The translations under genes and the position numbers were made by a program. 64,000 nucleotides of DNA from Limnohabitans sp. GTDB lineage: Bacteria > Pseudomonadota > Gammaproteobacteria > Burkholderiales > Burkholderiaceae_C. Below are positions 1 through 64,000 of this stretch, piece by piece (position 1 is the first letter of the stretch; every line of letters begins with the position of its first letter). The stretch is taken from assembly GCA_024642215.1 (NCBI GenBank), contig JAHEBO010000011.1, positions 5,616 to 69,615 of the forward strand, read 5' to 3'. The notes beneath the pieces were generated by a model. That model was given only the letters and a program-made list of their open reading frames with translations. It was not told where the DNA came from and did no database searches.

Positions 1-2
1 TA

Positions 3-392
3 GGCGGCTATGTCAAAGCTGTGTTGGGGCCAGACAGTTTGTTTTTGGCAGGTGCATTGGCAGCCACAGTGGTCACTTGGTTCACGTTTCTGCCTTCCTT
101 TATTTTTATCTTGGCAGGTGGGCCATTTGTTGAGAGCACCCACAACGATTTGAAATTCACAGCACCCCTCACCGCCATCACAGCGGCGGTAGTGGGGGTC
201 ATTTTAAATTTGGCCATGTTCTTTGGGTATCACACGCTTTGGCCAAAGGGTTTTGGCGATGCGATGGATGTGCCATCTGCGCTCATTGCGTTGGGGGCTG
301 CCATTGCCTTATTTATATACAAGCGCAATGTGATGCATGTGATTGCCATGTGCGGTTTAGTGGGCATGGCTGTCCATGCCCTTCAGCGTTAA
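3..392 (+). CDS. Chromate transporter family protein (ChrA-like), C-terminal part; 5' end outside window
   Basis: Open frame continues to the window start (GGYVKAVLGPDSLFLAG...); FLPSFIFILAGGPFVE-type membrane segments typical of ChrA C-terminus. Confidence 0.7.
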   Translation, partial: GGYVKAVLGPDSLFLAGALAATVVTWFTFLPSFIFILAGGPFVESTHNDLKFTAPLTAITAAVVGVILNLAMFFGYHTLWPKGFGDAMDVPSALIALGAAIALFIYKRNVMHVIAMCGLVGMAVHALQR

Positions 393-420
393 CACAGTCC
401 ACCCAACGGACTTAACCGAC

Positions 421-1317
421 TTAACCGCGCTTCAAATAAACTTTGACAAAGCTGGTTTTAAGTTTGTCTGCTTGCGCGGGCAAAGCTTCTGATTTGCCTT
501 CTTTGGCCATGGCATACAAGGCATCTAACTGTGTACGGATGGCTTGAATTTCTGCATCGTTGGCTTCGGCTTCGATGGTCTGCAACTTGGCATTCACTTG
601 TTCATACAAGCCAACTGTTTTGGCGGTGTCTTTGGCATTGCCAGAGTCAAGCATGAGTTCCATGGCATCGTGAAAATCCACCAAAGCTACGGACAACATA
701 GAAAAGCCATTGCGCTTGAATTGTTCTTGAAAAACGGGGCGGACTTTTTCTAAATCTAAGTGCGCTTGTTTTAAATCGCCAGATTTGACGGCATCTTTAA
801 CGCCCATCATCATGCCTTGTACCTGCGCCAGATCGGCAGCAAATCGGGTGTCACTTCGCAATGCATAGGGGCGGTACTCGCTGTATTTGTTTTGAAACTT
901 TTCAAAAGCAGGCACCCATTGATCGTAGTTGGCAATGGCTTTTTCGCGCTCACCCTTGCCCGTGAGAAACAAGGTTTGCTTGTAAAAATGGTTCATAGCA
1001 TTGAAGTCTTCCAAGAATATTTTTCTTGAAAAAACAGCACTGGCGTAACTGCCGCCCACCACAGCACCCAACAAAGCCACAACGGCTACAACACGCACCC
1101 AAAGTGCTGGCATGCGGCTGCAAGACGCTGCACTGGGGCCAACACCCATCACTTTGTAAATAGGGCAAAAGCTACTGGCTCCCGTGACAAGCATGACTGC
1201 GCCCGCCAAGTAAGCCAACATTTGAGGCACGCCACTCAACCAAAAGAAGCCGGCCTCTAAAAGCACGACCGCCAGCAAGAGGCGAAGAAAACGATCGATG
1301 GGCAGTATGTTTTTCAT
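421..1317 (-). CDS. DUF2892 (YgaP-like) membrane domain protein with a long extracytoplasmic helical region
   Basis: N-terminus MKNILPIDRFLRLLLAVVLLEAGFFWLSG...SSFCPIYKVMG resembles the DUF2892 domain; internal ATG preferred over the ORF-track start. Confidence 0.6.
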   Translation of the reverse strand: MKNILPIDRFLRLLLAVVLLEAGFFWLSGVPQMLAYLAGAVMLVTGASSFCPIYKVMGVGPSAASCSRMPALWVRVVAVVALLGAVVGGSYASAVFSRKIFLEDFNAMNHFYKQTLFLTGKGEREKAIANYDQWVPAFEKFQNKYSEYRPYALRSDTRFAADLAQVQGMMMGVKDAVKSGDLKQAHLDLEKVRPVFQEQFKRNGFSMLSVALVDFHDAMELMLDSGNAKDTAKTVGLYEQVNAKLQTIEAEANDAEIQAIRTQLDALYAMAKEGKSEALPAQADKLKTSFVKVYLKRG

Positions 1318-1372
1318 GAAGTACCTCGTATTAAGTGTTGTTCTAAGTGTGGCGCTTCGCAACCAAAATCAA

Positions 1373-1386
1373 ATGACATAGATCAA
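1373..1386 (-). promoter_or_regulatory. Putative FNR/CRP-family binding site upstream of the DUF2892 gene
   Basis: ATGACATAGATCAA, imperfect match to TTGATnnnnATCAA, about 56 bp upstream of the proposed start. Confidence 0.35.
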
Positions 1387-1456
1387 GGCAAACACTTATT
1401 TGAATTCAACAAATTCAATAAATTCAAGGCTTTACAAATGCACCCTGGTTGAGATA

Positions 1457-1481
1457 TATTCTGACCAATCTAGTCAGAATA
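1457..1481. promoter_or_regulatory. Inverted repeat, probable toxin-antitoxin autoregulatory operator
   Basis: TATTCTGAC-caatcta-GTCAGAATA perfect 9-bp arms just upstream of an AGGAGG ribosome-binding site and the antitoxin ATG. Confidence 0.55.
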
Positions 1482-1497
1482 GTTATTAGGAGGCACT

Positions 1498-1749
1498 ATG
1501 CAAATGTGGCAAATGCAAGAAGCGAAAGCTCGCCTGTCTGAAGTCGTCAAATGTGCCGAGACCATCGGACCCCAAAACATCACAGTGCACGGCCAGCCGG
1601 TAGCAGTGGTCATTTCCCAGGCCATGTACGAGAAATTGACGGGCAATGAACAATCATTGGTCAAATTCATGCGCTCTTCACCCTTGTATGCCATGGAAGA
1701 TGTGCCCCTTGAAAGAGACCAAAGCCTTACACGCAAGGTGTCGCTTTGA
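1498..1749 (+). CDS. Type II antitoxin, Phd/YefM family
   Basis: MQMWQMQEAKARLSEVVKCAETIGPQNITVHGQPVAVVIS is a Phd/YefM signature; AGGAGG SD; overlaps downstream PIN gene. Confidence 0.85.
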   Translation: MQMWQMQEAKARLSEVVKCAETIGPQNITVHGQPVAVVISQAMYEKLTGNEQSLVKFMRSSPLYAMEDVPLERDQSLTRKVSL

Positions 1750-2159
1750 GCTACTTAATTGATACCAACGTCCTGTCTGAACTGCGCCGCAAAACACCCG
1801 ATGTCAATGTTGTGAAATGGGTCAACAGCAGGCCAGCCACAACCCTGTATTTGAGTGTGCTCACTTTGGGCGAGTTGCGCAAAGGCATCGACAGTTTGGC
1901 CGATGCAAAACGCAGACTCAAACTGGTGGACTGGCTCGAAACCGAGTTGCCTTTGTTTTTTGCGGGAAGAATTCTTGCCATTGACCAAGGTGTTGCAGAT
2001 CACTGGGGGCGTTTACTGGCCGTTGCCGGTAGACCTTTGCCAGCCATTGACAGCCTGTTGGGCGCTACCGCTGCTCATCACGGTTTAACCATGGTGACAC
2101 GTAACAGCAAAGATTTTGATAACCTAGGGCTAGAAGTCCTTAACCCCTGGAACGATTGA
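1746..2159 (+). CDS. Type II toxin, PIN domain (FitB/VapC-like) endoribonuclease
   Basis: MSYLIDTNVLSELRR...; PIN acidic residues; 4-bp TTGA overlap with the antitoxin stop. Confidence 0.85.
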   Translation: MSYLIDTNVLSELRRKTPDVNVVKWVNSRPATTLYLSVLTLGELRKGIDSLADAKRRLKLVDWLETELPLFFAGRILAIDQGVADHWGRLLAVAGRPLPAIDSLLGATAAHHGLTMVTRNSKDFDNLGLEVLNPWND

Positions 2160-2165
2160 ACAAAC

Positions 2166-3326
2166 ATGACCAAAGAATTTGACATTGTGGTGCACGGCGC
2201 CACTGGCTTTACGGGCCGCCTCATTGCAGAATATTTGCTAACACGCGCCGACACCGGCCTCACATGGGCCATGGGCGGCCGCAGTCTCGACAAGCTGCAA
2301 GCCGTGCGCGACGAAATTGGCGCACCCGCTTCCACGCCTCTGGTAGTGATCGAAAGCAGCGACGCAGCGTCCTTGAAATCGCTGATGTCTCGCACACGAT
2401 TGGTCATCTCTGCCGTTGGCCCTTACCAGCTGTATGGCAACGAATTGGTCAAAGCTTGCGCCGAAGCGGGTGTGGACTATGTGGATTTGTGCGGCGAGCC
2501 GGCATGGATGCGTCACATGATTGACCAGCACCAAGCCGCTGCAGAAAAAAGTGGCGCGCGCCTGGTCTTCTCTTGCGGTTTCGACTCCAGCCCTTTCGAC
2601 TTGGGTGTGTTCATGGCGCAAGACGAAATGACCAAACGCTTCGGCAAGCCAGCACCTCGCGTGCGCGGCCGCGTTCGCAAAATGAAGGGCACTTTCTCTG
2701 GCGGCACTGCCGCCAGCTTCAAGGCCACCATGGCTGCAGCGGCCACGCAGCCTGGCGTCATTGACTTGCTCAAAAACCCCTTCTCTCTCACCCCCGGTTT
2801 TGAAGGCCCTAAACAGCCTACAGGCCACAAGCCCATGTTGGACGAAGTCATGGGCATGTGGGTTGCGCCGTTCATCATGGCCACCATCAACACGCGCAAT
2901 GTGCATCGCTCCAACTTTTTGCTCAACCATGTGTGGGGTTCCGACTTTGTCTACGACGAAATGATCGTCACAGGCCCAGGCGAAAAAGGTGAAGCCATCG
3001 CCAACGCCATTGCCCAAGACAAAAGCATGAGCGAGGACAAACTCAAACCCGGCGAAGGCCCTTCCAAAGCAGAACGCGAAGCGGGCAGCTACGACGTGTT
3101 GTTCATTGCCACCAACGAACAAGGCCAATCGGTACAGGTCGGTGTCAAGGGCGACCGAGACCCAGGCTACGGCAGCACCTCCAAAATGATTGCCGAAGCG
3201 GCCATCTGTTTGTTGAAAGATGCCACTGCCACCAAGGGCGGATTCTGGACACCCGCTTCAGCGATGGGTCATGCACTCATTGCCCGTTTGCAGTCTCATG
3301 CGGGCCTGAGCTTTAGCGTGGAATAA
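2166..3326 (+). CDS. Saccharopine dehydrogenase-like / trans-acting enoyl reductase family NAD(P)-binding protein
   Basis: FDIVVHGATGFTGRLIAEYL Rossmann N-terminus and family-like length. Confidence 0.75.
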   Translation: MTKEFDIVVHGATGFTGRLIAEYLLTRADTGLTWAMGGRSLDKLQAVRDEIGAPASTPLVVIESSDAASLKSLMSRTRLVISAVGPYQLYGNELVKACAEAGVDYVDLCGEPAWMRHMIDQHQAAAEKSGARLVFSCGFDSSPFDLGVFMAQDEMTKRFGKPAPRVRGRVRKMKGTFSGGTAASFKATMAAAATQPGVIDLLKNPFSLTPGFEGPKQPTGHKPMLDEVMGMWVAPFIMATINTRNVHRSNFLLNHVWGSDFVYDEMIVTGPGEKGEAIANAIAQDKSMSEDKLKPGEGPSKAEREAGSYDVLFIATNEQGQSVQVGVKGDRDPGYGSTSKMIAEAAICLLKDATATKGGFWTPASAMGHALIARLQSHAGLSFSVE

Positions 3327-3372
3327 GCCCTACACAACAAGGTCGTGCGTGATGAGGTCACGCACAACCTGG

Positions 3373-4452
3373 TTAAGGCTTGAGCTCCATCGCCGAAGGT
3401 AAAAATCCCTTCAAGCTGTGCACACCATTGGCAAACAAAATGGCGTTCACAGTGGCTTGAGCGACAGCTTCTGCAGCCATCACCGTTAACAACATCATGT
3501 CGGGGGCTGCAGTTTCTGCGCATGTGGCCATGGCAAACAAGGTGTCGCCATCCAAGGTGGTGTGCGCTGGCCTGATGCTTCGGGCAAAGCCATCGTGGGC
3601 ACTCATGGCCAAGCGCTTGGCTTGGGCTTTGGTCAACGTGGCGTTGGTGGCCACGATGCCAATGCTGGTGTTGGTGCCGGCCATGGGCGTGGCGGCAGTT
3701 TGCCCAGCCAGCAAGGCTTGCTGGGTATTGAGCAAACGTGTGCCATCGGCGGTGCGTGCACCCGCCAACACTTGACCATTGCTTGGATCAATCACATCAC
3801 CCACGGCATTGCACGCCACCATGGCGCCCACTTGCCATGGGCCCACTCTGACCAAGGCATGGCCAATGCCGCCCTTCATGGCGCGGTTCAGTCCAAACAA
3901 TTTACCCACCACCGCTCCCGCACCTGCACCCACATTGCCCGACATGGGTGGCACCATGGAGCGCATGGCGCTCGCTGACAATGGCTTTTGATAAACAGCA
4001 TCTTCGCAAGCGGCGAACCCAGCGGCTACGTCAGGTCTGATCTTGGGGTTGTCGCCTTCTCGCACCATGGGCAAATCAAACAACACAGCAGCCGGCACGA
4101 TGGGCACACAACCATGCCCGGTTTGAAAGCCCATGTTGCGCTCATCAAGCCAGCGCATGACACCGCTGGCCGCATCCAAACCAAAGGCACTGCCACCCGA
4201 CAGCAAGACCGCATGCACTTTGTCGACCAAGTTGCTGGGGTCGAGCAAATCGGTTTCTCGGGTGCCGGGTGCTGCACCGCGAACGTCCACACCGCCCACA
4301 GCCCCTTGCGGCGCCAGCACCACTGAGCAGCCTGTTAAGCGTTGACTAGACGTAAAGTGACCCAAGTGCAATCCGGCAATGTCCGCAATGCTGCCGTAGT
4401 GCGGGTTGGCTCTTTCGCTCAATCGGGTGATTACAATGTTCTGAGATGTCAT
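3373..4452 (-). CDS. P1 (S58, DmpA-like) family peptidase
   Basis: GSIADIAGLHLGH...GCSVVLAPQGAVGGVDVRGAAPGTRETDLL...VLLSGGSAFGLDAASGVMRWL; internal ATG start. Confidence 0.85.
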   Translation of the reverse strand: MTSQNIVITRLSERANPHYGSIADIAGLHLGHFTSSQRLTGCSVVLAPQGAVGGVDVRGAAPGTRETDLLDPSNLVDKVHAVLLSGGSAFGLDAASGVMRWLDERNMGFQTGHGCVPIVPAAVLFDLPMVREGDNPKIRPDVAAGFAACEDAVYQKPLSASAMRSMVPPMSGNVGAGAGAVVGKLFGLNRAMKGGIGHALVRVGPWQVGAMVACNAVGDVIDPSNGQVLAGARTADGTRLLNTQQALLAGQTAATPMAGTNTSIGIVATNATLTKAQAKRLAMSAHDGFARSIRPAHTTLDGDTLFAMATCAETAAPDMMLLTVMAAEAVAQATVNAILFANGVHSLKGFLPSAMELKP

Positions 4453-4535
4453 TTGAAACCCTTTTATCAATGCCCCGGTTCATACGTGCCAACACGGCAA
4501 ATGAAACGCAAGCCCTGAAGTCACAAGGATAACGC

Positions 4536-5504
4536 GTGTCGTCATTTGTGCTCCAACGCTTGCTCAGTTTTTTCGTCACGTTGGCGGTCACCTCGGTCGT
4601 GGTGTTCGGCGTGCTTGAATGGCTGCCGGGCAATGCAGCGCAAGTCATTTTGGGTGAAACAGCCACCCCCGAATCTTTGGCGGCCATGGAAGAAAAGTTG
4701 GGACTCAATCAGCCCGCCCTCATGCGTTATATGCAATGGGCGGGTGGCTTGCTTCAAGGGCAATCGGGCATCAGCATTTCATACGATACGCCCACCGCCG
4801 TGCTCATGCTGGAACGCATGCATGTCACCCTGCCCTTGGCCATCATGGCCATGAGCCTCACTGTGCTGATGGCTTTGTGCCTGGGACTCTATGCCGCCTC
4901 CAAACTCAACACCGCGGGGGATGTGGGCGTGATGACCCTCAGCCAAATCGGTTTGGCTTTGCCCAATTTTTGGTTGGCCATTTTGCTCATCTTGTTGTTT
5001 GCGGTGCAATTGCAATGGGTCAGTGCTGGCGGATTTCCGGGTTGGTCGGAAGAAGATGGTGGTGGTTTGTGGGCTGGATTTTCTGCTTTGATTTTGCCCG
5101 CCATGGCGCTGGCCGCTGTGCAAACCGCTATTTTGACGCGCGTGACACGTTCGGCTGTGATTGAGGCCATGTCGGAAGACTATGTGCGCACCGCGCGCGC
5201 AAAAGGCTTGTCCAAACAGCAAGTGCTTTGGGGTCATGTGCTGCGCAATGCCATGATTCCGGTGATCACCGTGATGGGTTTGCAATTTGGCAACCTGATC
5301 ACCAGCGCCATCGTGATTGAAAATGTGTTTGTGTTGCCGGGCATTGGTCGCCTGATTTTTCAGGCCATTGCCAACCGCGATTTGATTGTGGTGCGCGATG
5401 TGGTCATGCTGCTATCGGCCATGGTCATCTTGATCAACTTTTTAATTGACTTGCTGTATGCGTGGATTGATCCGCGTTTGAAGTCAGGCGGGGCTGACGC
5501 ATGA
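4536..5504 (+). CDS. Dipeptide/oligopeptide ABC transporter permease (DppB-like)
   Basis: GTG start with AAGGA SD; DppB-type permease motifs (EAMSEDYVRTARAKGLS). Confidence 0.9.
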   Translation: MSSFVLQRLLSFFVTLAVTSVVVFGVLEWLPGNAAQVILGETATPESLAAMEEKLGLNQPALMRYMQWAGGLLQGQSGISISYDTPTAVLMLERMHVTLPLAIMAMSLTVLMALCLGLYAASKLNTAGDVGVMTLSQIGLALPNFWLAILLILLFAVQLQWVSAGGFPGWSEEDGGGLWAGFSALILPAMALAAVQTAILTRVTRSAVIEAMSEDYVRTARAKGLSKQQVLWGHVLRNAMIPVITVMGLQFGNLITSAIVIENVFVLPGIGRLIFQAIANRDLIVVRDVVMLLSAMVILINFLIDLLYAWIDPRLKSGGADA

Positions 5505-6325
5505 AGCGCGCATTCAAGCATCCCAGCTTTGTGGCAGGCGCCATTTTGGTCACGCTCTTGGTGGTGAGCGCCATCGTTTCTTTGTTCTGGTCACCCTACC
5601 CTGTGGGCGACATCGACATTCCGAACAAGCTGGCCAAAGCCAGTGCGCAACATTGGTTTGGCACAGACAGCTTGGGCCGCGACATTGCATCCTTACTGTT
5701 GGTGGGCAGTCAAAACTCTTTGTTGGTCGGTTTCATCGCTGTGGGCATTGGCCTGGGTTTTGGCGTACCACTGGGCCTTTTGGCCTCTGCCAAACGCGGC
5801 TGGGTAGAAGAAGTGGTGATGCGCGCCGCCGACTTTACGTTTGCATTCCCTGCTTTGCTCTCGGCCATTTTGCTCACGTCCATTTATGGCCCAGGCTTGG
5901 TGGTCAGCATCACGGCCATTGGCATTTTCAACATTCCTGTGTTTGCACGCATCACGCGTGGTGCCGCTAACGCCGTGTGGTCACGCGATTACACCTTGGC
6001 CGCTAGAGCCGCCGGCAAAACCAAATGGGCCATCACGTGGGAGCATGTATTGCCCAATGTGGCCAGCGTGCTGATTGTGCAAGCCACCGTGCAATTTGCC
6101 ATCGCCATCTTGGCCGAAGCGGCTTTGTCTTATTTGGGCTTGGGCACGCAGCCACCCAATCCCAGCTGGGGTCGCATGCTGAACGAAGCGCAATCGCAAA
6201 TGTTCCAAGCCCCCATGTTGGCGGTGTACCCAGGCGTGGCCATTGCCTTGGCCGTGTTGGGACTGAACTTGATGGGCGACGGTCTGCGTGATCTGCTCGA
6301 TCCACGTTTGTCGAGGGCGCGATAA
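5501..6325 (+). CDS. Dipeptide/oligopeptide ABC transporter permease (DppC-like)
   Basis: HWFGTDSLGRDIASLLLVGSQNSLLVG; 4-bp overlap with the upstream gene. Confidence 0.9.
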   Translation: MKRAFKHPSFVAGAILVTLLVVSAIVSLFWSPYPVGDIDIPNKLAKASAQHWFGTDSLGRDIASLLLVGSQNSLLVGFIAVGIGLGFGVPLGLLASAKRGWVEEVVMRAADFTFAFPALLSAILLTSIYGPGLVVSITAIGIFNIPVFARITRGAANAVWSRDYTLAARAAGKTKWAITWEHVLPNVASVLIVQATVQFAIAILAEAALSYLGLGTQPPNPSWGRMLNEAQSQMFQAPMLAVYPGVAIALAVLGLNLMGDGLRDLLDPRLSRAR

Positions 6326-6334
6326 GCCATTCAA

Positions 6335-7366
6335 ATGAACATGTCTCGCAACGCCCCTCCTTTGCTGTCTGTCCGCGATTTGCGCGTGGCCCTGCAAACC
6401 TCGCACGGCCATGTGGAAGCTTTGCGCGGTGTGAATTTTGAAATGCAACGGGGTGATACGCTGGGATTGATTGGCGAAAGCGGTTGCGGCAAATCACTCA
6501 CCGCATTGGCGGTGATGGGCTTGCTGCCAGACCGCGCCAAGGTTTCTGGCTCAATTCACTTGAATGGCACCGACCTTACGCAACTGAACGAAGCCGCCTT
6601 GTGCGAGATGCGCGGTGCGCGCATGGCGATGATTTTTCAAGAGCCCATGACAGCGCTCAATCCGCTGCATCCCATTTGGAAGCAAATTGCCGAGCCTCTT
6701 CAATTGCATCAAGGCATGGACCTAACGGCCGCCAAGGCTCGTGCACTTGAATTGCTAGAACGTGTGCAATTGCCACGCGCCAAAGAACGACTCGATGCTT
6801 ATCCGCACCAACTCTCAGGTGGCCAACGTCAACGCGTGATGATTTCCATTGCGCTCGCATGTCAACCCGATATCTTGATTGCCGACGAACCCACCACAGC
6901 GCTCGATGTCACGGTGCAAAAAGAAGTTCTGAACTTGATACGCCAACTGGTGGCAGAAGACGGCATGGGCTTGCTGTTGATCAGCCACGACTTAGGGTTA
7001 ATGCGTGATCAGGTGGACCGTGTCATGGTGATGTACGGTGGTGCGGTGGTTGAAAGTGCCAGCACTGAAGCACTGTTTGAACATCGCGCGCATCCCTACG
7101 CGCAAGGCCTGTTTGCAGCACGTCCGCAGCTGGGCGTGAAGCGCGGCACAAGGCTCCAAACCATTCCAGGCAATGTGCCTGACATTTTCAATTGGCCGCA
7201 AGGCTGTGCATTTGCAGACCGCTGCCCTTATGTGCAAACCAACTGCCGCCAGTCATTGCCGCAGCTTGAACAGGTCCCCAACCCAACGCACGCAGAAGGT
7301 TTGCCCGCTGCGGCTGAACACTGGGTGCGCTGCCCCCAATGGCAACACTTGGAGGTGGCCGCATGA
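6335..7366 (+). CDS. Oligopeptide ABC transporter ATP-binding protein (DppD-like)
   Basis: Walker A GESGCGKS, LSGGQRQRV, IADEPTTALD, C-terminal oligopeptide/dipeptide domain with Cys cluster. Confidence 0.92.
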   Translation: MNMSRNAPPLLSVRDLRVALQTSHGHVEALRGVNFEMQRGDTLGLIGESGCGKSLTALAVMGLLPDRAKVSGSIHLNGTDLTQLNEAALCEMRGARMAMIFQEPMTALNPLHPIWKQIAEPLQLHQGMDLTAAKARALELLERVQLPRAKERLDAYPHQLSGGQRQRVMISIALACQPDILIADEPTTALDVTVQKEVLNLIRQLVAEDGMGLLLISHDLGLMRDQVDRVMVMYGGAVVESASTEALFEHRAHPYAQGLFAARPQLGVKRGTRLQTIPGNVPDIFNWPQGCAFADRCPYVQTNCRQSLPQLEQVPNPTHAEGLPAAAEHWVRCPQWQHLEVAA

Positions 7367-8205
7367 GCCACGCGTCATCGGTGTTGTTAGACGTTCAACA
7401 CGTCAGTCAACAATACGCATTGCCCAAGCCCTCTTTGTTTGCCAAAGCGGGCCACATTCAAGCCTTGAACGATGTGAGTTTTCAACTCAAGGCGGGCAAA
7501 AGTTTAGGCATTGTGGGCGAGTCGGGTTCTGGTAAATCGACGCTGGCCCGTTTGGTCATGGCCTTGGAAAAACCAACGCAGGGCAAGGTGGTGTTCAAAG
7601 GGCAAGATCTGAACGCCTTGGGCGCCGATCAATTGCGCGCAGCGCGCAGTGATTTTCAAATGGTCTTTCAAGACCCCTATGGCTCGCTCGATCCACGCCA
7701 AAAGGTTTTGCGCATTGTGTCCGAGCCGCTGCACAGCACCTTGCACAGCGGCTCAGGAAAATCACTGAGCTCACAAGATTTAAAAGACCGGGCGGCGCAA
7801 GCACTGACCGAGGTGGGTTTGCGCACCTCCGACCTCGACAAATACCCCCATGAGTTTTCGGGTGGCCAACGTCAACGCATTGCCATTGCCAGGGCACTGA
7901 TCACAAGGCCCTCTTTGATCGTGGCCGACGAGCCCGTCAGCGCCTTGGACGTCTCGGTGCAAGCCCAGGTCTTGAACCTCATGATGGACCTGCAAGACCG
8001 ACTGGGCTTGAGTTACCTGTTTGTCAGCCATGATCTTGCGGTTGTGAACCTGATGTGCGACGATGTGCTCGTTTTGCAGCACGGTCACGTGGTGGAAGCC
8101 GGTGCATCAGAAGCCATCTTTCAAAATGCCCAGCATCCCTATACGCAAGCATTGCTTGCGGCCATCCCTGGCCATGCTGCATCCGACCATTTGCATTCCG
8201 CCTAA
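7363..8205 (+). CDS. Oligopeptide ABC transporter ATP-binding protein (DppF-like)
   Basis: GESGSGKSTLARL, FSGGQRQRIAIARAL, VADEPVSALDVS. Confidence 0.92.
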   Translation: MSHASSVLLDVQHVSQQYALPKPSLFAKAGHIQALNDVSFQLKAGKSLGIVGESGSGKSTLARLVMALEKPTQGKVVFKGQDLNALGADQLRAARSDFQMVFQDPYGSLDPRQKVLRIVSEPLHSTLHSGSGKSLSSQDLKDRAAQALTEVGLRTSDLDKYPHEFSGGQRQRIAIARALITRPSLIVADEPVSALDVSVQAQVLNLMMDLQDRLGLSYLFVSHDLAVVNLMCDDVLVLQHGHVVEAGASEAIFQNAQHPYTQALLAAIPGHAASDHLHSA

Positions 8206-8226
8206 TTTTTGATGAAGGAGTTTTTC

Positions 8227-9747
8227 ATGACACAAGCACCTCGTTCAACGCGTCGTCAGTTGGGCCAATTTGGCCTGGCCCTGATTGCTGCGGCCAGCAT
8301 GATTCTCGTCAACCCTGCGGCACATGCCCAGTCCAAAAAAGACAGCGCCGTGATCGGCATGATTTTGGAGCCCACCAGCCTCGACCCCACCACTGCACCT
8401 GCTGCTGCCATTGGCGAAGTGGTGCACTACAACATCTTGGAAGGCCTGACCAAAATCAATCCAGATGGCTCAGTCACCCCCTTGCTCGCTGAGAGCTGGA
8501 CCATGGATGCCGATGGCAAAGCCTTCACCTTCAAATTGCGCAAAGGCGTCAAATTCCAAGACGGCTCTGCATTTGACGCAGCCGCTGTGAAGTTCAGCTT
8601 CGATCGCGCAAAAGCCGAGAAGAGCACCAACAAAGCCAAAGGTGCCGTGTTCAACAACATTGCGCACATTTCAACGCCCGATGCCCACACTGTGGTCTTG
8701 GTGCTCACCAACCCTGATGGCAATTTCTTGTTCCGCATGGGCGAGAACACCGCCGTCATCTTGCACCCCAACTCAGCCGATACCGCGGCCACCAAGCCGA
8801 TTGGCACTGGCCCCTACAAATTGGAAAATTGGGCCAAAGGCACTGCCGTCACACTCACCAAGTGGGATGGCTACCGTGATGCCGCCAACGTCAAACTCAA
8901 AAAAGTCACCTTCCGTTTCATCAACGATTCGTCGGCACAAGTGGCCGCTTTGTTGGCGGGTGACATCGATGGCATGCCCCGTTTCCAATCGCCCCAAAGC
9001 TTGAAGCAGTTCCAAACCGACAAACGCTTTGTGGTCGAGTTGGGCAGCACAGCCGGCAAGGGCATCATGACCATCAACAACAAAAAGAAGCCGTTTGACG
9101 ATGTGCGCGTTCGCCGCGCCTTGTCACACGCCATCGACAAAAAAGCCTTCATTGACGGCGTGTTCGAAGGTTTGGCCAAACCCATCGGTAGCCACATGGC
9201 GCCCACCGATGCGGGCTATGTGGACCTCACAGGCCAATATGCTTTCGATCCAGAAAAAGCCAAAGCGTTACTGAAAGAAGCTGGCGTCCAAACGCCCTTG
9301 AACGTCACGCTCACTTTGCCGCCCCCACCCTACGCCCGCAAAGGCGGCGAAATTTTGGCCGCACAACTGGCCAAGGTGGGCATCGTGGCCAAAATTGAAA
9401 ACGTCGAATGGGCACAGTGGCTTGGCGGCACCTTCAAAGGCAACTTTGACCTCACCGTCATCAACCACGTTGAGCCACTCGATTACATGGCCTATGCCAA
9501 CCCCAATTACTACTGGGGCTATGACAGCAAAGCTTTCCGTGACTTGGCGGCCAAGCACTCCTCCACCACGGGCGCAAAAGACCGCACCAAGTTGTTTGGC
9601 GACATGCAGCGCATGATTGCCAACGATGCTGTCAACGTCTTCTTGTTCAACGCCACCAACACCGCAGTCTACAAAAAAGGCTTGAAGGGCTTGTGGTCCA
9701 GCTCGCCTATTTTTGCCAATGACATGGCGGCAGTATCCTGGAATTGA
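8227..9747 (+). CDS. ABC transporter substrate-binding protein, family 5 (DppA-like)
   Basis: Signal peptide, SLDPTTAPAAAIGEVVHYNILEGLTKINPDG..., family-5 SBP layout, same operon as the DppBCDF-like genes. Confidence 0.9.
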   Translation: MTQAPRSTRRQLGQFGLALIAAASMILVNPAAHAQSKKDSAVIGMILEPTSLDPTTAPAAAIGEVVHYNILEGLTKINPDGSVTPLLAESWTMDADGKAFTFKLRKGVKFQDGSAFDAAAVKFSFDRAKAEKSTNKAKGAVFNNIAHISTPDAHTVVLVLTNPDGNFLFRMGENTAVILHPNSADTAATKPIGTGPYKLENWAKGTAVTLTKWDGYRDAANVKLKKVTFRFINDSSAQVAALLAGDIDGMPRFQSPQSLKQFQTDKRFVVELGSTAGKGIMTINNKKKPFDDVRVRRALSHAIDKKAFIDGVFEGLAKPIGSHMAPTDAGYVDLTGQYAFDPEKAKALLKEAGVQTPLNVTLTLPPPPYARKGGEILAAQLAKVGIVAKIENVEWAQWLGGTFKGNFDLTVINHVEPLDYMAYANPNYYWGYDSKAFRDLAAKHSSTTGAKDRTKLFGDMQRMIANDAVNVFLFNATNTAVYKKGLKGLWSSSPIFANDMAAVSWN

Positions 9748-9750
9748 GGC

Positions 9751-10761
9751 ATGAAGATTTTGGTGACGGGGGGTGCTGGCTACATTGGCAGCCACACCTG
9801 TGTGCAGTTGATCGACAAAGGCTGGCAACCCGTCATCTTGGATTCTCTGGTCAATTCCAAAGTCAGTGTCCTTGATCGCATCGAAAGCATCACCGGACAT
9901 CGCCCCCCCTTTATTAAAGGCGATGTACGTGATGCTGACTTGCTTAGCAAGCTACTTTCAGAGCACAGCGTCGAGGCTGTGATTCACTTCGCTGGGCTGA
10001 AGGCCGTTGGCGAATCCGTTGCCCAACCCCTGCGTTATTACGACAACAACGTGCACGGCAGCGTGGTCTTGATGCAAGCCATGCAAAAATGCGCTGTCAA
10101 AACACTCGTATTCAGTTCGTCGGCAACGGTCTATGGCCACGCCTTTGCGCCACCTTGGAACGAGCAAGTACCCACCGCCCCCGCCAACCCCTACGGACGC
10201 AGCAAACTCATGGTGGACCAGATCATGGGCGATATGGCCGCGGCAGACGCCGCATGTTCCATGACCTCCTTGCGCTACTTCAATCCCGTTGGCGCTCATG
10301 CCAGCGGCCTCATGGGCGAAGACCCGCAAGGCACCCCCAACAACCTCATGCCCTACCTGGCCCAAGTGGCCGTGGGAAGACTTGAAGCCTTGCAAATCTA
10401 CGGCACTGACTACGATACGCCCGACGGCACCGGCGTTCGTGACTACATTCACGTGACTGATTTAGCACAAGGCCATATCGCTGCTTTGGCCTATGCCCAT
10501 GGGCAGCCAGGCCACCATGTCTTCAATTTAGGCAGTGGTCAAGGTCACAGTGTGATGGACATGCTCAAGGCATTTGGCAAGGCCTGTGGCCGCGAATTGC
10601 CTTACACCTTGTCGCCTCGCAGACCTGGCGATGTTGCAGCCTATTGGGCCAACCCACAGCACGCGCGCAACACCTTGGGTTGGCATGCTGAAAAAAGCAT
10701 TGACGACATGTGCCAAGACACATGGCGCTGGCAATCTTCAAATCCAAACGGCTATCTCTGA
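9751..10761 (+). CDS. galE: UDP-glucose 4-epimerase
   Basis: MKILVTGGAGYIGSHTCVQL; NPYGRSKLMVDQI; RDYIHVTDLAQGH. Confidence 0.96.
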   Translation: MKILVTGGAGYIGSHTCVQLIDKGWQPVILDSLVNSKVSVLDRIESITGHRPPFIKGDVRDADLLSKLLSEHSVEAVIHFAGLKAVGESVAQPLRYYDNNVHGSVVLMQAMQKCAVKTLVFSSSATVYGHAFAPPWNEQVPTAPANPYGRSKLMVDQIMGDMAAADAACSMTSLRYFNPVGAHASGLMGEDPQGTPNNLMPYLAQVAVGRLEALQIYGTDYDTPDGTGVRDYIHVTDLAQGHIAALAYAHGQPGHHVFNLGSGQGHSVMDMLKAFGKACGRELPYTLSPRRPGDVAAYWANPQHARNTLGWHAEKSIDDMCQDTWRWQSSNPNGYL

Positions 10762-10854
10762 AAATTTTAACTTGGTACGTCTTTTGCTCATGAGTTTTCG
10801 TTGAGTTGCTCAACGCTCTCTCATTAACCTTATTGGTGCATACAAAGGATTTCC

Positions 10855-11709
10855 ATGTCACGCTCATTTGCCTCGCGCACAATTTCCAAATCTCGCATTG
10901 CCTTGGCTGCTGCATCAGCCCTTACCGCCATGGTCATGGCGCCGGCACAAGCTGCCAACTGGAGCGACACATCTGTCGGCATGCGCTATGTTTCTGATCA
11001 ATCTGAGCCTGGCGTCACCGACAGTGTGTCTAAGAATGTGATGACTTTCACCCACGTCAGTGGTGACAACCTGGGCTCCAACTTCTTCACCATCGACCTG
11101 TTGAAATCCAGCAGTGTGGACCCTAGCAACAAAGGCCCTGCAGGTGCCCAAGAATGGTATGGCTTTTACAAGCGCAGCTTTTCCTTGAGCGCGCTCACAG
11201 GCAACAAAGGCGGCTATGGCATTGCCAAAGACCTGAGCCTGATTGCCCGTTTTGACGCAGGCACCAAAAACACCACTTTTGCACCAGCACCGCGCAAAGT
11301 TCGTTTAGGTCTCAGCGCTGCCATGCCTGTCACAGCCGGTTTTTGGGATGTGGGCGTAGAAGTGATGAAAGAATCTAATCACAATGGCATCGTGGGCAAA
11401 GATGTCAGTTTCTCCTCAGCACCGGTCTTCACAACAGCTTGGGCTGTGGCAGCGGGTCCTGGCACTTTCACAGGTTTCCTCGACATCGTGGGCGCTAAAG
11501 GCAAAGATGGTTTTGGCGACGAAACCAAAACTGAAACGCTGGGCCGTGCACTCTATATGTTTGACATCGGTGGCGCTAAATCTGGCTTCAAAGCAGGCGG
11601 TGGCGTGGAATACTGGAACAACAAATTTGGCTGCAACAATGCCAAGTCGTTTGTGAAAAACAGCTGCACGGCCACAACGCCAGTCCTCTTGGTTGAGTAC
11701 CACATGTAA
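10855..11709 (+). CDS. Outer envelope / outer-membrane channel-like protein
   Basis: Signal peptide (AAASALTAMVMAPAQAA), alternating beta-strand-like C-terminal sequence; family assignment tentative. Confidence 0.55.
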   Translation: MSRSFASRTISKSRIALAAASALTAMVMAPAQAANWSDTSVGMRYVSDQSEPGVTDSVSKNVMTFTHVSGDNLGSNFFTIDLLKSSSVDPSNKGPAGAQEWYGFYKRSFSLSALTGNKGGYGIAKDLSLIARFDAGTKNTTFAPAPRKVRLGLSAAMPVTAGFWDVGVEVMKESNHNGIVGKDVSFSSAPVFTTAWAVAAGPGTFTGFLDIVGAKGKDGFGDETKTETLGRALYMFDIGGAKSGFKAGGGVEYWNNKFGCNNAKSFVKNSCTATTPVLLVEYHM

Positions 11710-11712
11710 ACC

Positions 11713-11742
11713 CAACATCGGCCATCTATGTGGCCGGTGTTG
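11713..11742 (+). terminator. Strong intergenic hairpin at a convergent gene junction
   Basis: CAACATCGGCCA-tctatg-TGGCCGGTGTTG, 12-bp stem with one G-U; no long T-run. Confidence 0.5.
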
Positions 11743-11758
11743 AATCACTTTGAAAGTC

Positions 11759-13087
11759 CTAAGCGGCCTTGAAAGTGAAGGGTTCTAAAGGCAGGCTGCT
11801 GGTGCGGCCTGCCAATTTGTCTGCCAGCAATTCGGCAGAGCCTGCGGCCAAAGTTAAACCCAAAGTGCCATGGCCGATGTTGGCATAGACGTTTTCACAT
11901 GCCGTTTGATCGATGATCGGACGGCCTGATGGCGTGGCAGGACGAAGACCTGCCCAAGTTTGGACTTTGGCGTAATCGCCCGCATCTGGAAAATTATCGC
12001 GCGCTTGTTTGATCAATGCAGCAATGCGTGAGGGATCAATGTCCCGATTTTCTCGGCCCAAGTCGACCATGCCAGCCACACGCAATCGATGACCCAATTT
12101 GGCAAACACAATTTTGTGATGACTGTCGGTGATGGACACAGAGGGGGCAATGCCGTGTTCGCAATCGAGCGTGATGGAGAAACCCTTGAGTCCTAACAAG
12201 GGTGCACGGGTGTCAAACTTTTTCAACAACTCGCGACTGCTGAGGCCTGCAGCCACCACAAAATAGTCGGCTTTAAATTCCTCAACATCCGACGCGGCAT
12301 CGGTCTCTTCAAGGACTGTACTTTGAGATTTGAGTTTCAAAGCGACACAACGACGTCCCTCTTGGACTGCGCCTGTGATGCGCGTGTCGTAACGCAACTC
12401 GCCACCGCGCGACACAATCAAGCGCTCTAAATACATGCACAGGCCATGGCTGTCGACCACATCTTCAGAAGGGGTGTAAATGCCTCCCGCCAACTTGCTT
12501 TGCATGGCCGCCAATGCAGGTTCTTTGGCAACGCATTCCGCTGCCGACAGCACATACTGCTCGCAGCCCACATTCAAACTGTGTTGATAGGCCACTTGTG
12601 CGCCGGCCGACATCAACGCCGCTTGATCGCGAAATACCACCAGTTTGCCATTGGTGCGGTAATCCAATCCTGCAGCAGTGGTCCAACTGGCAGGTGCATC
12701 GGCCAACCACGCTCTTAAGACACGTCGAGACAAATAACCCAAGCCCAGCAGGTCGCGCGTCGTTTGATGCGCTTTGGCAGTGGTGCAATGCGATGCAAAA
12801 CTCAAGCTCCAGCGCACAAAATCGGGCGACAAAGAAGGGTGAATCCGCAGCGGGCCATCTTTTTTCAGCAACCACTTAGGCAAACTGGTGAGGGCTGAAG
12901 GTTCGGCCAAGGGGGCAACATAGCTGTACGACAGCTGGGCGCCATTGGCATAGCTGGTCACCAGCCCAGGTGCTGCGCTTTCTTCAATCACGCTCACTTG
13001 CCAGCCGTCTTGCATCAAGCGCCAGGCCGTGGACAAACCCACAATGCCGGCACCGATCACGCACACGTGTTTAGTTTGCGGATTCAT
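11759..13087 (-). CDS. FAD-dependent oxidoreductase, D-amino acid dehydrogenase (DadA)-like
   Basis: VCVIGAGIVGLSTAWRLMQDGWQVSVIEE...; GLRPATPSGRPIID; GHGTLGLTLAAGSAELLADKLAGR. Confidence 0.85.
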   Translation of the reverse strand: MNPQTKHVCVIGAGIVGLSTAWRLMQDGWQVSVIEESAAPGLVTSYANGAQLSYSYVAPLAEPSALTSLPKWLLKKDGPLRIHPSLSPDFVRWSLSFASHCTTAKAHQTTRDLLGLGYLSRRVLRAWLADAPASWTTAAGLDYRTNGKLVVFRDQAALMSAGAQVAYQHSLNVGCEQYVLSAAECVAKEPALAAMQSKLAGGIYTPSEDVVDSHGLCMYLERLIVSRGGELRYDTRITGAVQEGRRCVALKLKSQSTVLEETDAASDVEEFKADYFVVAAGLSSRELLKKFDTRAPLLGLKGFSITLDCEHGIAPSVSITDSHHKIVFAKLGHRLRVAGMVDLGRENRDIDPSRIAALIKQARDNFPDAGDYAKVQTWAGLRPATPSGRPIIDQTACENVYANIGHGTLGLTLAAGSAELLADKLAGRTSSLPLEPFTFKAA

Positions 13088-13983
13088 GATTTGCCATCGT
13101 ACTGTTTTCCATGCGCCAATAATTCTGGCGTGCCAATCAATTGATTCAGATCATCAAAATTCAGCATCTGGTCGCGCCACGGCGTGGTGGTTTGGTGTGC
13201 GTGCAAACTGCTGTAATAGCCTTGCAAGGTATGCGCCACTGCGCGTGCCGTGCCGCCTGGGAAAATCACAATTTTGAAGCCCCGGTCACCCAGCTCGGTG
13301 GCGCTTTGTATTGGCGTTTGACCGCCCTCCACCATGTTGGCCAACAAAGGAATGCGATGTGCAAACTGCGCGCAAGCTTGGTCCATTTGTGCGGGGCTGC
13401 GCAAAGCCTCAATGAACAGGGCGTCTACACCGCAGGCCAAGTAGGCTTCCGCTCGTTCTAAGGCAGCTTCAATACCTTCCACGGCCAGTGCATCCGTACG
13501 CGCCAAAATCAAGGTGTTGCGGCTATGCCGAGCATCCAATGCCGCTTTCAATTTACCTTGCATCTCTGCCACAGGCACCACGCCTTTGCCATCCAAATGG
13601 CCGCATCGCTTGGGAAAGGTTTGGTCTTCAATTTGAATCATGGCTGCACCCGCGCGTTCAAAATCGCGAACGGTGCGCTGCGTATTGAGTGCATTGCCAA
13701 AGCCTGTATCGGCATCCACAATCACAGGCACTTTGATGCGATCGGTGATGTGGGCCAAAGTTTGCGCCACTTCGGTGGCCGTGGTCAGGCCAATGTCAGA
13801 ACGGCCCAAGCGCGTGTAGGCAATGGAAGCACCCGACAAATACAAGGCTTCAAAGCCGGCCTGTTCAGCAATCAATGCGCTGAAGGCATCGTAAATGCCA
13901 GGGGCTAACAGCGCAGTGGGCTGCTGAAGTCGCAGTGCCAAATGGGCGGTGTCAGCAGGGGTCGTTGTGGCTTTTGAAGTCAT
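13084..13983 (-). CDS. Isocitrate lyase/PEP mutase family lyase (methylisocitrate/dimethylmalate lyase-like)
   Basis: LLAPGIYDAFSALIAEQAGFEALYLSGASIAYTRLGRSDIGL, VIVDADTGFGNALN, IEDQTFPKRCGH; internal ATG start. Confidence 0.88.
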   Translation of the reverse strand: MTSKATTTPADTAHLALRLQQPTALLAPGIYDAFSALIAEQAGFEALYLSGASIAYTRLGRSDIGLTTATEVAQTLAHITDRIKVPVIVDADTGFGNALNTQRTVRDFERAGAAMIQIEDQTFPKRCGHLDGKGVVPVAEMQGKLKAALDARHSRNTLILARTDALAVEGIEAALERAEAYLACGVDALFIEALRSPAQMDQACAQFAHRIPLLANMVEGGQTPIQSATELGDRGFKIVIFPGGTARAVAHTLQGYYSSLHAHQTTTPWRDQMLNFDDLNQLIGTPELLAHGKQYDGKS

Positions 13984-15356
13984 CTGGTTTTCTCCGAAAT
14001 TTTTTGTGCAACGGTCTGCGCCGCAATATGTCCGCCGGCAATGGCACTTAACAAACCATTGCCCGACAGATAGCCCCACACTTCAGCGCCAGACACACCC
14101 CGTGCGGCGCCACCGGCGGCATACACATTGGGCAAGGTCTCGCCATTGGGCTTGAGGACTTGGCAATCCGCATCGATGTTCAAGCCGCCCTGCGTGTGAA
14201 ACAAGGCGCCGGTGACTTTGATGGCATGAAACGGCGCTTCCAAAGATCGTTTGAAAGTTCGACCCCAAGCAACTGCTGCGTTGTTTTGATTCACAGCAGA
14301 CAAGGTGTTCGCCAGCGTATCGACAGGACAACCCACGATGGCCGCCAAAGACGCAACATCGGCGGCCGACTTCACCGCACCCGCAGATTGCGCAGCAACA
14401 AAGTCTGGAAAGTCTTGCGCAAAACGCAGCAGTTGGTTGTCGAATACATTCCATGCGACACCCTCCGGCTGATTCAAAACTTGAACAGCAGCTTCTGAGT
14501 AGCCTTGGGTTTCATCGTGAAAACGTTCACCCAATGCGTTGATTTGCACGCCGCCTTCCATCATGAGTGCCCAAGAAATCAGGCTGCCTTGTGGAATGGC
14601 CCAAGAGCCATGTCCCTGATAGGCGCCCATGTCGGCCAAGGCTGCACCCAATTGCAACCCCCAAGCAATGGCGCTGCCATCGTTGCCCACATGGCCTGCG
14701 TACTGCGCGTCTTTCATGGCGGGCAAGTGTTGCTTCACCATGTCAGCATTGCCACCAAAACCATTGCAAGCCAAGATGACGGCATCGCACGACAAACGGC
14801 TGGTACTGCCATCGGGTTGCAAATAACTGAGGCTGTGAATGGTACCCGTGTCGTCGGCATGCAGCGCCGTCACCTGCGCCTGTGTTAACACCACAATGCC
14901 CGCCTCATCTGCTGCTGCACGGAGTCGGGTCATCAAACCTTCACCGGTTTTTTCAGGGACGGCATGCATGCGGTGCACGCTGTGGCCAGGATACAAAAAC
15001 TGATCAAGCAATAGCCAGGGAATGTGGTGATGGGTTTCCAACGCGTCCATGGCCGGTCCAATGGCTTCGCTGTAGGCCTTCGCCAAAGCAGGCGCTGATT
15101 GGCCATGTGCTTTGTTTTGTATGTCTTGCGCAAACAATTCTGGACTGTCTTGCACCTTGGCGGCTTTTTGCACCCGGGTTGCAGGCGCTGGCACAAAGCC
15201 AGACGACAAAGCGGTAGAACCCGCTGGCACTGCATCTCGTTCGAGCACCACGCACTCAATGCCTTGCCTGTGCAAAGCCAGTGCCGCAGTCAGTCCACAG
15301 GCACCTGCCCCGACAATGACCACTGGCGTGTGAATGGTTTCGTCTGAAGCGCTCAT
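13980..15356 (-). CDS. FAD-binding dehydrogenase, fumarate reductase/succinate dehydrogenase flavoprotein-like
   Basis: VVIVGAGACGLTAALALHRQGIECVVLER; GALFHTQGGLNID...LPNVYAAGGAARGVSG. Confidence 0.85.
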   Translation of the reverse strand: MSASDETIHTPVVIVGAGACGLTAALALHRQGIECVVLERDAVPAGSTALSSGFVPAPATRVQKAAKVQDSPELFAQDIQNKAHGQSAPALAKAYSEAIGPAMDALETHHHIPWLLLDQFLYPGHSVHRMHAVPEKTGEGLMTRLRAAADEAGIVVLTQAQVTALHADDTGTIHSLSYLQPDGSTSRLSCDAVILACNGFGGNADMVKQHLPAMKDAQYAGHVGNDGSAIAWGLQLGAALADMGAYQGHGSWAIPQGSLISWALMMEGGVQINALGERFHDETQGYSEAAVQVLNQPEGVAWNVFDNQLLRFAQDFPDFVAAQSAGAVKSAADVASLAAIVGCPVDTLANTLSAVNQNNAAVAWGRTFKRSLEAPFHAIKVTGALFHTQGGLNIDADCQVLKPNGETLPNVYAAGGAARGVSGAEVWGYLSGNGLLSAIAGGHIAAQTVAQKISEKTR

Positions 15357-15967
15357 GCCAAGCTGCTGACAAATTCGCTGCAAGTCGTGACTTTGCCAAT
15401 CGATGCCAAGTCGGCCAACGAAGCTTGATGCAAGGCATCGCTGAACGCAGCGCAGCCATCGCTCAAGACCACCACGTTGTAATCGCGCAAGTGGGCATCA
15501 CGTGCGGTACTGGCCACACCGCCATTGGTCACAATACCGCACACCACCACGTTTTCAATGCCCGCTTTGCGCAGTACCCAATCGAGTTGGGTGTTGAAAA
15601 ATGCAGAGTACGCCACTTTACAAACTACCAAGTCCACGCAATTTCGGAGTTCTGGCACATTGGCTTGACCCACACTGCCCGGTGCAAAATCGCCTTTGCG
15701 CAAGAAGGGGCGCTTCTCGAGCAAGTGGGGCGACACCATCGGTTCGCCTTTGGCATCGGGCCACAAAGTGAATTGACTGGCCGCTACATAGCCCCCCTGG
15801 GCTTTCAAAGCTTTGGCCACAGGCGCTACGCGCGCAGGCAACAACAAGGCTTCTGCACTGACGGTGTTGCCACGCGCATAAGCGCCTTGCGGCGACAAAA
15901 AGTCGTTTTGCAAATCCACAATGAGCAAGGCGGTGCGTGTCGCTGCGATGTTTGAATGCTGGGTCAT
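15353..15967 (-). CDS. Isochorismatase-family cysteine hydrolase (amidohydrolase)
   Basis: TALLIVDLQNDFLSPQGAYARG...; VCGIVTNGGVASTARDAHLRDYNVVVLSDGCAA. Confidence 0.88.
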   Translation of the reverse strand: MTQHSNIAATRTALLIVDLQNDFLSPQGAYARGNTVSAEALLLPARVAPVAKALKAQGGYVAASQFTLWPDAKGEPMVSPHLLEKRPFLRKGDFAPGSVGQANVPELRNCVDLVVCKVAYSAFFNTQLDWVLRKAGIENVVVCGIVTNGGVASTARDAHLRDYNVVVLSDGCAAFSDALHQASLADLASIGKVTTCSEFVSSLA

Positions 15968-16001
15968 GACAAAACTTTCTTCATGGAAGCGTACGCTGAA
16001 T

Positions 16002-18050
16002 TCAAACTTGTGCGGTGACCAGCAAATTGCCCATGGCATCCACTTTGGCTTCAAAGCCTGGCTCCAACCACACAGTCGTGTCGGCCTGTTCCAAAATGGC
16101 CGGGCCATTCACCTTGGCGCCAATCGGCAATTCCAATCGGGCGTAGCGCTGGGCATCCCACCACTGACCTTGGTGGTACACACGCTGCACGCCCAAAGGC
16201 TGCGTGCTGCCGGCACCCACGGGTGCCAACACCGACAAATCAAATTTGGGTCGACGGCCAATGCGGGCATAGCGCAAGTTCATGACGCGAATCACGGGGC
16301 CTTCGAGCACGCGGCCAAAAGCGTTTTGATACGCTTCAGTGAACGCTTGGCGCAAACCCTCGGCTGACAACTGCGAACGTTGCACGTTCACTTGCAGTGT
16401 GTGGGTTTGGCCGGTAAACAGCATGTCGAGCGCAATGTTTTCATCCACCGCGACAAAGCGCACACCCGCAGAATCAAGTCGTGCTTGGCAAGCCTCTGCC
16501 AATTGGTCGATGCGCGCCAACACCTCTGTGAAGTTCACATCACTCAAGGCTTGGTTCAAAGTTTGCACAGCATCATGGCGCATGTCGGCCATCACACAGC
16601 CCAAGGCCGATGTCACGCCAGGGTAACGCGGTACGATGCCTGTGGCCACGCCCACTTCGCGCATCATGGCGCACACATGCAAGCCACCACCGCCGCCAAA
16701 AGGCATGTAAGCAAACTGTCGTGGATCGTGACCTTTTTCAATGGACACCACGCGCACAGCACCAGCCATCTTGGCGTTGGCCACCGTCAAAATGGCTTCG
16801 GCTGCTTCCAAAGTGCTGAGGCCCAAGGGCTCTGCCACATGCTTTTGAATGGCCTGCTCCGACAGGTCTGCGCGCAAAGCCTGCAACAAGCCACCGCCCA
16901 AAGGACGGTCGGCAGCGATGCGGCCCAAGAACACATTGGCATCGGTCACGGTAGGTCGTGTGTTGCCACGGTCGTAGCAAGCCGGGCCTGGCACACTGCC
17001 AGCCGACTCGGGGCCTACTTGCAACATGCCACTGGCGTCCACGGAGGCAATGGAGCCGCCGCCTGCGCCAATGGTTTCAATTTGAATCATGGGAGAGCGC
17101 ACCACCAAGCCAAACTCAATGGAGGTTTGCGCCGCCAAGGCCGCTTCGCCTTGCGCCACCAAGGACACATCAAACGAGGTGCCGCCCATGTCACCGGTCA
17201 TCACATTGGGGTAACCAGCTGCGCGTGCAATGGCCGCACAAGCCATGACACCCGCGGCAGGGCCAGACAAGGCCGTACGAACCGGCACATCGCATGCCGT
17301 TTGACGCGACATCACGCCGCCATTGCTTTGAACAATCAGCAATTCGCCTTCAAAGCCTTGGCCACGTAAATCAGATTCCAAGCGCGTCAAATAACTGCCC
17401 ACCACGGGCTGCAAAGCCGCATTCAAGGTGGCTGTAGAGCAGCGCTCAAACTCGCGAATTTCGGGCAAGACTTCGCTGGCCGCGGTCACGTGAGGGTTGG
17501 GCCACATGGCGCGCACGGCCGCCACGGCGGCTTGCTCGTTGGCCATGTTGGCATAGGCATTGATGAAGAACACGCACACCGCTTCGCAACCAGCGTCTAG
17601 CAAAGCTTGCGCTTGCGCTTTGACTTGATCGATGTCGACAGGCGTGTGAATTTGACCATCGGCCAACACGCGCTCGTCCACTTCCAAGCGCAAAGCGCGC
17701 GGCACGATGGGCGTGAAGCTACCGCGCAAACCCCAGGTCTGCGGCCGATCGCGACGGCGCATTTCCAGCACATCACGAAAACCACGTGTGGTGATGATGC
17801 CGGTACGCGCTACTTTGCGCTCTAGCAGCGCATTGGTTCCCACCGTGGTGCCGTGCACAATGCTGGCCACACCAGAAGCAGAACCATCGTCTGAAATTTT
17901 CTGAATGCCATTCATGAAACCGCGCGCTTCTTCGCCGCGTGTTGAAGGCACTTTCACAATGCGTGCGGTTCCGGTTTGCTCATCGAGCACAAACAAATCG
18001 GTGAACGTGCCGCCCACGTCCACACCCACCACCCAGCGTTTCTGGCTCAT
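16002..18050 (-). CDS. Hydantoinase/oxoprolinase family protein, HyuA-type subunit
   Basis: VGVDVGGTFTDLFVLDEQTG; GDMGGTSFDVSLV; 4-bp overlap with the HyuB-type gene. Confidence 0.93.
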   Translation of the reverse strand: MSQKRWVVGVDVGGTFTDLFVLDEQTGTARIVKVPSTRGEEARGFMNGIQKISDDGSASGVASIVHGTTVGTNALLERKVARTGIITTRGFRDVLEMRRRDRPQTWGLRGSFTPIVPRALRLEVDERVLADGQIHTPVDIDQVKAQAQALLDAGCEAVCVFFINAYANMANEQAAVAAVRAMWPNPHVTAASEVLPEIREFERCSTATLNAALQPVVGSYLTRLESDLRGQGFEGELLIVQSNGGVMSRQTACDVPVRTALSGPAAGVMACAAIARAAGYPNVMTGDMGGTSFDVSLVAQGEAALAAQTSIEFGLVVRSPMIQIETIGAGGGSIASVDASGMLQVGPESAGSVPGPACYDRGNTRPTVTDANVFLGRIAADRPLGGGLLQALRADLSEQAIQKHVAEPLGLSTLEAAEAILTVANAKMAGAVRVVSIEKGHDPRQFAYMPFGGGGGLHVCAMMREVGVATGIVPRYPGVTSALGCVMADMRHDAVQTLNQALSDVNFTEVLARIDQLAEACQARLDSAGVRFVAVDENIALDMLFTGQTHTLQVNVQRSQLSAEGLRQAFTEAYQNAFGRVLEGPVIRVMNLRYARIGRRPKFDLSVLAPVGAGSTQPLGVQRVYHQGQWWDAQRYARLELPIGAKVNGPAILEQADTTVWLEPGFEAKVDAMGNLLVTAQV

Positions 18051-19735
18051 GATTTTTCCTTTGAAACGTAGGCTTCTTCAATGTCTTTGGCGCGCGCTTC
18101 GGCGCTGCGGTCGCTGGGCTTGCCCCAACCGCCGCCACCCGGTGTTTGCAAACGCACGCGCTCGCCTTTCTTCAAACGAATGCCTAGCATCTTGGAGACC
18201 ATGGGCGGTGTTTTCCAAACGCCATCGTTTTCATACTCAAACACATTGGGCAAGGCAGGCTGGCCGCCTGCAATGCCTTTGGGTGAGGCTTTGCCGCGCT
18301 CACCAAAAATAAAAGCTTCGGCCGATTCTTCTAACAATTCAATTTCGTAAACGGCACCCAAGCCTCCGCGGTGTTGACCATCGCCCCCTGAATTAGCGCG
18401 CAAAGCCCATTGCGTAAAGCGCACAGGATAAGCCGCTTCCAAAATTTCCAAAGGCGGAATGGTGGCGGTCGAAATGGGCGCATTGCTGTGCGACAAACCA
18501 TCGGCATCAGAATGACCGCCATGGCCGCCGCCAAAGAAGCTGAACATCACCCAGCGCTGGCCTTTGCGTTTTTCATCGGTGCGATGGCCTGCAATCGACA
18601 ACGCATTGATGGTGCCGTAGGCATGCGCCACTGCGCGTTTGGGATCAGCCAGTGCCGTGGCACTGAAGATCACATCGATCATGCGCAAAATGGTTTCGGT
18701 GTAGCCACCCACGGGACGTGGACGTTCTGCACTGATCACCAAGCGATCGGGAATGATGAAATCGACGGCATCGAGCACGCCAGCATTGGCAGGCACATCA
18801 GGAAAGACGTGCTTCAAAGCCACATAACAAGCCGCTACTGCGGTCGCCTTGGAAATGTTCACGGGGCCGGCACATTGCGCAGACGTGCGAGAAAAATCCA
18901 AGGTCAAACGATCGCCCTTGACGGTCATGTCCAAGGCAATGGTGAGCGGTGTATCGACCACCCCGTCGTTGTCCAGCAGGTCTTCGAAGCTGTAGCAACC
19001 ATCCGGCAAACTGGCAATGTGCGAGCGCATCAAACGCACTGCGCGGGAGCGCAACTCCACCATGGCCTGCGCCACTTTGGCGTCACCATATTCATCGAGC
19101 AAGCCATTCAGGCGCTTGGCACCCAATTCCAGCGCTGCCAGTTGACCATTCAGGTCACCCCACAGGCTGTCGGGCAAGCGGGTATTGGCACGCAAAATGG
19201 CCAGCACATCTTCGTCCAATACGCCTGCACGCAAAATGCGGACGGGCGGAATTTGCACGGCCTCTTGCCAACACTCGGTGGCGGCAGGGTTGTAATTGCC
19301 CGGTACGGCTCCGCCCACATCGTGCCAATGCGCCGCTGAAGCCAAGAAGCAAAACAATTGGCCATCACGGAAGAACGGGCGAACCAATTTGAAATCGTTG
19401 GCGTGGGTGCCGCCTTCATAAGGGTCGTTGAACAACCAAATGTCGCCGTCTTGCATGCCACCGCGCGTGGCAGCGGCTTTGGCTGCAGCGCGCACTGCAA
19501 AGGCCATCGCGCCCACAAACACGGGCAAGCCTGATTTGCCTTGCACCAGGGTGTCGCCAGACACGCCATCGTAAATGCCGTGGCACGCATCGTGCGCTTC
19601 CGCAATGATGGGGTTAAAGGCGCTGCGGTACAAGGTAGCGTCCATCTCATCGGCCACTTGCTCTAAACGACCCTTTAAAACCGCCAAGGTCACGGGATCA
19701 AGGGCAGAAGAATTTTGAAGCTTTCGCTCACTCAT
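18047..19735 (-). CDS. Hydantoinase B/oxoprolinase family protein, HyuB-type subunit
   Basis: LDPVTLAVLKGRLEQVADEMDATLYRSAFNPIIAEAHDACHGIYD; C-terminal TPGGGGWGKP. Confidence 0.93.
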   Translation of the reverse strand: MSERKLQNSSALDPVTLAVLKGRLEQVADEMDATLYRSAFNPIIAEAHDACHGIYDGVSGDTLVQGKSGLPVFVGAMAFAVRAAAKAAATRGGMQDGDIWLFNDPYEGGTHANDFKLVRPFFRDGQLFCFLASAAHWHDVGGAVPGNYNPAATECWQEAVQIPPVRILRAGVLDEDVLAILRANTRLPDSLWGDLNGQLAALELGAKRLNGLLDEYGDAKVAQAMVELRSRAVRLMRSHIASLPDGCYSFEDLLDNDGVVDTPLTIALDMTVKGDRLTLDFSRTSAQCAGPVNISKATAVAACYVALKHVFPDVPANAGVLDAVDFIIPDRLVISAERPRPVGGYTETILRMIDVIFSATALADPKRAVAHAYGTINALSIAGHRTDEKRKGQRWVMFSFFGGGHGGHSDADGLSHSNAPISTATIPPLEILEAAYPVRFTQWALRANSGGDGQHRGGLGAVYEIELLEESAEAFIFGERGKASPKGIAGGQPALPNVFEYENDGVWKTPPMVSKMLGIRLKKGERVRLQTPGGGGWGKPSDRSAEARAKDIEEAYVSKEKS

Positions 19736-19760
19736 TGGATTTCCATTCTTTGCGAAAAAT

Positions 19761-20285
19761 TCAGGACGACAAACTGGCGATGAATGGCTGCGTTGACTTC
19801 GCTGCCATGCGCTGTTTCAGCACATTGACCAAGCCACCGGCATTGACCATGTCCATTAAAAAGGAAGGAACTGGCGCACAAGACAGTACGCGTCCAGAGG
19901 TCGTCAACACTTGAGGCGTTGTGCCTTCGTAGGTCAATTGCACTTGTTCGTTTTCTTGCAGACTGTCTGCTTCGGGACAAGTCAAAAGTAACAAACCCAA
20001 GTTGAATGCATTTCTAAAAAACAAACCACTGTAAGTCGGCGCAATCACTGCCGCCACGCCCAAATGTTTCAATGCACCTGCAGCCTGTTCTCGGGATGAG
20101 CCTATGCCAAAGTTGGCGCCAGACACCAACACATCGCCAGCTTGAACTTCTCTTGCAAAATCGGTTCGGTGCACTTCCAAGCAGTGCGCCGCAATCACGT
20201 CAATGCCATGTTTCATGTAGGCACCAGGCGCCAAGGCATCGGTGTCGATGTTGGCGCCGACGCGCCAAACTTTGTGTGACTTCAT
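19761..20285 (-). CDS. Aconitase-family small subunit (LeuD / 3-isopropylmalate dehydratase-like)
   Basis: VWRVGANIDTDALAPGAYMK; VLVSGANFGIGSSREQAAGALKHLGVAAVIAPTYSGLFFRNAFNLGL. Confidence 0.9.
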   Translation of the reverse strand: MKSHKVWRVGANIDTDALAPGAYMKHGIDVIAAHCLEVHRTDFAREVQAGDVLVSGANFGIGSSREQAAGALKHLGVAAVIAPTYSGLFFRNAFNLGLLLLTCPEADSLQENEQVQLTYEGTTPQVLTTSGRVLSCAPVPSFLMDMVNAGGLVNVLKQRMAAKSTQPFIASLSS

Positions 20286-20296
20286 TGCAGATTGAC

Positions 20297-21607
20297 TCAC
20301 AACAACACCTCTCGCACATCGGAAATGTTGCCGGTCACGGCAGCCGCAGCCACCGACCAAGGTGAGGCCAAGTACACCTGCACGCTGGCCGGACCCATGC
20401 GACCTTGAAAATTACGGGCTGTACTGGAAATGACAGTGGCACCTTCCTGGAAAGTGCCGCCATAACCTGCACACGCGCCACACGCATTGGGCAACACACT
20501 GGCCCCTGCGTCCGTCAAAATTTGCATCACGCCTTCGCGTGCCGCTTGTGCTTGATCACGGGCACTGGCTGGGGCGACAAGCAACTGAATCCCTGCAGCC
20601 ACTTTGCGACCTTTCAAAACTTCTGCAGCCGCGCGCAAATCTGCCAACTTGGCCCCCGTACAGGCACCGATGTAAGCCACCGTGGGCTTGATATCAGAGA
20701 ATGCTGCAACAGGCTTTGTGTTTTCGGGACTGTGCGGCGCAGCCACCTGCGGGCTGAGTTGAGACGCATCAAACGCAAAGCGCTCACATGCAGCATCGTC
20801 GTCAGTTTGGAAAAAATGACTGGCTTCTATTTGCGCCTCTGTCACGCCGACCGATTTCAAATACTGCGTGGTCACGCCATCGGCCGCAATCAAACCCACT
20901 TGCGCGCCCATTTCAGCACTCATGTTGGACAAGGTCATGCGCTCTTGCATACCCAAACCGCGCACAGTGTCACCGGCAAACTCAACAGCTTGATAGTTAC
21001 CACCGTTCATGCCGAACTTGCCAATCATGTGGAGCATCATGTCTTTGGCACAGACACCTTTTTGCAAAGCGCCCGACCATTCCATGCGCATGGTTTGCGG
21101 CACTTGCACCCAAATCTCACCAGTGGCCACCACACCTAGCATTTCGGTCGCGCCAATGCCAAACATGTAAGTCCCAAAGGCACCCCCTGTCGGTGAATGG
21201 GAATCGCCGCCCACACAAAAGTAGCCTGGCTTTAAATGACCGCGTTCGGGCAAGACCACATGACAAATGCCTTCAGAGTCAATCACATGAGGCAGTTGCC
21301 ATTCTTTGGCGACGTCACGTGTGATTTGAACAATTTTTTGCGAGTCAGCATCTTGGGCTGGTACGTAATGGTCTAGCACCAACACCACTTTGTTGCGGTC
21401 CCAAATTTGCGCACCAATGTCGGCCAACATGGGTTTGAGGCGGCGCGGTCCCGAAGAGTCATGGAACATGGCCAAATCAACTTGGCAGGTGAGCACCTCA
21501 CCCAAACTGACGTGCGCACGATCTGCTGCACGCGCAATCAGTTTTTGCGCCAGCGTGGCGCCTTGAGGCTTGACATTGGCACTTGAAGATAAACTGGCAG
21601 CACTCAT
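20297..21607 (-). CDS. Aconitase-family large subunit (LeuC / homoaconitase-like)
   Basis: Fe-S and active-site motifs (YIGACTGAKLADLRAAAEVLKGRKV, ACGACAGYGG, GGDSHSPTGGAFG). Confidence 0.9.
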   Translation of the reverse strand: MSAASLSSSANVKPQGATLAQKLIARAADRAHVSLGEVLTCQVDLAMFHDSSGPRRLKPMLADIGAQIWDRNKVVLVLDHYVPAQDADSQKIVQITRDVAKEWQLPHVIDSEGICHVVLPERGHLKPGYFCVGGDSHSPTGGAFGTYMFGIGATEMLGVVATGEIWVQVPQTMRMEWSGALQKGVCAKDMMLHMIGKFGMNGGNYQAVEFAGDTVRGLGMQERMTLSNMSAEMGAQVGLIAADGVTTQYLKSVGVTEAQIEASHFFQTDDDAACERFAFDASQLSPQVAAPHSPENTKPVAAFSDIKPTVAYIGACTGAKLADLRAAAEVLKGRKVAAGIQLLVAPASARDQAQAAREGVMQILTDAGASVLPNACGACAGYGGTFQEGATVISSTARNFQGRMGPASVQVYLASPWSVAAAAVTGNISDVREVLL

Positions 21608-22572
21608 TCTGGCTTGGCTCCCGAGTACTGAACCACCGCACGCCAACGCACAATTTCGGCTTCTACAAATTTAGAAAATTCTTGGGGACTGTTGCCCGCA
21701 GGAATCGCCCCTTCTGATTCAATGCGACGCTTGACTTCCGGACTTTGAATGGCCACACGCGCTGCATCGCTCAAGCGCTTCGCCAACTCTGGGTTCATCC
21801 GGCCTGGTGCAAACAGACCAAACCATGCACTGGACTCATAGCCAGGCAGCGTTTCACCAATGGCGGGCACATCCGGAAAGGCGGCCAAGCGTTTGGGACT
21901 TGTCACGCCCAACGCACGCAACTTACCCGCCTTGATGTGCGCCTGTGCATTGCCCACAGCAGCAAACATCAACTCCACTTGCCCCGCCAACACATCTTGA
22001 ACGGCAGGCGCCGTTCCGCGATAGGGAATGTTCACAATGAACACGCCCGCTTTCATCTTGAACGAGTCGCCCGCCAAATGCAGCGAGGAACCCAAAGCGC
22101 CAATCGCAAAATTCAATTGCCCCGGTTTTTCCTTGGCCAACTTGACCAAGTCCGCCACATTTTTCACAGGCAAAGAAGGATGTGCCACCAACACAGAAGG
22201 CGAGGTCGACACCATGGTCAAGGGCGTGAAGTCTTTGACAGGATCAAACGGCAAACTGGGATACAGCGATGCGTTGATGGCATGACTTGTAAAACTCATC
22301 AACAAGGTGTTGCCGTCGGGTGGCGCTTTGGCCACCATCTCGGCCGCCAAATTACCGCCCGCGCCTGGTTTGTTTTCAACCACCACGACACGGCTCAACT
22401 GCTGACCCAATGCTTGCGCCAAAGCACGTGCCATGGTGTCGGTTGTACCACCTGCAGGTGCGCCCACCAAAATACGAACAGGTGCATTGGCAGATGTTTG
22501 TGCATTGACGACACTCACCGTCCATGCCAAAGCTGCCCCCATTAAAACTTTGTTGATCAAATGCATCCGCAT
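21604..22572 (-). CDS. Tripartite tricarboxylate transporter (Bug/TctC-like) substrate-binding protein
   Basis: RILVGAPAGGTTDTMARALAQALGQQLSRVVVVENKPGAGGNLAAEMVAKAPPDGNTLL. Confidence 0.93.
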   Translation of the reverse strand: MRMHLINKVLMGAALAWTVSVVNAQTSANAPVRILVGAPAGGTTDTMARALAQALGQQLSRVVVVENKPGAGGNLAAEMVAKAPPDGNTLLMSFTSHAINASLYPSLPFDPVKDFTPLTMVSTSPSVLVAHPSLPVKNVADLVKLAKEKPGQLNFAIGALGSSLHLAGDSFKMKAGVFIVNIPYRGTAPAVQDVLAGQVELMFAAVGNAQAHIKAGKLRALGVTSPKRLAAFPDVPAIGETLPGYESSAWFGLFAPGRMNPELAKRLSDAARVAIQSPEVKRRIESEGAIPAGNSPQEFSKFVEAEIVRWRAVVQYSGAKPE

Positions 22573-22585
22573 CGGAATTTCCTTG

Positions 22586-23296
22586 TTACATGCCCAAATA
22601 GGCTTGTCGCAATGTGTCACTGGCCAACAACTCTGCGGGTTTGCCGCTGAATCGAATGGCACCGTTCTCCATCACATAAGCACGATCGGCAATCTCGAGA
22701 GATTGACCTACGTTTTGCTCCACCAGCAACACGGCCAAACCATTGGCTTTGAGCTGTCCAATCAGGCTGAACATCTCTTCCACCAACAGTGGCGACAAAC
22801 CCAACGAGGGCTCATCCAAAATCAAAAGCTGTGGCTCGGCCATCAAACCGCGGCCAATGGCCAGCATTTGTTGCTCACCGCCGCTCAAGGTGCCGGCCAA
22901 TTGTTTTTCTCGCTCACGCAAGCGCGGAAAAATACCGAAGATTTTTTCCAAGTTGGCATCGCGTCGTTCACGACCCCGTGTAAATGCCCCCAATGACAAG
23001 TTTTCCAACACACTCAAATTGGGAAACACTTTGCGGCCTTCTGGCACATGGATCAAACCGGCTTGGACCACTTTGCGAGGATGCCATCCCGTGATGTCTT
23101 GACCTTCAAATGTCACATGGCCACTGCGCGCTTTCACCAAGCCGCTCAGCACACCATTCAGGGTGGTTTTACCAGCGCCATTGCTGCCCAGCAAGGCCAC
23201 GGTTTCGCCGGCATTCACTGTCAGGTCGACACCCCGCAACACTTCCACCGCGCCATAACCTGCGCGCAGTTGTGTCACTTTCAAAATTTCGGTCAT
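22586..23296 (-). CDS. Branched-chain amino acid-type ABC transporter ATP-binding protein (LivF-like)
   Basis: LRAGYGAVEVLRGVDLTVNAGETVALLGSNGAGKTT; LSGGEQQMLAIGRGLM. Confidence 0.93.
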   Translation of the reverse strand: MTEILKVTQLRAGYGAVEVLRGVDLTVNAGETVALLGSNGAGKTTLNGVLSGLVKARSGHVTFEGQDITGWHPRKVVQAGLIHVPEGRKVFPNLSVLENLSLGAFTRGRERRDANLEKIFGIFPRLREREKQLAGTLSGGEQQMLAIGRGLMAEPQLLILDEPSLGLSPLLVEEMFSLIGQLKANGLAVLLVEQNVGQSLEIADRAYVMENGAIRFSGKPAELLASDTLRQAYLGM

Positions 23297-24054
23297 GCTG
23301 ACACCTCCGCTTGACGCAAGCGTGCCGCCGTACCATGTCCCAAATAAGCTTCAATCACTTGGGGATGGCGCGTGACTTCTGCAGGCGAGCCTTGCGCAAT
23401 CAATTGACCCTGCGCCAACACCCAGACATATTCCGCCAAACTCATCACGGCTTGCATCACGTGCTCAATCATCAGCACCGTCACACCCGATGCCGCAATG
23501 GCACGCACCACTGGAATCATCTCGGCAATTTCTTGCGGGTTCAAACCAGCCAACACTTCATCCAGCAACAGCAATTGAGGCTGCGTGGCCAAGGCGCGCG
23601 CCAACTCCAAACGCTTGCGACCCGCCACCGTCAAATCACTGGCCAGTTTGTCCAGTTGATCTGACAAACCGACACGCAGCGCAACTTGCTCGGCCGCAGC
23701 CAAGGCTTGTTCACGCGATGCCGTGTGTAAATGCGCACCCACCGCAATGTTCTCGCGCACCGTTTGCGCGGCAAAGGGCTGCACAATTTGGAAGGTACGC
23801 GTCATGCCCAATTTGGCATTCAAGTGCGGTGCTTGCCCCGTAATGTCTTGCCCCTTGAAGACAACACGTCCTGAGTCGGGCGTTAAAAAACCAGACAGCA
23901 ACGCAAACAAAGTGGTCTTGCCTGCGCCATTGGGACCAATCAAGGCTGTCAAAGAACCTTGCGGCACTTCAAGGCTGACGTTTTGGACGGCCTTCAAGCC
24001 GCCAAAAGAACGGCTGACCGCTTGCACTTCTAACAAAGCAGGAGTCTTAGTCAT
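23293..24054 (-). CDS. Branched-chain amino acid-type ABC transporter ATP-binding protein (LivG-like)
   Basis: VSRSFGGLKAVQNVSLEVPQGSLTALIGPNGAGKTTLFALLSGFLTPDSG; FQIVQPF. Confidence 0.93.
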   Translation of the reverse strand: MTKTPALLEVQAVSRSFGGLKAVQNVSLEVPQGSLTALIGPNGAGKTTLFALLSGFLTPDSGRVVFKGQDITGQAPHLNAKLGMTRTFQIVQPFAAQTVRENIAVGAHLHTASREQALAAAEQVALRVGLSDQLDKLASDLTVAGRKRLELARALATQPQLLLLDEVLAGLNPQEIAEMIPVVRAIAASGVTVLMIEHVMQAVMSLAEYVWVLAQGQLIAQGSPAEVTRHPQVIEAYLGHGTAARLRQAEVSA

Positions 24055-25015
24055 AACGCCTCCAAGACTTGGGCAAATGGCTGTACAAGCCGGCAATGCC
24101 ACGCGGCAAGAACATCACAATCACAATCAAGACCGCCCCATAAATGACCATGTTGATGCCAGGCATTTGACCGAACAAATTGCGCGTGAGGTCTGCCAGT
24201 ACATGCAAGGCCAAAGCGCCCAACACTGGCCCCCACAAAGTGCCCATGCCGCCGACAATGGCGCCCACCAAGGCCTCTACCGAAGTGTGTGAACCAAAAC
24301 CAATGCCAGGATCGATGTACTGAAAAACCTGCACATAAAACGCACCCGCAGAACCCATCAAGGCACCCGACAACACGGTGGCCCAAGTTTTGACATGAAA
24401 TGGATTCACACCAATGGCTCGCGCAGCATCTTCGTTGTCGCGCACGGCCTGCAAATAAGCACCAAATCGAGAGTTTCGCAAATACGCTGTGACGCACAAA
24501 GCCACCGTCACCAAACCCAAAATCAGCCATACGAAGCCAGCACGTGAGCCAAACTGCATGTTGGTCCACGACTCATTCAAGGGCAGCATCAAGCCCACGC
24601 CTGCACCTGTGAAAGGCACAGACAGCGACACAATCCGAAAGACTTCGGCAAAGGCCAAAGTGACCAACGCAAAGTAAGAGCCTTTCAGGCCATACCTGAA
24701 CGACAGGGCCCCCACCCAAGCGCCCACCAAGCCAGCGGCCAACATGGCGCTAGGCAAGGCCAGCCAAGGATTCCAGCCCCAAGAAATTTGGGCAATCGCT
24801 TGAAAATAAGCACCTGTGCCAAAAAACAAGGCATGACCAAATGAAAACTGGCCGCCAAAACCACCCAACACATTCCAGGCTTGCGCAATCAAGCAAGCAA
24901 ACAAGGCCATCATCACAAAGTTGAGCGTCACACCTGAAGAGGTGAGAACGGGGATCATGGCCACAACCCAAACAAACAAGCCAATGCTGAACAGGTCTTT
25001 GAACAATTTATTCAT
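24047..25015 (-). CDS. Branched-chain amino acid-type ABC transporter permease (LivM-like)
   Basis: LivM-type permease sequence; FGGQFSFGHALFFGTGAY; overlaps neighbouring liv-like genes. Confidence 0.9.
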   Translation of the reverse strand: MNKLFKDLFSIGLFVWVVAMIPVLTSSGVTLNFVMMALFACLIAQAWNVLGGFGGQFSFGHALFFGTGAYFQAIAQISWGWNPWLALPSAMLAAGLVGAWVGALSFRYGLKGSYFALVTLAFAEVFRIVSLSVPFTGAGVGLMLPLNESWTNMQFGSRAGFVWLILGLVTVALCVTAYLRNSRFGAYLQAVRDNEDAARAIGVNPFHVKTWATVLSGALMGSAGAFYVQVFQYIDPGIGFGSHTSVEALVGAIVGGMGTLWGPVLGALALHVLADLTRNLFGQMPGINMVIYGAVLIVIVMFLPRGIAGLYSHLPKSWRRYD

Positions 25016-25025
25016 GGTGTCAACC

Positions 25026-25913
25026 TCATGCCTTCGCCCCAAACAAACCTTGAGGTCGCAACAACAACACGGCGATGAAAATCACAAAAATGCCGACCTG
25101 TCCTAAAGACTCGCCCAAGAACAGACCGCCAAAAGATTCCACCACACCAATCAGCAAACCACCCAGCAAGGCGCCAGCAAAACTGCCCATGCCACCCAAC
25201 ACCACCACCGTGAAGGCCACCAACACAAAGCCGTTGCCCACTTGCGGATTGACGTAATAGGCTGGCAACAAGAAGCATGCGGCAGCGCCCAAACAGGCCA
25301 AGCCCAAACCAAAGCACATGGCATAGACGTGCTCTACATCGATGCCCATCAAACGTGCGCCTTGTTTTTCTTTGGCCACTGCACGAATGGCACGACCGAG
25401 GTCGGTGCGCTGCAAAATCACAATCAACAAGGCAGAGACCACCAAGGCCCCCGCGAAGGCCACCAACTTGGGCACTGACACCATCACCTGTGCCACTTCA
25501 GGCCCGATGGCCACGGTACTCAAGGTGTAGGCCGTGTCAATGGTGCGGGTGTCCGATTTGAAGAACAACAAGGCCAAGTTTTCCATCACGATGGACAAAC
25601 CCAAGGTCACGAGCAAGATGTTTTCGTCTTTGCCGTGACTGGCCCGGTTGATGATCAAACGTTGCAGACAATAGCCCAGCACAAACATGGCGGGCACCAT
25701 GATGGGCAAGGCCACATAGGGATCCACACCCCAACGTTCTTTGAGGGCATACACACCGTACAGCGCCATCATGAGCGAGGCACCATGGGCGAAGTTGATG
25801 ATGTGCAACACACCATAGATCAAGGTTAAACCGAGCGCAATCAAGGCATAGACGGCGCCGGTGGTTAAACCATTGAGCAAAGCGGACAGCAAAATGCTGG
25901 CATCAAACATCAT
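25026..25913 (-). CDS. Branched-chain amino acid-type ABC transporter permease (LivH-like)
   Basis: LLNGLTTGAVYALIALGLTLIYGVLHIINFAHGASLMMALY. Confidence 0.93.
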   Translation of the reverse strand: MMFDASILLSALLNGLTTGAVYALIALGLTLIYGVLHIINFAHGASLMMALYGVYALKERWGVDPYVALPIMVPAMFVLGYCLQRLIINRASHGKDENILLVTLGLSIVMENLALLFFKSDTRTIDTAYTLSTVAIGPEVAQVMVSVPKLVAFAGALVVSALLIVILQRTDLGRAIRAVAKEKQGARLMGIDVEHVYAMCFGLGLACLGAAACFLLPAYYVNPQVGNGFVLVAFTVVVLGGMGSFAGALLGGLLIGVVESFGGLFLGESLGQVGIFVIFIAVLLLRPQGLFGAKA

Positions 25914-25955
25914 CGTGACCCATTCAAAGTGGCGTTCAAAGCGTGGTCCAAAGGC

Positions 25956-27158
25956 TTAAGCCTTCAAGGGGAAAATGGGTTCCACTTCGCGGTAATCGCG
26001 TGGCACGATCACCTTGATGTCGCCTTTGACCACTTGCGTCATCAAAGGTTGTGCACCCATGTTTTGGCCATTCACAAACTGTGTGGCGCCGTACGGCATG
26101 ATGTGATTGGAGAAGGTGCTCTTGTTCAAAGCATCGATGATGGCGGCACGGTCGGTCGACTTGGCGCGCTCGATGGCATCGGCCAACAAAGTCATGGCGG
26201 TGTAGGTCATGAACACTTCGTAGCTGAAGAACTGGCCTTGGGCTTCCACGCGCTTTTTCAGTTCCAAAGAACGCTTGTCGCGGGGGTTGAACCAATGGTT
26301 GCAATCGATGATGCCGTTGGCCGCTTCTGGAAATTCTTTGACAAACTTGTAACTGGAAGCCGCGCCGCCCAACACTGAGTAAATCGCCTTGGGTGTGATT
26401 TTTTGCTGCTGCATGGTGCGCACCAACAAGGCGTACTCGTTGTAATAGTTGGCGGGAATCACGATGTCAGGATTGACTTGCTTGATGCGCAGGGCAATGT
26501 TGTTGAAATCACGTGTGGGGTTGGCGTGCTTGATGATTTCTTTCACGTCATAACCGTAGCCTGGCAGTTCTTTGGCCAACAAGTTGGCGGTACCCGTGCC
26601 AAACAAAGACTCTTCGTGAATGATCATCACGCTGCGCGCTGGCTTGCCCGCTGCGGTGTTGAGCACATGCAAGTTGGCCACCGCCACTTCAGCGCATTTT
26701 TTGTAGCCAGGGCCAAAACGGAAGGTGTTTTTCAAACCACGCTCCACAATTTGATCGGCCACACCGACATCGACCACGTGTGGCAAGTTGTACTTGGCAG
26801 CCGCTTGTGTGGTGGCCAAACAAATGGCGGAAGCAAACGCGCCCACCACGGCGCTCACACCGGCTTCGTTCATCTTTTCAATTTCGGCCGTACCTGCTTG
26901 TGGGCTAGATTGCGCATCGCCCAACACGGCTTCAATTTTGGCGCCGCCCAAAGACTTGATGCCACCCGCTTTGTTGATGTCTTCAATGGCCAACAAAGCA
27001 CCCAAACGGCACTGCTGACCTGAATAAGCCAAGGCACCGGTCACGGGATGCAAAACACCTACCTTCACTGTCTTCGCTTGCGCGCCGGCAATCAAAGGGA
27101 AGGACATGACAGAAGCCGCGGCAGCGGTCTGGTTCATAAAGTGACGACGTGTGGTCAT
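25956..27158 (-). CDS. ABC transporter substrate-binding protein (LivK-like, Peripla_BP_6)
   Basis: Tat-like signal MTTRRHFMNQTAAAASVM; VKVGVLHPVTGALAYSGQQCRLGALLAIEDINKAGGIKSLGG. Confidence 0.92.
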   Translation of the reverse strand: MTTRRHFMNQTAAAASVMSFPLIAGAQAKTVKVGVLHPVTGALAYSGQQCRLGALLAIEDINKAGGIKSLGGAKIEAVLGDAQSSPQAGTAEIEKMNEAGVSAVVGAFASAICLATTQAAAKYNLPHVVDVGVADQIVERGLKNTFRFGPGYKKCAEVAVANLHVLNTAAGKPARSVMIIHEESLFGTGTANLLAKELPGYGYDVKEIIKHANPTRDFNNIALRIKQVNPDIVIPANYYNEYALLVRTMQQQKITPKAIYSVLGGAASSYKFVKEFPEAANGIIDCNHWFNPRDKRSLELKKRVEAQGQFFSYEVFMTYTAMTLLADAIERAKSTDRAAIIDALNKSTFSNHIMPYGATQFVNGQNMGAQPLMTQVVKGDIKVIVPRDYREVEPIFPLKA

Positions 27159-27175
27159 GGGAAGCTCCTTTGGAA

Positions 27176-27235
27176 GATCAAGGTAATGGTCGAGGAAAAG
27201 GTCGAGGGAAAGGTCGAGGGAAAAATCAATGGAAA
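27176..27235. repeat. Degenerate 12-bp tandem repeat, ~5 copies, between the GntR gene and the LivK-like gene
   Basis: gatcaaggtaat/ggtcgaggaaaa/ggtcgagggaaa/ggtcgagggaaa/aatcaatggaaa; two copies identical. Confidence 0.8.
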
Positions 27236-28035
27236 TTGGCCGACAGCTCTTTGTCCACCCAGATTTGGGCGTCAATGCTGCCAACACGGGACAACTGCAT
27301 TTGGTATTCGTAACGATCGGGTCGGTACAAGCCCAACAGCCATTGCACAGGTTTGTCTTGTTGGTCGTAAATCAATCGACGCACAGACAACAAAGCAGAG
27401 CCTACGGGCACATCCAGGTAACGCGCCATGTCGGCGTCGGCCAGTCGGGCTGAAATGGTTTGCTCGGCACGACCTACTTTGACACCGGCTTCTTCCAGCA
27501 ATACCAAAATGGGTTTTTGAGCCAATTCGCGTTGACCAAAACCCTTGGCAATGGCCGAGGGCACCCAGGTGGTGATGTGCGACAAAGGGCCTTCACGCGT
27601 GCTGCGGACGCGCTCCGCTTTTTGCACCCAGTCAGTGGCCGCAATTTGCAACTTGTCTTGAATGTCTTTGGGCGCCAATAAAGTTTGCACGGACAAGACC
27701 TTGACCGAGGTGCGCAGACCCATGGTGACCAAGTTTTCCAGCAAACCCGTCAAGCGCGCTTGCTGACTGCCCGATCCCGTTGAATCCTTGGCAGCACTGG
27801 ACGCGCCGGCTTCTTCCCGCTTCACGGGCCGTGTGCCTCGGCCCGGCTCTCGCTTGATCAAGCCTTCTTCGGCCATTTGCTGGAGTGCTCGGCGCACTGT
27901 GACCCTGGCCACAGAAAACTGCTTCATGAGGCCCAACTCGCCAGGCAAGCCTTCGTCAAATTTACCTTCCTGCAATTGCTCGCACAACACCAGATAAATC
28001 TGGTGGTACTTGGGCAGCGGAAGGTTTTGATTCAT
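27226..28035 (-). CDS. GntR family transcriptional regulator (HutC/UTRA type)
   Basis: PKYHQIYLVLCEQLQEGKFDEGLPGELGLMKQFSVARVTVRRALQQMAEEGLIKREPGRGTRP winged helix; UTRA-like C-terminus. Confidence 0.92.
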   Translation of the reverse strand: MNQNLPLPKYHQIYLVLCEQLQEGKFDEGLPGELGLMKQFSVARVTVRRALQQMAEEGLIKREPGRGTRPVKREEAGASSAAKDSTGSGSQQARLTGLLENLVTMGLRTSVKVLSVQTLLAPKDIQDKLQIAATDWVQKAERVRSTREGPLSHITTWVPSAIAKGFGQRELAQKPILVLLEEAGVKVGRAEQTISARLADADMARYLDVPVGSALLSVRRLIYDQQDKPVQWLLGLYRPDRYEYQMQLSRVGSIDAQIWVDKELSANFH

Positions 28036-28065
28036 GGTCGCTATGTTTAATCACTCCTAATGACC

Positions 28066-28090
28066 TGTCAATAGGACATTTGGTAGGACA
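28066..28090. promoter_or_regulatory. Putative GntR-type operator upstream of the catabolic cluster
   Basis: TGTCAATAGGACA with a second TAGGACA half-site 5 bp on, just upstream of the GntR gene. Confidence 0.4.
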
Positions 28091-28131
28091 AATTAGCAAT
28101 TTCACCAATGGAGCGTCTTCATCCTGGGTGA

Positions 28132-29703
28132 TCAGGCGTAATGGGTTCTCAACTCACGCTTGAGCAATTTACCGCTGGGGTTTTTAGGCAATGCGTCTGC
28201 AAAGACCACCCGCTTGGGCACTTTGAAAGTGGCCATGTGCTGGTTGCAATGCGCCATCACCTCGGCCTCGCTCAAAGTTTGGCCGGCCTTCAACACAATC
28301 ACCGCAGTCACCGCCTCCACCCATTTGGGGTCGGGCAAGCCAATGACGGCCACCTCACTCACAGCAGGCAAGCGGTAAATCATTTCTTCCACTTCACGAC
28401 TGGCCACGTTTTCGCCGCCGGTTTTGATCATGTCCTTCTTGCGGTCCACCACACTGATGAAGCCTTCGTCGTCAATGGTGGCCAAGTCGCCGCTGTGAAA
28501 CCAATCGCCAGAAAACGAAGCCCGGGTCTTTTCTTCATCGTTGAAGTAGCCCAACATCAAATGGGGTGAGCGGTGCACGATCTCGCCCACTTCGCCAGGT
28601 TTGACATCTTGCATGTCGTCATTCACCACGCGCGTTTCCACGTTCAACACCGCGCGGCCACAAGAACCAGGCTTGCGCAATTGATCATCAGGACCAAGCA
28701 TGGTGGCAAGTGGCGCAATTTCGGTTTGACCATACAAATTCCACAAGCGCACCTTGGGCAAGCGCGAGGCCAGTTCTTTCAAAACCTCCACCGGCATGAT
28801 GGATGCGCCGTAATAACCTTTGGCCAAATGGCTGAGTTTGTTGGCATCAAACAAAGGCGAGCGCAACAAAGCAATCCATACCGTAGGCGGTGCAAAGAAG
28901 CTGGTAATTTTGTATTTTTCAATGAGTGCCAATAAATTGTCGGGCACAGGTTTGGAAGTGATCACATTGCTGCTGCCAATGTATATGGCCGGGCCGAAGA
29001 ACACATCCAACTGCGCACAGTGGTAAAGCGGCAAAGCGTGCAAGGCCAAATCTTGCTCGGCAATTTCTGCATTCACCACACAACTCACGTATTGCCACAA
29101 CACCGCGTCGTGCGTCAGCATGGCGCCTTTGGGCATGGACTCGGTGCCGCTGGTGTACACAATTTGCGCCAAATCTTGGCTGGCCAAATCACTCTCTGGT
29201 AAGGCATCCGTGCATGCAGCCAAGGCATGAAAATTGAGCATGCCTGGCACAGGCTCACTCGGGTCTTCAGAGGGCAGCCACACAAACTGTTTCACCTGGG
29301 TGCCCAGTGCTGACGCTTGCTTGGCCAAATCGGCCAAGCCTGAATCGGTGGCCAATGTTTGTGCCCCTGCATGCTTCAGGATGTAGGCCACTTCGTCGGC
29401 CTTCAGCATGAAGTTGATCGGCACCATGACAGCGCCCATGCGCGCTAACGCAAAGCGCAGCGCTGCAAAACCATGCGAATTGCGCGCCAGCACCGCCACG
29501 CGATCGCCAGGTTTGACACCTTGGCCAGACAAGCCTGCCGCCAAGCGCGTCACCAGCGCGTCAAATGCCGCATAAGTCCAGGCAGTGCTGCCACACACGA
29601 TGCCCATTTTTTGCGGCAAGCGCAGCGCCGTGCGTCGAAGTGCATCGGCGATGGTCTGACGCCGAACCGCGGGGGAAATCAGGGCGTGTGCTGCAATTGA
29701 CAT
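28132..29703 (-). CDS. Acyl-CoA synthetase (AMP-forming)
   Basis: IVYTSGTESMPKGAMLTHDA; SGDWFHSGDLATIDDEGFISVVDRKKDMIKTGGENVASREVEEMI; PKNPSGKLLKRELR. Confidence 0.93.
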   Translation of the reverse strand: MSIAAHALISPAVRRQTIADALRRTALRLPQKMGIVCGSTAWTYAAFDALVTRLAAGLSGQGVKPGDRVAVLARNSHGFAALRFALARMGAVMVPINFMLKADEVAYILKHAGAQTLATDSGLADLAKQASALGTQVKQFVWLPSEDPSEPVPGMLNFHALAACTDALPESDLASQDLAQIVYTSGTESMPKGAMLTHDAVLWQYVSCVVNAEIAEQDLALHALPLYHCAQLDVFFGPAIYIGSSNVITSKPVPDNLLALIEKYKITSFFAPPTVWIALLRSPLFDANKLSHLAKGYYGASIMPVEVLKELASRLPKVRLWNLYGQTEIAPLATMLGPDDQLRKPGSCGRAVLNVETRVVNDDMQDVKPGEVGEIVHRSPHLMLGYFNDEEKTRASFSGDWFHSGDLATIDDEGFISVVDRKKDMIKTGGENVASREVEEMIYRLPAVSEVAVIGLPDPKWVEAVTAVIVLKAGQTLSEAEVMAHCNQHMATFKVPKRVVFADALPKNPSGKLLKRELRTHYA

Positions 29704-29764
29704 TCAAAAGCTCCAATTCAAATCGATAATCAGGCCATTGAACTCGAAATTTAAGAGGCCGACA

Positions 29765-30337
29765 TTGGCACTTCCACCCCCCTCCCCCCGAAAACTGTCA
29801 CATACGCGAACCGTGGTCTATTCAGGCTTTGAACGCGAGGATGGCATGTGGGACATTGAAGCCGCACTCACCGACGTCAAAACCTACAACTTCATCATTC
29901 CGAGCCAAGGCCCACGTGAAGCAGGTCAACCCATTCACGGCTTGAACATTCGCCTGACCGTTGACGACCATTTCAAAATTCACGATGTGCTCACAGACAT
30001 GGCACACATTCCGCACCCAGAATGCCAAAAGGCACCCGAGGGCATGCACAAACTGATCGGTTGCACCCTAGGTTCTGGGTGGCGCAAAACCATTGACGCG
30101 CACATTGGCGGCGTTGCGGGTTGCACCCATTTGCGAGAAATGCTGTTCAACATGGCCACCGCGGCCTACCAAACCATTCCCTCAGCGCGTCAATTCAGGG
30201 CGCAACAAGCGGGTCTGCCAGAGCACGTTCCCACCACCCCACCCCCGCACGTGGGCAAGTGCATGTCATGGGCCTTTGACGGGCCGGTGGTGCAGCGCTA
30301 CTACCCCATGTTCTTCAAAAAACCTGAAGTTCCCTGA
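29765..30337 (+). CDS. DUF2889 domain-containing protein
   Basis: YSGFEREDGMWDIEAALTD...GCTHLREML; TTG start at 29765 preceded by AAGAGG proposed instead of ORF-track start 29738. Confidence 0.7.
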   Translation: MALPPPSPRKLSHTRTVVYSGFEREDGMWDIEAALTDVKTYNFIIPSQGPREAGQPIHGLNIRLTVDDHFKIHDVLTDMAHIPHPECQKAPEGMHKLIGCTLGSGWRKTIDAHIGGVAGCTHLREMLFNMATAAYQTIPSARQFRAQQAGLPEHVPTTPPPHVGKCMSWAFDGPVVQRYYPMFFKKPEVP

Positions 30338-30480
30338 AACACATCAGCGTCGGCGCCTTTCAATCTGAATGGCACGGACGCGCCAGTCCCTGCGATAATC
30401 GAGGGCTAAACCGCTCGCCGCAATGGCGCGCACTTTCCATCAGCCCCTGGATATAAACCAGTTACCGCTTGGAGTCTCTT

Positions 30481-31818
30481 GTGAGCAAAAAAGTATTTAT
30501 CAAAACCTTCGGTTGCCAAATGAACGAGTACGACTCGGACAAAATGGCCGACGTCATGAAGGCCGCCGAAGGCTACGAGCCCACCCAAGACGTCGAAGAA
30601 GCCGACCTCATTTTGTTCAACACTTGCTCGGTGCGTGAACGTGCGCAAGAAAAAGTCTTCAGCGATTTAGGCCGTGTGAAGCACCTCAAAGAACGCGGCG
30701 TGCTCATTGGCGTGGGCGGCTGTGTGGCCAGCCAAGAAGGCGCCGACATCATCAAACGCGCGCCCTATGTGGACGTGGTGTTTGGCCCGCAAACCTTGCA
30801 CCGCCTGCCCGAACTCCTGGCGGCTCGCAGCGCCAAAAAACGCCCGCAAGTGGACATCACCTTTCCTGAAATTGAAAAGTTTGATCACTTGCCACCCGCC
30901 AAGATGGACGGCCCCACCGCATTCGTCTCCATCATGGAAGGTTGCAGCAAATATTGCAGCTACTGCGTGGTGCCTTACACCCGCGGTGAAGAAGTCAGTC
31001 GTCCCTTTGAAGACGTGTTGGTGGAGGTGGCTGGTTTGGCCGAACAAGGCGTGCGCGAAATTACCTTGCTAGGTCAAAACGTCAATGCCTATCGCGGCAA
31101 GATGGGCGACACCGCTGAGATTGCCGACTTTGCGCTATTGATTGAATACGTGGCCGACATTCCTGGCATTGAGCGCATTCGCTACACCACCAGCCACCCC
31201 AACGAATTTACACAGCGCCTGATCGATGCGTACGACAAGGTGCCTAAGTTGGTCAGTCATTTGCATCTGCCTGTGCAGCACGGTTCCGACAGAATTTTGA
31301 TGGCCATGAAACGCGGCTATACCGCGATGGAATACAAAAGCACCATCCGCAAACTGCGCGCCATTCGCCCCGACATGGCCATGAGCAGCGACTTCATTGT
31401 GGGCTTCCCAGGCGAGACCGACGAAGACTTCAACAAAATGATGAAGCTGATTGACGATGTGGGCTACGACACCAGTTTCAGCTTCATCTTCAGCCCCCGC
31501 CCTGGCACCCCCGCAGCCAACTTGCAAGACGACACACCTCACGATGTGAAGCTCAAGCGTTTGCACCACTTGCAAGCCACCATTGAAGCCAACGTCAAAC
31601 GCATCGGCGATAGCCGTCTCAATACGGTGCAACGCATTTTGGTGGAACGCCCAGCGCGCAAAGACGCGACCGAAATGGCCGGTCGCACCGAATGCAACCG
31701 CGTGGTCAACTTCCCCGCCGGCCCCAATGGCATGCGCTTGGTGGGCCAAATGGTGGATGTGCGCATCAACACCGCGCTGTCACACTCTTTGCGCGGCGAC
31801 TTGGTGTTGCCTGAATAA
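30481..31818 (+). CDS. miaB: tRNA-2-methylthio-N6-dimethylallyladenosine synthase
   Basis: [16 protein letters not shown]; radical SAM motif [21 protein letters not shown]-like C-terminus; GTG start with GGAG upstream. Confidence 0.95.
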
Positions 31819-31821
31819 AGC

Positions 31822-32265
31822 CTAGGCTTTTTTATTCGAAATATGGCGACGAAAGTCGCCATTTTCTATTCTGGGCCGTCCCTCTAAGGACCCGTTGTAC
31901 ACATAGACTTGCGCGCGCACTGCTTGGGGCGTTTCTGTTCCAAGCCAAGTCACATTGGCCTTGACTCGCAAGTACATCGAGTTCTCAATCGAGGCAGGAT
32001 CAACTTCCTCCAGATCGTCCAATCGCTGCCACTGAGACGCTTCGATTTGGTACAACTCACCAAGCACAGCGCCCAAAGGTGCAGCCCTTTCAACCGCCAC
32101 ACGCATGGCAGGATATTCACCCAAATCAAACAACGCACCTTGCATCGTGGCGGGTCCAAGACATGTAGCACCTTGCATGTGATGATGATTGCTAAGGCCA
32201 GACAACAAAGTGCCGTACACAAACAGCAATTCATTTTCGTCAAAGGACGGCTTGCGCAAAATCAT
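31822..32265 (-). CDS. Gamma-glutamylcyclotransferase (AIG2-like) family protein
   Basis: LLFVYGTLLSGLSNHHHMQGATCLG; GELYQIEASQWQRLDDLEEVDP. Confidence 0.85.
   Translation of the reverse strand: MILRKPSFDENELLFVYGTLLSGLSNHHHMQGATCLGPATMQGALFDLGEYPAMRVAVERAAPLGAVLGELYQIEASQWQRLDDLEEVDPASIENSMYLRVKANVTWLGTETPQAVRAQVYVYNGSLEGRPRIENGDFRRHISNKKA
31843..31866 (+). terminator. Probable miaB terminator hairpin
   Basis: ATGGCGAC-gaaa-GTCGCCAT-TTTCT downstream of miaB, overlapping the 3' end of the convergent gene. Confidence 0.5.
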
Positions 32266-32299
32266 GTTCTTCCTTGGTTTTTTGCGTTAAAGTGAATTC

Positions 32300-33664
32300 A
32301 TGAGAGCAGAACAAAACGAGCGCTTCACGCGCATAGGTCAAGGCACACCCTGCGGCGAAATGCTACGCCATTACTGGCACCCTGTGGCTTTGTTAGACGA
32401 ATTTGACCCCCAACTCGATCCTCGCATGGCCATCCGACCCGTCAAAGCCGTGCGTTTGTTGGGCCAAGACTTGGTCTTGTTCAAAAATGCGCAAGGCCAG
32501 TTTGGTTTGCTCGACCGCGACTGCCCGCACCGCGGTGCCGACCTGGCCTACGGCCGCAACGAAGGTGATGGCCTGCGGTGCCCCTTTCATGGCTGGAAGT
32601 TTGACGTCACAGGACAGTGCTTAGAAACGCCCGCAGAGCCAAAAGGCAGCGTCTTGTGCACTCGCATCAAACAACGCAATTACCCCGTACAAGAACGCAG
32701 CGGTATTTTGTTTGCGTGGATGGGGCCCGAAGGCAGCACGCCACCGCCCCTGCCCGCCATCGACTGTTTTCAAGCGCCGGGCACCCACACCTTTGCGTTC
32801 AAAGGTTTGTGGCAATGCAATTGGCTTCAGGCATTTGAGGTGGGCATCGACCCTGCACATGCTTCCTTCTTGCACCGCTTTTTCAACGATGCATCGCTAG
32901 AAGATACTTATGGCAAACAGTTTCGCGGCGCCAGCGCTGGCGAAATCGATGGCGAAAAATGGCCCATGACCCGTGTCATGCGCGAGTTTGACCAGCCCGA
33001 CATTTCCTCCAGCGAAAAACCTTACGGCCTGCAACTCACCACGTTGCGTCCGCTCAACGACAAGCTGACGCACGTGCGGATCACCAATGCATTGTTCCCC
33101 AACACCTTTGTGATTCCCTTGTCAGAAACCATGACCATCACGCAAATGCATGTGCCCGTGGACGACACCCATACCTATTGGTATGCGGTGTTCACCAGTT
33201 TTGCCGACCCGGTCAACAAAGAAGCCATGCGCAACCAACGCCTCGAAGCCGTCAGTTTGCCCAATTACATTCCCAAATCAGGCCGTCACAACGACTGGGG
33301 CTTCAACCCCGAAGAACAAATGAAGCGTACTTTTTTAGGCATGGGCGAAGACGACATCAACGTGCACGACCAATGGGCCTGCGAAAGCATGGGCGCCATT
33401 CAAAACCGCACCCGTGAGCACTTGGGTACTTCTGACAAAGTGATCATTGCCAATCGCCGCATTTTGGCCAAAGCCATTGACGATGTGGCTGCAGGCGCAC
33501 TGCCTCCCGGATTTGCCAAGCCAGAAGTGGCCACAACTCGCTTTGGCCCAGACACTGTCGATGGCATCGCGCCTGCCCAAGATTGGCAAACCTGGTCCCA
33601 GCAAACCATGCAAGCCAAACGCGAGGGTGCGCCTTGGGCTGCCGCCACGCCCAAAACACCGTGA
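32300..33664 (+). CDS. Aromatic ring-hydroxylating oxygenase alpha subunit, Rieske [2Fe-2S]
   Basis: Rieske motif DCPHRGADLAYGRNEGDGLRCPFHGWKFD; catalytic-domain VGIDPAHASFLHRFF. Confidence 0.92.
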   Translation: MRAEQNERFTRIGQGTPCGEMLRHYWHPVALLDEFDPQLDPRMAIRPVKAVRLLGQDLVLFKNAQGQFGLLDRDCPHRGADLAYGRNEGDGLRCPFHGWKFDVTGQCLETPAEPKGSVLCTRIKQRNYPVQERSGILFAWMGPEGSTPPPLPAIDCFQAPGTHTFAFKGLWQCNWLQAFEVGIDPAHASFLHRFFNDASLEDTYGKQFRGASAGEIDGEKWPMTRVMREFDQPDISSSEKPYGLQLTTLRPLNDKLTHVRITNALFPNTFVIPLSETMTITQMHVPVDDTHTYWYAVFTSFADPVNKEAMRNQRLEAVSLPNYIPKSGRHNDWGFNPEEQMKRTFLGMGEDDINVHDQWACESMGAIQNRTREHLGTSDKVIIANRRILAKAIDDVAAGALPPGFAKPEVATTRFGPDTVDGIAPAQDWQTWSQQTMQAKREGAPWAAATPKTP

Positions 33665-33674
33665 GTTCACCAAC

Positions 33675-35189
33675 ATGAGCGCCACAGCCGTTAGCACTTT
33701 TGCCGCAAAGTGCGGCATCCACACGCCAGCCCGGCAAGCCGAAGTACTTCGCGTGCTGGCTTTGGCGCAAGCCTCTGGCCTTGAATGGATCCGTCTGGTG
33801 TGGTGCGATGTGCACGGCAGTTTGCGCGGCAAAACTTGGGTCACGTCCGAGTTGGCCAATGCGTTTGCCGAAGGCATGGGCATGGTCAGCACCCTGATGC
33901 TCAAGGACACCTCCGATCGCACGGTGTACAAAGTGTTTGAGGCCGATGTCAAAACCGATTTACCGGGTTTTGAAGGTGCCAGCAATGTGATGCTGTTACC
34001 CGATCCAAGCACATTCAAAATTCTACCGTGGGCTGAAAAAACGGGTTGGTTGCTTTGCCAACCCTGGTTTCCCAACGGACAAGCGGTACCCTACGATTCG
34101 CGACGAATCTTGCAAGCAGCGTTAGCCAAACTGGCTGCCAAAGGCTGGGGCATGCGCACTGGTTTGGAAGTTGAGTTTCACATTTACAAACTCAAAGATG
34201 CAGAACATGGCGACGATGCCAATCCTGCCCTCGCTTCATGGCCAGGGCCTGCGCCAGAGGTCAGCATGATTCACCCGGGCTACAACTTGCTCAACGAGTT
34301 GTGGTTTGACCGCGCAGAACCTGCACTTCGCATCGTCAAACAAACCGCCCAAGATTTAGGTTTGCCATTGCTGTCCCTTGAAATTGAACTAGGCCCCAGC
34401 CAAGTTGAAGCGGTGTTCAAAGCCACCGACGCCATGACAGCGGCCGACAACATGGTGCTCTTTAGAAGTGCCATCAAACAAGCCCTGCGACGTGCCGGTT
34501 ATCACGCCACCTTCATGTGCAGGCCCCCGTTTGAGAACATCATGAGCAGCGGCTGGCATTTGCATCAGTCGCTTTATGACTTGCAAACCGGTCAAAACAT
34601 TTTTGCACGCACATCCGTCCAAGAGATTCAAGAGGCGCAAGCGCTTCCAACAGACGATGCGCGCTACACGCTGGCCAACCTTGGCGCACATTATTTGGCA
34701 GGATTGTTAGCACATGGCCAAGGCATGACCGCCTTGTGCACCACCACCGTCAATGGCTTTGGCCGTTTCAAACCTAACGCGTTGGCACCGCAAAGTATTT
34801 TGTGGGGCCGCGACAACCGCGGCGCCATGTTGCGTGTGGTGGGCGGTCCGGGTGATGCTGCCACGCGCATTGAAAACAGACTGGGCGAGCCTGCGGCCAA
34901 TCCTTATTTGTACATGGCGTCGCAAATTTTGGCGGGACTCGATGGCATTGAGAACGCGCTGCAAGCACCTGCGGCCACCGATGCACCCTACGCAGAAAGT
35001 GCCGCACGCTTGCCACTGACCCTGGGTGACGCCATGGATCACTTGGAACAAGACATGGTGATGAAGGCAGGTTTGGGGGCCGACTTTGTGCGCTATTACC
35101 AGCGCATCAAACAGTCCGAGCAAACGCGCTTCAATGAGGCAGAAGACAAAGTGGAATTTCAGCGGCGCGAGTACTTCAGCCGCATCTAA
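33675..35189 (+). CDS. Glutamine synthetase-family protein (gamma-glutamyl amine ligase-like)
   Basis: WIRLVWCDVHGSLRGKTWV...GLEVEFHIYKL...RPPFENIMSSGWHLHQSL; ORF-track 5' extension lies inside the Rieske gene. Confidence 0.88.
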   Translation: MSATAVSTFAAKCGIHTPARQAEVLRVLALAQASGLEWIRLVWCDVHGSLRGKTWVTSELANAFAEGMGMVSTLMLKDTSDRTVYKVFEADVKTDLPGFEGASNVMLLPDPSTFKILPWAEKTGWLLCQPWFPNGQAVPYDSRRILQAALAKLAAKGWGMRTGLEVEFHIYKLKDAEHGDDANPALASWPGPAPEVSMIHPGYNLLNELWFDRAEPALRIVKQTAQDLGLPLLSLEIELGPSQVEAVFKATDAMTAADNMVLFRSAIKQALRRAGYHATFMCRPPFENIMSSGWHLHQSLYDLQTGQNIFARTSVQEIQEAQALPTDDARYTLANLGAHYLAGLLAHGQGMTALCTTTVNGFGRFKPNALAPQSILWGRDNRGAMLRVVGGPGDAATRIENRLGEPAANPYLYMASQILAGLDGIENALQAPAATDAPYAESAARLPLTLGDAMDHLEQDMVMKAGLGADFVRYYQRIKQSEQTRFNEAEDKVEFQRREYFSRI

Positions 35190-35238
35190 TCACACCGGCA
35201 TCGAAAGTTTGGCAGACGGACAGCGCTGGGCTTGATCC

Positions 35239-36636
35239 TTAGCGTTTCATGCCGGGGAAACCGCCCCCGCCCATGCCGCCAAAACCACCCATGCCCTTCA
35301 TGGCGCCCAAACGCTTCATCATTTTCATCATGCCGCCGCCCGACATTTTTTTCATCATGTCTTGCATTTGCTCAAACTCTTTGAGCAAGCGGTTCACATC
35401 CTGCACTTGAACCCCTGCGCCCATGGCAATGCGGCGCTTGCGCGTGGCCTTGATCAGTTCTGGTTTGGTACGTTCACGCGGCGTCATGCTGTGGATGATG
35501 CCTTGCTTGCGCGCAATGTCTTTTTCGGCTTTGCCTAAATCCATGCTGCCCGCTTTGGCGGCCAACTGCGTGGGCAATTTGTCCATCAAACTGGACAAGC
35601 CACCCATTTGTTTCATTTGCTGAATTTGCGCCAAAAAGTCATTCAAGTCAAAACCACTACCGCTCTTGACTTTGGCCGCCAGCTTTTGAGCAGCTTCCAT
35701 GTCGACGCCTGCCGTGACTTGCTCCACCAAGGCCAAGATGTCACCCATGCCCAAAATGCGTCCTGCATGCCGCTCGGCATCAAATACTTCCAGGCCATCG
35801 ATTTTTTCGCTGGTACCTGCAAACTTGATGGGCGCACCCGTAATTTGGCGCACGGACAAGGCCGCACCGCCGCGAGAGTCACCATCCATCTTGGTGAGCA
35901 CAATGCCGGTCAGGGGCAAGGCATCTTTGAAGGCCTTGGCCGTGTTGGCGGCATCCTGACCCTGCATGGCATCGACCACAAACAAGGTTTCAACGGGGTT
36001 CAGTTCGGCGTGCAAGGCCTTAATTTCAGCCATGAGCGCATCGTCAATGGCCAAGCGACCTGCTGTGTCAACCAGCAGCACATCAAAGAAATGTTTGCGC
36101 GCGTAATCGATGGCCGCACGGGCAATGTCCAAAGGCTTTTGATCGGGCGAACTGGGAAACCACTCAGCACCGGCTTGGGCCGTGACAGTTTTCAATTGCT
36201 CGATGGCCGCAGGACGGTAGACGTCGCCCGACACCGTCAGCACTTTTTTCTTGCGCTTCTCAATCAGGTGCTTGGCCAATTTGGCCGTGGTGGTGGTTTT
36301 ACCCGCACCTTGCAAACCCGCCATCAGAATAACCGCAGGGGGTTGCGCGGCCAGGTTGATGTCGGCCACGCCTTCGCCCATGGTGGCTGCCAACTCACGG
36401 TTCACAATGGCCACCAAAGCTTGGCCAGGCTTCAGAGAACCCAGCACCTCTTGCCCAAGGGCTTTTTCTTTCACTCGGGCAATGAAGTCTCGCACCACTG
36501 GCAAGGCCACATCAGCCTCCAACAAAGCCATGCGAACTTCGCGCAACATGTCCGTCACGTTGGACTCGGTAATGCGCGCTTGTCCGCTGATTTGCTTAAC
36601 GAGGAGCGAGAGTTTGTCGGTGAGAGCGGAAGCCAT
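35239..36636 (-). CDS. ffh: Signal recognition particle protein
   Basis: GLQGAGKTTTTAKLAKHL; VDTAGRLAID; Met-rich M domain MMKKMSGGGMMKMMKRLGAMKGMGGFGGMGGGG. Confidence 0.97.
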   Translation of the reverse strand: MASALTDKLSLLVKQISGQARITESNVTDMLREVRMALLEADVALPVVRDFIARVKEKALGQEVLGSLKPGQALVAIVNRELAATMGEGVADINLAAQPPAVILMAGLQGAGKTTTTAKLAKHLIEKRKKKVLTVSGDVYRPAAIEQLKTVTAQAGAEWFPSSPDQKPLDIARAAIDYARKHFFDVLLVDTAGRLAIDDALMAEIKALHAELNPVETLFVVDAMQGQDAANTAKAFKDALPLTGIVLTKMDGDSRGGAALSVRQITGAPIKFAGTSEKIDGLEVFDAERHAGRILGMGDILALVEQVTAGVDMEAAQKLAAKVKSGSGFDLNDFLAQIQQMKQMGGLSSLMDKLPTQLAAKAGSMDLGKAEKDIARKQGIIHSMTPRERTKPELIKATRKRRIAMGAGVQVQDVNRLLKEFEQMQDMMKKMSGGGMMKMMKRLGAMKGMGGFGGMGGGGFPGMKR

Positions 36637-36714
36637 AGGGAAAATTTCTCATAAACCGTTAGGTTTTAAGTGCTTTGCCAGATTGCAAGGGCTCAAAACG
36701 CTAAACTAGGAAGC

Positions 36715-37521
36715 ATGATTTTAGCCAGTCCATCCGAATTGGCGATGTGGTTGACGCTTTTAACTGCCATCGCCTATGCCATTCCTGCCATCACGGCAGA
36801 TCGAATGGGCCCCAGCTTGGCGCGTCGTTACCTCTGGCTTGCGTGGCTGATGCATGGCGCCACCATTGGCATTGGCCTTTTGGGTGAAACACCTCGCTTT
36901 GGCTTTGCACCTGCTTTGTCCGTCACTGTTTGGTGGGTGTTAACGGCCTACGCCGTCGAAAGCCAGTACTTCCCGCAACTGAAAGCACGTTGGGCCATGG
37001 CGGCCTTGGGCAGCGCCGCTGTTGCAGTCGCTTGGGTCTTTCCAGGACAAGCACTCCAAGTGACGGCCTCTATTTGGCTGCCGCTGCACTGGGCTTTTGG
37101 CATTGCCTCGTACGGCATGTTTGCGGCAGCTGTCATCCACGCAGCCCTTATGACCAGTGCCGAAATCCAAATCAGGCAAGGCAACGAAAATCAAAGCGGC
37201 TTGCCCTTGCTCACCCTAGAACGACTCATGTTTCGCTTTGTGTTGCTGGGTTTTGTGCTGCTGACACTCACCCTCATTGCAGGTTTTGTGTTTGGCGAAC
37301 AACTCTACGGCGCCGCAGGTGCGCATTGGAAATGGGATCACAAAACAGTGTTCTCCATCCTGTCATGGCTCACATTTGGCGCTTTGCTCCTTGGTCGACG
37401 CCAATTTGGCTGGCGCGGCCGCCGTGCCGTTCGCGTTCTTTATTCTGGCGCAGCGCTGCTTCTTTTGGCCTACGCGGGCTCACGTTTTGTGCTTGAAGTC
37501 GTTTTGGGACGCAGTCTTTGA
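36715..37521 (+). CDS. Cytochrome c assembly (CcsA/YpjD-like) membrane protein
   Basis: Multi-TM; GAHWKWDHKTVFSILSWLTFGALLLGR; location next to ffh. Confidence 0.8.
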   Translation: MILASPSELAMWLTLLTAIAYAIPAITADRMGPSLARRYLWLAWLMHGATIGIGLLGETPRFGFAPALSVTVWWVLTAYAVESQYFPQLKARWAMAALGSAAVAVAWVFPGQALQVTASIWLPLHWAFGIASYGMFAAAVIHAALMTSAEIQIRQGNENQSGLPLLTLERLMFRFVLLGFVLLTLTLIAGFVFGEQLYGAAGAHWKWDHKTVFSILSWLTFGALLLGRRQFGWRGRRAVRVLYSGAALLLLAYAGSRFVLEVVLGRSL

Positions 37522-37778
37522 AAATTCTGCTTTTTTTACTGACGGTTTTGTTTGCTGTTTGGCTGTGGCGAAGAAACCGCCTGAATGCTTTGAACGAACG
37601 CCAGTCCAAATCTTCCGAGACTGCCAAGCCCAATCACGCAAGCCCCTTAGAGCCCAGCCCCATGCAAGCCTGTCTTCACTGCGGTGTGCACATGCCTGCC
37701 ACCGACATGGTGCAAGGCAAGCGAGGCCTTTACTGTTCGCAGGCGCATCGCCAAGTCGCCGCCGACACGGCCCTTTAA
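37518..37778 (+). CDS. Small membrane-anchored Cys-rich (PP0621-like) protein
   Basis: N-terminal TM then CLHCGVHMPATDMVQGKRGLYCSQAHRQ; 4-bp overlap upstream. Confidence 0.75.
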   Translation: MKILLFLLTVLFAVWLWRRNRLNALNERQSKSSETAKPNHASPLEPSPMQACLHCGVHMPATDMVQGKRGLYCSQAHRQVAADTAL

Positions 37779-37792
37779 AACGCAGCTTTCAC

Positions 37793-38380
37793 ATGTTGCA
37801 GCCACACACCATGCGCTTCGATCTTTGGGAAAAAGGCTGGTTGCAAGCCGCAGAAAAATGCGAATCGCCCAACTTTGGCGCTCGTCCGCCCAAAGCCACC
37901 ATCGATTTGATTGTGGTGCACGCCATCAGTTTGCCACCAGGCCAGTTCGGTACGCATGCGGTGCAACAACTGTTCACCAATCAACTCGACTGGGATGCAC
38001 ACCCTTACTTCCAAAGCATTCGCGGCCTCGAAGTATCCGCCCATTTTTTCATTGAACGAAGTGGCAAAGTGTGGCAGTTTGTCAGCTGTGACCAGCGTGC
38101 CTGGCACGCTGGCGCTTCCAGTTACCGTGGCCGCAGCAATTGCAACGACGACTCCATCGGCATTGAATTGGAAGGCCTAGAAGGTGAAACTTTTGAAGCC
38201 GCGCAGTACGACAGTTTGACAAAACTCAGCCAGTCGCTCAAACAACAATACCCCATTGTGTATATAGCCGGTCACGAGCACATTGCACCGGGACGCAAAA
38301 AAGATCCTGGTCCAGGATTTGATTGGGCGCTGTTGCAAAAAAATGTCGCATGGCCGCCTCAGTACTTTCCCGAATTTTGA
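37793..38380 (+). CDS. ampD: 1,6-anhydro-N-acetylmuramyl-L-alanine amidase
   Basis: IDLIVVHAISLPPGQFG; VSAHFFIERSGKVWQFVSCDQRAWHAGASSYRGRSNCNDDSIGIELEG; HEHIAPGRKKDPGPGFDW. Confidence 0.94.
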   Translation: MLQPHTMRFDLWEKGWLQAAEKCESPNFGARPPKATIDLIVVHAISLPPGQFGTHAVQQLFTNQLDWDAHPYFQSIRGLEVSAHFFIERSGKVWQFVSCDQRAWHAGASSYRGRSNCNDDSIGIELEGLEGETFEAAQYDSLTKLSQSLKQQYPIVYIAGHEHIAPGRKKDPGPGFDWALLQKNVAWPPQYFPEF

Positions 38381-38397
38381 AAATATTTTCAAAATTC
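38372..38397. repeat. 26-bp perfect palindrome overlapping the ampD stop codon
   Basis: GAATTTTGAAAATATTTTCAAAATTC is its own reverse complement; partial copy AAAAATATTTTCA at about 38400-38411. Confidence 0.85.
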
Positions 38398-38411
38398 TAA
38401 AAATATTTTCA

Positions 38412-38434
38412 GGGCCATTGAGGCTCTTTTTTTT
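38412..38434 (+). terminator. Probable ampD rho-independent terminator
   Basis: GGGCC-attga-GGCTC followed by an 8-T tract. Confidence 0.55.
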
Positions 38435-38674
38435 GCACCATCCACGCGCATCCATGGCCCTCCATACAGTTGTGACTTGTGCTGATGCATGGATTTGCAA
38501 GGCTTTGCGAAAGCAAATGCAAGCCAACGCGCGCCAGCACTCATTCGTGCCGCCAACCTACTGATTTGATGCGCATTCCAGGGCAAGGTTTTTGCGCCCC
38601 AAATTTGCGCTTTTTTGACACTTCAAGCAGCCCGGACTTTGTCAAGATCTTTTTCGACTCACAAAGTGCCCTGT

Positions 38675-38722
38675 ACACTACCCCTAGTGGCTTGAATTCA
38701 CCTCAGACCCCAGATATAGTGT
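38675..38722 (+). promoter_or_regulatory. nrdA promoter with tandem NrdR-like boxes
   Basis: Box 1 ACACTACCCCTAGTGG (38675-38690) and box 2 ACCCCAGATATAGTGT (38707-38722), 32 bp apart; TTGAAT-17-TATAGT promoter at 38692-38720. Confidence 0.75.
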
Positions 38723-38824
38723 CCCAACGCCAAAGACACGGTCCGGTGAAAAACAAGAAAACACCCCACTTTGACGACCCCGTTTGACTGTAGAACCCAG
38801 CTTCGTTGCAAGGCTGCAGCCAAC

Positions 38825-41770
38825 ATGAATTTTGAACTGACATTGACCACTGAGAACGCTATGCAAATTGAGCAAAATCTAACATCCAACCCCCAAGGCT
38901 TCTTGGGTGCTGGCGATGCATCCAACGCATCCGCTGCGGCACCCCATGCTTTGGCCAACTACCAAATCATTCGCCGCAACGGCGCCGTGGTGCCTTTCGA
39001 GCCCAACAAAATTGCAGTGGCCCTGATGAAAGCCTTCTTGGCGGTTCACGGCACACAAGGCGCGGCGTCTGCCAGCGTGCGCGAAGTGGTGGACGGCCTC
39101 ACCCAAACCGTGGTTCGCGCCCTCATGCGCTCACGTCCAGGTGGCGGCACCTTCCACATTGAAGATGTGCAAGACCAGGTTGAACTTGGCCTGATGCGCA
39201 GTAGCAACCACGAAGTGGCACGTGCCTACGTGCTCTACCGTGAACGCCGCACCCAAGAACGCGCCCAAATCAAAGAAGAAAAAGCCGCGGTCAGCAACGT
39301 TCCCACTTTGCACGTTTTGGATGGCGGCCAGCGCGTGCCCCTCGACGTCAACTATTTGCAAGGCCTCATCGTCAACGCCTGCCAAGGTTTGGGCCAAGAC
39401 GTGCATCCCGACCCCATCGTGGCCGAAACCATGCGCAACCTCTACGACGGCGTGCCCATGGAAGAGGTTTACAAGGCGTCCATCTTGGCGTCTCGCACTC
39501 TGATCGAAAAAGATCCTGATTACACCTACGTCACAGCCCGTCTGCTGATGCACACCATTGCCAAGGAAGTTTTGGGCAAAGAGGTGCTCTTGAAGGACAT
39601 GGCTTCTCACTATGTTGACTACTTCCCTGGCTATATCAAAAAGGGCGTCGACAACGGCTTGCTGGACGAAAAACTCCTGCAATTCGACTTGCGCAAGCTG
39701 GCCACAGCCCTCAAAGCCGAACGCGATTTGCAATTCGATTACCTCGGCCTGCAAACTTTGTACGACCGTTACTTCTTGCACGTGCGCAAAACACGCATTG
39801 AGTTGCCCCAGTCTTTCTTTATGCGCGTGGCCATGGGCCTGGCTCTGAACGAAGCCGACCGCGAAGCACGCGCCATCGAGTTCTATGAAGTGCTGTCTTC
39901 ATTCGACTTCATGTCCAGCACCCCCACCCTGTTCAACAGCGCTGGTTTGCGTTCACAGCTGTCCAGCTGCTACCTCACAACAGTGCCCGACGACCTCGAC
40001 GGCATTTACGAGTCCATCAAAGAAAATGCTTTGTTGTCTAAATTTGCAGGCGGCTTGGGCAATGACTGGACACGCGTTCGCGCTTTGGGCAGCCACATCA
40101 AGGGCACCAATGGCGAATCACAAGGCGTGGTGCCTTTCCTCAAAGTGGTCAACGACACTGCTGTGGCCGTGAACCAAGGCGGCAAGCGCAAGGGCGCGGT
40201 CTGCACCTACCTCGAAACATGGCACCTCGACATTGAAGAGTTCCTGGAACTGCGCAAAAACACCGGCGATGACCGCCGCCGTACGCACGACATGAACACC
40301 GCCAACTGGATCCCCGACTTGTTCATGCGCCGTGTCATGGAAAAAGGCACTTGGACTTTGTTCTCGCCTTCCGATTGCCCCGATTTGCATGACAAGTTTG
40401 GCGTTGAGTTCGAAAAAGCCTACGTGGCCTACGAGCAAAAAGCCGCAGCCGGCGAAATCAAGCCCAGCCGCACCATCCAGGCCAACGACCTGTGGCGCAA
40501 AATGCTCTCCATGCTGTTTGAAACAGGCCATCCTTGGATCACATTCAAAGATGCTTGCAACATCCGCTCACCTCAGCAGCACGCTGGCGTGGTGCACTCC
40601 TCCAACCTGTGCACCGAGATCACCTTGAACACCAGCGACACCGAAACAGCGGTGTGCAACTTGGGTTCAGTCAACTTGCCACAGCACTTGATGGACGGCC
40701 CCAACGGCAAACAAATCGACCACGCCAAACTGCAGCGCACCATCAAAACGGCCATGCGCATGCTCGACAACGTGATCGACATCAACTACTACGCGGTCAA
40801 AAAAGCACGCGACTCTAATATGCGTCACCGTCCTGTGGGCTTGGGCCTCATGGGCTTCCAAGACGCGCTGTACCAAAAGCGTGTGCCCTATGCTTCTCAA
40901 GAAGCCGTGGAATTTGCAGACACTTCCATGGAAGCCATTTGCTACTACGCTTACTGGGCGTCTACCGAGTTGGCAGCCGAGCGCGGCAAGTACTCCAGCT
41001 ACAAAGGTTCTTTGTGGGATCAGGGCATCTTGCCTTTGGACACTTTGGACATGCTGCAACAAGCCCGCGGTGGTTATGTTGAAGTGGATCGCAGCAGCAC
41101 CATGGACTGGGACGCTTTGCGCAAGAAGATTGCCAAAGACGGCATGCGCAACTCCAACTGCGTGGCCATTGCGCCTACCGCCACCATCTCCAACATCATT
41201 GGTGTGGACGCTTGCATCGAACCTTGCTTCGGCAATCTGTCGGTCAAGTCCAACTTGTCTGGCGAATTCACCATCATCAACGGCTACCTGGTGCGCGACT
41301 TGAAGCGTTTGGGTCTGTGGGACGACGTCATGGTCATGGACTTGAAACACTTCGACGGCTCACTGCGTCCCATCGACCGTGTGCCTCAAGAAATCAAGGC
41401 CTTGTACGCCACCGCATTTGAAGTGGAAACCACTTGGATTGTGGAAGCTGCAGCGCGTCGCCAAAAATGGATTGACCAAGCGCAATCACTCAACATTTAC
41501 ATGTCTGGCGCGTCTGGTAAAAAATTGGATGACACCTACAAGTTGGCTTGGTTGCGTGGCCTCAAAACCACGTACTACCTGCGCACCATCAGCGCCACAC
41601 ACGCCGAGAAATCGACGGTGTCCAACAACCAAATGAACGCAGTGTCTTCTGGCGCCACCTCCGGCACTGCTGCAGCCAATGCGTCTGCACCTGCACAGTT
41701 CTCAGGCGTGCCCGCCACCGATGTGAAGTTCACAGCGATTGACGATGTGGGTTGCGAGGCTTGCCAATAA
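38825..41770 (+). CDS. nrdA: Ribonucleoside-diphosphate reductase, class Ia, alpha subunit
   Basis: N-terminal ATP-cone; PTLFNSAGLRSQLSSCYL; C-terminal DVGCEACQ; start uncertain (38825 or 38861). Confidence 0.95.
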   Translation: MNFELTLTTENAMQIEQNLTSNPQGFLGAGDASNASAAAPHALANYQIIRRNGAVVPFEPNKIAVALMKAFLAVHGTQGAASASVREVVDGLTQTVVRALMRSRPGGGTFHIEDVQDQVELGLMRSSNHEVARAYVLYRERRTQERAQIKEEKAAVSNVPTLHVLDGGQRVPLDVNYLQGLIVNACQGLGQDVHPDPIVAETMRNLYDGVPMEEVYKASILASRTLIEKDPDYTYVTARLLMHTIAKEVLGKEVLLKDMASHYVDYFPGYIKKGVDNGLLDEKLLQFDLRKLATALKAERDLQFDYLGLQTLYDRYFLHVRKTRIELPQSFFMRVAMGLALNEADREARAIEFYEVLSSFDFMSSTPTLFNSAGLRSQLSSCYLTTVPDDLDGIYESIKENALLSKFAGGLGNDWTRVRALGSHIKGTNGESQGVVPFLKVVNDTAVAVNQGGKRKGAVCTYLETWHLDIEEFLELRKNTGDDRRRTHDMNTANWIPDLFMRRVMEKGTWTLFSPSDCPDLHDKFGVEFEKAYVAYEQKAAAGEIKPSRTIQANDLWRKMLSMLFETGHPWITFKDACNIRSPQQHAGVVHSSNLCTEITLNTSDTETAVCNLGSVNLPQHLMDGPNGKQIDHAKLQRTIKTAMRMLDNVIDINYYAVKKARDSNMRHRPVGLGLMGFQDALYQKRVPYASQEAVEFADTSMEAICYYAYWASTELAAERGKYSSYKGSLWDQGILPLDTLDMLQQARGGYVEVDRSSTMDWDALRKKIAKDGMRNSNCVAIAPTATISNIIGVDACIEPCFGNLSVKSNLSGEFTIINGYLVRDLKRLGLWDDVMVMDLKHFDGSLRPIDRVPQEIKALYATAFEVETTWIVEAAARRQKWIDQAQSLNIYMSGASGKKLDDTYKLAWLRGLKTTYYLRTISATHAEKSTVSNNQMNAVSSGATSGTAAANASAPAQFSGVPATDVKFTAIDDVGCEACQ

Positions 41771-41807
41771 CTTTCAAAGATTCAGGAAATTGGTTTTCAC
41801 AATCTTC

Positions 41808-41860
41808 AAATCACGTCGAAGAAATACAATGCAAAAACGCAACACTTCTTCGCGTGATTT
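41808..41860. other. Long hairpin in the nrdA-nrdB intergenic region
   Basis: AAATCACG(t)CGAAGAA ... TTCTTCGCGTGATTT, 15 bp with one bulge. Confidence 0.65.
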
Positions 41861-41929
41861 CAACTCATTTAAAAACAATGCTTTGCATTTCGTCCGCAAG
41901 CTTTCATAATTCACACATTGGAAATTTCT

Positions 41930-43138
41930 ATGTTGTCCTGGGACGATTCATCTAAACCTGCGTTGCAACCTGCAATGCCAAGCTTTCCCCCAAGTGGTCC
42001 ATCTGCCGACCGCTTCGCTGATCTGTCTTCATTCACAGCCAACACGCCTTCTGCAATGGCGTCAACACCGTCACCCGTCATGACAGCCGCTGGTACGCAA
42101 ACTGCGCCAGCTGGTGCTGCACGCCGCGTTAACGCAGCAGACAAGCGCATCATCAACGGCCAAACCGACGTCAACCAGTTGGTGCCTTTCAAGTACAAAT
42201 GGGCTTGGGAAAAATACCTCGCCACTTGCGCCAACCACTGGATGCCGCAAGAAGTCAACATGACACGCGACATCGCGCTTTGGAAAGACCCCAACGGTTT
42301 AACCGAAGACGAGCGCCGCTTGGTCAAACGCAACTTGGGCTTTTTTGTCACAGCCGACTCTTTGGCTGCCAACAACATCACCTTGGGCACTTACCGCCAC
42401 ATCACGGCGCCCGAGTGCCGTCAGTTCTTGTTGCGTCAAGCTTTTGAAGAAGCCATTCACACCCACGCCTACCAGTACATCACCGAGTCACTGGGTCTGG
42501 ATGAGAGCGAAATCTTCAACGCCTACAACGAAGTTCAGTCCATTCGCGACAAAGACGAGTTCCTGATTCCGTTCATCCACGCCATCATGGACCCCCACTT
42601 CAAAACGGGCACGCAGGAAACTGACCAAACCCTCTTGAAGTCACTCATCGTGTTTGCCTGCCTCATGGAAGGCTTGTTCTTCTACGTGGGCTTCACCCAA
42701 ATTCTGGCCTTGGGTCGTCAAAACAAAATGACAGGTGCTGCCGAGCAGTACCAATACATCTTGCGCGACGAATCCATGCATTGCAACTTCGGCATCGACC
42801 TGATCAACCAGATCAAACTCGAGAACCCCCAGTTGTGGACAGCAGAGTTCAAAGCAGAAATCAATGAGCTGTTCATGAAAGCCGTTGAATTGGAATACCG
42901 TTATGCCGAAGACACCATGCCCCGCGGCGTGCTCGGCCTCAACGCTTCCATGTTCAAAGGCTACTTGCGCTACATCGCCAACCGCCGTGCCACCCAAATC
43001 GGCTTGGAAGCCCTCTTCCCCAACGAAGAGAATCCCTTCCCTTGGATGAGCGAAATGATTGACTTGAAGAAAGAACGTAATTTCTTCGAGACCCGCGTCA
43101 TTGAATACCAGTCGGGCGGCGCCCTGTCTTGGGACTGA
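41930..43138 (+). CDS. nrdB: Ribonucleoside-diphosphate reductase, class Ia, beta subunit
   Basis: RNR small-subunit sequence with diiron ligand regions ([27 protein letters not shown]). Confidence 0.95.
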
Positions 43139-43163
43139 TACTTTTTACATGACGTTCCTGTTT

Positions 43164-43210
43164 AAACCTCACACCACGACCGCTCGCAGCGGCGCTGGGG
43201 TGAGGTTTTT
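43164..43210 (+). terminator. Probable nrdB terminator
   Basis: AAACCTCAC...GTGAGGTTTTT with inner stem CCGCT-cgc-AGCGG. Confidence 0.65.
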
Positions 43211-43214
43211 CCCC

Positions 43215-43251
43215 ATTCAAGGTGTTGAGATTCGTTCTCAGCACCTTGAAT
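43215..43251. other. Second long hairpin downstream of nrdB
   Basis: ATTCAAGGTGTTGAGA-ttcgt-TCTCAGCACCTTGAAT, 16-bp stem with one G-U. Confidence 0.75.
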
Positions 43252-43324
43252 CGCTTTGCGACTCCAACATTCGCAAAGTGTTTCACCCTGTTGATTTTTC
43301 TAATTGATCAAGGAGAAAAAAATC

Positions 43325-43852
43325 ATGGCAACTGCAAAAAAAGCGGCACCCAAAAAAGTCGCAGCAAAAAAATCGGCTCCTAAAAAAGCTGTTGTGAAAA
43401 AAGCCGCTGCTCCCAAAAAAGCAGCTCCTAAAAAGGCCGTCGCCAAAAAAGCAGCCGCTCCTAAAAAAGCAGCTCCTAAAAAGGCCGTAGCCAAAAAGGC
43501 AGCAGCTCCTAAAAAAGCAGCTCCTAAAAAGGCCGTAGCTAAAAAGGCAGCAGCTCCTAAAAAAGCAGCTCCTAAGAAAGCCGTCGCTAAAAAAGCAGCA
43601 GCTCCTAAAAAAGCCGCCGCTAAAAAAGCAGCTCCTAAGAAAGCCGCAGCTAAAAAAGCAGCTCCTAAAAAAGCCGCTAAAAAAGCCGTTGCTAAGAAAG
43701 CTGTAAAAAAAGCTGCTCCTAAAAAAGCCGCTAAAAAGCCTGCTAAAAAAGCCGCTAAGAAAGCTGCGAAAGCGCCCGCTGCCCCTGCTGCTGGCACGAC
43801 AGCATTGAATCCTCAAGCTGCATGGCCGTTTCCTTCGGCCGCCAAGCCTTGA
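43325..43852 (+). CDS. Histone H1-like, Ala/Lys/Pro-rich DNA-binding protein
   Basis: MATAKKAAPKKVAAKK...; about four 16-aa repeats (AVAKKAAAPKKAAPKK); C-terminal TALNPQAAWPFPSAAKP. Confidence 0.9.
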   Translation: MATAKKAAPKKVAAKKSAPKKAVVKKAAAPKKAAPKKAVAKKAAAPKKAAPKKAVAKKAAAPKKAAPKKAVAKKAAAPKKAAPKKAVAKKAAAPKKAAAKKAAPKKAAAKKAAPKKAAKKAVAKKAVKKAAPKKAAKKPAKKAAKKAAKAPAAPAAGTTALNPQAAWPFPSAAKP

Positions 43853-43873
43853 TTCAACGTTAATTCGTTAGCC

Positions 43874-43906
43874 AAAGCCCGATGCTGCAAAGCATCGGGC
43901 TTTTTT
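43874..43906 (+). terminator. Rho-independent terminator
   Basis: AAAGCCCGATGCT-gcaa-AGCATCGGGCTTTTTT. Confidence 0.9.
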
Positions 43907-43926
43907 CATGGGGCTTGCAAAGCGCT

Positions 43927-44421
43927 TCAGGGATAAAACGTCAGCAAGCGATAACCCATGAAGCCGCTTTCAGGGTGACGCAGGCCGAGTTGGCGCGACA
44001 AGGACACAATTTGGCCAGGCGCCATCACAGCAGGTGCACCCCAAGACGACAAATCGATCACTTTGCGCATCAGCGCTTGATCTTGAGAATCGGTCAATGT
44101 GAGCTCCACCTGGGGTGTGGCCACCGGCACTTTGGCCGAATTTCTCAGATGGATTTCGAACGACCACTGGGGTGATGGGGGCACGTCATCGACGCCCATT
44201 GGGTTGCGATGCAACAGGTCAATGGCGGCGTGGTCAATGACCACCGCATCGGCAAGTTGCAAAGCCAAAATTTGGCAATCAGCCCAAGCGCACAATTGCG
44301 TCAAGGGGGCTTTCAGTGAAGCTTGGTAAGCAACCAGCAGGTCTTTGTAAAGCAAAGTGGCCTGCAAGATCAAACCCAGAACACCCCCAATTGCCCAGGT
44401 GATCAAGCCCGCATAAGTCAT
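43927..44421 (-). CDS. DUF3426-type protein, short form lacking the N-terminal zinc ribbon
   Basis: TM helix plus DUF3426-like C-terminal domain (WSFEIHLRNSAKVPVATPQVELTLTDSQDQALMRKVI...GYRLLTFYP); starts 4 bp after the prmA stop. Confidence 0.65.
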   Translation of the reverse strand: MTYAGLITWAIGGVLGLILQATLLYKDLLVAYQASLKAPLTQLCAWADCQILALQLADAVVIDHAAIDLLHRNPMGVDDVPPSPQWSFEIHLRNSAKVPVATPQVELTLTDSQDQALMRKVIDLSSWGAPAVMAPGQIVSLSRQLGLRHPESGFMGYRLLTFYP

Positions 44422-44425
44422 CGGT

Positions 44426-45310
44426 TTAACTGCGGTGTGCAGTCATCAAAATCCAGCCATCTTCGCGATCGGCCACCTTCAAAGTCAGGTGAGGGGCATA
44501 AGCTTGGATGAGTTCTTCTTCTTGGCGCTCCAAGATACCGGCAAGCACCAAATGCCCGCCCGCTTGAACGTGACTGCATAGCAGCGGCGCCAGGACCTTC
44601 AAAGGCGTGGCCAAAATATTGGCCAGCACCGTGTTGTATGTGCCTTGCGCCAATTCTGGCAGACCAGCATTCAACTGAACCTCGTTGGCCTGTGCGTTCA
44701 ACTCTGTGGACGTGACCGCAGCTTCATCAATGTCGACAGCATCAATTTGCGACGCACCGAACTTGGCAGCACCAATGGCCAAAATACCAGAACCACAACC
44801 ATAGTCGAGCACGCGTTGACCTTTCACCTCGTGAGTGGCAATCCAACGCAAACACATGCGCGTGGTGGGGTGAGTCCCCGTGCCAAAGGCCAAACCAGGA
44901 TCGAGGCGAATCACTTCGCGCGCCTGTGCTGGCGGCTCGTGCCAGGTGGGCACAATCCAAAATTCAGGCGTAATTTCGACGGGCGCAAACTGTGACTGCG
45001 TGAGACGCACCCAGTCTTGATCAGGCACGGCTGAAATGGACAAGACTTGGCATGAATCAAAAAAATCTTGGGCGGCCAACAACACCGCCGCCTCTTTGGC
45101 AGCCTCTTCTTTGGCAAACAAGGCGACCATTTTGGAGCGCTGCCAACCGTCTTTGGGCGGCGGCATACCAGGCTCGCCAAACAAGGCTTGTTCGTGCTCT
45201 GTTTCTGCGTCGGCATCTTCCACTGACACACTCAAGGCATCCAATGCTTCAAGTGCTTCACTCAAGACATCGACACGTGCCTCGGGGCACAACAAGTTGA
45301 GTTCAAACAT
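44426..45310 (-). CDS. prmA: Ribosomal protein L11 methyltransferase
   Basis: DPGLAFGTGTHPTTRMCLRWI; VLDYGCGSGILAIGAAKFGA. Confidence 0.96.
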   Translation of the reverse strand: MFELNLLCPEARVDVLSEALEALDALSVSVEDADAETEHEQALFGEPGMPPPKDGWQRSKMVALFAKEEAAKEAAVLLAAQDFFDSCQVLSISAVPDQDWVRLTQSQFAPVEITPEFWIVPTWHEPPAQAREVIRLDPGLAFGTGTHPTTRMCLRWIATHEVKGQRVLDYGCGSGILAIGAAKFGASQIDAVDIDEAAVTSTELNAQANEVQLNAGLPELAQGTYNTVLANILATPLKVLAPLLCSHVQAGGHLVLAGILERQEEELIQAYAPHLTLKVADREDGWILMTAHRS

Positions 45311-45313
45311 AGT

Positions 45314-46663
45314 TTAGTTTTTGCGTTGACGCAACCACTCTTCCAGGTAATGGATGTTGGTGCCGCCGGTCACGAATTTGGAATCACGCAAAATTTCACG
45401 GTGCAGTGCAATGTTGGTGCTGATGCCTTCCACCACGGTTTCACCCAAGGCAGTTTGCATGCGGGCAATGGCTTGCTCGCGCGTGTCGCCATGGGCAATG
45501 ATTTTGCCAATCATGGAGTCGTAGTTGGGAGGCACAAAGTAATTGTTGTACACGTGCGAGTCGACGCGAATGCCAGGGCCGCCTGGTGCATGCCAAGTGG
45601 TAATGCGACCTGGTGAAGGTGTGAACTTGAAGGGGTCTTCGGCGTTCACGCGGCATTCAATGGCATGGCCTCGAATTTCGATTTGACGCTGCGTGAAAGG
45701 CAACTTTTCGCCAGCGGCCATCATGATTTGGGTTTTGACAATGTCAATGCCCGTGACCCACTCCGTGACAGGGTGCTCCACTTGCACGCGCGTGTTCATT
45801 TCAATGAAATAGAACTCGCCGTTTTCGTACAAAAATTCGAAGGTGCCCGCGCCGCGGTAGTTGATCTTTTTGCAAGCCGCGACGCAACGCTCGCCAATCT
45901 TGTCGATGAGTTTGCGGGGGATGCCAGGAGCCGGCGCTTCTTCCACCACCTTTTGGTGACGACGCTGCATGGAGCAATCGCGCTCGCCCAAGTAAACCGC
46001 ATTCTTGTGCTTGTCGGCCAAGATTTGGATTTCAATGTGACGTGGGTTTTGCAGGTACTTTTCCATGTACACCGCAGGATTGCCAAATGCAGCACCCGCT
46101 TCGGCCTTGGTCATTTGCACGGCATTGATGAGCGCCGCTTCGGTGTGCACCACTCGCATCCCACGCCCCCCACCACCGCCAGCCGCCTTGATGATGACGG
46201 GGTAGCCAATGCTTTTGGCTGTACGGCGAATGATGACGGGGTCATCGGGCAACTCGCCTTCAGAGCCGGGCACGCAGGGCACGCCCGCTTTGATCATGGC
46301 TTGCTTGGCCGAAACCTTGTCGCCCATGATGCGGATGGACTCGGGCGTAGGGCCAATGAATTGGAAACCACTCTTTTCAACGCGCTCTGCAAAATCGGCG
46401 TTTTCGCTCAGGAAACCATAGCCTGGGTGAATGGCTTCTGCGTCAGTGACCTCGGCAGCCGAAATGATGGCCGGCATGTTGAGGTAACTGAGGTTGGATG
46501 CGGCCGGCCCAATGCAAACGGCTTCTTCTGCCAGCTTGACGTATTTGGCTTCGCGGTCGGCTTCAGAGTAAACCATGACCGCTTTGATGCCGAGCTCGCG
46601 GCATGCACGCTGAATTCGCAGGGCAATTTCCCCGCGATTTGCAACCAGAATTTTCTTGAACAT
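45314..46663 (-). CDS. accC: Acetyl-CoA carboxylase, biotin carboxylase subunit
   Basis: [47 protein letters not shown]. Confidence 0.98.
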
Positions 46664-46678
46664 GAGAATCCTGGTGGG

Positions 46679-47167
46679 TTATTCGATGATGTAGAGGGCT
46701 TGACCGTATTCCACAGCCTGGCCGTTTTCACACAAGACTTGCTTCACCGTACCGGCCTTGTCTGATTCGATTTCATTCAAAATCTTCATGGCTTCAATGA
46801 TGCACAGCGTGTCGCCTTCTTTGACGGTATCGCCCACTTGCACAAAAGGTGCAGCGCCGGGGCTGGACGATCTGTAGAACGTGCCTACCATGGGGGATTT
46901 GACGGTATGGCCTGCAGCAGCAGCTTCTGCCGCAACGGCTGCAGCTGTTACAGCCGCGGCTTCTGCAATTTCCGCCACTGTGGGCGCTGCAACGGGCGCA
47001 GCAACTTGAGCAGCTGGCACCATCACTTGTTGGGCAAGGACGGGGGCGCCCGAAGCGACAGGTCCTTTGACAATGCGAACTTTGCCTTCTGCCTCCGTGA
47101 TCTCCAATTCAGTGACGTTGGAGTCGGAAACCAAGTCGATCAAGGTTTTCAATTTGCGCAAATCCAT
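46679..47167 (-). CDS. accB: Acetyl-CoA carboxylase, biotin carboxyl carrier protein
   Basis: Biotinylation motif [40 protein letters not shown]. Confidence 0.97.
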
Positions 47168-47314
47168 GTTACCCCCTGTGTTTGCTGTCGAAAACGTGGA
47201 ATTTACACCAAAAACACCGCTAAATGGTTACAAATGCACTCATTTTCACAAACAGGGTGGAAAGAAACGTGATTTTGAATGCCTGCCACCCCTCACAGGG
47301 GCTTGGCTCACGCC

Positions 47315-47902
47315 TTACAAAACCTTTTGCAGCCAGCTGTCCAAATCCTTTTGCTCCAATCTTCCGGCTTTTTGCGCCAAAAGCCTGCCTTTTGCATCGA
47401 AAAGTACGCTGTAAGGTAAAACGCTCTCGGCATTGCCCAAACTGATTCCCAATTGCGTACCATTCAAACCCGCCATGCCATTGGGAAACTGCAAAGGTTT
47501 TTGCAACAAAAAGCGCTTCACCATGCTTGGTTGGTCTACTGCCAAACCGACAACTTGGAAGGATTTAGATTGATTTGCTTTGTAAAAGGCATCAATTAAA
47601 GGAAGTTCCTCAATACAAGGGGGGCACCAGGTGGCCCAGAAATTCACCAGCAAAGGTTGACCGCGAAACGCCGCCATGCGCAATGTGCCGCCTTCTGGCT
47701 TGTCAAACTCTTGTTGCCAAAAGTTTTGAGTTGCCTCGTCCAGAACGCCTTGAGGCTGGTACTTTTGCCAAGCCACAATGGCCCCTGCCAAGCCCGCTGC
47801 CACAGCAACACCGGCTGTGAGCCAATGACGGCGATCCATGCCCTCTTCAGCGACCAGCACGCTGCTGCTTGCTTGTTGTCCTAAATTTTCTTGATCTGAC
47901 AT
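47315..47902 (-). CDS. TlpA-like thiol:disulfide oxidoreductase
   Basis: LLVNFWATWCPPCIEELPLIDAFYKANQ; N-terminal TM; alternative start at 47926. Confidence 0.88.
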   Translation of the reverse strand: MSDQENLGQQASSSVLVAEEGMDRRHWLTAGVAVAAGLAGAIVAWQKYQPQGVLDEATQNFWQQEFDKPEGGTLRMAAFRGQPLLVNFWATWCPPCIEELPLIDAFYKANQSKSFQVVGLAVDQPSMVKRFLLQKPLQFPNGMAGLNGTQLGISLGNAESVLPYSVLFDAKGRLLAQKAGRLEQKDLDSWLQKVL

Positions 47903-47935
47903 TCTTTTTCCACCAACTTCATTCATTTAACCGGA

Positions 47936-48520
47936 TCATGCCTGAATTAGGCGTTGCACAGCAGCCGCATCACCACGCGGCACTCGCCCTTGCGCATCGG
48001 CTTTCAAAGCCCCTCGCACATCGTCATATTCGTTGATCAGCAAATGCACACCGATTTCTTCGCCCAACTCTTTGCAAAAACTGTGAATGCTCAGCGCTTC
48101 GACGGGCTCGCCGTGCAAGCCATTCACGGTGCGAGTCGCAAAATCAACACCCTTGTTGATAAGTTCAATTTCACACGATTTTTCATCATCGCAGAACAAC
48201 TGCAGGTAAATGTCTGACAAACGGGTAGCCGTCCCATGCCACACGGCGCCGCCGAGGTAAGGCCTGAAGTCTTGTAAACGGTGCATCCACATCAACGCAT
48301 GAGTGCGCAAGGCCAAAAGTTCGGCTGGCTGCGTGTCTGCGCAAAAAAGTTCAATGTACTCCCGCACTTGCGCCTCGACCTGGTCGTTGTTGGGCAAGGG
48401 CGTTTTGGACGGCAAGCCCAGCACTTTCAAGGCACGCCGCTTGGCTGGCCCGTATTCCAAGCCCTCCTCCACCACGCATTGGGCAGCCGACGCTGCAATT
48501 TCATCTGTTAAATCTGCCAT
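47936..48520 (-). CDS. Conserved hypothetical protein adjacent to mpl
   Basis: Long frame, no recognised motif; divergent from mpl. Confidence 0.7.
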   Translation of the reverse strand: MADLTDEIAASAAQCVVEEGLEYGPAKRRALKVLGLPSKTPLPNNDQVEAQVREYIELFCADTQPAELLALRTHALMWMHRLQDFRPYLGGAVWHGTATRLSDIYLQLFCDDEKSCEIELINKGVDFATRTVNGLHGEPVEALSIHSFCKELGEEIGVHLLINEYDDVRGALKADAQGRVPRGDAAAVQRLIQA

Positions 48521-48551
48521 AACGCCATTGTGCACCGCCTAAAATCCCCCC

Positions 48552-49940
48552 ATGCATATACATATATTGGGCATTTGTGGCACCTTCATGGGCGGCTTGG
48601 CCGCCTTGGCAAGAGAAGCGGGTCACCGCGTTACCGGCTGCGATGCCGGCGTTTACCCCCCCATGAGCGACCAACTGGCGGCTTTGGGCATCGAATTGAT
48701 CGAAGGATTTGGCGTTGAGCAAATGCGACTCCAACCCGATCTGTACGTGATCGGCAATGTAGTCAGCCGCAGCCGTTTGTCCTCGGGCGAGCCCAAATTC
48801 CCTCTGATGGAAGCCATTTTGGAATCTGGCGCGCCCTACACCAGTGGCCCCCAGTGGCTGTCTGAGCATGTCCTGCAAGGTCGACATGTGTTGGCCGTTG
48901 CTGGCACGCATGGCAAAACATCCACCACGTCCATGCTGACCTGGATCTTGGAAGCTGCCGGTCTCACGCCCGGATTCTTGGTGGGCGGCGTGCCCTTGAA
49001 CTTTGGGGTGTCTGCGCGTTTGGGCCAACTGGCGGCGGGTCACACCCGACCATACTTTGTCATTGAAGCCGATGAATACGACACGGCCTTCTTTGACAAG
49101 CGCAGCAAGTTTGTGCACTACCGTCCGCGCACGGCCATCTTGAACAACTTGGAATTTGACCACGCCGACATCTTTGACGACCTCAAAGCCATTGAGCGCC
49201 AGTTCCATCACCTGGTTCGCACCGTGCCGGGCCAAGGTCGCTTGGTTGTAAATGGTTTGGAAGAAAGTTTGACACGGGTTTTGGCACAAGGTTGTTGGAG
49301 TGAGGTCAGAAGCTTTGGCGCCACCGTGAGTGATTTTTCGGCAGAGGGCGAGCCCAGCGACTTTGCCGTCTTGCATCACGGCCAAAAAGTAGCACACGTT
49401 CAATGGTCACTGGGCGGCGTGCACAACCAACTCAACGCCTTGGCGGCCATTGCAGCCGCAGATCACGTCGGCGTATCGCCAGAAGTGGCCGCCAATGCTT
49501 TGTCCAGCTTTCAAAATGTGAAACGCCGCATGGAAGTGCGCGGCACGGTGGCTGGCGTCACGGTCTACGATGATTTTGCCCATCACCCCACCGCCATTCG
49601 CACCACGCTTGACGGCTTGCGCCGACAAGTTGGCGCACAACGCATTTTGGCCATCTTCGAGCCACGCAGCAACACCATGAAACTGGGCACCATGAAGTCA
49701 CAGTTGCCATGGAGCTTGGCACAGGCCGATTTGTCTTTCTGTCACAGCGGCGGTTTGGATTGGGATGCCAATGCGGCCTTGGCCGAAATGGGCACCAAAG
49801 CCCAAGTGGCCAGCAACATCGACGAGGTGGTGACACAAGTGATGGCGCAAGTTCAGCCGGGTGACCATTTGCTGTGCATGAGCAATGGCGGCTTTGGCGG
49901 CATTCACGAGAAGCTCTTAAAGGCTTTGAAACACGCATGA
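48552..49940 (+). CDS. mpl: UDP-N-acetylmuramate:L-alanyl-gamma-D-glutamyl-meso-diaminopimelate ligase
   Basis: MHIHILGICGTFMGGLAALAREAGHRVTGCDAGVYPPMSDQL; VAGTHGKTSTTSMLTWILE. Confidence 0.95.
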   Translation: MHIHILGICGTFMGGLAALAREAGHRVTGCDAGVYPPMSDQLAALGIELIEGFGVEQMRLQPDLYVIGNVVSRSRLSSGEPKFPLMEAILESGAPYTSGPQWLSEHVLQGRHVLAVAGTHGKTSTTSMLTWILEAAGLTPGFLVGGVPLNFGVSARLGQLAAGHTRPYFVIEADEYDTAFFDKRSKFVHYRPRTAILNNLEFDHADIFDDLKAIERQFHHLVRTVPGQGRLVVNGLEESLTRVLAQGCWSEVRSFGATVSDFSAEGEPSDFAVLHHGQKVAHVQWSLGGVHNQLNALAAIAAADHVGVSPEVAANALSSFQNVKRRMEVRGTVAGVTVYDDFAHHPTAIRTTLDGLRRQVGAQRILAIFEPRSNTMKLGTMKSQLPWSLAQADLSFCHSGGLDWDANAALAEMGTKAQVASNIDEVVTQVMAQVQPGDHLLCMSNGGFGGIHEKLLKALKHA

Positions 49941-49968
49941 AAAAAGCGTCTGTTGCCAGACGCTTTTT
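49941..49968. terminator. Bidirectional rho-independent terminator between mpl and aroG
   Basis: AAAAAGCGTCTG-ttgc-CAGACGCTTTTT perfect 12-bp stem. Confidence 0.88.
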
Positions 49969-50005
49969 GAAAACTGAAAAGGACCTGTTGTACAGGCCCT
50001 TCTGT

Positions 50006-51130
50006 TTATTTTTGACGACGAGCCAAGACGGCTTTTGACAACGTGGCCAAAACCTTCTCGCTATCAGGCCATCCAATGCAAGCGTCGGTGATGCTTTGCG
50101 CATACTTCAGTGCACTGGGATCGTCTTTGCCAGGGCTGAACTTTTGCGCACCGCCCTCCAAATGACTTTCCACCATCACGCCAAAAATTTGACGTGAGCC
50201 TTTGCTGATTTGCGCTGAAATGTCGTGGGTCACGTCCACTTGGCGCTCGTGCTGCTTGCTGCTGTTGGCGTGGCTGCAATCGATCATCAAGGTGGGCTTG
50301 AGTTTGGCTGCCGTCAAATCTTTGCACGCCGCATTCACGCTGTCTTCGTCGTAATTGGGTGCTTTGCCGCCACGCAAAATGACGTGGCAATCGGGGTTGC
50401 CTTGTGTTTGCACAATCGCCACTTGTCCGTTTTTGTGCACCGACAAGAAGTGGTGACCGCGTTCTGCCGCTTGAATGGCATCGGTGGCAATTTTGATGTT
50501 GCCATCGGTGCCATTTTTAAAACCAATGGGCGCTGACAAACCAGAGGCCAATTCGCGGTGCACTTGGCTCTCGGTGGTGCGTGCGCCAATGGCGCCCCAG
50601 CTGATCAAGTCGCCGATGTACTGGGGTGAAATCACGTCCAAGAACTCACTGCCAGCAGGCAAACCTTGGCGATTGATCTCAATCAGCAGTTGACGTGCAA
50701 TGCGCAAACCTTCGTCGATGCGGAAGCTTTCGTCCAAGTAAGGGTCGTTGATCAACCCCTTCCAGCCCACCGTGGTGCGAGGTTTTTCGAAATAAACACG
50801 CATCACAATTTCCAAGGTGTCTTGGTATTTGTCACGAAGCGGCTTCAGGCGGCGAGCGTAATCCAAGGCTGCGGCAGGATCGTGAATAGAGCAAGGGCCA
50901 ATCACCACCAGCAAGCGATCATCCTTGCCTTCCATGATGTTGTGAATCTTGCGACGCGTCTGTGCAATCAGTGTTTCAACTGCGGTTCCCGTGATCGGGA
51001 AAAAGCGCATCAAATGTTCTGGTGGCGGCAACACGGTGATGTCCTTGATGCGTTCGTCATCAGTCTGCCCTGTGCGGTCTGCGGGGTTCGCATAACGAGG
51101 CTCCGAATTGGCTTTGGCTTTGGTGTTCAT
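50006..51130 (-). CDS. aroG: 3-deoxy-7-phosphoheptulonate synthase, class I
   Basis: LLVVIGPCSIHDPAAALDYA; VYFEKPRTTVGWKGLINDP; LMIDCSHANSSKQ. Confidence 0.96.
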   Translation of the reverse strand: MNTKAKANSEPRYANPADRTGQTDDERIKDITVLPPPEHLMRFFPITGTAVETLIAQTRRKIHNIMEGKDDRLLVVIGPCSIHDPAAALDYARRLKPLRDKYQDTLEIVMRVYFEKPRTTVGWKGLINDPYLDESFRIDEGLRIARQLLIEINRQGLPAGSEFLDVISPQYIGDLISWGAIGARTTESQVHRELASGLSAPIGFKNGTDGNIKIATDAIQAAERGHHFLSVHKNGQVAIVQTQGNPDCHVILRGGKAPNYDEDSVNAACKDLTAAKLKPTLMIDCSHANSSKQHERQVDVTHDISAQISKGSRQIFGVMVESHLEGGAQKFSPGKDDPSALKYAQSITDACIGWPDSEKVLATLSKAVLARRQK

Positions 51131-51174
51131 CGTGTGCTCCTGTTCAAAAATTAAAAAACTGAATGGGTGAAATG

Positions 51175-51209
51175 CAAAAAAAAACCGCCGGGGGTTGAGT
51201 CCGGCGGTT
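51175..51209 (-). terminator. Attenuator terminator in the aroG leader
   Basis: Minus strand AACCGCCGG-actcaaccc-CCGGCGGTT followed by a U-tract; 9-bp perfect stem upstream of aroG. Confidence 0.9.
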
Positions 51210-51228
51210 GGTAGAGGGGTTCAGTGAC

Positions 51229-51303
51229 TTATGCGCTGGCCTCTCGTCCGCCTAGGACTGAGAATGCAAAATAAAAGCTAAAAAAGCTAAAGCGCGAGGT
51301 CAT
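51229..51303 (-). CDS. Putative Phe-rich leader peptide (attenuation) upstream of aroG: MTSRFSFFSFYFAFSVLGGREASA
   Basis: 24-codon ORF with 6 Phe and 1 Tyr within codons 5-14, directly before the attenuator hairpin; no clear SD. Confidence 0.75.
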   Translation of the reverse strand: MTSRFSFFSFYFAFSVLGGREASA

Positions 51304-51364
51304 GGGAAATGAATGTAGCACAAGTTTTCTGCAGTTTTCTGACAAAAGCCGTCAGGACAAGCCC

Positions 51365-52825
51365 TTAAGCGGTGCCGCCCACCGTCAAACCTTCAATGCG
51401 CAGCGTGGGCTGGCCCACACCCACAGGCACGCTTTGCCCCTCTTTACCGCACACACCGACACCTGAATCCAGACGCATGTCGTTGCCAATCATGCTGACC
51501 TGTTTGAGGCACTCTGGGCCGCTGCCCACCAAGGTGGCACCCTTCACAGGGTATTGAATTTTGCCGTTTTCAACCCAATAAGCTTCGCTGGCCGAGAACA
51601 CAAATTTGCCGCTGGTGATGTCCACTTGGCCACCGCCAAAATTGGTGGCGTACAAGCCTTTCTTGATGCTGGCCACAATTTCCTCGGGCGCTTTGTCGCC
51701 GCCCAACATGTACGTGTTGGTCATGCGCGGCATGGGAATGTGCGCATAGCTTTCACGGCGGCCATTGCCAGTGGGCTTGACACCCATCAAGCGGGCATTC
51801 ATGGCGTCTTGGATGTAGCCCTTCAAAATGCCGTCTTCAATCAGCACATTGCGCTGGCTAGGGCAGCCTTCATCGTCCACATTCAAGGAGCCGCGGCGGT
51901 CAGAAATGGTGCCATCGTCTAAAACTGTGACGCCTTTGGCGGCCACGCGTTTGCCGATCATGCCGCTGAACGCACTGGAGCCTTTGCGATTGAAGTCGCC
52001 CTCCAAACCATGTCCAATGGCCTCGTGCAACAACACGCCTGGCCAGCCTGGACCCAAGACCACAGTCATCACGCCAGCCGGCGCTGGGCGTGCATCCAAA
52101 TTGGTGAGGGCCGCATGCACTGCGTCATCGACGTAAGCATTGACCATGGCGTCGTCGAAATAAGCCAAACCAAAGCGGCCGCCGCCGCCGCCACTGCCAA
52201 CTTCACGTCGACCGTTTTGCTCGGCAATGACTGTGACCGACAAACGCACCAAAGGGCGCACATCGGCGGCCAAGGTGCCATCGGCACGGGCCACCATGAC
52301 CACATCGTATTCACTGGCCAAGCCGGCCATCACTTGCACCACGCGGGGGTCTTTGGCGCGGGCCAATTGCTCGACCTTTTCCAGCAACTGCACCTTGTCT
52401 GTGCTGTTGAGCGTGCCCATGGGATCGAGTGAAGGATACAGCGAACGAATGCCCGCAATTTTGCGTGCGGGCACTTTGGCTTTTTTGTTTTGATGGGCTT
52501 GCGCAATGGCGCGCACTGTTTGGGCAGCGTCCATCAAAGAAGCCTCAGAAATGTCATCTGAATAGGCAAAGGCCGTTTTTTCACCGGCCACTGCTCGCAC
52601 GCCCACACCTTGGTCAATGCTGAAACTGCCTGTTTTGACGATGCCCTCTTCCAAGCTCCAGCCTTCGGCGCGGGTGTATTGAAAATACAAATCGGCGTCG
52701 TCCACTTTGTGCGCTTTGATGGCACTCAAAGCTTTGGCCAAGTGGGTTTCGTCCAAGCCGAAGGGCTCGAGCAACAATGACCTGGCCGTGGCCAAGCGTT
52801 CAATGGTAGGTTCGCGTGAAATCAT
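51365..52825 (-). CDS. tldD: Metalloprotease TldD
   Basis: GWPGVLLHEAIGHGLEGDFNRKGSSAFSG; GDKAPEEIVASIKKGLYATNFGGGQVD; internal ATG start. Confidence 0.95.
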   Translation of the reverse strand: MISREPTIERLATARSLLLEPFGLDETHLAKALSAIKAHKVDDADLYFQYTRAEGWSLEEGIVKTGSFSIDQGVGVRAVAGEKTAFAYSDDISEASLMDAAQTVRAIAQAHQNKKAKVPARKIAGIRSLYPSLDPMGTLNSTDKVQLLEKVEQLARAKDPRVVQVMAGLASEYDVVMVARADGTLAADVRPLVRLSVTVIAEQNGRREVGSGGGGGRFGLAYFDDAMVNAYVDDAVHAALTNLDARPAPAGVMTVVLGPGWPGVLLHEAIGHGLEGDFNRKGSSAFSGMIGKRVAAKGVTVLDDGTISDRRGSLNVDDEGCPSQRNVLIEDGILKGYIQDAMNARLMGVKPTGNGRRESYAHIPMPRMTNTYMLGGDKAPEEIVASIKKGLYATNFGGGQVDITSGKFVFSASEAYWVENGKIQYPVKGATLVGSGPECLKQVSMIGNDMRLDSGVGVCGKEGQSVPVGVGQPTLRIEGLTVGGTA

Positions 52826-52895
52826 GCTGCCATTGTAGGCAAGCTCCGAAGGCCCTGCTGAACAGCGGACAGCAGGCCTTTCTTTTGAGCTGCGC

Positions 52896-54050
52896 TTAGG
52901 TTTGCACCAAGCGCTTGGCCTTGGCAATCGACATCAAAATACCCAAACCCAGCCCCAAGGTGACCATGGCCGTGCCGCCATAACTGATGAAGGGCAAAGG
53001 CACCCCCACCACGGGCAGGATGCCACTGACCATGCCCATGTTGACAAAGGCATAGGTGAAGAAAATCATGCTGACGCTACCGGCCAACAGGCGCGTGAAC
53101 AAAGAAGGCGCTTCCTTGGCAATCACCAAGCCGCGAAACACCAAAAAGAAAAAGCCGGTGATCAACAGGAGTGTGCCCAACAAACCAAACTCTTCAGAAA
53201 AAGCTGCAAATATAAAGTCGGTGGTGCGCTCGGGAATGAATTCCAAATGGGTTTGGGTGCCTTGCATAAAGCCCTTGCCCCAAAAGCCACCGGAACCAAT
53301 GGCAATCATGCCTTGAATGATGTGAAAGCCCTTGCCCAAAGGGTCTCGCGCGGGGTCGAGCAGGGTGCAAACGCGTTGCCGTTGGTACTCGTGCAGTACT
53401 TTCCAATCGACACCCTCGGCGCACAATTGCGCCTCAAAAGCCACCAGCAACATCAAGCCCATCAAACCCAGAAGAACGGGTGGCAAGATCAGACGCCAGC
53501 TTAAGCCTGCAAAAAACAGCACGGCCACACCTGTGCTCAGAACCAACAACGCCGTTCCCAAGTCGGGCTGCCGCATGATCAGCCCCACGGGCAGCATCAA
53601 CAAAAGGCCCGCCACGGCAAAGTCCAATGGTCGCAGTTGACCTTCGCGCTTTTGAAACCACCAAGACAACATCAGGGGCATGGCAATTTTGAGAATTTCG
53701 CTAGGCTGAATGACCACGCCCACATTGAGCCAACGCCTGGCACCCTTCTTGGTAATGCCAAAGATGGCCACGGCAATCAGCAGCAACACACCCACCGTGT
53801 AAATGGGCACGGCCAAGCTCATGAGCCGTTGTGGAGGGATTTGCGCCACGACAAACATGATGCTGCCCGCAATCAGCATGTTGCGACCATGGTCGACAAA
53901 GCGCGTGCCGTGGTCGTAGCCCGATGAATACATGATCAACATGCCCGCACAGGCCAGCACAAAGACCGCAAAGGCCAAAGGGCCGTCGAATCCTTCAAAC
54001 AAAAACAGGATGCGAGACGACCAGCTGGGTTTTTCAATGACACGGGACAT
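52896..54050 (-). CDS. rodA: Rod shape-determining protein RodA
   Basis: SEDS-family sequence; GKGFMQGTQTHLEFIPERTTDFIFAAFSEEFGLLG; PFISYGGTAMVTLGLGLGILMSI. Confidence 0.95.
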   Translation of the reverse strand: MSRVIEKPSWSSRILFLFEGFDGPLAFAVFVLACAGMLIMYSSGYDHGTRFVDHGRNMLIAGSIMFVVAQIPPQRLMSLAVPIYTVGVLLLIAVAIFGITKKGARRWLNVGVVIQPSEILKIAMPLMLSWWFQKREGQLRPLDFAVAGLLLMLPVGLIMRQPDLGTALLVLSTGVAVLFFAGLSWRLILPPVLLGLMGLMLLVAFEAQLCAEGVDWKVLHEYQRQRVCTLLDPARDPLGKGFHIIQGMIAIGSGGFWGKGFMQGTQTHLEFIPERTTDFIFAAFSEEFGLLGTLLLITGFFFLVFRGLVIAKEAPSLFTRLLAGSVSMIFFTYAFVNMGMVSGILPVVGVPLPFISYGGTAMVTLGLGLGILMSIAKAKRLVQT

Positions 54051-54141
54051 GGCCGAATTATCCTTTGCTTCAGCAGAATTATGGGCTTGCCCCCTAAATT
54101 TGAACTGCTTCTAAGCTGCCCAAGGGCCTGCGCATGGGACA

Positions 54142-56220
54142 ATGATGCCCATGTTTTTATTGTTTGAAGAAGCTGGCAAATTTGTTGCCGGACGCGTCTT
54201 GTCAGAGGCCGAGGCCTCGGTGCAAGTGGAATTGGACAGCGGCAAGCGGGTCAAGGTCAAGGGCGCCAATGTGCTTTTGAAATTTGACAAACCTGCACCG
54301 GCCCAATTGCTGGCAGACGCGGCCACCATCAGCCAAAGCATTGAGCTTGACTTGGCATGGGAATTTGCGCCCGACACCGAGTTCGGCTTTGCCGATGTGG
54401 CGCGTGAATATTTCAATGCCGATGCCACCACCACGCAACAAGTCGGCGCACTCATTCGCCTCTACGAAGCACCCCATTACTTTCGGCGTGCTGGCAAGGG
54501 CCGTTTTAAAAAGGCCTCGGCCGAAACGGTGCAGTTGGCGTTGGCTGGCATCGAGAAGAAAAAACAAATTCAAGCGCAAATTGAAAGCTGGTCGCACGAC
54601 TTGATGGCGGGTCAATGCCCAGCTCCCATCAAAGAGCAGCTCTACAAAATTTTGTTCCGCCCCGACAAAAACGCCCCTGAATACAAAGCAGTGGTCGAGG
54701 CCAGCCGTGCCAGTCAAACAGCGCCACTCACCTTGCTGCAAACTGCAGGTGCCATCGCCAGCGCATATGACTTTCACTGGCAGCGTTTTTTGTTTGACAA
54801 CTTTCCCAAGGGTACAGGCTTTCCAAAATTGGACGCTCCTGCCATTGCGCAAGAATTGCCTTTGGCCACGGTACAAGCCTATTCCATCGACGATTCGCAA
54901 ACCACCGAAATCGACGATGCCTTGTCTTTGCAAGGTCTGGGCTCAGGCACCGTGGTGGTGGGCATCCACATTGCAGCGCCTGGCTTGGCCATCGAGCCCA
55001 ACAGCGCCATCGACAACGTGGGCCGCAACCGTTTGTCCACGGTGTACATGCCTGGCTACAAAATCACCATGTTGCCCGACGATGTGGTGCAAAGCTACAC
55101 CTTGGCCGAAGGTCAGGCGTGCCCAGCCGTGTCGCTTTATGTGACGTTTGACGAAGCCACCCTCAGCATTCAGCACAGCGAAACCAAACTGGAGCGCGTG
55201 CCCATCCGTGCCAACTTGCGCCATGATCAGCTTGATCAGTGGGTCACCCAAGCTTGGCTTGAAGACGCTGCGCCTGTGGCGCGCGAAGGTGAACCGCAAC
55301 TGCCGATTGCGCAAAGCGAATTGGCATTTTTCTGGCGCTTGGCGCAACACCTCAAAGCGGGCCGCGAAGTGGTGCGCGGCAAGCCCGAGAATTTCAACCG
55401 CCCCGACTACAACTTTCGCTTGGCGCGCGACAACAAAGACACGCCACCCAGCGGTCAAGAGACCGTGCAAATTTCGGTGCGCCAACGTGGCGCCCCACTC
55501 GACTTGATCGTGGCCGAAGCCATGATCTTGGCCAACAGCACCTGGGGCCAATGGCTGGCCAGTTTGGGCGTGCCGGCCATCTACCGCAGCCAAGCCAGCA
55601 TGGCGCCTGGCGTCAAAGTGCGCATGGGCACCAAGGCCTTGCCGCATGCAGGCATTGGCGTACCGGCCTATGCATGGAGCACCTCACCGCTTCGTCGCTA
55701 CACCGACTTGGTCAACCAATGGCAAATCATTGCCTGTGCCAAACATGGTGCCACAGCGGCGTTGGCCGCACCGTTCAAGCCCAAAGATGCGCAACTTTTT
55801 GCCATCATCAGCGCGTTTGATGCGGCCTACACGGCTTACAACGGCTACCAGTCGGGCATGGAACGTTTCTGGACTTTGCAGTATTTGAAACAAGAAAAAA
55901 TCACCGAAGTGGTGGCCAGTTTGGTCAAAGAAATGGCGGGTGGCAGCTGGTTGGTTCGCGCCGACAGCCTGCCCCTGATGCTGACGGTCATGGGAGCCGC
56001 AGGTTTGACGCGCGGCGACAAGGTCAAAGTGCAATTGGGCGAGATCGATGCCATGGCACTGGATGTCAGCGGCACGGTCATTGAAAAAATCATCACCGAA
56101 CAAACTGAAGTCGATGCCCATGCAGAAGGCATGGAAGAGTCTTTGGAGGACTTGGAAGATGCGGCCACGGGGCCCATTGCCATCGCCATGAACGTGAACG
56201 AGGCACCTGCCGAAGAATAA
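54142..56220 (+). CDS. RNB-domain exoribonuclease (RNase II/R family)
   Basis: AYSIDDSQTTEIDDALSLQ; VAEAMILANSTWGQWLASLGVPAIYRSQ; YAWSTSPLRRYTDLVNQWQI. Confidence 0.92.
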   Translation: MMPMFLLFEEAGKFVAGRVLSEAEASVQVELDSGKRVKVKGANVLLKFDKPAPAQLLADAATISQSIELDLAWEFAPDTEFGFADVAREYFNADATTTQQVGALIRLYEAPHYFRRAGKGRFKKASAETVQLALAGIEKKKQIQAQIESWSHDLMAGQCPAPIKEQLYKILFRPDKNAPEYKAVVEASRASQTAPLTLLQTAGAIASAYDFHWQRFLFDNFPKGTGFPKLDAPAIAQELPLATVQAYSIDDSQTTEIDDALSLQGLGSGTVVVGIHIAAPGLAIEPNSAIDNVGRNRLSTVYMPGYKITMLPDDVVQSYTLAEGQACPAVSLYVTFDEATLSIQHSETKLERVPIRANLRHDQLDQWVTQAWLEDAAPVAREGEPQLPIAQSELAFFWRLAQHLKAGREVVRGKPENFNRPDYNFRLARDNKDTPPSGQETVQISVRQRGAPLDLIVAEAMILANSTWGQWLASLGVPAIYRSQASMAPGVKVRMGTKALPHAGIGVPAYAWSTSPLRRYTDLVNQWQIIACAKHGATAALAAPFKPKDAQLFAIISAFDAAYTAYNGYQSGMERFWTLQYLKQEKITEVVASLVKEMAGGSWLVRADSLPLMLTVMGAAGLTRGDKVKVQLGEIDAMALDVSGTVIEKIITEQTEVDAHAEGMEESLEDLEDAATGPIAIAMNVNEAPAEE

Positions 56221-56225
56221 GCGCC

Positions 56226-57152
56226 ATGTCGACGTCTGCCTCGCCATTTTCTGCAATTACTACGCACCGCACGCTGCTCTGGGCCTTGGGTGTTTCGGTG
56301 CTGGTGCATGTGGGCTTGCTCACCTTGAAATGGGTGGCGCCCGCCACCTTTGATCGTATTTTTGAAACCAACACCTTGGAAGTGGTGCTGGTCAACTCAC
56401 GCAGCACCAACGCCCCCGATGCGCCGCTGGCATTGGCCCAGGTCAATTTGGCGGGTGGCGGTCAAGTGCCAGGCACCACACTGCAGAGCAGTCCTTTCAA
56501 CGCCAACTTGCAAGATCAAAATGGCCAAGAACTGCAGCAAGTTGAGAAAAAAATCGAGACACTTAAAAGCGAACAAATGCGGTTGATTGAACAACTCAAG
56601 CAAGAGTTGTCGCAACTCAACAGCCAAGCGCCCACCTCGGCAAGTGATGGCAAAGCAGACGCCTTGAACGAACGCAAACATCAACTCTCAAGCCAGTTGG
56701 CGCAAATTGAGAAGCAATCCCAGGCCTTGCAAGGCGGCCCCAAAAAACGCTACATCGGTCCGGCCACGCAAGAAGTTTCATTTGCGCGTTACTACGACAA
56801 AATGCGCCGCACCATCGAGCTCACAGGTACCGAAAACTTTCCGCAAGCGGGTGGTGAAAAACTCTATGGCAGCCTCACCATGGTGATCACCCTAGACGCC
56901 AAAGGTCGCGTGCTTGAAACCGAAATTGCCAGCGCATCTGGCAAACCCATATTGGACAAACGGGCCCAGGCCATTGTGCGCGGCGCCTCACCCTTTGATG
57001 CTTTCACGCCAGAGATGAAACGCCAAGCCGACCAACTGGTGGTGGTCTCTCGCTTTCACTTTGCGCGTGATGAAACATTAGAAACTCACATGTTGGCACC
57101 GCAAGCCAATGGCCCCGCACCTCGCTCGATGCCAGCGCAGCGAACCCCTTAA
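56226..57152 (+). CDS. TonB-family energy transducer-like protein with a Gln/Lys-rich coiled-coil spacer
   Basis: N-terminal TM anchor; C-terminal TonB-like domain (YGSLTMVITLDAKGRVLETEIASASGKPILDKRAQAIVRGASPF). Confidence 0.75.
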   Translation: MSTSASPFSAITTHRTLLWALGVSVLVHVGLLTLKWVAPATFDRIFETNTLEVVLVNSRSTNAPDAPLALAQVNLAGGGQVPGTTLQSSPFNANLQDQNGQELQQVEKKIETLKSEQMRLIEQLKQELSQLNSQAPTSASDGKADALNERKHQLSSQLAQIEKQSQALQGGPKKRYIGPATQEVSFARYYDKMRRTIELTGTENFPQAGGEKLYGSLTMVITLDAKGRVLETEIASASGKPILDKRAQAIVRGASPFDAFTPEMKRQADQLVVVSRFHFARDETLETHMLAPQANGPAPRSMPAQRTP

Positions 57153-57176
57153 CGGCAACCAACTCGGACCCTTTGC

Positions 57177-58019
57177 ATGGACTCTTACTGCGTTTTTGGT
57201 CACCCCATTGAACACAGCAAATCGCCGTGGATACACGCGCGCTTTGCACAACTGTCCGGTCAAACACTGCAGTACCACAAGACTTTGGTGCCACTCGATG
57301 GTTTTGCCAGCACGGTGCATGCATACCATGCCCAAGGTGGCAAAGGCTGCAATGTGACACTGCCTTTTAAAACAGAAGCGGCTGCATTGGCCACCCGTTG
57401 CAGTCCCCGTGTGCGCTTGGCCCAAGCCTGCAACACCTTGAAGTTTGATGGCGAAGATATCTTCGGTGAGAACACCGACGGTTTGGGCTTGGTCACTGAT
57501 TTGGTTCACAACGCAGCTTGTCGCCTTCAAGGCAAAAGCGTGTTGCTGATTGGCGCAGGCGGTGCAGCAGCCGGTGTCTTGGGCCCCTTACTGTCTGAAA
57601 AACCTCGCAGCATTTGGGTGGTCAATCGCACCCTCGACAAGGCCACGCAGTTGGTACACCGACACGCCGAATTAGCCCTTGCAGAAGGCGTTGATTGCCA
57701 AGCTTTTGGTTTGCAACATGACGCAGTCCTTGGCCAATCATTTGAGGTGGTCATCAACGCCTCCAGCAGCAGCTTGCACCAAGGCGAATTGCCTGTCCCC
57801 GCCAGTGTGCTCAGCCCGCACGGCATGGCATGCGATTTGATGTACGGCCCTGCCGCTCAGCACTTCATGCAATGGGCCACAGCGCATGGCGCAGTGGCGC
57901 GCGACGGACTTGGCATGCTGGTGGAGCAAGCGGCTGAGTCTTTTTATTTGTGGCGCGGCGTACGCCCACCTACTGCGCCAGTGTTAGCCGAATTGCGTAC
58001 CTTGTTGGCGCAAGGCTAG
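57177..58019 (+). CDS. aroE: Shikimate dehydrogenase
   Basis: DSYCVFGHPIEHSKSPWIHARFA; GGKGCNVTLPFKTEA; GENTDGLGLVTDL; LLIGAGGAAAGVL. Confidence 0.96.
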   Translation: MDSYCVFGHPIEHSKSPWIHARFAQLSGQTLQYHKTLVPLDGFASTVHAYHAQGGKGCNVTLPFKTEAAALATRCSPRVRLAQACNTLKFDGEDIFGENTDGLGLVTDLVHNAACRLQGKSVLLIGAGGAAAGVLGPLLSEKPRSIWVVNRTLDKATQLVHRHAELALAEGVDCQAFGLQHDAVLGQSFEVVINASSSSLHQGELPVPASVLSPHGMACDLMYGPAAQHFMQWATAHGAVARDGLGMLVEQAAESFYLWRGVRPPTAPVLAELRTLLAQG

Positions 58020-58053
58020 TCAAGCCGCTACAAGATTTGTACACTGCCCCTCC

Positions 58054-58800
58054 ATGCGCAACGCACTCTACGCACTCAAACAGTGGCTGATGTTGGTATT
58101 GGCCGGCCTGGTTTTGTTGCAATTGTTTTGGGTAGGCCGCATCGCCTTCATGGCTGTGGTCGATCCATCCTCCACCGCTTTTGAACGCTCGCAAGCCTGG
58201 CAAATTGTCAGCAGCCAAGGCCATTTGAAGTGGCGCCAAACATGGGCTCCGTCAGATCAAATTGCCAAATCGCTCAAGCGTGCTGTGCTGGCCTCCGAAG
58301 ACAGTGCGTTCACCAGCCACAACGGCGTTTGGTGGGATGCCATCGAAAAAGCTTGGAACAAAAATGCCCAAGCACAAGCCAAAGTGGAAGCCCAGTCTTC
58401 TCAAAAGAAAAATGGCAAAGTGGTGGCGCCAAAAATTGTGGGAGGCTCGACCATCACGCAGCAATTGGCCAAAAACCTTTTGCTCAGTGGCGAGCGCACC
58501 CTCATTCGCAAAGGCCAAGAATGGGTGATCACAGTGGCATTGGAAACATTTTTGTCTAAAAAGAAAATCCTCACGCTGTATCTCAACCACGTGGAGTGGG
58601 GCAATGGCGTGTTTGGTGCAGAGGCAGCAGCGCGGCATTATTTTCAGAAACCTGCGAGCCAACTCACAGAATGGGAGGCTGCGCGTTTGGCGGTGATGTT
58701 GCCTAGGCCGCGTTATTTTGAAAAACTGCCGCAATCGGTTTACCTCAGCGACCGTGCGCAAACCATCCTGGCGCGCATGAACGATGTGGCCCTGCCCTAA
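58054..58800 (+). CDS. mtgA: Monofunctional biosynthetic peptidoglycan transglycosylase
   Basis: AVLASEDSAFTSHNGVWWDAIEKAWNKN; GGSTITQQLAKNLLLSGERT; YLNHVEWGNGVFGAEAAARHYF. Confidence 0.94.
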   Translation: MRNALYALKQWLMLVLAGLVLLQLFWVGRIAFMAVVDPSSTAFERSQAWQIVSSQGHLKWRQTWAPSDQIAKSLKRAVLASEDSAFTSHNGVWWDAIEKAWNKNAQAQAKVEAQSSQKKNGKVVAPKIVGGSTITQQLAKNLLLSGERTLIRKGQEWVITVALETFLSKKKILTLYLNHVEWGNGVFGAEAAARHYFQKPASQLTEWEAARLAVMLPRPRYFEKLPQSVYLSDRAQTILARMNDVALP

Positions 58801-58821
58801 CGCACCAAGGAACACGCACGC

Positions 58822-59370
58822 ATGAGAATTCTTGGCATTGACCCTGGCCTCCAAACCACTGGCTTTGGGGTGATTGACGTGGAGGGCTCCAAGCTGACCT
58901 ACGTGGCCAGTGGTGTCATTCGCACCGACAAAGTTCAACAAGGCAACTTGCCCAATCGACTGAAAGTCATCTACGACGGAATTGTTGAAATCAACCAACG
59001 CTATCAGCCCAACTCGGCCTCGGTTGAGATTGTGTTTGTGAACGTCAACCCACAGGCCACGTTGCTGTTGGGCCAGGCACGTGGCTGTTGTGTCACAGCC
59101 TTGGTCACCTGCAATTTACCCGTGGCAGAGTACACCGCTTTGCAAATGAAGAAGGCCATCACGGGTCATGGCCGTGCAGCCAAGTCACAAATTCAGGAAA
59201 TGGTGAAGCGCATGCTGAAGTTGCCTTCTGTACCTGGGCCGGATGCGGCAGATGCTTTGGGTTTGGCCATCACGCATGCACATGCCAGCCCCTCCATGAA
59301 CAAGTTAGCAGCCTTGGATGTGCTCAATCGCAAAACGCATGGCATGTACCGCGACGGGCGCAGCCACTGA
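58822..59370 (+). CDS. ruvC: Crossover junction endodeoxyribonuclease RuvC
   Basis: [58 protein letters not shown]. Confidence 0.97.
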
Positions 59371-59381
59371 GCAGGTCAGTG

Positions 59382-60620
59382 CTAGCCGTTTGACTTGGGC
59401 AAGACCATGCGGTCGCGCTTGGCCAAGTCAGGAAAAACTTTAACGGCCGCCAATGCCACGCCCACCGTGGCCAAGCCACCAAAAATAACGGAGCCCACAG
59501 GGCCCCACATCGCGGCAGTGGTACCTGATTCAAACTCACCCAATTGGTTGGACGCGCCAATGAAAATGGAATTGACAGCCGCCACACGGCCCCGCATGTC
59601 GTCGGGGGTTTCCAATTGCAACAAGGTCAGGCGTGTGACCACACTCACGTTGTCGGCCGCACCTGCCACCATCAAAGCGGCCATAGACAAAACAAAGTTC
59701 GTAGAAATGCCAAAGACAAAATTGGCCAAGCCAAACACCGCAACGGCAATCAGCATCCAACGGCCGACACGGCGCTCGATGGGCCACTGTGTCAGGACTA
59801 CCGCCATGAGCAGCGCGCCCACAGCAGGCGACGATCGCAAAAGTCCCAAGCCTTCAGGACCCGTGTGCAAAATGTCTTTGGCGTAAATGGGCAGCAAGGC
59901 CGTGACACCCCCCAACAGTACCGCAAACAAATCCAAGGCAATGGCGCCCAACAAAACTTTGTGATGCCACACAAAGTGAGCACCTGCCAACACGCTGCGC
60001 AAATCAGCCGCTGCTTTGGAAGGCTTGTGTTCGTAACGAACAGACAAGGCCAGTAAGAAGGCAATGAACAAAAATGCCGCGCAAGTGGCATACACCGCGT
60101 TCACATGCAAAGCATACAAAACACCGCCCAATGCTGGGCCACCAATGACCGCGGTCTGAACACCTGTGGAGCTTAAAGCCACCGCGCGTTGCAGCAAGTG
60201 ACTGGGCACCAAGTGCGGTGTGAGCGCTTGTTGCGTGGGCATTTGGAAGGCGCGCACCATGCCTAACACGGCGGAGATGAACAGCACCAACTCGCGCGTC
60301 ACTTGATTGGCAGAAGTGCTCCACACCAAGAGGCCCGCCACTGCGGTTTGAATCAACATGCAGGTGGCATAAATGTGCACTTTGTGAACTCTGTCCACAA
60401 TTTGTCCAGCAGGCAGTGTGAGGATGAGCGCTGGCACAAACTGAAACAAGCCCACCAATCCTAAATCCCACGCACTGCCGGTAATTTCATACATGTGCCA
60501 AGCCAAAGCCACCATCAACATTTGGGTGGCCAAGATACCCGCCAAACGCGCCAACCAAAACCGCAAGAAGGGTTGGTGGGACAGCAAATCTCTCAGAGAC
60601 GACTGGGCAGCGGTGTTCAT
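59382..60620 (-). CDS. MFS transporter (EntS-like)
   Basis: 12-TM-like sequence; FLRFWLARLAGILATQMLMVALAWHMYEITGSAWDLGLVGLFQFVPAL. Confidence 0.88.
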   Translation of the reverse strand: MNTAAQSSLRDLLSHQPFLRFWLARLAGILATQMLMVALAWHMYEITGSAWDLGLVGLFQFVPALILTLPAGQIVDRVHKVHIYATCMLIQTAVAGLLVWSTSANQVTRELVLFISAVLGMVRAFQMPTQQALTPHLVPSHLLQRAVALSSTGVQTAVIGGPALGGVLYALHVNAVYATCAAFLFIAFLLALSVRYEHKPSKAAADLRSVLAGAHFVWHHKVLLGAIALDLFAVLLGGVTALLPIYAKDILHTGPEGLGLLRSSPAVGALLMAVVLTQWPIERRVGRWMLIAVAVFGLANFVFGISTNFVLSMAALMVAGAADNVSVVTRLTLLQLETPDDMRGRVAAVNSIFIGASNQLGEFESGTTAAMWGPVGSVIFGGLATVGVALAAVKVFPDLAKRDRMVLPKSNG

Positions 60621-60629
60621 GAACAGGCT

Positions 60630-61553
60630 TTACCAGGCACGCACTGGCAAGGCAAAACCAACAGGTGCTTTTTTGACATCGTCGAAGCTGACAATTTCAT
60701 AGGCATCTGGTTGATCGAGCAAGGCACGCAGCAATTGGTTGTTCATGGCGTGGCCAGAACGGAATGCGGTGTAACTGGCAATGAAGGGTTTGCCAATGAT
60801 GTACAGATCGCCCATGGCGTCTAGGATTTTGTGCTTCACGAATTCGTCGTCGTAACGCAAACCATCGCTGTTTAAGACTTTGTAGTCGTCCATCACAATG
60901 GCGTTGTCGAGGCCGCCACCCAAAGCCAAGCCATTGGAGCGCAGCATTTCAACGTCTTTGGTAAAACCAAAGGTACGCGCACGGGCAATGTCACGGGCGT
61001 AGACATCGCGGCCCATGTCAAACACCACTTGTTGACCTGTCGAGTCAACTGCTGGATGCTGAAAATCAATTTCAAAGCTGAGGCGATAGCCGTCGTAGGG
61101 CTCGAGTTTGGCCCACTTGACGTTCTCGCCCTGACCATCGCGCACCTCGACTGTTTTGAGCACGCGGATGAATTTTTTAGGCGCTTTTTGCAATTCAATG
61201 CCGGCGCTTTGCAACAAAAACACAAAGGAAGAAGCCGAGCCATCCAAGATGGGTACTTCTTCTGCGGTGATGTCGATGATCAAGTTGTCAATGCCCAAGC
61301 CAGCACAGGCGGACATCAAATGTTCAACGGTATGCACCTTGGCCTGACCACTGGAAATGGTGGACGCCAAGCGTGTGTCGGTCACGCTCAAGGCGTTGAT
61401 GTGAATGTCGACAGGTTCGGCCAAATCGACACGGCGAAACACAATGCCCGTGTCGACAGGTGCGGGCCGCAGGGTCAATTCAACCCGTTGGCCGCTGTGC
61501 AAACCCACACCCACAGCTTGGGTAAGGGTTTTGATGGTTCGTTGAGCAAGCAT
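60630..61553 (-). CDS. lpxC: UDP-3-O-acyl-N-acetylglucosamine deacetylase
   Basis: [62 protein letters not shown]. Confidence 0.98.
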
Positions 61554-61633
61554 GGGCTGATTTTAAATTCTCAAGCCCAAACTTGCACTTCGAGGGTTTT
61601 TGAAGCCCACTGCCACTGAATGCGGCTTGGCGA

Positions 61634-62857
61634 TCAGTCAGCTTGCTTGCGCAAGAAGGCTGGGATTTCAATGTCGTCCATGCCTGCAGACGCCATGCCA
61701 TCCACTTTGGCCGCCGCTTGCGTGCGGTTGGTGCGCCACACGCTAGGTGTGTTCAAACGACCATAGTCACCACCCAATGCTGGGCTTTGACCACCCAATG
61801 TGGTGGAAACAGCATCGCCAGTGTCCACTGTGAAAGGCACATTGTCAGTACCGGTACGCAGCACTTGCAGCGGAGGCGCTGTACGGCGTGCACCTTGGCT
61901 AGACAAGCCTGTGGCCACCACGGTCACGCGAATTTCGTCGCCCAGGCTTTCGTCGTAAGCGGTACCGTAAATGACGTGTGCGCTTTCAGAAGCATAAGCA
62001 CGGATGGTGTTCATGGCTTGCTTGGACTCGCTCAATTTGAGTGAACCTTTGGCAGCACTGATCAAAACCAACACGCCTTTGGCGCCCGACAAATCGATGC
62101 CTTCCAGCAATGGGCAAGCCACAGCTTGCTCAGAGGCAATGCGTGCACGGTCAGGACCGCTGGCAGACGCGGTGCCCATCATGGCTTTGCCAGGTTCGCC
62201 CATGACGGTGCGCACGTCTTCAAAGTCGACGTTCACGTGCCCAGGCACATTGATGATTTCTGCAATACCGCCCACCGCATTTTTGAGCACGTCATTGGCG
62301 TGCGCAAAAGCTTCGTCTTGGGTCATGTCTTCGCCGCCTGGCAATTCCATCAACTTTTCATTGAGCACCACGATCAATGAGTCGACGTTGGCTTCGAGTT
62401 CGGCCAAACCAGATTCAGCACTTTGCATGCGACGGCCACCTTCGAAGTCGAAAGGCTTGGTCACCACACCGACGGTGAGGATGCCCATTTCTTTGGCCAC
62501 GCGTGCAATGACGGGCGCCGCGCCCGTACCTGTACCGCCGCCCATGCCGGCGGTGATGAACAACATGTGCGCGCCATCGATGGCAGCGCGGATGTCTTCC
62601 ACCGCTTCTTCAGCCGCATCACGGCCTTTTTCGGGTTTGCTGCCAGCGCCCAAACCGGTGTGACCCAATTGAATGAAGCGGTGCGCAGCACTGCGTGCCA
62701 ATGCTTGCGCATCGGTGTTGGCGCAAATGAATTCAACGCCTTGAACGTTGCGCTCGATCATGTGCTCAACAGCGTTGCCGCCGCCGCCGCCCACGCCGAT
62801 CACTTTGATTTGCGTTCCTTGATTGAACTCTTCGACTTGGATCATTTCAATGCTCAT
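61634..62857 (-). CDS. ftsZ: Cell division protein FtsZ
   Basis: IKVIGVGGGGGNAVEHMI; GGGTGTGAAPVIARVAKEMGI; C-terminal DDIEIPAFLRKQAD. Confidence 0.99.
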   Translation of the reverse strand: MSIEMIQVEEFNQGTQIKVIGVGGGGGNAVEHMIERNVQGVEFICANTDAQALARSAAHRFIQLGHTGLGAGSKPEKGRDAAEEAVEDIRAAIDGAHMLFITAGMGGGTGTGAAPVIARVAKEMGILTVGVVTKPFDFEGGRRMQSAESGLAELEANVDSLIVVLNEKLMELPGGEDMTQDEAFAHANDVLKNAVGGIAEIINVPGHVNVDFEDVRTVMGEPGKAMMGTASASGPDRARIASEQAVACPLLEGIDLSGAKGVLVLISAAKGSLKLSESKQAMNTIRAYASESAHVIYGTAYDESLGDEIRVTVVATGLSSQGARRTAPPLQVLRTGTDNVPFTVDTGDAVSTTLGGQSPALGGDYGRLNTPSVWRTNRTQAAAKVDGMASAGMDDIEIPAFLRKQAD

Positions 62858-62986
62858 GGTGCTCTCCTAAAACTGTTGCAGTTGCCTAAATATTGATTTT
62901 CGAAAATTTTATTTTTGTTGGACTGAATGAGATTCAACATCGCTGATGTGGACTCCCCCTTGCCAAGTAAAGTTTGTGCCAATCCA

Positions 62987-64000
62987 TCAGAAGTTACCCA
63001 CGATGAAATCTTTGAAACGGGTGAAGGCGTTGTTCATGGAACCCTTCTTCTGCGACACTTTGAAACCACGCAAGCGTGCCAAACGGGCTTCTTCCATCAG
63101 GCCCATCACTGTGGCGACGCGCGGTTGGCTGACCATGTCAGACAAAGCGCCGTTGTATTTGGGAACGCCGCGGCGAACCGGCTTCAAGAAAATGTCTTCG
63201 CCCAGTTCAACCATGCCGGGCATGACTGCACTGCCGCCAGTGAGCACAATGCCAGACGACAAGACTTCTTCGTAGCCAGATTCACGAATGACTTGTTGAA
63301 CCAGCGAGAAGATTTCTTCCACACGGGGCTCAATCACACCCGCCAGCGCTTGCTTGGACAACATGCGCGGCGCGCGATCACCCAAGCCAGGCACTTCCAC
63401 TTGGGCTTCGGGGTCGGCCAACAATTGTTTGGCACAACCGCTTTCGACTTTGATGTCTTCTGCGTCTTTGGTGGGCGTACGCAGTGCCATGGCAATGTCG
63501 CTGGTGATCAAGTCGCCAGCGATGGGAATGACGGCGGTGTGCCGAATGGCACCGTTGGTAAAGATGGCCACATCGGTGGTGCCTGCGCCAATGTCGACGC
63601 AAGCCACGCCCAATTCGCGCTCATCTTCAGTCAGCACCGCCAAGCTGGACGACAACGGATTGAGCAGCAACTGATCGACTTCAAGACCACAACGGCGCAC
63701 ACACTTGATGATGTTTTCGGCAGCACTTTGAGCGCCGGTCACGATGTGCACCTTGGCTTCCAGGCGCATGCCGCTCATGCCAATAGGCTCTTTGACATCT
63801 TGGCCGTCAATGACAAATTCTTGAGGCGCCACCAACAACAAACGTTGATCGGTAGAAATATTGATGGCGCGCGCTGTTTCAACCACGCGGGCCACATCGG
63901 CGGGCGTGACTTCTTTGTCTTTGACCGCCACCATGCCGCTAGAGTTCAAGCCACGAATGTGGCTACCGGTGATGCCTGTATTGACACGGGTAATTTTGCA
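62987..64000 (-). CDS. ftsA: Cell division protein FtsA, partial (5' end outside window)
   Basis: FtsA-type ATPase; frame continues to the window end (CKITRVNTGITGSHIRGLNSSGMVAVKDKEVTPADV...). Confidence 0.97.
   Translation of the reverse strand, partial: CKITRVNTGITGSHIRGLNSSGMVAVKDKEVTPADVARVVETARAINISTDQRLLLVAPQEFVIDGQDVKEPIGMSGMRLEAKVHIVTGAQSAAENIIKCVRRCGLEVDQLLLNPLSSSLAVLTEDERELGVACVDIGAGTTDVAIFTNGAIRHTAVIPIAGDLITSDIAMALRTPTKDAEDIKVESGCAKQLLADPEAQVEVPGLGDRAPRMLSKQALAGVIEPRVEEIFSLVQQVIRESGYEEVLSSGIVLTGGSAVMPGMVELGEDIFLKPVRRGVPKYNGALSDMVSQPRVATVMGLMEEARLARLRGFKVSQKKGSMNNAFTRFKDFIVGNF

Follow-up and report, generated by a model that had tools for sequence, protein, structure and literature searches.

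The aroG gene in the Limnohabitans sp. window, the stretch of 64,000 nucleotides analysed here, is preceded by a short leader which we regard, with high confidence, as a ribosome-mediated transcription attenuator of that gene. This reading, put forward in a first-pass annotation of the same DNA, is strongly supported by the conservation of the leader and its terminator, by a codon-level constraint on the reading frame, by pairing retained across relatives and by the geometry of ribosome stalling. The parts of the leader are present and conserved, and its folding preference changes with the codon at which a ribosome is placed. The conservation of the element across the family suggests that it would switch on the aromatic entry step at a shortage of Phe, Tyr or, in most relatives, Trp. 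On balance, we favour the view that the leader represents an undescribed attenuator family, in which a leaderless ORF would read the charging of tRNA-Phe, tRNA-Tyr and tRNA-Trp and set the entry step of the shikimate pathway, throughout the window's own family and in a dozen or so further families of its order.

Layout of the aroG leader

The elements of the locus, all on the minus strand, are the following.

51365-52927, minus strand: tldD-like gene, the upstream neighbour, ending about 44 nt ahead of the -10 element
51320-51312, minus strand: extended -10 promoter element TGCTACATT, 8 nt ahead of the leader ATG, with no clear -35
51303-51229, minus strand: leader ORF MTSRFSFFSFYFAFSVLGGREASA, 24 codons, predicted to be leaderless
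51262-51291, minus strand: regulatory codons 5-14 (six Phe, one Tyr), with Ala where relatives have Trp
51260-51264, minus strand: region 1, UUCUC at Phe14-Ser15, pairing with GAGAG at 51245-51241
51240-51259, minus strand: region 2, AGUCCuaGGCGGacgAGAGG, 5' strand of the antiterminator
51198-51217, minus strand: region 3, CCUCUaccaaCCGCCGGACU, 3' strand of the antiterminator and 5' arm of the terminator
51183-51209, minus strand: terminator hairpin 3:4, stem AACCGCCGG (51209-51201) and CCGGCGGTT (51191-51183)
51176-51184, minus strand: U-tract of the terminator, nine T, read directly
51137-51141, minus strand: AGGAG, Shine-Dalgarno sequence of aroG, read directly
50006-51130, minus strand: aroG, the gene under putative control, encoding a class I DAHP synthase, with its ATG at 51130

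Direct reading confirmed the 24-codon ORF with six Phe and one Tyr in codons 5-14, as well as the intrinsic terminator with its U-tract in the aroG 5' UTR, whose stem has 9 bp. All coordinates of the first-pass annotation hold except the length of the gap between the leader stop and the aroG ATG, which is 98 nt and not 99 bp. A simple terminator scanner missed this terminator because its loop limit was 8 nt.

The aroG product matches NCBIfam TIGR00034 with 547 bits (cut-off 173), which identifies a class I DAHP synthase. No second AroG-type or class II DAHP synthase was found in the genome, which is 93% complete, and aroG is apparently its sole DAHP synthase; a second PF00793 match corresponds to a frame of 291 residues which, judged from its size, is probably KdsA. 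A search of the genome for further copies of the leader gave the aroG leader as the single significant match, and most of the inspected places with weaker matches show no comparable leader. One weak match (L196, contig C38 of genome G000, approximately 6015-6171, plus strand, E 0.9) contains a short aromatic ORF, MYFVFGVFFAYFWCAMPNDGFCAPN, close upstream of a long, amt-like frame resembling an ammonium transporter gene; it may be due to chance.

Distribution of the leader

Regions upstream of aroG were taken from 80 named genome contigs, including Limnohabitans, Hydrogenophaga, Polaromonas, Variovorax, Acidovorax, Comamonas, Rhodoferax, Ideonella, Aquabacterium and Roseateles, and from members of the window's own family, for the most part with a single genome for each genus. 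A Phe/Tyr-rich ORF starting with ATG behind an extended -10 element was found in 186 of the 190 family regions, and removal of duplicates left 177 distinct segments. Four regions lack a counted leader: L039 is cut by the contig end, L080 (Polynucleobacter) is truly without a leader, and L070 and L116 keep a shorter aromatic block or have no ATG in a suitable position. Of the family regions with a leader, all except one have the CCGCCGG/CCGGCGG terminator (186/187 rows, the window's own locus being included twice). Both the Phe codons and the stems, whose conservation the first-pass annotation had proposed to examine, are thus conserved among relatives, and we regard this as the decisive evidence that the element is real.

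Beyond the family, a covariance-model search detected the element in 50 of the 200 order genomes searched, each with a single copy, and nearly all inspected loci lie ahead of aroG. The leader is absent in many families of the order sample searched, and its distribution across the order, as read from these genomes, is therefore patchy. Among the class-level matches outside the order, those of one family are real and lie upstream of aroG (L228 and L229), while three other fetched matches lack aroG and look like chance hits. These two loci belong to a family from a different order within the class and show a similar leader, SFYFWYYFPKPLAEEG, with CTGGCGG/CCGCCAG regions and, in one of the two, CCGGCGG as region 2; the leader may have reached them by shared ancestry or by transfer.

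Close AroG relatives without a leader are found in L080 (73% identity) and in L258 (74%), which belongs to a genome of 1.7 Mb, and this suggests that the leader was lost in some small-genome lineages. In addition, several relatives without the leader (for example L264 and L267) retain the order tldD-aroG, so that gain or loss of the attenuator leaves synteny intact.

Coding constraint in the leader ORF

Shuffling the 190-nt upstream region 5000 times never produced six Phe in ten codons, and five were reached once. Aromatic codons amount to 83% in the ORF frame, against 26% and 17% in the other two frames. When the last four sensor codons are aligned at the hairpin, they encode Tyr in 73%, Phe in 97%, Trp in 82% and Phe in 90% of the relatives. 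A tandem arrangement of Tyr, Phe and Trp codons (YFWF) is found in most relatives; Phe and Tyr predominate in the four codons before this block. Substitutions within it are mostly exchanges among Phe, Tyr and Trp: position -3, where not Tyr, is mostly Phe, Trp or His, and position -1, where not Trp, is mostly Tyr or Phe. The Trp codon is lost in the window, where Ala takes its place, and in its nearest relatives.

The first-pass annotation had proposed sensing of tRNA-Phe. Its Phe codons are indeed conserved; however, the family-wide signal comprises Phe, Tyr and Trp, and each of these amino acids is probably sensed in the family, the Trp codon having been lost in the window. A narrower reading, in which only Phe charging is sensed and the Tyr and Trp codons are filler or reflect a constraint on the RNA sequence, draws on the facts that Phe is the commonest residue of the block, that the window and its nearest relatives dispense with Trp, and that UGG UUC UC adjoins region 1 and could be constrained as RNA. 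We consider it the less probable of the two, because replacements at positions -3 and -1 stay largely aromatic, leaders of other families keep mixed F/Y/W blocks although their RNA sequence is different, and the enzyme encoded by aroG makes the precursor of all three amino acids.

Codon choice was compared with the relatives' own aroG genes as a control. UUU accounts for 67% of the leader Phe codons and for 22% of those in the aroG genes of the same species. In the window's genome UUU is not rare (62 UUU against 33 UUC in five genes), so this argument from UUU preference is valid for the GC-rich relatives only. The last Phe codon, which lies within region 1, is UUC in 151 of the 177 segments, and the Phe codon two positions earlier is UUU in 162.

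In the second half of the ORF it is the nucleotides, not the peptide, that are conserved. GGCGG occurs in all three frames among relatives (151, 26 and 3 cases), and in one group a CGA to TGA change introduces a stop (GGCGGA-TGA) while the downstream GAGAG is retained; outside the aromatic block the peptide is thus not conserved. This bears on whether the leader peptide or the terminated leader RNA might act in trans, with attenuation as a secondary function. Such action has been proposed for the leaderless leader peptide peTrpL and the RNA rnTrpL of Sinorhizobium meliloti (PMC7298713). Here, the C-terminal half shifts frame and is shortened by stops with only its nucleotides kept, and we judge a primary role in trans very unlikely for this attenuator.

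Alternative RNA structures

The leader of the window folds with a z of -4.0, and its minimum free energy (MFE) fold contains the antiterminator, in agreement with the alternative structure expected from the first reading. The 10-bp pairing claimed there, CCGCCGGACT (51207-51198) with AGTCCtaGGCGG (51259-51248) in the leader ORF, is exact and has -12.8 kcal/mol by itself. However, the whole antiterminator extends to 15 bp (AGUCC/GGACU, GGCGG/CCGCC and the additional arm AGAGG/CCUCU), with -22.5 kcal/mol, compared with -16.4 kcal/mol for the terminator 3:4 and -12.2 kcal/mol for the 1:2 hairpin. The latter, which forms at the last Phe codon with an inner pairing of GUCC (51258-51255) with GGAC (51249-51246), competes with the antiterminator and overlaps the regulatory codons. 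Antiterminator and terminator are mutually exclusive, as both use region 3, and in most relatives region 2 reads CCGGCGG and so duplicates region 4.

RNAalifold on all alignment columns recovered the terminator only, because indels blur region 1 and the spacer; the structures were then named and counted individually. Across 86 relatives, pairing is kept in 94.0% (1:2), 95.8% (3:4) and 89.6% (2:3) of cells, and it drops to 16-60% of cells once the partners are slid as a control. Covariation, which had been suggested as a check on both stems, is modest within the family, since the bases of the stems are nearly invariant: the covariation score of 2:3 was reached by 62 of 500 shuffles of the family alignment. 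Outside the family, 15 of 41 loci have CCGCCAG in place of CCGCCGG as region 3 together with CTGGCGG as both region 2 and region 4, and this three-way compensation is present in several families. The association between the changes in regions 2 and 3 gives a Fisher p of 1e-9, a value not corrected for ancestry. Furthermore, the spacer carries a CUC element in 128 of 184 relatives, compared with 47 in shuffles, most often 8-13 nt before region 3.

No Rfam model, including the Phe leader, matches the element at the gathering threshold, and only chance-level sRNA matches were obtained (E up to 5). A riboswitch or T-box was discarded, as no Rfam match was obtained and the leader is taken up by the coding ORF.

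Folding with a stalled ribosome

Folding was calculated for 164 relatives with a ribosome placed at each codon, a leading edge of 12 nt and the transcript ending at region 3. The 2:3 pairing has a mean probability of 0.96-0.99 when the ribosome is stalled at any of the last four aromatic codons; one codon past the block it is 0.37, and beyond, where the ribosome covers region 2, it is about 0. The loss of pairing past the last Phe codon is partly due to the assumed 12-nt edge. With no ribosome on the transcript the 1:2 hairpin prevails, and the mean is only 0.30, the window's own value being 0.03. The aromatic block thus ends where a stall is no longer useful.

With a stalled ribosome, the terminator of the window is still dominant at equilibrium (P 0.99). 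Since the terminator is usually preferred at equilibrium once region 4 has been made, the switch must be kinetic, as it is in classical attenuators.

Promoter and putative leaderless start

The exact sequence TGCTACATT is found in 114 of 187 relatives counted, and the extended -10 element lies 6-8 nt from the leader ATG in 177 of 187 rows. No Shine-Dalgarno sequence precedes the leader ATG in the relatives' leader rows, and the base ahead of this ATG is C in 76%. On these three features, transcription is predicted to start at or within about 2 nt of the leader AUG, giving a leaderless ORF. The leaderless start suspected in the first-pass annotation, which saw no clear Shine-Dalgarno sequence, agrees with the conservation of the extended -10 element in the whole family. 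In some other families (L204, L206, L219 and L221) the promoter seems to lie farther upstream, so the leaderless trait is not universal.

The neighbourhood of tldD raises the question of whether the hairpin is a mere terminator of that gene, with the aroG promoter downstream and the Phe-rich ORF incidental. The short distance of about 44 nt between the tldD end and the -10 element, and the presence of tldD upstream in many relatives, would fit such an arrangement; nevertheless, the interval from tldD to the terminator contains a promoter and an ORF that are both conserved, the U-tract of L018 is only about 26 nt away from the aroG ATG, which leaves little room for a second promoter, and neither the aromatic coding constraint nor the conserved copy in region 2 would be explained. 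We give this arrangement almost no weight, and aroG attenuation is retained.

Proposed mechanism and comparison with known attenuators

We infer a leaderless start, translation of the ORF, stalling that depends on tRNA charging and an effect of this stalling on aroG. RNA polymerase would start at the leader ATG or immediately ahead of it, followed by a ribosome translating the leaderless, or nearly leaderless, ORF. When charged tRNA-Phe or tRNA-Tyr (or tRNA-Trp in most relatives) is scarce, the ribosome would pause in the aromatic block and mask or unfold region 1. Region 2 would stay free and form the 15-bp antiterminator with region 3 while region 4 is still to be synthesized, and transcription would read through into aroG. 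With charged tRNAs, the ribosome would advance over region 2, or region 1 would re-pair with region 2 once it has left; region 3 would then pair with region 4 and transcription would stop.

The enterobacterial pheA and pheST attenuators (pheL and pheM) combine a leader with Phe codons, a terminator and a mutually exclusive antiterminator. The aroG leader has in common with them the Phe codons, the intrinsic terminator, the exclusive antiterminator and the logic of stall position, but its target is DAHP synthase instead of chorismate mutase/prephenate dehydratase or Phe-tRNA synthetase; it also carries Tyr and usually Trp codons, lacks a Shine-Dalgarno sequence and is predicted to be leaderless. 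Sensing of several amino acids is known from the enterobacterial ilvGMEDA and thrABC leaders, whose enzymes serve several products; the aroG leader would share this property, whereas their branched-chain or Thr/Ile codons, sequence and targets are unrelated. In E. coli, aroG is controlled by TyrR repression and feedback inhibition. The enzyme and the matching of DAHP synthesis to aromatic amino acids are the same in both cases, but E. coli relies on a repressor and allostery, and the leader described here is a predicted sensor of tRNA charging. In the alphaproteobacterium S. meliloti, the 5' end of the trpL leader RNA was measured to be the ATG (PMC7298713). That leader and the aroG leader share an ORF at the 5' end of the RNA, ribosome-dependent attenuation and a target gene of the aromatic pathway; trpL, however, senses Trp only and acts on trpE(G), and its leaderless state is measured, while that of the aroG leader is predicted.

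No description of the aroG leader was found in the literature searched, although older attenuator surveys in subscription journals may hold a prediction of it. The mechanism is classical; as far as our tools show, the new aspects are the gene it targets, the probable integration of three aromatic amino acids by one leader, the predicted leaderless start and the occurrence throughout the family. A whole bacterial family apparently governs the entry step of the shikimate pathway through tRNA charging, with three amino acids apparently pooled in one leader and translation starting at or close to the 5' end of the RNA. This offers a natural system for asking how a leader with several amino acid inputs weighs them and how leaderless initiation keeps up with RNA polymerase, and it bears on the engineering of aromatic production in these bacteria.
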